A DNA stretch of 32,687 nt from Gammaproteobacteria bacterium (GTDB lineage Bacteria > Pseudomonadota > Gammaproteobacteria > Immundisolibacterales > JAKLLR01), in NCBI GenBank assembly GCA_022014175.1, contig JAKLLR010000012.1, positions 1 to 32,687 on the forward strand, in the 5' to 3' direction. Of this stretch, positions 1 to 32,687 are shown one piece after another. The notes under the pieces are model-generated. The model ran no database searches, was not told where the DNA came from, and saw only the letters and a list, made by a program, of their open reading frames with translations. A program made the position numbers and the translations under genes. How positions within the stretch are numbered: position 1 is the stretch's first letter; the number at the start of each line of letters is the position of its first letter.

Positions 1-750
1 CGCGGTGATCACTGTGGCGATCAGGAAAAAGAACAGGACGTCACTGGCGCCCTGAATAACGTCACCGATAAACTTGGAGAACCCAATAATGTGCAGATCA
101 ATCTCATCGCTCTGGTACTTCGCCCGTATCGCCTCAAGCTCAGACGCTACACGGCGGTAGTCAATCCGCTCCCCGGTAACCGGGTCATGCTCAACCAGCT
201 GGGCAATAATCAGTGCCCCAGACAGATCACGGGAAACTGTACGACCAATCTCCCCTGACTTTAACAGGTTGCTTCTAACCGTCTGAATTTCGTCCGGAGT
301 GCCTTTAAACTCGGACGAGATCACCCGCCCCCCGGTAAATCCCTCTTCGTTAATTGCGACGAAGCTGACGTTTGGCGTAAACAGAGAAGTGACTGTCGCC
401 GGAGTAACCCCGGTCATAAACATCACATCCTCGGTTGCTCCTTGCAGGGTATGAAAGAAGTTCGAGTCAAAAATATCTCCGGACTTCTTTTGCAGTGCGA
501 TAAGTACGGTGTTAGCACCACCAAAGGTCTCTGAATAATCACTGTAAGTACGCATGTACTCATGGGCCAACGGAATTGATTTATCAAACCCCGGGTCCAT
601 TTCCAGCCGCAGGGCAAAAAAGCCCGCGATGAGGGTGAGCAGGGCTGTGATTACAAGTACTACGACTCGCCAGCGAATAAGCCACCCCGCGAGATGGCTA
701 GCGATACTGTCCATCCGCTTTGTGTAGCCGCTTAGAGAACCTGCTTCCAT
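1..750 (-). CDS. RND/MMPL-family transporter, N-terminal part (3' end runs off the left edge)
   Basis: Minus-strand open frame from ATG at 748-750 reads MEAGSLSGYTKRMDSIASHLAGWLIRWRVVVLVITALLTLIAGFFALRLEMDPGFDKSIP..., continuing to ...GASDVLFFFLIATVITA at the edge. An N-terminal TM helix, a periplasmic domain and a returning TM segment are typical of RND/MMPL proteins. Confidence 0.85.
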   Translation of the reverse strand, partial: MEAGSLSGYTKRMDSIASHLAGWLIRWRVVVLVITALLTLIAGFFALRLEMDPGFDKSIPLAHEYMRTYSDYSETFGGANTVLIALQKKSGDIFDSNFFHTLQGATEDVMFMTGVTPATVTSLFTPNVSFVAINEEGFTGGRVISSEFKGTPDEIQTVRSNLLKSGEIGRTVSRDLSGALIIAQLVEHDPVTGERIDYRRVASELEAIRAKYQSDEIDLHIIGFSKFIGDVIQGASDVLFFFLIATVITA

Positions 751-781
751 CTGAAAATCCTACAAATTCAAAGCGAACGAC

Positions 782-1771
782 TCAGTTAATCGGAGCGCGC
801 ATGACACCGCGGGCCGTCGTTACAACGATTTCACCGTTGCCCAGATCGGCGAATGAAGTAAGACCTATCCGCACGGGTAGCGATTGCACCACAAACGATT
901 GACCACCATCATCGCTGACCAGAATGCTGCCGGCCAGTCCGACCAGCACGACGCGGCCGTCGGAGAGCTTCTTACCCTGCAATAGCGAGTGTTCGATACC
1001 GCTCTCTATCGCCGCCCAGGAGCCTCCCCCATCGGTGGAGCGATAAACGTGTCCCAACATCGCATAGGCCAGCAACTCATTTCCGCCCAGCGAGATAATT
1101 CCAAAAAAGGAGCCATGGTACGGCGAGTCCTCTAACTGGGACCAGGTCGCGCCCTCATCATCCGAAAAGAACATCATGCCCTGTTCAGCGGCTACCATTA
1201 ACTTACCACTTGCCACCTGAGTCAGAGAGAACAGATGCGGGTCGAAATATCCGTCGTCCGCGATAACGGTATCCAGCTCCCAATTGGCGCCACCGTCATG
1301 CGTCCTTAAAATTAAGCCATTTGCACCAACGGCATAACCCTCAGTCGGCCCCGCAAACCATACGTCCAACAAAGGGCGCTCCAGATCGGGCCGGTACTGC
1401 TGTAAAACCCAGCTGTTGCCCCCATCTTCTGTCGCTGCGATAACCGCGTCATGCCCCACAATCCAGCCTTTTTCCGGGCTCACAAAATCTACTGCAGTTA
1501 AGGTTGCGTCCGCTGGGAATGGAACCTGATCCCAGGTCTCGCCACCATCCTCAGAGACAATAACCACACCGTGCTCACCTACAGCAACCAGACGGCTGCC
1601 CGTATTCGCGATGTCCATCAGAAATGATTTTGATGGCTGCCCCACAATCGGCGCCGCCTGGACTAAACCTACCGGCGGCTCTTCGGCCGCTGCCGCTGGC
1701 TGAATAACCACTAATAGGCCACATAAAACCAGCCCACCCAAGAACCTAACTACTGTGTTCGTGCTCACCAT
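782..1771 (-). CDS. YCF48-like / BNR-repeat beta-propeller secreted protein
   Basis: Signal peptide (MVSTNTVVRFLGGLVLCGLLVVIQPAAAAEE) and repeated D-G-G-x-x-W motifs (SEDGGETWDQV, TEDGGNSWVL, THDGGANWEL, TDGGGSWAAI). ATG at 1771 has an upstream GGAG; the track start at 1834 is a TTG. Confidence 0.85.
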   Translation of the reverse strand: MVSTNTVVRFLGGLVLCGLLVVIQPAAAAEEPPVGLVQAAPIVGQPSKSFLMDIANTGSRLVAVGEHGVVIVSEDGGETWDQVPFPADATLTAVDFVSPEKGWIVGHDAVIAATEDGGNSWVLQQYRPDLERPLLDVWFAGPTEGYAVGANGLILRTHDGGANWELDTVIADDGYFDPHLFSLTQVASGKLMVAAEQGMMFFSDDEGATWSQLEDSPYHGSFFGIISLGGNELLAYAMLGHVYRSTDGGGSWAAIESGIEHSLLQGKKLSDGRVVLVGLAGSILVSDDGGQSFVVQSLPVRIGLTSFADLGNGEIVVTTARGVMRAPIN

Positions 1772-1923
1772 GCCGGCTCCGCTAGCATTGCACCCCGTAG
1801 AGACGAAGTGCCGTGTTAAGGAAATGATATTCAAATTGCGGTGACCAACTAAATCAACCGTGCTGATCTACCAGACAGGCGATTAATGACTTGACCCACG
1901 CAATCTATGCACACAAGGGTCGG

Positions 1924-1965
1924 GGCACACGCTAACCAGTCGTTAAAGACTGAAGAGCGTGTGCC
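1924..1965 (-). other. Intercistronic nested hairpin between the DUF1329 and YCF48-like genes
   Basis: GGCACACGCT (1924-1933) is the perfect reverse complement of AGCGTGTGCC (1956-1965). Inside it CAGTC (1937-1941) pairs with GACTG (1948-1952). No T-tract follows on the minus strand. Confidence 0.7.
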
Positions 1966-1978
1966 ATCTTGTGGCCCG

Positions 1979-3475
1979 CTACCGCAGTCCGTACTTCCGC
2001 AGTCCTTGAGGCGTGAAAACCTCAAGATCGGGAATATCGTTATTCGGCATAGCCACATCAACATGACGCTCAATGCCATACCAGGCATTCATGCCGACGT
2101 AGCGCCCAGGGGCCTTGAAGTCGTAATGGGCATCACCCCAGAAGTGTCCGGAGGTCGGCACGTCGTACATATTCATAGTCAGGTTAACCACGTGGCGCCA
2201 CATCTGACCCTCCGCATCCCACATGTCGGCATAGGCGTTCGCCCAGTTGTCTTCGTCGAAATAGGCGATCCGATGGGGAATAAGGTGGCGCTCACCCGAT
2301 TTGAGTTTGCCTTCGACACCCCAAACCCGGTGCAACTCATAACGAATCAGTTCTGGATTCAGATGTTTGTCCAGCAAGAGATCGTCGAATGTCACACCAG
2401 CCAATTGCGGGGCGTAGTTGTTGTAAGGAATAAACATCTCCTTACGCGGCAGCACGGTTAAATCATAACGCTCCTCAGTACCGGTCATGACCCAGCCGCC
2501 ACGGGCCGAATCAGTTGTCCTCAAACCATCTGAGTTCGTTGCGGGGTTGTCCCAGGTACCAATCTCCGGTGCTTTACGCACCCGGCGCTGACCCGGCAGA
2601 TAGATATAGGCATGGTTAACCGGCTTCTCGGTATACATGCAGCTACCGAATATCTGTCCTGCACTGCGAGGCGGATAGACCGTCTCCTGCGAAATGCAGA
2701 GCATCGCCCCACCATTTCCGACGAACCGCTCACGCCCCTCAAATAATGTTTTCTTCTCCGCATCCCACCAGAACGGGTTGATCGCCCGCTCTATCACCGT
2801 GGTGATGGTGTAATCACCACCCGGATGGGTGATATAGGCGTGGTTTGGCGCGGTCCAGTTATCCGCCTGATGCTGCATCAGGTTATTCCACAAAATCTGG
2901 TTGCCATGCTTGGGAATGGGGAATAACACCGAGCCCCCGTCTTCCGCAAACCCCTGAATACACCGACCATGGGGGTTATCGGGGCAGGTCTCGGTCTGCG
3001 GTGCCGACTGCAGGGTGTTCTCGTAAACCTTGTCCGGATAGGCGCCACTACGACGAGACGGATAGATGTTCATGAAGAACGTCTCGGGGAACATTTCGAA
3101 CTGCTTTATGGCACCGGCCGGCAGCTTGTCAGCATACTGCTTGTAGTTCTGCGGAGTGATGGTGAACAGTATTTCGTCATCCGCATAAGGATCAACGTAA
3201 CGACCGCCCTCCTGATAACCATCAGGATAGTTGGCCGGGCCGAAATACTTGCTGTCGGGATGAATTCCGCCGGTCCAGGCGGGAATAGTACCCTCGGCAT
3301 TCCCCGCCCGGATCGCCCCCGAAGGGGTTAAAGGCGTACCCTCAATCCCAAGCTGCGCGGCTTCTTCCTGACTCAGGGTCGCACTCGCGACCGGAATCAT
3401 TAAGCTACTGGCACAGGCGACTGCAAGCAGGCCCGCACTCCTAGAGACAAACTTTCTTGAAAATCCAAACATCAA
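1979..3475 (-). CDS. DUF1329 domain-containing periplasmic protein
   Basis: 498 aa with signal peptide. Characteristic stretches such as AQLGIEGTPLTPSGAIRAGNAEGTIPAWTGGI and PGQRRVRKAPEIGTWDNPATNSDGLRTTD. Confidence 0.9.
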   Translation of the reverse strand: MMFGFSRKFVSRSAGLLAVACASSLMIPVASATLSQEEAAQLGIEGTPLTPSGAIRAGNAEGTIPAWTGGIHPDSKYFGPANYPDGYQEGGRYVDPYADDEILFTITPQNYKQYADKLPAGAIKQFEMFPETFFMNIYPSRRSGAYPDKVYENTLQSAPQTETCPDNPHGRCIQGFAEDGGSVLFPIPKHGNQILWNNLMQHQADNWTAPNHAYITHPGGDYTITTVIERAINPFWWDAEKKTLFEGRERFVGNGGAMLCISQETVYPPRSAGQIFGSCMYTEKPVNHAYIYLPGQRRVRKAPEIGTWDNPATNSDGLRTTDSARGGWVMTGTEERYDLTVLPRKEMFIPYNNYAPQLAGVTFDDLLLDKHLNPELIRYELHRVWGVEGKLKSGERHLIPHRIAYFDEDNWANAYADMWDAEGQMWRHVVNLTMNMYDVPTSGHFWGDAHYDFKAPGRYVGMNAWYGIERHVDVAMPNNDIPDLEVFTPQGLRKYGLR

Positions 3476-3516
3476 TCGTCCTCCTTATTCTAATTCGGCT
3501 CAACCGCGGCGGCTAT

Positions 3517-5019
3517 TTAAAACGCATAACTGAGGCTGAATGCGATGAAGTCCCGGTCTGTACTGGACCCGTCGCCGAAGTTATCGGTGTAAGTCAACGA
3601 GCCTTTCCAGGAAACCCGATAATCGTAATCCATGCCGACGGTGACAGATTTAGCGTTATCGACAAAAAGCTGGTCGCCAGAGGTACCGCGAACACTATGC
3701 TTGAAGGCTAGCTTTGGCTTTACATTCACAGCAGTATTGAAAACAGTGAACAGACTGGGGTAATTCAGGTTGGTACTGAACTGATAGAGCCAGAAGTCGC
3801 TGGTAGCACCGAACAAACTGTTGGCAGGTGCATCTTCGTTCCAGCCATAAGCCACCTCAAAAAGGGTATCCCAACCCTGGGACTTGGCCCAGTAGACAGG
3901 GCCGTAGACCGATTGAAAGCCTGCCTGTGCCTGACCACGACCCGTGCGACTGAAGCCGGTGCCAGTGCCGGGAGCACCCAGTGCCACGCCAACGAAATCA
4001 GTCAATTGCATAGGGGCATTGCGGCGGTAGGAGATTTCACCAAAGGTGGCTAGCCGACCCAGCTGGGTGTTGAAGCTGACCGCATATCGCTCGACGTCCT
4101 CAGCATAATCGAGGAAAAACGTACCACTGCCCGGGGTGGTCGAGAGCTGTGGATTGTGATCATGCAGGTTCTGGTAGTAGAAACCGAAGTCGGTACCGCC
4201 ATTCAACTCCGAATAGTAGTGCAATGCCGCACCCCACTGACCACTGGAAGTCGGAAGGTTGTCACCGGTCCGGGGGAGAAACCCGAGGAGAGCCGTCGAA
4301 AATCCGTCGGGCGTTGGCCCAAAACCACCACCATCAATGATCGAATCATTGGTACCGAAAAATGAGCCGGACGGATCAAGCTTCAGTTCATCAAAAGAGA
4401 ACAGGTAAAAGGTCTCGAACGAGATCACCGGGGTCACACTCCACTGCAGATAGGCTGCCTGGCTGCCGACAAAAGCATCCTTCAACTCCACGCCGGGCGT
4501 CCGTACCTTGGTGATGTCGATCGTGTTGATATCGTTGATCGAACCGCCAATAAAGAGGCTTTCACCCCAGCTGATCACCTGCTTGCCGAGTCGAAGGGTC
4601 AGCTGCTGGCTGTCCCCGAACCGGCCATAAACAAAAAAGTCGGTGATGTCCCCGTGCTGCACCGCGCGATCTTCTGCCGCCGTCACCAGCCGTTGATCGG
4701 CCATCTCGAAGTCGTAGAAGTAGTTACCCCGCCCGAACAGACCAAAATTGCCCTGCTGTAGAGCCAGCTCATGGGAGGCCTTAAGGGTGTTGGTGGTGAT
4801 GTCCCACTGATCAAAGTTACGGTTACCGTAACTGTTGTTGTTCCCCAGATCCGCATCTTTTGCCCGGACAGACACACCGTAACCAATTGTGGTGTCAAAG
4901 CTCCCGGTCAAATCACCGTGCCTGAACGTCACCGCCTGGGCGGCCAGAGGCAAGATAAAAATCAAACCTGCCAGCAGGACTTGCGCCCGCCCGCAAACAA
5001 AGCGAGTGTACATAAGCAT
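3517..5019 (-). CDS. DUF1302 domain-containing outer-membrane beta-barrel protein
   Basis: 500 aa with signal peptide, TFRHGDLTGSFDTTIGYGVSVRAKDADL start, LRLGKQVISWGESLFIGGSINDINTIDITKVRTPGVELKDAFVGSQAAYLQWSVTP, and a C-terminal aromatic residue (AFSLSYAF). Confidence 0.9.
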   Translation of the reverse strand: MLMYTRFVCGRAQVLLAGLIFILPLAAQAVTFRHGDLTGSFDTTIGYGVSVRAKDADLGNNNSYGNRNFDQWDITTNTLKASHELALQQGNFGLFGRGNYFYDFEMADQRLVTAAEDRAVQHGDITDFFVYGRFGDSQQLTLRLGKQVISWGESLFIGGSINDINTIDITKVRTPGVELKDAFVGSQAAYLQWSVTPVISFETFYLFSFDELKLDPSGSFFGTNDSIIDGGGFGPTPDGFSTALLGFLPRTGDNLPTSSGQWGAALHYYSELNGGTDFGFYYQNLHDHNPQLSTTPGSGTFFLDYAEDVERYAVSFNTQLGRLATFGEISYRRNAPMQLTDFVGVALGAPGTGTGFSRTGRGQAQAGFQSVYGPVYWAKSQGWDTLFEVAYGWNEDAPANSLFGATSDFWLYQFSTNLNYPSLFTVFNTAVNVKPKLAFKHSVRGTSGDQLFVDNAKSVTVGMDYDYRVSWKGSLTYTDNFGDGSSTDRDFIAFSLSYAF

Positions 5020-5131
5020 TCTCCCTCCACTCCAAAGAAACTCAGAAATTATTTTTGTAGCCGACTCGCCAAACAGACCAGAGCCGCAACTTGCACCAAA
5101 CCCGCTTTATCAGCTCGGGATGGGCTCTGAG

Positions 5132-5162
5132 ATTAGAGCATACAAACGACCGTTCATGTCAA
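5132..5162 (-). promoter_or_regulatory. Candidate promoter with embedded palindrome upstream of the DUF1302 gene
   Basis: On the minus strand, perfect TTGACA (plus tgtcaa 5157-5162), then palindrome AACG-N2-CGTT (5145-5154), then a weak -10-like TCTAAT (5132-5137). Confidence 0.35.
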
Positions 5163-5353
5163 GTTTTTTGAGGGTGATGCAAGACCACCCCCTTGATCCC
5201 ACCTTCCTGGGGCCTAGGGCAGGGGCACAACTTTACGATAAACGTGCGCCGGCGCGCGGATCTGGGAACGCGACCGGATCTGCCGGCGTCAGGGAAAGAA
5301 GGGGCTATTAAAGGGGGGTAACGGACACGAAACAGGTCGCGACACTAGCTATT

Positions 5354-5427
5354 TGGCTGGGGGACAAGGATTCGAACCTTGGTTGGCGGAGTCAGAGTCC
5401 GCTGTCCTACCACTAGACGATCCCCCA
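5354..5427 (-). tRNA. tRNA-Gln (anticodon CTG), 3' CCA encoded
   Basis: Reverse complement TGGGGGATCGTCTAGTGGTAGGACAGCGGACTCTGACTCCGCCAACCAAGGTTCGAATCCTTGTCCCCCAGCCA folds as a cloverleaf. Anticodon stem GCGGA/TCCGC, loop CTCTGAC, T-arm CAAGG-TTCGAAT-CCTTG. Confidence 0.95.
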
Positions 5428-5432
5428 AAAAA

Positions 5433-5828
5433 TTAACGTTTGGAGAACTGGGTCGCGCGACGCGCCTTATGCAAACCCACTTTCTTACGTTCAACTTCAC
5501 GGGAATCCCGGGTCACCATGCCGGCCTTACGCAACACCGGTCGGAAAGATTCATCATGCGCCAACAGTGCTCGCGTGATGCCATGGCGAATCGCTCCGGC
5601 CTGACCACTGGGGCCTCCGCCGGTGACGTTCACAGTAATATCGAACTGGGATTCGCGATCAGTCAGCACCAGCGGCTGTCGCACCAGCATACGAGCCGTC
5701 TCACGGCCGAAGTACTCTTCCAGCGGTCGCTTGTTGACAGTGATGCTGCCGCTACCACGGCGCACCAACACCCGGGCGGTGGAGCTCTTGCGTCGACCCG
5801 TGGTTTGATACTGTTCCGGTTCACTCAT
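5433..5828 (-). CDS. rpsI: 30S ribosomal protein S9
   Basis: 131 aa; [14 protein letters not shown]...[20 protein letters not shown]...[25 protein letters not shown] is canonical S9. Confidence 0.98.
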
Positions 5829-5839
5829 AGCCTGACTTC

Positions 5840-6268
5840 CTATAACTCAAGCGGCTGTGGCTGCTGGGCCTGGTGGCCATGCTCACTGCCCGCATAGATT
5901 TTTAACTTGCGAATCATTGAACGCCCGAGGGAGTTCTTCGGCAACATTCCTTTAACCGCCAGCTCAATGATGCGGGTCGGTGCCTTCTCTCTGAGTTTCC
6001 CCAGAGTCGTCGTCTTAAGATTGCCGACATAACCGGTATGGTGCTGGTAGAGTTTGCTCTCGTTCTTGTTACCGGTAACCGCCACTTTCTCGGCGTTGAT
6101 GATCACGATGTAATCGCCGGTGTCTGCATGGGGGGTATAGATCGGTTTATGCTTGCCCCGCAGACGGCTCGCCACTTCGGTCGCCAGACGACCCAGAGTT
6201 TTGCCATCGGCATCAACCAGGAACCACTCGCGCTGAACATCAGCAGGGTTGGGAAATTCGGTTTTCAC
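5840..6268 (-). CDS. rplM: 50S ribosomal protein L13
   Basis: Canonical L13 sequence ([47 protein letters not shown]...[14 protein letters not shown]). GTG at 6268 gives [15 protein letters not shown], matching the usual L13 N-terminus better than the GTG at 6286. Confidence 0.95.
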
Positions 6269-6400
6269 TCGGTTCGCTCCGAACACGTTTGAATAGTTTT
6301 AGCGCAGCTCAAACAGGCTTACGCCGACAGAGCCCGCGGATGGTACGTAGGCCCAGGAGGACTGTCAATAACTACCCCGCTCACGGACGAAATCCGGGCC

Positions 6401-6428
6401 AAAAAAAAGCGTGGCAGGGGTGCCACGC
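6401..6428 (-). terminator. Rho-independent terminator for the minus-strand hydrolase operon
   Basis: GCGTGGCA-GGGG-TGCCACGC perfect 8-bp stem (6409-6428); the adjacent A8 (6401-6408) is a T8 tract on the minus strand. A second hairpin ATCATCC-TTGA-GGATGAT lies at 6433-6450. Confidence 0.85.
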
Positions 6429-6560
6429 TGAAATCATCCTTGAGGATGATGGAGGAGAAGTACCATTAAGAAGACTTAATGGGCCGCTGCAAGCAGCGAC
6501 GCCGCAAAGTATAAGCCAAGCATTTGTGCTCTGCAACATCATTTTGTTGCGCCGCGATAA

Positions 6561-7199
6561 TCAGGCATCACCACCCTCCATCAACCCCCTCACAGTCATA
6601 CGCAGGGCCTTAAGCTGGCCATGAAAGAAATGATCCGCTCCGGCTAACATGCGATACCGGGGCCGGTCCGGGTGTGCGCCGCACCATGCCCGGACTCCCG
6701 GCTCCGGGATCAACTGATCCTGCCCCCCGTGAACCACCCCCCAGGGCACCGAAATTCGGCGTTGCGGCTGGAAATACGACATATTTACCGGCGGGGCGAT
6801 CAATAACAGGCCGGTCAGACCCGGTAGCCCCCCGGTGCTGTGGTACGCCACCGCCGAGCCAAACGAAAAACCCGCCAACCATATTTCAGCACCAGGCGAC
6901 TGACTGCGCAGCCAGTCCCATACGGCGACCAGGTCCTCCCGCTCCCCCCGACCCTCATCGTGCAGACCCTCACTGGTGCCTGCGCCGCGAAAATTAAAAC
7001 GGACACTGGTCATGCCCATCTCAGCCATCGCTTTGGCCAGGGTGAACACCACCTTGTTGTCCATACTCCCCCCATGCAGAGGGTGGGGATGGCAGATCAC
7101 ACCACAGGAACCCGCCCTGTCAACTCCACCGGTCGGCCAGACCTCCAGTGCGCCAGCAGGGCCCGGAATCGTAAACCGCTCATCGCTTCGGCCACTCAT
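6561..7199 (-). CDS. Alpha/beta hydrolase (dienelactone-hydrolase-like)
   Basis: From MSGRSDERFTIPGPAGALEVWP...CHPHPLHGGSMDNKVVFTLAKAMAEMGMTSVRFNFRGAGTSEG...WLAGFSFGSAVAYH (GFSFGS nucleophile elbow)...GADHFFHGQL. Confidence 0.88.
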   Translation of the reverse strand: MSGRSDERFTIPGPAGALEVWPTGGVDRAGSCGVICHPHPLHGGSMDNKVVFTLAKAMAEMGMTSVRFNFRGAGTSEGLHDEGRGEREDLVAVWDWLRSQSPGAEIWLAGFSFGSAVAYHSTGGLPGLTGLLLIAPPVNMSYFQPQRRISVPWGVVHGGQDQLIPEPGVRAWCGAHPDRPRYRMLAGADHFFHGQLKALRMTVRGLMEGGDA

Positions 7200-7206
7200 T
7201 AAGCTA

Positions 7207-7524
7207 TCACCCCGTGGCCGAAGGCAGGCGCAATCGCTCAACGATCTCACCCCCGAGCAGATGAGTATCAATGATTTCATCAATGTCGGCCTGGGTCTCG
7301 TAGCTGTACCAGACCCCTGCGGGGTAGATCACCAACACCGGCCCCCTGCCACAGTAGTCCAGGCAGCCCGACGCATTTACACGGACCTTACCTCGACCAT
7401 GCTGCCCTAACTCTTTTAACCGCTGTTTCGCATAGTCCCGCAGTTCAACGGCCCCGCCGTCTGCGCAACACTTGCGGCCATCGCTGCGCTGATTCGTACA
7501 GACAAAAACATGCTGTTGATACAA
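7207..7524 (-). CDS. (2Fe-2S) ferredoxin-like protein, thioredoxin-like fold
   Basis: MYQQHVFVCTNQRSDGRKCCADGG...KVRVNASGCLDYCGRGPVLVIYPAGVWYS; four-Cys pattern of thioredoxin-like 2Fe-2S ferredoxins. Confidence 0.9.
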   Translation of the reverse strand: MYQQHVFVCTNQRSDGRKCCADGGAVELRDYAKQRLKELGQHGRGKVRVNASGCLDYCGRGPVLVIYPAGVWYSYETQADIDEIIDTHLLGGEIVERLRLPSATG

Positions 7525-7605
7525 TGTTGAGCCCCTCTACTGTGACGATCTCTTCAGGTGAATTATACGGAGCCCCGCCAAACTCTACTCGAATCGGAAC
7601 TCACG

Positions 7606-8868
7606 ATGGAAGCGACCCTGGCGGAGATTGCCCGCAACACAGAGCAGTGTGTGAAGTGCGGACTCTGCCTGCCCGCCTGCCCCACCTACCAACTCAGCGG
7701 TAGTGAGGCGGAGTCGCCCCGGGGGCGGTTGGCCCTGATGCAGGGCGCCGCTGTCGGCGCCCTGGAAGGCTCCCCCCGATTCTGGCAGCACCTGGATAGC
7801 TGTCTCGACTGCCGGGCCTGCGAAACCGCCTGCCCATCCAAAGTGCCCTACAGCCGAACCCTGGAGCTCAGCCGTCGGATTCTCCTCCGACCTGCCGATG
7901 AGCAGAAGACCCCGGTCGGTCGACTCGGCAACCTGGCAATCCGCCGACTGCTGCCCTACCCCGATCGCATCCGGCGAATCGGGCAACTGCTGCGGTTCTA
8001 CCAGCGTAGCGGTCTGCAGAGACTGGCCCAGACCATGGGTTTTTTCGGCATCCAGTCGCTGCGACGGCTGGATGCCGAACTGCCCCGACTCTCCACACCC
8101 TTCCGGGCTGGCGCCAAACCGGTCAGTCACAGCCCTAATAGTAACCCGGCGGTCGCCCTGTTTACCGGCTGTGCCGCCACCGAATTCGACAGTGATACCC
8201 TCCGGGCCAGCGAAATGCTGCTCACCCGCTTTGGCTTTAATGTCACCCTGCCACCACAACAGCGCTGTTGTGGCGCCCTGCCCCGGCACAGTGGAAACCA
8301 CACCCTGGCCAGGGACCTCCTCCGGCAAAACCTGCAAGCATTTGCCGACGACCCGCTGATTGTGACCAGCGCCACCGGCTGTGCAGCCCAACTACTTGAC
8401 TACCGCCACGAACCCGGTGGTGATGGCTTCAGCGACCGGGTCCGGGATATCCAGACGCTGCTGCTCGAAAGCTGGCCTGAGGGGCTGGTGCCACAGCGAC
8501 TGGACCGGACCATCGGCCTGCACCTACCCTGCAGCCAACGCAATGTACTGCACACCCCGGATGCCAGCACCCAGCTGTTGCGGCGAATCCCAGGGCTCAG
8601 CCTGATTCCTGTTGGCGATAACCGATTCTGCTGCGGGGCAGCGGGCAGCTACCATCTCAGCCACCGCAGCACCGCCGACGAGTTGGTCAATGCTAAGCTG
8701 GACAACCTGTCCGAGACCGGCATAACAATGATAGTGAGCGCTAACTACGGATGTGGCCTGCACCTGCTAAGGGCAGCCAAGGAACGGGGCCTGGATCTCC
8801 AGGTCCTCCACCCGGTCACCCTGCTGGCCCGACAGCTGCCCGCGCCCACAGACCTAAACTACAGATGA
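7606..8868 (+). CDS. glcF: Glycolate oxidase iron-sulfur subunit
   Basis: Two ferredoxin-type motifs (CVKCGLCLPACP, CLDCRACETACP) and two CCG motifs (QRCCGALPRHSG, FCCGAAGSYHLS). ATG at 7606 preferred over GTG at 7558. Confidence 0.85.
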   Translation: MEATLAEIARNTEQCVKCGLCLPACPTYQLSGSEAESPRGRLALMQGAAVGALEGSPRFWQHLDSCLDCRACETACPSKVPYSRTLELSRRILLRPADEQKTPVGRLGNLAIRRLLPYPDRIRRIGQLLRFYQRSGLQRLAQTMGFFGIQSLRRLDAELPRLSTPFRAGAKPVSHSPNSNPAVALFTGCAATEFDSDTLRASEMLLTRFGFNVTLPPQQRCCGALPRHSGNHTLARDLLRQNLQAFADDPLIVTSATGCAAQLLDYRHEPGGDGFSDRVRDIQTLLLESWPEGLVPQRLDRTIGLHLPCSQRNVLHTPDASTQLLRRIPGLSLIPVGDNRFCCGAAGSYHLSHRSTADELVNAKLDNLSETGITMIVSANYGCGLHLLRAAKERGLDLQVLHPVTLLARQLPAPTDLNYR

Positions 8869-9503
8869 CAAGAGCGAACCTGAGCCTGACAGATCAGTTT
8901 TTAGGCGCCCTCAATCAGGGTCTTCAGACCCTCTTGCCGGGCCAGCACCAAGACCCCGGACCTGCGGCCGAGATCGCCGAAACTCCACTGACAGCGGAAG
9001 AGAAAACCACTGCGGCTCAGCTGCTCAGAGTCGACCACTGCGGCGAAGTCTGCGCCCAGGCCCTCTATCTCGGGCAGGCCCTCACCGCACGGGACTCTAC
9101 CATCAGATCCCAATTGCAAGAGGCGGGCGGAGAGGAGGCGGACCATCTGCGCTGGTGTCAGCAAAGGCTCTCTGAACTGGGTGACCACAGCAGCCGACTG
9201 GATCCCCTGTTCTTCGCCGGCGCCCTTTCGATCGGGGTCCTGGCCGGACTGGCCGGGGATCGCTGGAGCCTCGGTTTTCTGGCCGAGACCGAGCGACAGG
9301 TCGAGGCCCATCTGGATCAGCATTTGCAGCAATTACCGGCGGCGGACCACCGCTCCCGGGCCATTCTTGAGCAGATGAAAGCGGATGAAATCCGCCACGC
9401 GGAGACCGCAACCAACGCCGGCGCGGCAGAGCTGCCGACCATTCTCCAGCAGTTAATGCGGCACTCCGCCCGGGTGATGACCCAGACCACCCGCTGGGTC
9501 TGA
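8865..9503 (+). CDS. coq7: 3-demethoxyubiquinol hydroxylase (Coq7 family)
   Basis: Di-iron motifs LLRVDHCGEVCAQALYLGQ, EEADHLRWC and MKADEIRHAETA. The start overlaps the glcF stop (ATGA). Confidence 0.93.
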   Translation: MTRANLSLTDQFLGALNQGLQTLLPGQHQDPGPAAEIAETPLTAEEKTTAAQLLRVDHCGEVCAQALYLGQALTARDSTIRSQLQEAGGEEADHLRWCQQRLSELGDHSSRLDPLFFAGALSIGVLAGLAGDRWSLGFLAETERQVEAHLDQHLQQLPAADHRSRAILEQMKADEIRHAETATNAGAAELPTILQQLMRHSARVMTQTTRWV

Positions 9504-9516
9504 TCGACCCCAGACC

Positions 9517-10821
9517 GTGCCCGACCTGATCCAAAAACTCCCCAGCGACTGGCCAGCCTTTGAGCGACAGCACGTCTGGCATCCCTACGCCTCCATGGTC
9601 AAGCCGATACCGGCCTATCCGGTCGCGTCCGCCAGCGGCGTGCGGCTCAAGCTGGAGGATGGCCGGCAACTGATCGACGGCATGTCCTCGTGGTGGTCCG
9701 CCATCCACGGTTACAACCACCCCCGGCTGAACGCCGCTGCGGAGACCCAACTGGCCGATATGAGCCATGTGATGTTCGGCGGATTGACCCATCGACCAGC
9801 GGCAGAGCTGGCAGCACGGTTAATTGAGCTGACCCCGGCGCCCCTAAACCGGGTCTTTTTTTCGGACTCCGGCTCAGTCGCGGTAGAGGTTGCGCTGAAG
9901 ATGGCACTGCAGTACTGGCAAGCCCGCGGCGAAACCCGGCGAACCCGCTTTCTCAGCTTCCGGGGCGGTTATCACGGTGATACCATCGGGGCGATGGCCG
10001 TAAGCGATCCCGAAAACGGACTGCACAGTCTGTTCTCTGGCACCCTCACCCAACAACTCTTTGCGCCGCGCCCTCCAAGCCGTGCCAGCGCTGCCTTCGA
10101 CTCCCGGCAGCTGGAGCAACTCCGTAAAACAGCGACAGACCATCGCGAGGAGCTGGCGGGTATCATCATCGAACCCCTGGTTCAGGGTGCCGGGGGCATG
10201 CATTTTTATCATCCAGACTATCTGCGCGAACTACGCCAGCTCTGCGACCAGCAGGGTCTGCTGCTGATCTTCGATGAAATCGCTACCGGCTTCGGCCGTA
10301 CCGGCAGTCTGTTTGCCACCGAGCAAGCTGGCGTGGTGCCAGATATCATCTGCCTCGGCAAAGCGCTTACCGGGGGATATATGAGCCTGGCCGCCACCCT
10401 CACCCGTGAGGCCGTCGCCAGCGGCATCTGCCAGGGTGATCCTGGGGTTTTTATGCACGGCCCCACTTTTATGGCCAACCCCCTGGCCTGCGCGGTGGCC
10501 AGTGCCAGCATCGACCTGCTGCTGGAGAGCCCCTGGCGGGCGCGAGTCCAGACCATTGAACAGGGCCTTCAAGCCGGGTTAATTCCGGTCTCGGAGCTGC
10601 CCGGGGTCGCGGATGTTCGGGTACTGGGCGCGATCGGAGTGGTTGAGATGAAACAGCCACTGGATGTGACCCGCACCCAGGCCGCACTGGTTGAACGGGG
10701 AGTCTGGCTCCGCCCGTTCGGCAAGCTGCTTTACACCATGCCACCCTACATTATCGACAGTAACGACCTGGCACACCTCACCGACACCATGTGCGAGGTT
10801 GTGGAATTAGTGGCCGACTAA
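9517..10821 (+). CDS. bioA: Adenosylmethionine-8-amino-7-oxononanoate aminotransferase
   Basis: HVWHPYASMVKPIPAYPVASASGVRLKLEDGRQLIDGMSSWWSAIHGYNHP...LIFDEIATGFGRTGSLFA...LGKALTGGYMSLAATL (PLP lysine). GTG start. Confidence 0.95.
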   Translation: MPDLIQKLPSDWPAFERQHVWHPYASMVKPIPAYPVASASGVRLKLEDGRQLIDGMSSWWSAIHGYNHPRLNAAAETQLADMSHVMFGGLTHRPAAELAARLIELTPAPLNRVFFSDSGSVAVEVALKMALQYWQARGETRRTRFLSFRGGYHGDTIGAMAVSDPENGLHSLFSGTLTQQLFAPRPPSRASAAFDSRQLEQLRKTATDHREELAGIIIEPLVQGAGGMHFYHPDYLRELRQLCDQQGLLLIFDEIATGFGRTGSLFATEQAGVVPDIICLGKALTGGYMSLAATLTREAVASGICQGDPGVFMHGPTFMANPLACAVASASIDLLLESPWRARVQTIEQGLQAGLIPVSELPGVADVRVLGAIGVVEMKQPLDVTRTQAALVERGVWLRPFGKLLYTMPPYIIDSNDLAHLTDTMCEVVELVAD

Positions 10822-10895
10822 AACAGGCCCTGCCGGTGACGGCAAAGTGCCACCCTCTGTATGACTCATAATCGAAATGAACGGGAGAAGCTACA

Positions 10896-11750
10896 GTGAC
10901 TAAATATATTGGCGCGCATGTCAGCGCCAGCGGGGGGGTTGATCGGGCACCTCTGAACGCCCAGGCCATCGGCGCCACCGCCTTCGCCCTGTTCACCAAA
11001 AACCAGCGCCAGTGGCAGGCCAAACCCCTCACCGACGAACAGATCGAAGCCTTTCAAAACAACTGTGAATCCGCGGGGTATGGCGCCGCACAGATCCTGC
11101 CCCACGACAGTTATCTGATTAACCTTGGGCATCCTGAAGCGGACTCTCTGGCCAAATCACAGGCCGCCTTCATCGATGAGATGGAGCGTTGCCAGCAGCT
11201 CGGGCTCAGGCTGCTGAACTTTCATCCCGGCAGCCATCTGCGGCAGATCAGTGAAGCCGACTGCCTCAGCCGCATTGCCCACTCCATCAACCTCGCGCTT
11301 GAGCGGACCGAAAGCGTAACCGCAGTGATTGAAAACACGGCGGGGCAAGGCAGCAATCTGGGCTTCCGCTTCGAGCAGATCGCCAGCATCATCGATCAAG
11401 TTGACGATACCTCCCGAGTCGGCGTCTGCCTCGACACCTGCCACACCCACTCCGCCGGTTACGACCTCTCGACAGAAGCCAGTGCCACCGCCGTATTCGC
11501 CGAATTCGAACAAGTTGTTGGCTTCCAATACCTCAGCGCCATGCATCTGAACGACTCAAAGACGCCTCTGGATAGCCATGTCGACCGCCACGCCAGCCTC
11601 GGCGCCGGCAGTTTAGGCTGGCCGGTGTTTCGCTACATCATGCAGGATGCCCGCTTCGACGGAATTCCCCTGGTGCTGGAGACCCCGAACTCCGACAACT
11701 GGCCGGTAGAGATTGCCAGGCTCAAAGAGATGGCTGCCCACGGGAGCTGA
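10896..11750 (+). CDS. nfo: Deoxyribonuclease IV (endonuclease IV)
   Basis: [40 protein letters not shown]...[15 protein letters not shown]...[21 protein letters not shown]...LETPN. Confidence 0.97.
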
Positions 11751-11881
11751 TAGGCATCAAACCCCGCAACGGGGACTGAGGCAGGCTTTCGCCACCGCTC
11801 GGCTTCCGCCTGGAGGGGACGCTGACGCCGGACCGTTCCCGCCGGACACCCTATGGGGCTGCCTGCTACTGGTCGCAATCG

Positions 11882-12166
11882 GTGGCGGCATTACCCTGGC
11901 CACTCAGACTCCAGCTCCAGCAGATGCTGATCTGGCTGCGTAGTGCTGAGCGCCCCCAGGAGAGCCTTCGGCTGAAGCCGCTATGGCAAGCGATCCGCGG
12001 GCTGACCTCTGCGGAGGCAACCCGTCAGCTTGAAGCCATTCGCTGGCTGCAACGAGTGACCCACCACCTCTGGCGAATCTCGCGGCACCTCTATCGGGCT
12101 GACCAGCCGAAAGCCACGATAACGAGCTTGGCGGTATCGCGACCGACCCCGGTGGAGAGGAGCTAG
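11882..12166 (+). pseudogene. Possible small or frameshifted hypothetical ORF
   Basis: Only weak ORFs fill the nfo to 12222 gap. A TM-like stretch (LWGCLLLVAIGGGITLATQ) lies in one frame (ORF ending 11943) and an amphipathic tail (LLQ..WLQRVTHHLWRISRHLY type) in another. Confidence 0.2.
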
Positions 12167-12221
12167 CGGCCTTCGGGGATCTGCTAGAGTGAACCCGAAA
12201 CCCGTCAAAATAGGGAGGCTC

Positions 12222-13304
12222 ATGCCAGCCTTGACTGGCTCGCGTAAAACAGTGAGACACCATCTAGAAATCTGGCTGTTCGCGCTGCTGTCAAGCCTCG
12301 CCACACCCGTGTTTGCAGTCCATCCCGGCGCCTGGAGCAAAGACTGGCAGGAGGGGCGGTGGGAGTCAGCCCGACCGGACAGCCATGCTCCCATCGGCAT
12401 CATGGGCGACCACTGGCACAACAAGGATGGTGTGATGCTCGCCTACCGCTACGGCCTGACCGATATGCGCGGCCTGCGGGACGGCACCGACCACCTGAGC
12501 ACACAGCAGGTACTCGCCGACTTCCCGATCACACCCACTGCGATGCGCATGGAGCACCACATGTTCAGCATGATGTACGCCCCGGTGCAGGGGATGACTC
12601 TCATGCTCGGCCTGCCCGTGAAGCAGCTGCGGATGGACCATCTCACCGCAGGCGGTGCCCGCTTCCGCACCGACGCGAGCGGCATCGGAGATCTCTCGAC
12701 GGCTGCCCTTTTTGTGCTGCGCGAGACCGGGCGCAAACGACTCCATCTGACCCTGGGGCTCTCGCTGCCAACCGGCTCCATCGACCGGTCCGACCGGACC
12801 CCCGCTGGTCGTGCTCGACTGCCCTATCCCATGCAACTGGGGTCAGGCACCTTCGATCTATTACCCGGCCTCACCTACATGCAGCAACGGGATATGTTCT
12901 CCTGGGGCGGGCAAGCCCGAGCCACCATGCGACTGGGACGCAACAGCAACAATTACAGTCTGGGCGATAGCTACAACGCGGACATCTGGATCAGCAAACC
13001 GCTGCATCCGGAATGGAGTGCCTCCCTGCGCCTGAGCGGAATCGATCAGGACAAGGTTGATGGCGCCGACCCCGCCCTCAACCCGGCACTGGTGCCCACC
13101 GCAGCACCGAATCTACAGGGGCGGCGACGGGCAGATTTACATGCGGGCCTGAACTATCACGCCCTCAAAGGCGCCCTGAAAGGACATCGAATTGCGATCG
13201 AATTCAGCCAACCCGTTTATCAGAAGCTCAACGGCCCCCAACTCGAAACGGACTGGGGGCTGATGATCGGCTGGCAGTACGCATTCAAACTCAGACGGAA
13301 GTAA
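12222..13304 (+). CDS. Outer-membrane transporter-like beta-barrel protein
   Basis: Signal peptide, then GIMGDHWHNKDGVMLAYRYGLTDMRGLRDGTDHLSTQQVL...MEHHMFSMMYAPVQGMTLMLGLPVKQLRMDH, repeated amphipathic strands and a C-terminal beta strand. ATG 12222 has a strong GGGAGG RBS; the track start 12189 is GTG. Confidence 0.75.
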   Translation: MPALTGSRKTVRHHLEIWLFALLSSLATPVFAVHPGAWSKDWQEGRWESARPDSHAPIGIMGDHWHNKDGVMLAYRYGLTDMRGLRDGTDHLSTQQVLADFPITPTAMRMEHHMFSMMYAPVQGMTLMLGLPVKQLRMDHLTAGGARFRTDASGIGDLSTAALFVLRETGRKRLHLTLGLSLPTGSIDRSDRTPAGRARLPYPMQLGSGTFDLLPGLTYMQQRDMFSWGGQARATMRLGRNSNNYSLGDSYNADIWISKPLHPEWSASLRLSGIDQDKVDGADPALNPALVPTAAPNLQGRRRADLHAGLNYHALKGALKGHRIAIEFSQPVYQKLNGPQLETDWGLMIGWQYAFKLRRK

Positions 13305-13311
13305 GGCGCCG

Positions 13312-13911
13312 TCACTCTGGGCCAGGCCGGGCCATATCCTCTACCGTCCAGGTCACCGGCGGTGCGTTTTTCAACGCCCGGCATGCGGGGGTCACCACCA
13401 TGTCGTTGATCTCCCCGGCAGAGGCTTTGCTACTCAGGCCAGGCGGTAACTGACCCTCTTTACCATACTCGACCGCCTTGCCTGCGGTGCTGGCGACCAG
13501 AATCGTCTCTTCGTTGTCATCCCAGCCAAAAATAGCGGCATGGGGGATGCAGGCGGGCACAATGAACGAATCACCGGCGCGCAGCACCTTCTCAAATTCG
13601 CCGTTGTAACCCGACTTGTAATACATGCTGCCTTTGACAACATAGCCAGAGTCTTCGTCATGCCGACTGATGCTGGCGGGAATACTCCAGCCCTTGCCAG
13701 CGTCCACCTTGAGACTGATATAGGTCAGGTTTGGCCCGTGCCAATGGCGAAGGTAGAGGCCGGAGCCCGGCGCAACTTCAAACATGTCGTCAGTTGGGGT
13801 AAAAAAACGAACGTCTTCCGGTCTGTACTCGGCGGCTTCGTTCGCCAGTAACAGCCCCGATGACAGGGCCAAAACAAGGGCAACCAGCCCACTCTTCAAT
13901 GTGATCTGCAT
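13312..13911 (-). CDS. Secreted cupin-domain protein (copy A)
   Basis: Signal peptide MQITLKSGLVALVLALSSGLLLANEA; cupin core ISRHDEDSGYVVKGSMYYKSGY...VLRAGDSFIVPACIPHAAIFGWDDNE. ATG 13911 has GAGGAG upstream. Confidence 0.85.
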   Translation of the reverse strand: MQITLKSGLVALVLALSSGLLLANEAAEYRPEDVRFFTPTDDMFEVAPGSGLYLRHWHGPNLTYISLKVDAGKGWSIPASISRHDEDSGYVVKGSMYYKSGYNGEFEKVLRAGDSFIVPACIPHAAIFGWDDNEETILVASTAGKAVEYGKEGQLPPGLSSKASAGEINDMVVTPACRALKNAPPVTWTVEDMARPGPE

Positions 13912-14067
13912 GCTCAATTCTCCTCATTATTTATAAAATTCAGTTAGATCGGCCGCAGACCACTATGAACCCGGATGGCCGCTACCGGTAGTGATTCAAC
14001 CAGATCCATTCTGCGGAATCACCCCATGCCTCGACCTGCAATGACGACTGAACGCCCTAAGCGGAGA

Positions 14068-14724
14068 TCAAAAACACAACGGTGACACCGCCCGGCTCAA
14101 AACAGTTTGAACCGATCGTTCCTCCGAACCCAGGCGCGGCATATCTACGGCTGTCCAGGTAACCGGTGGCGTACTTTTCATCGCCCGGCACTCCGGCGTC
14201 ACCACCATAGCGTTGATCTCCCCAGCGGTCGCCTTACTGCTAAAACCGATGGGCAGCTGCCCCTCCTCCCCATATTCCGTTGCTTTATCCGCTGTACTGG
14301 CGACGAGCACGGTCTCTTCGTTGTTATCCCAGCCAAAAATTACCGCGTGGGGCGCACAGGCAGGCACCATAAAGGCGTCACCGGCCCGCAGTACCTTGGT
14401 ATATTCGCCGTCGTAACCCGCCTTGTAATATATGCTGCCCCTAATTACATAACCGCCGTCTTCACCGTGGCGACTAATGCTGGGAGGGATGATATGGCCC
14501 AGCCCCTCATTCACTCTGAGGCCGATATAAGTCATGTTCGGGCCGTTCCAGTGGCGTAGAGAGAGCCCTGCTTCGGTGCCCACCTGGAATAGATCTTTAG
14601 TGGGGTCGAAGAAGCGAACCTCTTCCGGCTTGTACTCCTGCCCCTCCATCTCGGCGGCGAACTGCAAACAGGATGACATTGGACTGATCCCGGCGAGCAG
14701 TCCGATCTTGCGTTTTAGTTCCAC
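14068..14724 (-). CDS. Cupin-domain protein (copy B, paralogue of the 13312 gene)
   Basis: Collinear with copy A over nearly the whole mature protein (EYKPEEVRFFDPTKDLFQV...RAGDAFMVPACAPHAVIFGWDNNEETVLVASTADKATEYG...). GTG start. Confidence 0.85.
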   Translation of the reverse strand: MELKRKIGLLAGISPMSSCLQFAAEMEGQEYKPEEVRFFDPTKDLFQVGTEAGLSLRHWNGPNMTYIGLRVNEGLGHIIPPSISRHGEDGGYVIRGSIYYKAGYDGEYTKVLRAGDAFMVPACAPHAVIFGWDNNEETVLVASTADKATEYGEEGQLPIGFSSKATAGEINAMVVTPECRAMKSTPPVTWTAVDMPRLGSEERSVQTVLSRAVSPLCF

Positions 14725-14785
14725 GTTTTCATCCCCTCATTATTTTGCTGTTCAGCGGGGTCAGTCTCTTCCGCCGAGCAGCTCG

Positions 14786-15508
14786 CTATAGCCAGGGCGA
14801 TTCGCAACATAACGGTACCCTGTCGTGGATCTGCATGCCGGTAGCGTGATGATTAATCCTCACTGCAATGGCCTCAACCCCCTGGGCCATGACCTCGGCC
14901 AGGGTAGTGGCATAGTCTGGGTCAATCTCTGCGGCAACCTCAAAGCCATCGCCTTCCGGCCGATTGACCGCGAACAGAATCATTCCCCGCTCTCCCCGGG
15001 CAACCAGTTCAGCTAGCAGGGTCAGATGTTTACGGCCCCGCGCGGTCACCGCATCGGGGAATCGGACCCGGTTACCGGTTAACAGCGTCGTGTTTTTGAC
15101 CTCAATCCAGAGATCCGGTTTACTGGCCGCTGCAAGCCGGAAATCCAGGCGAGAGCGGGTATGACCGGGCAGGTCGAGAGTCACCTCCGGGGTCACCCGG
15201 AGATAATCGTCAATCCCCTTGACAGATCCGGCTCGCAAGGCCTCTTCCACCACTGGATTGGTTCGGCCGGTATGGACCCCGATCCATCCACCCCCCATAT
15301 CGACTCGCTCCAGAGTCCAGGCGAGTTTACGCTTGGGGTTATCGCTATGGGAGAGCTGTACTGGCGCACCCGGTGCCCAGCAGCCGGTCATGCTGCCAGT
15401 GTTGGGGCAGTGGGCGACGACCTCCCGGCCGTCATCCAGCGTCACATCAGCCAGGAAGCGTTTGTAACGCCTCTGAATTCGGCCGTTGACCAGCGGGGGT
15501 AGCTCCAT
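14786..15508 (-). CDS. sfsA: DNA/RNA nuclease SfsA (sugar fermentation stimulation protein)
   Basis: MELPPLVNGRIQRRYKRFLADVTLDDGREVVAHCPNTGSMTGCWAPGAPVQLSHSDNPKRKLAWTLE; VEVKNTTLL-like and FPDAVTARGRKHL motifs. Confidence 0.96.
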   Translation of the reverse strand: MELPPLVNGRIQRRYKRFLADVTLDDGREVVAHCPNTGSMTGCWAPGAPVQLSHSDNPKRKLAWTLERVDMGGGWIGVHTGRTNPVVEEALRAGSVKGIDDYLRVTPEVTLDLPGHTRSRLDFRLAAASKPDLWIEVKNTTLLTGNRVRFPDAVTARGRKHLTLLAELVARGERGMILFAVNRPEGDGFEVAAEIDPDYATTLAEVMAQGVEAIAVRINHHATGMQIHDRVPLCCESPWL

Positions 15509-15520
15509 CGAAAAAACGGG

Positions 15521-18500
15521 TTACGCCAGTTCGCAGACCAGGTCTCCTGCCCCCACCGCAGCCCCCGCACTCAGGGGTAACCGTTTGACCACCCCGTCAC
15601 GGGGTGCCAACACCTGGTTCAACAGTTTCATCGCCTCGGTGCTGAGCAGCTTCTGACCCTCGGTCACCTCATCACCCTCGGTGACGTAGAGTTCTGCCAG
15701 GATGCCGGCCATGGGCGCACCGATCTGATTAACATCATCCGGATCCGCTTGCTGATTTGTCGCCACTTCGACATTGGCGGAGCGGTCGCTCACAACCTGA
15801 GCCCGGCGCTGGCCGTTCAGCTCGAAGAAAATTTCCCGGTTACCATTGGCCTGTAGCTCCCCCACCGCCAGCAGCTTCAGGATCAGGGTCTTGCCGGGCT
15901 CGATCTCCACAGCAAGCTCTTCACCGATTTTCGGACCGTAGAAAAACAGCGCGGTCTCTAATACCGAGACATCCCCAAAGCGTTCGTTAAAACGGGTGTA
16001 ATCCGTGAATACTTTCGGATACAAAGAGTAAGCGCTTACTTCGTCTTCGCTCGCCTCCCGCCCCAGGTCTTTACTCAGTGCGACCCGGTTACCGTCAAAA
16101 TCGTAAGGCTCCAGCAGCGCTCCGGGGCGTATCTTAATCGGCGCCTGGCTGCCAAGCACCGCTTTCTGCAGTTCTGGCGGGAAGCCTCCATCCGGCTGCC
16201 CCATCATGCCCCCGAGCAGGGAGACAAACGACTCCGGATAGGCCAGCTCGGTGCCCCTCTCCAGCACATCATCCGGGGTCAGGTCGTTCTGCACCATGAA
16301 CAGCGCCATGTCACCCACCGCTTTGGATGAGGGGGTCACTTTGATGATGTCACCGAGCATATCGTTCACTGTACGGTAGGCCCGCCGCACTTCATCCCAA
16401 CGCGCCCCAAGCCCCACGGAGACCGCCTGGGGCCGCAAATTGGAGTACTGACCACCCGGAATTTCATGGTGATAGACGTCCGCTGTGCCCGCTTTAAGAC
16501 CGCTCTCGAACGGTGCGTAGGCCTCTCGGGTACTCTCCCAGTAATCGGCCAGCTGCTGCAAACCGTCGGGGTCCAGACCGGTATCCCGGGGGCTGCCCTG
16601 CAGGGCGGTGACTAACGCATTCAGAGAGGGCTGAGAAGTCACCCCGGACATTGAGCTGATCGCCGCATCCACCACATCAACCCCGGCGGCGCTGGCCGCC
16701 AACAGGGTCGCAACCCCGTTGCCGCTGGTGTCGTGGGTATGCAGATGAACCGGGATGGTGAGGCTGTTTTTAAGCTCTGTCACCAGAATGCGAGCTGCAT
16801 CCGGTTTCAGCAGACCCGCCATATCCTTGATCGCCAGAATATGGGCACCCGCCTGCTCCAGCGCCCGGGCCCGCTCGATATAGTAGGGCAGGGTGAACTT
16901 GGTCCGGCTGGAGTCGTTGATATCACCGCTATAGCAGACTGCCGCTTCCGCGATCTTGCCAGTCTCAATCACCCTGGCGATGCAGGGCCGCAGCCCTTCA
17001 ACCCAGTTCAGGCAATCAAAAATACGGAATACATCAATACCATTGTCGGCTGCCTGATCGATAAAGTGATTAACCACATTATCGGGATAGTTGGTGTAAC
17101 CCACCGCGTTACCGGAGCGCAGCAGCATCTGCAGCAAGGTGCCTGGCATTAACCGCCGCAGCTGACGTAACCGCTCCCAGGGGTCTTCATGCAGAAAACG
17201 GTAAGCTACATCAAAGGTCGCGCCGCCCCACATTTCGGACGAGAACAGATCACCGGCCAGGTGGGCGGTCGCCGGGGCAATCCGATAGAGATCACGGCTG
17301 CGAACCCGGGTCGCCAGCAGAGACTGATGGGCATCCCTGAAGGTGGTATCCGTCAGCAGCAGCCGGGGTTGCTCCAGCAGCCATTTGCCCAGCGCCTCCG
17401 GACCCTTCTCACTGAATACCGAATAAGCCGGAGACGGGGGAGGGGTGGTCTGCGCGACCCGAGGCAGGATCGGCTCCGGCAACCCTTTCGGAATCTGCGC
17501 TGTCGTGATGCCAGGGAATCCGTTCACCACCAGTTCCGACAGATACTCCAGAAGACGATTGGCACGATCCTTACGGGGCGCAAACTGAAGCAACTCCGGA
17601 TTCTGATCAATAAAATTGGTGTCAAATTCACCGCTGAGAAACTCCGGGTGCTGCAGCAGATTCTCCAGAAACGGGATATTGGTCTTGACCCCCCGAATCC
17701 GAAATTCTCGCAACGACCTCAGAGCCTTGGCTGCCGCCTGATCGAAATCCAGCGCCCAACAGCAGACTTTCATCAGCAGAGAGTCGTAGTGAGGGGTGAT
17801 CACGGAACCCGTGAACCCGGCACCAGTATCCAGCCGAATACCAAAGCCCTCGCCGGGCCGGAAGGTCGAAATGCGACCGGTATCCGGAGCAAAACCGTTG
17901 GCGGGGTCCTCAGTGGTGAGCCGGAGCTGGATGCAGTAACCGCTCTTCTTGACCTGCCCCTGAGAGGCAATGCGAATCGCCTCTGAACCCAGCGCATAAC
18001 CCTCCGCCACCTTGATCTGGCACTGCACCAAATCCCGTCCGGTGATCACCTCAGTGATAGTATGCTCCACCTGAATTCGGGGATTTACTTCAATGAAGTA
18101 GTGCTGCCCGCTGCCATCCACCAGAAATTCCACGGTGCCCGCGTTGCGGTAACTCACAGAACCCGCAATTTTGAGGGCATCCGCATAGAGGGCCTCACGC
18201 TGGGCCTTGCTCAGGGTCAGAGAGGGGGCGATCTCCACCACTTTTTGGTGGCGCCGCTGGACGGAACAGTCCCGCTCGAACAGATGCACCAGATTGCCGT
18301 AGGCGTCTCCCAGCACCTGCACCTCAATGTGCTTGGGGCTGGCCAGATACTTCTCCACAAAAATCCGGGGGCTGCCGAATGCAGCCTGGGCCTCTGCCCG
18401 ACCGCGGCTCATCGCCGCCACCAGCTCATCATCACTGTTGACAATGGTCATACCACGACCGCCACCACCCAGAGCCGCTTTAACAATCAGCGGATAACCC

Positions 18501-18994
18501 GCAGTCACCGCAAATGCCAGAGCGTCCTGGTCCCGCTCAATGACGCCATCCGTGCCGGGGATGACGGGCACGCCAGCCTTGATCGCCACATCGCGGGCAG
18601 AGACCTTGTCTCCCAGCTCGTCCAAAACCCGGGAAGGGGGGCCGATAAAGACAATGCCCGCCGCTTCGCAGGCCCTGGCAAAGTGCGCATTTTCCGAGAG
18701 AAAGCCGTAACCCGGATGGATCGCGTCGATATCCTTCTCCAACGCCAGCGCAATAATCTCATCAATCGCCAGATAGGCCTGAATCGGCGAAAGCCCGGCA
18801 CCAATCTGGTAGGCCTCATCCGCCTTGTAACGGTGCAGGGTCAGCCGATCTTCATCGGAGTAGATCGCAACGGTGGTAATGCCCAACTCGGTACAGGCCC
18901 GGAAAACCCGAATCGCGATCTCCCCACGGTTGGCGACCAAAACCCGTTTGAAAGGCGTTATTGTCGGGGCGGCTGTGGACTCAGACATTATCAA
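15521..18994 (-). CDS. pyc: Pyruvate carboxylase, single-chain
   Basis: 1157 aa: biotin carboxylase (KRVLVANRGEIAIRVFRACTELG; GGGGRGM), carboxyltransferase (DTTFRDAHQSLLATRVR) and C-terminal biotinyl domain (STEAMKLLNQVLAP). Confidence 0.97.
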   Translation of the reverse strand: MIMSESTAAPTITPFKRVLVANRGEIAIRVFRACTELGITTVAIYSDEDRLTLHRYKADEAYQIGAGLSPIQAYLAIDEIIALALEKDIDAIHPGYGFLSENAHFARACEAAGIVFIGPPSRVLDELGDKVSARDVAIKAGVPVIPGTDGVIERDQDALAFAVTAGYPLIVKAALGGGGRGMTIVNSDDELVAAMSRGRAEAQAAFGSPRIFVEKYLASPKHIEVQVLGDAYGNLVHLFERDCSVQRRHQKVVEIAPSLTLSKAQREALYADALKIAGSVSYRNAGTVEFLVDGSGQHYFIEVNPRIQVEHTITEVITGRDLVQCQIKVAEGYALGSEAIRIASQGQVKKSGYCIQLRLTTEDPANGFAPDTGRISTFRPGEGFGIRLDTGAGFTGSVITPHYDSLLMKVCCWALDFDQAAAKALRSLREFRIRGVKTNIPFLENLLQHPEFLSGEFDTNFIDQNPELLQFAPRKDRANRLLEYLSELVVNGFPGITTAQIPKGLPEPILPRVAQTTPPPSPAYSVFSEKGPEALGKWLLEQPRLLLTDTTFRDAHQSLLATRVRSRDLYRIAPATAHLAGDLFSSEMWGGATFDVAYRFLHEDPWERLRQLRRLMPGTLLQMLLRSGNAVGYTNYPDNVVNHFIDQAADNGIDVFRIFDCLNWVEGLRPCIARVIETGKIAEAAVCYSGDINDSSRTKFTLPYYIERARALEQAGAHILAIKDMAGLLKPDAARILVTELKNSLTIPVHLHTHDTSGNGVATLLAASAAGVDVVDAAISSMSGVTSQPSLNALVTALQGSPRDTGLDPDGLQQLADYWESTREAYAPFESGLKAGTADVYHHEIPGGQYSNLRPQAVSVGLGARWDEVRRAYRTVNDMLGDIIKVTPSSKAVGDMALFMVQNDLTPDDVLERGTELAYPESFVSLLGGMMGQPDGGFPPELQKAVLGSQAPIKIRPGALLEPYDFDGNRVALSKDLGREASEDEVSAYSLYPKVFTDYTRFNERFGDVSVLETALFFYGPKIGEELAVEIEPGKTLILKLLAVGELQANGNREIFFELNGQRRAQVVSDRSANVEVATNQQADPDDVNQIGAPMAGILAELYVTEGDEVTEGQKLLSTEAMKLLNQVLAPRDGVVKRLPLSAGAAVGAGDLVCELA

Positions 18995-19078
18995 TTAATT
19001 CCGTTTTGGGGCAGACAACCACCATTCTGGTGCAATTTCCCACGGGTGCAAGCCCCGGAGAGGGCAACCCTGTCAACG

Positions 19079-19095
19079 AATGAGCCACACTCATT
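19079..19095. promoter_or_regulatory. Candidate operator in the pyc/marR divergent intergenic region
   Basis: AATGAG-CCACA-CTCATT perfect 6-bp inverted repeat with 5-nt spacer. Confidence 0.4.
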
Positions 19096-19167
19096 GAAAA
19101 CGGGGTTGCAGCGACCTGAAAATTTATGTAAATAGTCTTGCTATTAATCCCTTCTAGCACCGCTCTC

Positions 19168-19638
19168 ATGGACAAATATATTAGAACGCCCGCCGGTGTC
19201 ATGGTCGAAAATCTGCTGCGGGAAGCCGAACTGCTCAGCCGCGAGCTGCAGACCGCCTGCCCAATAGATGCACCGGGACTCGGCCCCGCCCATAGTCGTT
19301 GCCTGGAGAGCCTGAGCATCCGGGGTCCAGGCCGACTACCCGAGATCGCTGAACGTCTCGACTGCAGCCGTCAACGTGCCCAGCAGCTGGTTGAAACGTT
19401 GATTGCACAGAAAGCCGTCCGCCGTGTAACCAACCCCAACCATCGCCGCTCTGCCCATATTGAAATTACTGATCGGGGCCGCAAACTCCTTCACCGCCTG
19501 ATTGCCCAGCAAACCCAACTGAGTGAAGAGCTTGCGGTTCCGCTCTCCCCCCAGGAAATCAAAACAACGCTGCAAACCTTGCGCCAGTTGCATCGGTTGA
19601 TGGCGGACAGGCGACCGGGGCAGGGCACCCCAACCTGA
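19168..19638 (+). CDS. MarR-family transcriptional regulator
   Basis: Winged-helix pattern: HSRCLESLSIRGPGRLPEIAERLDCSRQRAQQLVETLIAQKAVRRVTNPNHRRSAHIEITDRGRKLLHRL. ATG at 19168; the track start 19138 is TTG. Confidence 0.85.
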   Translation: MDKYIRTPAGVMVENLLREAELLSRELQTACPIDAPGLGPAHSRCLESLSIRGPGRLPEIAERLDCSRQRAQQLVETLIAQKAVRRVTNPNHRRSAHIEITDRGRKLLHRLIAQQTQLSEELAVPLSPQEIKTTLQTLRQLHRLMADRRPGQGTPT

Positions 19639-19690
19639 GGATCCGCAATTAGCGGCTGGCCGGATCATCGCGGCTCTGTTCCCGTTATAC

Positions 19691-19744
19691 TTGCCGACCC
19701 GATGCGAACCCGAAAGACAGGCCTGAAGAGCCTGGGGTCGGCAA
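19691..19744 (+). other. Inverted-repeat / structured leader element upstream of the HMGCS-like operon
   Basis: TTGCCGACCC (19691-19700) is the perfect reverse complement of GGGTCGGCAA (19735-19744). CAGGC (19718-19722) pairs with GCCTG (19730-19734). A TATACT -10-like box is at 19686-19691. Confidence 0.55.
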
Positions 19745-19806
19745 CTTAACGCCAGACCCGCCGCGCATCACTAAAACCCACATCATTCGGATAGGAGTTA
19801 TTTAAG

Positions 19807-21279
19807 ATGGCTGGGATCACTGCCTTTGGCGGCTATGTGCCGCGGCTTCGACTGGAGCACAAAGCAATCGCCGACGCGCACAGCTGGTACGACCCCTCGG
19901 TGGCCAAACGGGCCAAAGCCGAGCGCAGCATGTGCAACTGGGACGAAGACTCAATCACCATGGCCGTCGAAGCGGCACGAGACTGTCTGCAGGGTATTAA
20001 TTCAGCCCCGACCAGCCTCTACCTGGCTTCAACCAGCCTGCCATTTTCAGATCGCCAGAACGCCGGCATCGTCGTCGAAGCGCTGCATCTGGGCGAAGCG
20101 ACAGCGGTGATGGATGTCACGGCATCCCAGCGGGCAGGCACCTCCGCCCTGATGCAGGCGCTGGACGCGGCCACTGGCACCCCCGGCAGCCAGCGACTGG
20201 TGATTGGCTCAGAGCATCGTAAAAGTCGTGCGGGTTCACCCCAGGAACTCAATTTCGGCGACGGCGCCTGCGCGCTGCTGGTGGCTGACCAGAACCCCTT
20301 GCTGGAGTATATCGGTGGACACGCGATCACCGTCGATTTCGTCGACCACTTCCGGGCCGAACACGAAGATTACGACTACCCCTGGGAGGATCGCTGGATC
20401 CGGGACGAAGGTTACGCCGGGATCGCACCCCGAGCGGTCCAGGGGGCCCTCGAAAAACATGGTCTCAGGGCAGACCAGATCGACCACCTGATCATGCCTG
20501 GACTGGCTGGCAAGGCCGCCGGCCTGGTGGCAAAGAAGAGTGGCATTGCTGCCGAAGCCGCCTACACCGGCCTGCACACAGAGTGCGGCGATACCGGCAG
20601 CGCCCACGCTCTGGTGATGCTGGCCCACGCCCTCGAAGGTGCCGTTAAACCCGGAGAGCGGGTGATGGTGGTCGGGTTCGGGCAGGGCTGTGATGTGCTG
20701 TTGTTCAAAGCCACTCCAGCGCTGGCCAGCTACCGGCCCGGCACCGGTATTCGCGGCGCACTGGCCAATCGCCAGGCGGAGACAAGCTACCAGAAATTCC
20801 TCACCTTCAACGACACAGTGGAGTGGGAAAAAGGCATGCGGGGCGAGCGGGACAACCGCACCGCGCTCACCGTGCTCTATCGCAAACGGGGGATGCTGCT
20901 GGGGCTGGTCGGCGGCCGCTGTACGGCCTGCGGCACCCCCCAGATTCCCCAGGGTGACATCTGCGTTAATCCGGAGTGTCACGCCGACAGCCAGCTGGAG
21001 CCCTACAACTTCCGCGAAGAGCGGGCCAAGATCCTCAGCTGGTCGGCAGATTACCTCACCTTTACCAAGAGCCCGCCCTCCCATTACGGCATGATCACTT
21101 TCGATAACGGCGGTCGTTTCATGACTGACTTTACCGATGTAGAGCCGGGGGAAATTGAGGTCGGCGACCCGGTTAGAATGGTGTTTCGCATCAAGGCTTT
21201 CGATACTCAGCGCGGTTTTGTCCGCTATTTCTGGAAAGCCGTCCCGGTTCGGGATACACAAGATTCAGGAGAGCGTTAA
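19807..21279 (+). CDS. HMG-CoA-synthase-like (thiolase-fold) protein fused to a DUF35 zinc-ribbon/OB-fold domain
   Basis: N-terminus MAGITAFGGYVPRLRLEHKAIADAHSW...DEDSITMAVEAARDCL resembles archaeal-type HMGCS. C-terminus RCTACGTPQIPQGDICVNPEC plus OB-like WSADYLTFTKSPPSHYGMITFDNGGRFMTDFTDV is DUF35. Confidence 0.9.
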   Translation: MAGITAFGGYVPRLRLEHKAIADAHSWYDPSVAKRAKAERSMCNWDEDSITMAVEAARDCLQGINSAPTSLYLASTSLPFSDRQNAGIVVEALHLGEATAVMDVTASQRAGTSALMQALDAATGTPGSQRLVIGSEHRKSRAGSPQELNFGDGACALLVADQNPLLEYIGGHAITVDFVDHFRAEHEDYDYPWEDRWIRDEGYAGIAPRAVQGALEKHGLRADQIDHLIMPGLAGKAAGLVAKKSGIAAEAAYTGLHTECGDTGSAHALVMLAHALEGAVKPGERVMVVGFGQGCDVLLFKATPALASYRPGTGIRGALANRQAETSYQKFLTFNDTVEWEKGMRGERDNRTALTVLYRKRGMLLGLVGGRCTACGTPQIPQGDICVNPECHADSQLEPYNFREERAKILSWSADYLTFTKSPPSHYGMITFDNGGRFMTDFTDVEPGEIEVGDPVRMVFRIKAFDTQRGFVRYFWKAVPVRDTQDSGER

Positions 21280-22478
21280 TGGCTAGTGGAATCAAAGACA
21301 AAGTTGCCATCCTTGGGATGGGTTGCTGCAAATTCGGCGAGCGCTGGGAGTCTGGCCCCGAAGAGTTGATGGTTGAGGCGTACCGTGAAGCGATGACCGA
21401 CGCCGGAATTGAGCCGGAGCAGATCGACGCGGCCTGGTTCTCAACCCATCTCGATACCATCGGCTCCGGCAAGGGCGGTCTACCCCTCTCCATCGCCCTG
21501 CGGCTGCCCAATATCGGCGTCACCCGGGTGGAGAATTTCTGCGCCAGCGGCACCGAAGCTTTTCGTGGCGCGGTCTACGCCGTTGCATCGGGGGCCTGTG
21601 ACATCGCTCTGGCCGTCGGAGTTGAGAAGTTGAAAGATACCGGCTTCGGCGGGCTGCCCCCAACCGATACCGGTCTCTTCACGTCACAATGGGTGGCCAC
21701 CGGCTCCGCCCCCGGGAACTTTGCCCAGCTTGCCGCCGCCTACCGGACCAAACACGGCGTCGACAAAGACGACCTGAAACGGGCCATGGCCCATATTTCG
21801 GTCAAGAGCCACACCAACGGGGCGAAGAATCCAAAAGCCCACCTGCGCAAAGTGATCACCGAGGAGCAGGCGATCAACGCCCCGATGATCGCCGAGCCAC
21901 TGGGCCTGTTCGACTGCTGTGGTGTCAGCGATGGTGCCGCCGCAGCGATTGTCTGTAGCCCTGAATTGGCTCGCAAACTGGGCAAGCGCGATCTGGTCAT
22001 GGTCAAAGCACTGCAGTTGGCCCTCTCTAACGGCTCCGAAGCATCCTATAACGACTGGGACAGCACCCATTTCCATACCACCCGCATTGCCGCAACCAGG
22101 GCCTACAATGAAGCGGGCATCAAAAGCCCGCGAGAAGAAGTCAGCATGTTTGAAGTGCATGACTGCTTCTCCATCACCGAACTGGTGACCATGGAGGACC
22201 TCTTCATCTCCGAGGAGGGCAGGGCGGTGCATGATGTGCTTGACGGGGTTTACGACGCCGATGGGGCCGTACCCTGCCAGATCGACGGCGGCCTGAAGTG
22301 CTTCGGCCATCCGATAGGCGCCTCTGGCATCCGCATGCTCTACGAGATGTATCTGCAACTGCAGGGCAGGGCGGGGGAACGGCAGCTGCCCGACCCGAAG
22401 CTCGGCATGACCCACAATCTTGGCGGCCAACCGCAACAGAATGTGGCCGCCATTTGCATCGTTGGCGCCGAGGGCTAG
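21279..22478 (+). CDS. SCP2-type thiolase / acetyl-CoA acetyltransferase family protein
   Basis: VAILGMGCCKFGERW...TRVENFCASGTEAFRGAVYAVASG (nucleophilic Cys)...GGLKCFGHPIGASGIRMLYEMYLQLQGRAG...MTHNLGG. Overlaps or abuts the upstream stop. Confidence 0.92.
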   Translation: MASGIKDKVAILGMGCCKFGERWESGPEELMVEAYREAMTDAGIEPEQIDAAWFSTHLDTIGSGKGGLPLSIALRLPNIGVTRVENFCASGTEAFRGAVYAVASGACDIALAVGVEKLKDTGFGGLPPTDTGLFTSQWVATGSAPGNFAQLAAAYRTKHGVDKDDLKRAMAHISVKSHTNGAKNPKAHLRKVITEEQAINAPMIAEPLGLFDCCGVSDGAAAAIVCSPELARKLGKRDLVMVKALQLALSNGSEASYNDWDSTHFHTTRIAATRAYNEAGIKSPREEVSMFEVHDCFSITELVTMEDLFISEEGRAVHDVLDGVYDADGAVPCQIDGGLKCFGHPIGASGIRMLYEMYLQLQGRAGERQLPDPKLGMTHNLGGQPQQNVAAICIVGAEG

Positions 22479-22657
22479 CTCCGGCCTGAGCGGCAAACGA
22501 GCCGGGACTAGCCCCGGACGGGGTAGAGCCTTACCGGTGTTTCTGCCCCCGCCCGCAGCGCCTCTGTCGGGCCCACCCCTCGGGCAGGCCGTCCCGAGGC
22601 CCCTGATATCCGGGAACTAAACTAGGCTCTTGCCAACTCAAATCAGACCCCCTTACC

Positions 22658-23071
22658 ATGGCGCCAATGAACAAACAGATTCAACTGCTGACGTCAGTTA
22701 CCCTGATCCTGCTGCTCACGGCCTGTAGCCACTACGGGATCGAGAAAAAGGCCCTGGCCCTCGACACAGCCATGAACCGCTACGCCACTGCGGTCCGCTG
22801 GGGTGAATGGAACACGGTGTACCGCATGCACCTGCCCCTGAACGAAGCAAAGATCCCCCCGGAAGCGATCAAGACCATTCGCGTGACCGCCTATCAGGAG
22901 CTCGGGGCGGCCCAGATGGATACCCCGGAAACGGCCACCCGAGTTGCCATAATTCGCTACATCAACGAAGAGACCCAGGCAGAAGCTTCGCTGCGGCAGG
23001 AGCAGCGGTGGCGCTACGATAGCGAGAACCTGTTCTGGGGGCTGGACAGTCCGCCCCCGTTCTTCGACTAG
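22658..23071 (+). CDS. Putative lipoprotein
   Basis: MNKQIQLLTSVTLILLLTACSHYG: signal sequence with lipobox LTAC. Confidence 0.7.
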   Translation: MAPMNKQIQLLTSVTLILLLTACSHYGIEKKALALDTAMNRYATAVRWGEWNTVYRMHLPLNEAKIPPEAIKTIRVTAYQELGAAQMDTPETATRVAIIRYINEETQAEASLRQEQRWRYDSENLFWGLDSPPPFFD

Positions 23072-23117
23072 GCCCGCCTGGACCCAGCGCCGCATCCAGC
23101 CAGCCTGAAACGACCCC

Positions 23118-23753
23118 GTGTTCAAAAACAGACAGGCCGCCGCTGAACAGCTCGCCGAGGCACTGTCTGATCTGAAGGGCCAAAACCCACTGATACTGGC
23201 CATCCCCCGGGGTGCAGTCCCCATGGGCGCGCTGCTGGCAGAGCGACTGGAGGGCGAGTTGGATGTCGTACTGGTCCGCAAATTCGCCGCTCCCGGTCAA
23301 CCTGAATTTGCCATCGGCGCCATCGACGAGCAGGGCCGCGTCTATCTGGCCCCCCACGCAGCCAGACTGGGGATCTCGGACAGCCACCTGCAGGAACAGC
23401 AGCGACAACAGTTGGCCCTGATCCGGAGTCGCCGCCTGCGCTACACCCCGAACCGGCCACCGATATCTGTGACCGGCCGCACCGTTGTGGTGCTGGACGA
23501 TGGCATCGCCACCGGTTCAACCATGCTGGCCGCCCTTCAAACCCTGCGGGCGCAGCACCCCAGAGCGCTGATCGCCGCCACCCCGGTGGCGGCCCCCGAC
23601 TCAGTCGAGCGGATCAAACTGGCGACGGACCGGTTCTGCTGCCTGCTCACACCACCGGAGTTCCAGGCTGTCGGCCAGTTCTACCGGGACTTCCCCCAGA
23701 TCGGCGACTATGAAGTCATTGCGCTGCTAAACCCGGCAGCCGCCAACGCCTGA
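23118..23753 (+). CDS. Phosphoribosyltransferase family protein
   Basis: PRPP-binding motif VVVLDDGIATGSTM; N-terminal FKNRQAAAEQLAEAL...ILAIPRGAVPMGALLAERL...VVLVRKFAAPGQPEFAIGAI. GTG start. Confidence 0.9.
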   Translation: MFKNRQAAAEQLAEALSDLKGQNPLILAIPRGAVPMGALLAERLEGELDVVLVRKFAAPGQPEFAIGAIDEQGRVYLAPHAARLGISDSHLQEQQRQQLALIRSRRLRYTPNRPPISVTGRTVVVLDDGIATGSTMLAALQTLRAQHPRALIAATPVAAPDSVERIKLATDRFCCLLTPPEFQAVGQFYRDFPQIGDYEVIALLNPAAANA

Positions 23754-23779
23754 CCTCCACCCCAAGAAGGAGACTCTTC

Positions 23780-24217
23780 ATGCAACATCTGATATCCATC
23801 ACTCTCATACTGTTATCTGCTCTTGCCACTACCGCCGTCAACGCCGACCCGGCGGAAGAAGTCAAAGCCACGGACCAGCGCCGGGTTACCGCCCTGCTCA
23901 CTGCGGACTCTGAGACCCTGGATCAGCTCCTCGCCCCCGAGCTGCGCTACACCCACGCCAACGGCATGGTCGATAGCAAAGCCAGCTACATGGCCAGTTT
24001 CATCGGTCGTAAGGTGATCCATAAACAGGTCACCACCGACGATGTTGAAGTGATTGCCTATGGTCCCGTTGCCGTAGCCACCGGCAGCAGCCATGTGGTG
24101 GTGGAGTACAAAGGGCGAGACCTGGACCTGAACATCCGCTTCACCTCGGTCTACCGCAAACAAGGCAACCGCTGGCAACTGGTGGCCTGGCAGTCCACCC
24201 CCGTTAAAGAGCTCTAA
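23780..24217 (+). CDS. Secreted NTF2-like (DUF4440-type) protein
   Basis: Signal peptide plus AEEVKATDQRRVTALLTADSETLDQLLAPELRYTHANGMVDSKASYMASF...VYRKQGNRWQLVAWQSTPV. Confidence 0.85.
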   Translation: MQHLISITLILLSALATTAVNADPAEEVKATDQRRVTALLTADSETLDQLLAPELRYTHANGMVDSKASYMASFIGRKVIHKQVTTDDVEVIAYGPVAVATGSSHVVVEYKGRDLDLNIRFTSVYRKQGNRWQLVAWQSTPVKEL

Positions 24218-24858
24218 CCAGCGGAAGTGTCTGTTTCGGCTGGCATTGGCTGATCGGTTGGCACGCTCTGGCAATAGCGCTTCAGGTGCGCTTTTAGTCG
24301 GCTCACATCTGCGGCGATTTCCGGCGCCTTCACCACGTTATAGCAGGAGAACGACGGCAGGATCTGCACACCGCAAAACCGATAGTTGGCGGTGTTACCG
24401 ACGAAAATATCATCCACCGTTTTGCCCTCAAACAGAAACTGCCCGGGGTCACCGAACGCCTCCGCCGGGGCGTTCCAGGTGAGCGACAGCATGTAGCGTT
24501 TATCGGTCATCTTGCCCCCGGTGCCGTACTGCATGCCCCGGTCCTTGCGGGTTCTGCCGTCATCCTCCACAAAGCGTTTATCCAGCAACCCGGCGGTGAG
24601 CACCTCATCGGTGTACTTCTTGTGAATCCACGGCAGACTGAACCAGTAGACCGGCCCCTGCACAATAATCAGGTCAGCCCAGAGGTGTTTAGCCACCTCC
24701 TCCTCAATCTCATAACCCGCCTCAATAGTGGTGTGCTTCACCACAGACCCGATTGACTCCAGCTCCGATGCCACCACCTCTACCAGGTAGCGGTTCAACT
24801 CGCCCCCGGACATGCCTTCATAAATCTGGTGCGCGTTGATTAGCAATACATTATTCAT
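24214..24858 (-). CDS. NAD(P)H-dependent oxidoreductase, flavodoxin-like fold (MdaB-like)
   Basis: NNVLLINAHQIYEGMSGGELNRYLVE...ADLIIVQGPVYWFSLPWIHKKYTDEVLTAGL...GKMTDKRYMLSLTWNAP. Confidence 0.88.
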   Translation of the reverse strand: MNNVLLINAHQIYEGMSGGELNRYLVEVVASELESIGSVVKHTTIEAGYEIEEEVAKHLWADLIIVQGPVYWFSLPWIHKKYTDEVLTAGLLDKRFVEDDGRTRKDRGMQYGTGGKMTDKRYMLSLTWNAPAEAFGDPGQFLFEGKTVDDIFVGNTANYRFCGVQILPSFSCYNVVKAPEIAADVSRLKAHLKRYCQSVPTDQPMPAETDTSAG

Positions 24859-24938
24859 ACCTTGCCATATCCTGTGCCGGGCGATTCAACCACCGCCAGG
24901 GTTCCCATTAACCGGCCGACAGTGTCTTATTATGAATT

Positions 24939-25247
24939 TTATTTGTGAGCAATCGATTTGTCTGTAAACAGATAGTCTTTAAGCTCCTTATCGAAGTCAG
25001 AATCTTGTCGTCTGATCCATTCAAGCACCATCGCTGCATGCTCTTTTTCCTCATCTCGATTGTGAGCAAGAATTGCCTTCAAATCCCCATTCCTGCACGC
25101 GTCTACCCTCTGGTTATACCAGTCTACCGCTTCAAGCTCTTCCATAAGAGAGGTGATCGCTCTGTGCATATCTCTTGTCTCGTCAGAGAGTTCAGAAATT
25201 GGTTCATGATAACCTTCATTTGACATAATATTTCCTCTATTAATCAC
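24939..25247 (-). CDS. Encapsulin-associated-ferritin-like (EncFtn) protein
   Basis: The track start 25247 gives MINRGNIMSNEGYHEPISELSDETRDMHRAITSLMEELEAVDWYNQRVDACRNGDLKAILAHNRDEEKEHAAMVLEWIRRQDSDFDKELKDYLFTDKSIAHK; MSNEG (ATG at 25226) is a likely start. MEELEAVDWY and NRDEEKEHA match the EncFtn family signature. Confidence 0.88.
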   Translation of the reverse strand: MINRGNIMSNEGYHEPISELSDETRDMHRAITSLMEELEAVDWYNQRVDACRNGDLKAILAHNRDEEKEHAAMVLEWIRRQDSDFDKELKDYLFTDKSIAHK

Positions 25248-25265
25248 TGATTGTGGTGGCGTCCC

Positions 25266-25359
25266 GCATAACGCCTTGCTCAGAATCGTTTGCAGACCAG
25301 GAGGCTTGCGGCAGCAATATCGGGAGTGCGTAAGCGCCCACTGCAGCCAATTGCTATGC
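25266..25359 (-). other. attC-like imperfect inverted repeat between the PAS and EncFtn-like ORFs
   Basis: Minus strand: GCATAGC ... GTTATGC ends (plus gctatgc 25353-25359, gcataac 25266-25272) with inner GCTGCAG / CTGAGC (25341-25347, 25278-25283) that pair with one extrahelical G. Confidence 0.3.
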
Positions 25360-25392
25360 GTCTATTTAAATTTCGCGCTTGATCTACCAGAA

Positions 25393-25830
25393 CTACTTTG
25401 CGTTTTCCTCAAGCTCTTTCAAGCGTCTTCGGTCTCGGCGGTCTCGTTCGAAACGAACTGTTATGTCCCTGGCCGTAGAAAGCGCTCCGAGAACACCACC
25501 AGAAGCGTCGAGTACTATAGAAAAACTGAGTTCAACGTATATCGTTGATCCATCCGCCCGAACGGCCTTCGTCGGTAAAGACTGCCCGACGTACTTTGTC
25601 ACTCGATCAGTGATTGCACGGTCGAACCCCTGCCAATGGGCCTTACGAAATGACTCCGGAATAATGATGTCTAGGCTTGAACCGATGGCATCCTTTTTTG
25701 AGAATCCAAATACGCGCTCAGCTGAGGTATTCCATATACGAATTATCCCCTTCTGATCAGTAAAAATAATGGCATCCGGGGATTGCTCGACGATCATTTC
25801 GTTTATTTCAGAGATGGTGCCCTTATTCAT
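25393..25830 (-). CDS. Single PAS-domain protein
   Basis: IVEQSPDAIIFTDQKGIIRIWNTSAERVFGFSKKDAIGSSLDIIIPESFRKAHWQGFDRAI...RADGSTIYVELSFSIVLDASGGVLGALSTARDIT: PAS core with no output domain. Confidence 0.9.
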   Translation of the reverse strand: MNKGTISEINEMIVEQSPDAIIFTDQKGIIRIWNTSAERVFGFSKKDAIGSSLDIIIPESFRKAHWQGFDRAITDRVTKYVGQSLPTKAVRADGSTIYVELSFSIVLDASGGVLGALSTARDITVRFERDRRDRRRLKELEENAK

Positions 25831-25962
25831 ATTATGGATTCCTCAGGGCCTCAGTATAGACTGACATAGGTGACACATAACAATTAACCAGGCGGGATGA
25901 CAGAGCGGATGACCGATTCGACCACGCCTGACGGGCCATTTGCCGCCACAGCCAACGCATCC

Positions 25963-26769
25963 TCAAACCTCTTTGATCAGATCACTCTCCGGCAGACGCA
26001 GACGCGGCCCGTAGAGGCCTTCCGGGGTGCCGCGACCGGCGGCGATGACCATGGAGACTTCCGCTTGTTTAGGTAGCGCCAGAATGGCGCTGATGCGGTC
26101 GGCATCCATGCCGCCGATAGGGCAGGACTCGTAGCCGTGGGCGGCGAGGGAGAGCATCAGGGTCTGGGCGGCGAGGGCGGCCTGGGTGTGAGCATAAACC
26201 TGATGATCGCCTTTTGTAACCGGCGTGCGGACAAATGCATTGTTGCGGCCTTTGCGCCAGAAGATGAACCGGCGCACCAGATTGTTAAATCCGAGGGCAT
26301 CGCTCTTCAGGGTCATGGGTACGATCTTCTGATAGTACTCCGCCAGGGGGTCAGGCAACGGTGTAGTCCCACCCTGGGTCATGAGATCGACCAGTTTGTC
26401 CCGATTAACCTGCCAGAGATCACCCCGGGCGACAACTACGATCAGATCCCCGGCGGTGGTGGCTGCTGGCTGGCCCATGCAGGCGGCGGTGACGGCGGAT
26501 TTATTGGCGGGGTCGCGGACCCAGTAAAGCTCGTAGGTTTGCAGATTTGAGGAGCTGGGGGCAAGGGTGGCGTCTCGCAGGCAGTCTCGCATGGTCTGCT
26601 CGGGCAGTGGCTGGCCGTCAAACCCGCGGATTGAGCGCCGCCCAAGCAGGGCCTTTTTAAAGCCGGGCAGGGCGCTCTGCTCAAACGATGGGTTGGGCCG
26701 ATCTGGCTGCTTACCCACCGTAGCTGCACCATCTGTCATCTCGGCCAGCGGGTTGGGGGTGTTCGACAT
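25963..26769 (-). CDS. Nitroreductase family protein
   Basis: FKKALLGRRSIRGFDGQPLPEQTMRDCLRDATLAPSSSNLQTYELYWV...AALAAQTLMLSLAAHGYESCPIGGMDADRISAILALP. Start at 26769 (MSNTPNPLAEM). Confidence 0.92.
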   Translation of the reverse strand: MSNTPNPLAEMTDGAATVGKQPDRPNPSFEQSALPGFKKALLGRRSIRGFDGQPLPEQTMRDCLRDATLAPSSSNLQTYELYWVRDPANKSAVTAACMGQPAATTAGDLIVVVARGDLWQVNRDKLVDLMTQGGTTPLPDPLAEYYQKIVPMTLKSDALGFNNLVRRFIFWRKGRNNAFVRTPVTKGDHQVYAHTQAALAAQTLMLSLAAHGYESCPIGGMDADRISAILALPKQAEVSMVIAAGRGTPEGLYGPRLRLPESDLIKEV

Positions 26770-26833
26770 CTGGACGCTCTCGGCATCTGTGCCCGCGTTC
26801 CGTCTGATCGTCTGCTTGTGACTAGGGTGCCCG

Positions 26834-28027
26834 TCACTCATTACCGGACTGCACCGTCGTAGTGCGAACCGGGCACAAATAGCGAAGCATAAAATAACCA
26901 AACAGGCCTGAGACAAGCGAACCTAAAACAATGCCCAGGCGTTCATCTACCGCGCCGCCGCCCTTCTCAAATGCCAGAGAGGACACGAACAGGCTCATGG
27001 TGAAGCCAATGCCGCAGAGTAGGCCAGCGCCGTAGAGCTGCAACCAGCTGATCTCGTCGGGCATTTTGGCCAGGCCCAGCTTTATCGCCAGCCAGCTAAA
27101 GCTGAAGACACCGATCTGATTACCAAAAAAGAGCCCCAGGGCAATACCCAGTGGGATCGGATGGATCAGGGCGTCCAGCGATAACCCCTCAAACGAGATC
27201 CCGGCGTTGGCAAAGGCAAACAGCGGCAAAATTCCGTAGGCCACGCTTGGATGCAGGTCATGCTCCAGCTTCTCCAGCTGGGTGTGGGACTCGCCAGGCT
27301 CCGCCCTGAAGGGAATAAAGAAAGCTGTCACCACCCCCGCAAGGGTGGCATGAACCCCAGACTTCAGTACCGCAATCCACAATATCAGTCCCACCAGCAG
27401 ATAGGCGGGCATCCCCAATACCCCCCGGCGGTTGAGCGCAAACAAAACGCCGACGGCACCAAGCCCGATCAGCAGCGAACCCAGTGCCAGATCTGAGGTA
27501 TAGAACACCGCAATAATCACAATGGCACCCAGGTCGTCGACGATTGCCAGGGTCATCAGGAAAAGTTTCAGGGACTGGGGAATACGGCTGCCCAGCAGCG
27601 CCAGCACACCCAGCGCAAAAGCGATGTCGGTCGCGGAGGGAATTGCCCAGCCCTTGATCGCAACCGGGTCGCCCCAGTTGATGAACGCGTAGATAGACGC
27701 TGGAACCGCCATGCCCCCCAAAGCCGCAAACAGCGGTAGGGCGACGCGCGCCGGGTCCGACAACTCCCCCGCAAGGACTTCTCGTTTGATCTCTAACCCA
27801 ACCAGAAAGAAAAAGACCGCCATCAGGCCATCATTAATCCACAGCAGTAGTGGCTTAGCGATGCTGAATTCACCAGCACTCACCTGGACCCTGGTCGCCA
27901 GCAGCGCGTCGTACCAGCCACCCGCCGCAGAGTTTGCCACCACCATGGCAACGACTGCCGCGACGAACAGCAAAATACCGCTGGCCGCCTCTAACCGCAT
28001 GAAATCTCTGACCGCTCTGACCAACAT
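26834..28027 (-). CDS. nhaA: Na+/H+ antiporter NhaA
   Basis: FMRLEAASGILLFVAAVVAMVVANS...WINDGLMAVFFFLVGLEIKREVLAGELSDP...GWAIPSATDIAFALGVLALLGSRIP...LAIVDDLGAIVIIAVFYT. Confidence 0.98.
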   Translation of the reverse strand: MLVRAVRDFMRLEAASGILLFVAAVVAMVVANSAAGGWYDALLATRVQVSAGEFSIAKPLLLWINDGLMAVFFFLVGLEIKREVLAGELSDPARVALPLFAALGGMAVPASIYAFINWGDPVAIKGWAIPSATDIAFALGVLALLGSRIPQSLKLFLMTLAIVDDLGAIVIIAVFYTSDLALGSLLIGLGAVGVLFALNRRGVLGMPAYLLVGLILWIAVLKSGVHATLAGVVTAFFIPFRAEPGESHTQLEKLEHDLHPSVAYGILPLFAFANAGISFEGLSLDALIHPIPLGIALGLFFGNQIGVFSFSWLAIKLGLAKMPDEISWLQLYGAGLLCGIGFTMSLFVSSLAFEKGGGAVDERLGIVLGSLVSGLFGYFMLRYLCPVRTTTVQSGNE

Positions 28028-28070
28028 CTTTCCGTTCCGTTCTGTGGCTTTGGTGAGCCGAATTAACCAG

Positions 28071-28114
28071 CCTGTTAGATTAACAGGACGCGAGGGGGAA
28101 GGGGGCTTACTCGC
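28071..28114 (-). promoter_or_regulatory. Candidate structured 5' leader of nhaA
   Basis: On the minus strand a GCGAG/CTCGC stem (28110-28114 / 28090-28094) is followed by CCTGTTA-ATC-TAACAGG (28071-28087), then the nhaA start at 28027. Confidence 0.35.
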
Positions 28115-28374
28115 CGCAGTTTTACCCTAGCTGTACCGGTAGGTACCGGGCATCACCATGGGAACAAAACAGACAGCAGTCCCAAGGCTTTGGTCGGAGG
28201 TGAACGCCGCAGCCCCGCACTCAAAATACCACTAACAGGCAACAGGGGGCATCTCTTCGGTTAAAGAGACGCCGCACTGGGGCCGAGAGGGAAGGCAGCC
28301 AGGCGCTCCGTGAGGTCAACGAGCCTGTCTGGCTCCGCCGTGAACCGATGACGTCCAGCGGCGACGCCTTCGAC

Positions 28375-29541
28375 TCAGGCTGACTTAAGTGAGTCCCAGC
28401 CGAAGAACTGTTGACCGTTATTCCACAGAATATTCTGCTTGTTCTGCTCGCTCAGATGGCCAGCGGCCAACAGGGTGCTGACGGCGTTGGGCCAGGCGGA
28501 ATCATGGTGGGGATAATCGCCGGAAAACAGGATGTTGCTGTCACCGAATTTATCGATCATGTAGTGGACCAGCTCGTCTTCCGGCTCGGTCACCATGTAG
28601 AAGTTGCGGCGGAAATAATCACTCGGTGGCTTCGGCAACGCGTTGGGTTGATAGGGGCCATAGGTCTCCCATTTTTCGTCCATCCGTTGCAACAGCCAGG
28701 GCACCCAGCCGGTATCGGATTCCATGATCAATATCTTCAGGGTGGGGAACCGCTCCAGCACACCACCGAAGATCAGCTCGGCCACCGAAGTATGGGCGTA
28801 GAACGGCGCAAGAATCGAGTGAATGGTGAAGCCGGTGTCCTCATGGCCGTGATAACGGTGGGCAATGTTGTCTGCCAACAAGTCAGCGCCGGAGAGACCG
28901 TGCAGACCGAACGGCACATCCAGGCGTACGATCTCGGCCCACAGGGGATCAAAAAAATCATCGCTCAACAGCTTGCCGTTGACTGCGCCTTTAGTCATTG
29001 AAACACCAGCAGCACCAAGCTGCTGAACGCAGCGGCGGGCTTCGCTGGCGGCCAGATTCGCATCATGGGGAGGCACCCAGGCCCAGAATTTAAGTCGCTC
29101 TGGGTTGGCCTGACAGAATTCATAAGCGTAGTCATTGAAGACTCTAGCCATGGCCAGAGCGTGTTCGGGATCGATGTTATCGACCCGGGCAAGAAAGAAC
29201 GCAAAGGTGGGCATCAGCACGGCGATGTCGATGCCCTCCTCATCCATCGCCGAGAGATAGAGTTCAGGGGTAGGATTGACGGTGGCCTCCGCCAGCTCTG
29301 GCGTCTCCACCATACGGGCTTTGCCCTGGGCGGCCACCAGTTCAAGATCGCCGGAGTAATAGAGGGGCCAGTGCTGGCCATCAATCTCAACCTCCAGCCC
29401 GCCCTGATCGATCTCTCCCGGCTTTGCGGGGACTGCCCGTACGGTGGTTTTGGAGCGCCAGGGTTCCGGCAGGTTTTTCTCCCAGAGATCTAGCGGTTCC
29501 ATGGTGTGCACGTCGCAATCAATTACTTTTTGTCGGCTCAT
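28375..29541 (-). CDS. Amidohydrolase family (amidohydrolase_2) metal-dependent hydrolase
   Basis: KVIDCDVHTMEPLDLWEKNLPEPWR...YLSAMDEEGIDIAVLMPTF...LKILIMESDTGWVPWLLQRMDEKWE...NILFSGDYPHHDSAWPNA. Confidence 0.92.
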   Translation of the reverse strand: MSRQKVIDCDVHTMEPLDLWEKNLPEPWRSKTTVRAVPAKPGEIDQGGLEVEIDGQHWPLYYSGDLELVAAQGKARMVETPELAEATVNPTPELYLSAMDEEGIDIAVLMPTFAFFLARVDNIDPEHALAMARVFNDYAYEFCQANPERLKFWAWVPPHDANLAASEARRCVQQLGAAGVSMTKGAVNGKLLSDDFFDPLWAEIVRLDVPFGLHGLSGADLLADNIAHRYHGHEDTGFTIHSILAPFYAHTSVAELIFGGVLERFPTLKILIMESDTGWVPWLLQRMDEKWETYGPYQPNALPKPPSDYFRRNFYMVTEPEDELVHYMIDKFGDSNILFSGDYPHHDSAWPNAVSTLLAAGHLSEQNKQNILWNNGQQFFGWDSLKSA

Positions 29542-29785
29542 TTCAGTTTCTCCTCCTGATTATTTTTTATGTGCGCGCAGCAGCAACCGCACTCGCCACA
29601 GCATGGCTCGACAGGGGCAGGGAGGCAACTTTTGAGGATCAGGCTGGGTGACCCCGACCTGACGACGAGCATCCCAACCCACCTAACGGCCGGGTTGGAG
29701 CCGTATTCGCTACCCTGCACCCCCCTCAATCACCACGAACGCCTGCAACACAAAAGAACCTTTGCTCCGCAGCCCTTTCCCGATC

Positions 29786-30748
29786 TTATACCTGGGTCGT
29801 CGGCGGTCCGCGCAAGGTCTGCGCCAACGCCATACGTGCTTCGATGGAACTCGGCAGTTTGTGGATTTGCTCGATCTGCCTGAGGTTGAGCAAGAGGCCG
29901 CGCTGGTTGGCAACCTGCACCGTCAGGCCAGGGCGAGCGTTGAGCTCCAGCATCAGGGGCCCGAGATCGCGGTCCATGACGATATCCGCGCCCAGATAGC
30001 CCAGACCGACGGTATCGGCGCATTGCATGGCCAAGTGCAGGATCCGTTCCCAGTGGGGGATGCGGATGTCCGCAGTCGAGGCTCCGGTGTCCGGATGGAG
30101 GGCCTCGACCCGTCCACGGCACACGCCGCCCCGGCTGGTACCTGTGGCCAGGTCAATACCGATGCCCATAGCACCCTGGTGGAGGTTGGCCTTGCCGTCC
30201 GAGGCCCGGGTCGGCAGTCGCACCATGGCTGCGACCGGCACCCCCCGAAACACGATCACGCGGATGTCGGGCACGCCCTGATAGCTGATATGTTCGAACA
30301 GGGGGTCGAAACGCACCCGGTATTCGATGATCGCCTGGTCGGGCAAGCCGCCGAGGCTGTACATGCCGCTGAGCACGTTAGAGACGTGGTGCTGCATGGC
30401 CTCCAGGGTGATCAGGTCGCCGCTGGGCTTGCGGAAGCTGTTGCCAAAGCGACCGCTCACCACCAGGATACCGTTGCCCCCACTACCGTGTGCCGGCTTG
30501 ATGACGAAATCTTCGTGGTCACCGAGCAGCCGCACCAGCTCCTTGCCTTCGTGCTGCTCCCGGACCACCGCATAGAGCGCGGGCACGGCAATACCGTGGT
30601 CGATCGCCAACGGTTTGGTGAGCAGTTTGTTGTCGACCAGCGGATAGAGACGGCGCGGGTTGTAACGCATGATGAAATCGGCGTTGCGCTGGTTCATGCC
30701 CAGTACGCCCATGCGTGTCAACCGGCGCGGCGAAGCCAGGAGACTCAT
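29786..30748 (-). CDS. Alpha-L-glutamate ligase-like protein (RimK-type ATP-grasp)
   Basis: MGVLGMNQRNADFIMRYNPRRLYPLVDNKLLTKPLAIDHGIAVPALYAV...DFVIKPAHGSGGNGILVV...LMLELNARPGLTVQVANQRGLL. Confidence 0.92.
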   Translation of the reverse strand: MSLLASPRRLTRMGVLGMNQRNADFIMRYNPRRLYPLVDNKLLTKPLAIDHGIAVPALYAVVREQHEGKELVRLLGDHEDFVIKPAHGSGGNGILVVSGRFGNSFRKPSGDLITLEAMQHHVSNVLSGMYSLGGLPDQAIIEYRVRFDPLFEHISYQGVPDIRVIVFRGVPVAAMVRLPTRASDGKANLHQGAMGIGIDLATGTSRGGVCRGRVEALHPDTGASTADIRIPHWERILHLAMQCADTVGLGYLGADIVMDRDLGPLMLELNARPGLTVQVANQRGLLLNLRQIEQIHKLPSSIEARMALAQTLRGPPTTQV

Positions 30749-32274
30749 GCCTGATCTCCGTCCCGGAAATTGCGGAAGCGGCGCAGCTCCGAAAGCCGGT
30801 ACCCGGTGTAGCGGCCCGTCAGCAGGCTGACCCCCAGCACCACCAGCAACAGCTCGGGGAATACGAACATCAGGTGTACGAGGTCGGGCTGGCTCATCAC
30901 CAGGTAGCTCAGCGCGGCGATCAACAGGCTGCCCAGGCCGTGGAGAATGGCCTCTCGGGCACCGTTTTCCTCCCAGGTGATGGACATGCGCTCAATGGTC
31001 ATGGCCAGGATCACCATGGGGAACAGCGCCACCGACAGGGTCCGCTCCACTCCCAACTTGTTGGTGACCAGGCTGATGAGAAGCATCAGCCCGACCACGA
31101 TGATGAGGATAGCCGTGAGTCTGGGCACCAGCAGCAACATCAGTCGCTCCAGGTAAAAACGCAGCATCAGGCCCAGGGAGACGATCAGCGTGAACAGCGC
31201 GATGCCCCACAGCAGCTGGGTCTCACGGAAGGCCAGAGCGATCAGGACGGGCATAAAGGTACCAAAGGAGCTGATACCCACGAAGGTGCGCATCAGCACC
31301 ACGATCAGGGCTCCGAGCGGAACCATCAACAGCACGCGGTAGACATTCTGGCTGTCCACCGGCAGCGCCAGCGGCGAAAAATCGGCAAACACGGAATCGA
31401 GGCGCTGGGCGCTGTCGCGGGCCACTTCGATCAGTTTTCGGTCGCTGCGCGTGACCGATAACTTGACGTCCCCTCGGCCACCGCTGCTGATGCTGTAGAG
31501 GGGGTCATCGCCGACCTGCCAGGGCAGCAGGTGGTCCGGAACTCCGGGCTCGCCGGTTTCCGGGTCGAAGGCCAGCCAGGATTCGCCATTGTGCACCTGC
31601 AGCAGCGGCAATAGGCGGATATCGCTGGCGGCCTCCTTGAGGGGCAGCACCCAGAGGATGCGCGCCGGGATGCGTACGCCCTTGAGGATCTCAATGATCT
31701 GTCGGGTCCACTGCGCCGGGGAATCGGCCGCCTCGCGCAGCAGGGCCACATTGGGTTCGTCCCGGCGCGCATTCAATTGGCGCAGCAGTTCCCGGGTGTA
31801 GGTGAAGACATCCGCCGATTCCTGGCGGACGTCGTTGATGATCACGCGGATGGCGGTAGCGTAGGGCTCCTCGTAGTCCGGGGGCGAGGGAAAGCGGGGG
31901 CGATCACGCCAGGCCGCAGGTTGCTCGCTGCGGGTGACCGAGATGCGGTAGTAGAGGGTTTCACTGCCCTGTGTGCGACGTTTCACCCATTCCACCTTAC
32001 GCCGGTCGCCGTCCTCCTCGATCGCCATGCCGTAACGGTTGGCGATGAAGTGTTCCTCCAGTTTGAGAAAGCCGGGGAGTACAGAGGGGACCGCCAGGTC
32101 GACGATTGCAGGCCCGCCGTCGGCCTGAAAACCGATGCGCGCCTGGATCGACCAGACCTCGGTTTCCTGGTCGGGCCGCACCGGCATGCCGAGAATCACC
32201 GCCTTGTAGGCGGAGATGGCCAAACCCGCCAGAACCAGCACCACCACCCAGACCGGGACCGCCGGATGTCTCAC
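30745..32274 (-). CDS. Inactive transglutaminase fused to 7 transmembrane helices (UUP1-type membrane protein)
   Basis: 509 aa: N-terminal TM, periplasmic transglutaminase-like region (IIEILKGVRIPARILWVLPLKEAASDIRLLPLLQVHNGESWLAFDPETGEPG), C-terminal multi-TM block (YRVLLMVPLGALIVVLMRTFVGISSFGTFMPVLIALAFRETQLLWG). Confidence 0.92.
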   Translation of the reverse strand: MRHPAVPVWVVVLVLAGLAISAYKAVILGMPVRPDQETEVWSIQARIGFQADGGPAIVDLAVPSVLPGFLKLEEHFIANRYGMAIEEDGDRRKVEWVKRRTQGSETLYYRISVTRSEQPAAWRDRPRFPSPPDYEEPYATAIRVIINDVRQESADVFTYTRELLRQLNARRDEPNVALLREAADSPAQWTRQIIEILKGVRIPARILWVLPLKEAASDIRLLPLLQVHNGESWLAFDPETGEPGVPDHLLPWQVGDDPLYSISSGGRGDVKLSVTRSDRKLIEVARDSAQRLDSVFADFSPLALPVDSQNVYRVLLMVPLGALIVVLMRTFVGISSFGTFMPVLIALAFRETQLLWGIALFTLIVSLGLMLRFYLERLMLLLVPRLTAILIIVVGLMLLISLVTNKLGVERTLSVALFPMVILAMTIERMSITWEENGAREAILHGLGSLLIAALSYLVMSQPDLVHLMFVFPELLLVVLGVSLLTGRYTGYRLSELRRFRNFRDGDQA

Positions 32275-32687
32275 AATCCCGCGTCCGCTGCGACGGAAGC
32301 CTCACAGCCAGGGTCGGTGAGAAAGGTCTCTCCGGGGTCGATCACTGCGGTACCGGCGAGGAATCGACGCCCGAGCAGGATGGGGTAGTTGAATTCGGAG
32401 CGGTCGATCAGGGAGAACTGGGCCCGGTGCCAGCGCCCGACAAAGCAGAATTCCAGCTCGACCACTGTCCGCCGGTCGTGGTTGCCATCGTGCTCCTTGA
32501 TACGCACATATCGAGTGACCGGCCGCTCCATGGCCACAGCCTCAAGATGGTCCTCCTTGTCACGGAGAACCAACTCGAACTTCACCCAGGGCTTGCCCTT
32601 TCGCTCAAAGGCGTCGATGTTGCGGGCATTGATCGAGGAGGTCCTGGCCCCCGAGTCGAGTTTTGCTGTCACCTCATGCCGTGGCGC
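32271..32687 (-). CDS. Retropepsin-like / 'ATP-dependent zinc protease' family protein, 5' end beyond the right edge
   Basis: Frame stays open to the edge (APRHEVTAKLDSGARTSSINARNIDAFERKGKPWVKFEL...FSLIDRSEFNYPILLGRRFLAGTAVIDPGETFLTDP); AKLDSGARTS and YPILLGRRFL are family hallmarks. Confidence 0.9.
   Translation of the reverse strand, partial: APRHEVTAKLDSGARTSSINARNIDAFERKGKPWVKFELVLRDKEDHLEAVAMERPVTRYVRIKEHDGNHDRRTVVELEFCFVGRWHRAQFSLIDRSEFNYPILLGRRFLAGTAVIDPGETFLTDPGCEASVAADAGL

Follow-up and report, generated by a model that had tools for sequence, protein, structure and literature searches.

In the acyltransferase PpATase, the HMGCS-like subunit PhlA lacks the catalytic Cys (Gly115) and Glu (Cys83) of HMG-CoA synthase, and the substrate is contacted by residues of PhlC only (PMC6392133). 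The DUF35 protein PhlB mediates assembly, its N-terminal tail is buried against both PhlA and PhlC, and activity requires the co-expression of all three proteins (PMC6392133). In the archaeal acetoacetyl-CoA thiolase/DUF35/HMGCS complex (6ESQ), DUF35 bridges HMGCS and thiolase and the CoA site is shared, with CoA at an interface of all three proteins (PMC6392133). The archaeal HMGCS is catalytically complete (Glu82, Cys114 and His), and its complex, which belongs to the mevalonate pathway, is made of separate polypeptides. MucABC of Streptococcus macacae (9VBO/9VBT) is another multi-component acyltransferase, and its HMGCS-like subunit has C/E/Q in place of the triad. Triad-less HMGCS-like scaffolds are therefore already known in PhlA and MucA, pseudo-HMGCS subunits that were overlooked in an earlier note on the DNA described here. 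DUF35 proteins are also bound to catabolic thiolase-fold enzymes acting on bulky CoA esters (PMC12329534). These DUF35-thiolase or DUF35-aldolase pairs, such as the benzoylsuccinyl-CoA thiolase BbsAB (7PXP), ChsH2-Ltp2 and Shy-Sal, differ in having no HMGCS-like domain.

We analyzed a gene in a 32,687-nucleotide stretch of gammaproteobacterial DNA (the window) that encodes an HMGCS-like domain and DUF35 in a single protein. Our literature search for a described HMGCS and DUF35 fusion found nothing on this family. It is most likely a fused variant of the PhlA-like scaffolds and not a new enzyme class; what is new is the fused clade itself, its obligate pairing with a thiolase, its wide distribution, and what probably explains an 'HMG-CoA synthase' of an estrogen-degradation operon.

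The fused protein and its nearest solved relatives

The fused gene lies at 19807..21279 on the forward strand, as do all features below unless stated, and encodes 490 amino acids from an ATG start, with a ribosome-binding-site-like AGGAG (19793..19797) 9 nt before it. The fusion is present as the earlier note had described it. Residues 1-335 (19807..20811) match HMGCS and KAS III models and were assigned to a thiolase-fold domain with Foldseek and phmmer. They are followed by a linker (residues 336-365, 20812..20901), delimited by the family alignment and model confidence, and by the two parts of DUF35, a zinc ribbon and an OB fold (residues 366-480). The OB fold (OB_ChsH2_C, 20992..21246; 1.2e-10, and 8e-9 for 6esq_E) scores 41.6, above its cut-off of 27.1. 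The zinc ribbon (zf-ChsH2, 20902..20991) scores 20.5, slightly under its cut-off of 23.2, with all four Cys retained (C372, C375, C386 and C391), in agreement with the earlier reading. In Sphingomonas paeninsulae and Sphingopyxis macrogoltabida (L115:12001-13446, L127:5980-7410) the zinc-ribbon Cys are partly or wholly gone, so zinc may be dispensable for the fused architecture.

An AlphaFold2 monomer model, for which the family alignment served as input, has the HMGCS/KAS III fold (pLDDT 86.8, pTM 0.90). In the comparison with archaeal HMGCS that the earlier note had proposed, Foldseek returned TM-scores by target of 0.88-0.89 for 6esq_I and 6et9_I (0.88 for 6ESQ; 3.5e-25 for 6esq_I), while PhlA (9skh_A) gave about 0.85-0.86. 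The best phmmer matches in the PDB were PhlA (9SKH, 6e-27; 5M3K, 1e-23) and the HMGCS subunit of 6ESQ (5e-21), the DUF35 subunit of 6ESQ being among them as well. A 61-member family profile found 9SKH at 1e-51, 5M3K at 3e-49, 6ESQ at 2e-40 and MucA (9VBO) at 1e-31. By sequence and fold, then, the nearest solved proteins are PhlA, archaeal HMGCS and MucA, of which MucA is not fused and only remotely similar (18% identity in the Foldseek alignment).

The locus shares with the archaeal complex its three building blocks, and with PhlACB (PpATase, 5M3K/5MG5; CsATase, 9SKH) the combination of DUF35 with a thiolase-like subunit and its HMGCS-like partner. The linker also matches the buried N-terminal tail of PhlB in position. 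Unlike in PhlACB, the A and B components are one polypeptide here and the thiolase partner comes from NF004810. PhlABC-type enzymes are characterized by an (A2C2)2B4 assembly and CoA-independent acyl transfer.

Residues at the HMGCS catalytic positions

Glu82, Cys114 and His of Methanothermococcus thermolithotrophicus HMGCS (6ESQ) correspond to T76 (codon 20032..20034), Q108 (20128..20130) and P231 (20497..20499) of the fused protein. Pairwise phmmer alignments with solved chains, the 61-sequence profile and MAFFT all gave this register, from which the pocket residues were mapped by alignment, and they bear out the earlier note in having Glu, Cys and His all replaced. PhlA, by comparison, has C/G/Q at the triad positions. 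Among 82 close relatives, T76 is found in all, P231 in 80 and Q108 in 70 (Leu in 11, Met in one). We extended the alignment to 105 fused homologues from Proteobacteria, Desulfobacterota, Chloroflexi, Actinobacteria and haloarchaea, a set that includes the deeper branches (Actinobacteria, haloarchaea, Sphingopyxis and an estrogen-degrader plasmid). Thr occupies the Glu position in 103 of these and Glu in none; Pro occupies the His position in 89 and His in two; Gln occupies the Cys position in 77 and Cys in none. Conservation across the fused family, which the earlier note had suggested checking, does not hold for Q. Because the changes recur in the 82 close relatives and the 105 homologues, the triad loss is neither chance nor a sequencing artefact, and on these counts it is the fused clade as a whole that has lost the catalytic residues. 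As judged from the alignments, residues 1-335 appear to form a catalytically empty domain.

Could the protein be a true HMG-CoA synthase whose catalytic residues have moved elsewhere? HMGCS models are its best curated-family matches, and public databases annotate fused proteins as HMG-CoA synthase, KAS III C-terminal domain or OB-fold protein. However, every triad position is altered, the alignment of 105 homologues has no conserved substitute Cys, and the scores for the HMGCS equivalogs NF003274 (158 against 244 bits) and TIGR00748 (112.6 against 353) fall well under the cut-offs. The host genome also carries the MEP enzyme Dxr, so there is no sign that HMG-CoA is needed for isoprenoids. We rejected this identity on these four grounds and give it almost no chance of being correct, which upholds the earlier warning that the automatic annotation would mislead.

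Replacement of Cys by Gln turns KS domains into decarboxylases, and KS-type decarboxylation requires His and Asn partners. The earlier note had left the choice between a structural or acyl-CoA-presenting subunit for the neighboring thiolase and an enzyme with different chemistry. In a KSQ-like form of the latter, Q108 would stand in for the nucleophilic Cys and malonyl- or methylmalonyl-CoA would be decarboxylated for the adjacent thiolase. Gln is present in the window protein and in the majority of homologues, and the structure of a FabH C112Q mutant (9ka5) is among the fold matches. Relatives in the same operon setting, however, have L, R, M, H, P, G, A, S or T instead, making ten amino acids at this position, and the residue switches repeatedly along the tree, as expected where it has no chemical job. 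Gln here is a lineage preference and not a feature of the whole fused family. The decarboxylation partners are missing too, since His is replaced by Pro, and the G-N-T loop of KAS and HMGCS has D262 in place of its Asn in the fused protein (G-D262-T; codon 20590..20592, from the alignments), with Glu or Asp in most relatives. A Gln that is only a lineage preference and has lost its His partner speaks against a KSQ-like catalytic device, as does the degradative context of annotated relatives described below. The decarboxylase was rejected on the family variation and the loss of His and Asn, and we hold it to be very improbable; of the two options in the earlier note, the structural subunit is the better supported, with PhlA as its precedent (PMC6392133).

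The emptied domain nevertheless retains more near-invariant polar residues than a pure scaffold would appear to require, which counts against a scaffold role. In the proteobacterial clade these are D103, R138, E147, H181, R183, W193-E-E-R-W-x-R199, H267 and Q293. Several fall in the motif DFVDHFR...DYxWEERWIRDEGY (residues 177-202, 20335..20412), which was delimited by alignment and the monomer model and is nearly invariant in the proteobacterial/desulfobacterial clade. Model confidence is reduced within it (pLDDT 60-72 across residues 181-200), and it is a candidate interface or substrate loop. Confidence is lowest in the linker, at less than 50 for residues 346-349, although the fused-family alignment has R345 and E347 near-invariant and R359 invariant. 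To judge from the monomer model, motif and linker may both be surfaces that become ordered upon complex formation.

The same residues raise the question of whether the HMGCS-like domain is some other enzyme, for example one catalyzing hydrolysis, isomerisation or aldol cleavage through clade-specific residues such as H181, H267, E194, R199 or Q293, whose conservation within the core clade is 90-100%. The thiolase-fold aldolase CtSal is a precedent for such repurposing of the fold (PMC12329534). Against this, H181, H267 and Q293 are inconsistently kept in actinobacterial, haloarchaeal and estrogen-cluster members, which have the same fusion and thiolase, and the neighboring thiolase with its intact residues already accounts for a reaction. 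We think other chemistry unlikely. Similarly doubtful is a version limited to the proteobacterial/desulfobacterial clade, in which the emptied pocket has been rebuilt from T76, Q108, R138, E147, H181, R183, the WEERWxR segment (193-199), H267 and Q293 as a new site carrying out or controlling a second reaction of the CoA ester passed to the thiolase. If true, the pair would be a bifunctional channelling enzyme with chemistry undescribed for the HMGCS fold.

The thiolase partner and its gene context

The thiolase gene (21279..22478; NF004810/PRK06157, 694.7 bits against a cut-off of 403) shares 1 nt with the end of the fused gene, its start codon beginning inside the stop codon (TAATG). Its catalytic residues C88, H294 (HDCF) and H344 (GHP) are conserved in all 90 partners compared. 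When 369 genomes from the class were searched, the fused gene and an above-cut-off thiolase occurred in the same 10 genomes, with 11 copies each, and neither was found in the remaining genomes (Fisher p about 9e-20). Within the host order (8 genomes), no orthologue of the fused gene was found, only FabH-like matches (E 2e-4). Of 80 loci from a species-wide collection, 72 have the thiolase directly after the fused gene; seven of the other eight are cut off by a contig end and one (L087) contains masked sequence. Pairwise distances of the two proteins are correlated (r = 0.93). The components of a PhlABC-type system are thus encoded together, and as in PhlA and PhlC the HMGCS-like part lacks Cys and Glu while the thiolase-like Cys88 is kept. 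By analogy, this fixed pairing of one active and one apparently emptied thiolase-fold protein resembles that of PhlC with PhlA.

Beyond this pair, the window gives no clue to a pathway. A MarR-family regulator upstream of the fused gene (19138..19638) has no homologue in related loci and is therefore outside the conserved module; homologues in related loci were likewise absent for 17189-17986, 18062-19135, 22658-23071, 23118-23753 and 23780-24217. Upstream of the module, the other strand (15521-18994) carries a gene for a pyruvate-carboxylase-type protein with biotin carboxylase, HMGL-like, PYC_OADA and biotinyl domains. No beta-oxidation genes flank the pair in the window. Elsewhere in the host genome, two loci (L128, which is G000:C74:1-11105, and L129) have further thiolase-like genes next to DUF35 genes that stand alone, together with genes for an acyl-CoA ligase and a CoA transferase. 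These are unfused DUF35/thiolase pairs of the Ltp2/BbsAB kind without the fused HMGCS-like domain.

Annotated relatives of the fused gene are flanked by varying combinations of acyl-CoA dehydrogenases, MaoC hydratases, SDRs, enoyl-CoA hydratases, and CoA ligases or CoA transferases. Such catabolic flanks occur in Sphingomonas, Variovorax, Sphingobium TomTYG74, N. pentaromativorans, Rhodococcus, M. avium, Streptomyces, Sphingopyxis and haloarchaea. Among 49 unannotated loci of at least 12 kb, an acyl-CoA dehydrogenase homologue lies within about 5 kb in 16, an SDR in 15, MaoC in 11 and a CoA transferase in 9, these being raw counts without a background rate. The clusters of annotated relatives point to degradative thiolysis as the probable reaction.

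A catabolic role competes with the idea that the pair is a biosynthetic acyltransferase carrying out PhlABC/MucABC-like C- or N-acylation. That PhlABC and MucABC are the nearest solved relatives and that catabolic neighbors are absent from the window agrees with biosynthesis, and the latter also counts against thiolysis. But in an unrooted tree with only five outgroup rows, a single clade (100/99 support) holds the fused proteins and leaves out MtHMGCS, PhlA, MucA and a PhlA-like protein of Priestia. Relatives adjoin acyl-CoA dehydrogenases, MaoC hydratases, SDRs and ligases, in one case within an estrogen-type cluster, and desulfobacterotal members are fused to SDR and SCP2. A biosynthetic function therefore seems improbable to us.

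We consider it likely that the fused protein is a non-catalytic 'A+B' subunit, the scaffold and CoA-site wall of a two-polypeptide, PhlA+PhlB-like and most likely thiolytic thiolase complex. The HMGCS-like domain (equivalent to PhlA) and DUF35 (equivalent to PhlB) would be packed, as one polypeptide, around the adjacent thiolase (equivalent to PhlC) and would complete its CoA/acyl channel. The thiolase would do all of the covalent chemistry, with C88 being acylated and H294 and H344 acting as acid/base. The complex would most likely run in the direction of CoA-dependent thiolysis, cleaving a bulky or branched 3-oxoacyl-CoA in the final step of a beta-oxidation-like module in which the complex follows an acyl-CoA dehydrogenase, a MaoC hydratase and an SDR.

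Breadth of the fused family and an estrogen-degradation homologue

The fused architecture takes several forms. In loci of the Desulfobacterota type (L046, L048, L050, L051, L053, L055, L060-L062, L064, L067-L069 and L071, and further L076, L078, L081 and L085-L087) the fused protein runs in frame into an SDR, and forms of about 910 amino acids also carry SCP2, giving a four-domain multifunctional protein with the thiolase next to it. A Chloroflexi-labelled contig (L075) has tandem fused genes (1292-2839 and 5088-6605), each followed by its own thiolase. On haloarchaeal plasmids (L122:4829-7416, L123:4808-7557) the fusion is in reversed order with the thiolase first, adjoins phenylacetate-type catabolic genes, and is labelled as a zinc ribbon protein or HMG-CoA synthase. 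A plasmid of Priestia megaterium (L126:2992-5770) instead encodes an unfused trio of PhlA-like protein (S/G/Q), thiolase and zinc ribbon beside a condensation-domain gene, probably a PhlABC/MucABC-like acyltransferase.

A homologue on a deeper branch, 31% identical to the window protein, was found in Novosphingobium ES2-1. It is fused and triad-less (T/L/S), and lies in an estrogen-type cluster whose gene order matches the one published for the edc OpA operon in C. (Novosphingobium) tardaugens (PMC7793797). That operon carries an 'HMG-CoA synthase', EGO55_13555, with no assigned pathway step, which its authors guessed might itself have thiolase activity (PMC7793797). Like the ES2-1 gene, EGO55_13555 lies beside a thiolase, a dehydrogenase and an acyl-CoA dehydrogenase, and its gene order and description make it a likely member of the fused family.

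The fused family is large, mislabelled and apparently degradative. If its members are catalytically dead partners, their thiolases should be active only when co-expressed with the fused protein, and EGO55_13555, as the dead partner of the adjacent thiolase, would give a puzzling edc gene a role. The PhlA-type scaffold principle would then extend from antibiotic biosynthesis to many apparently catabolic operons in bacteria and haloarchaea.
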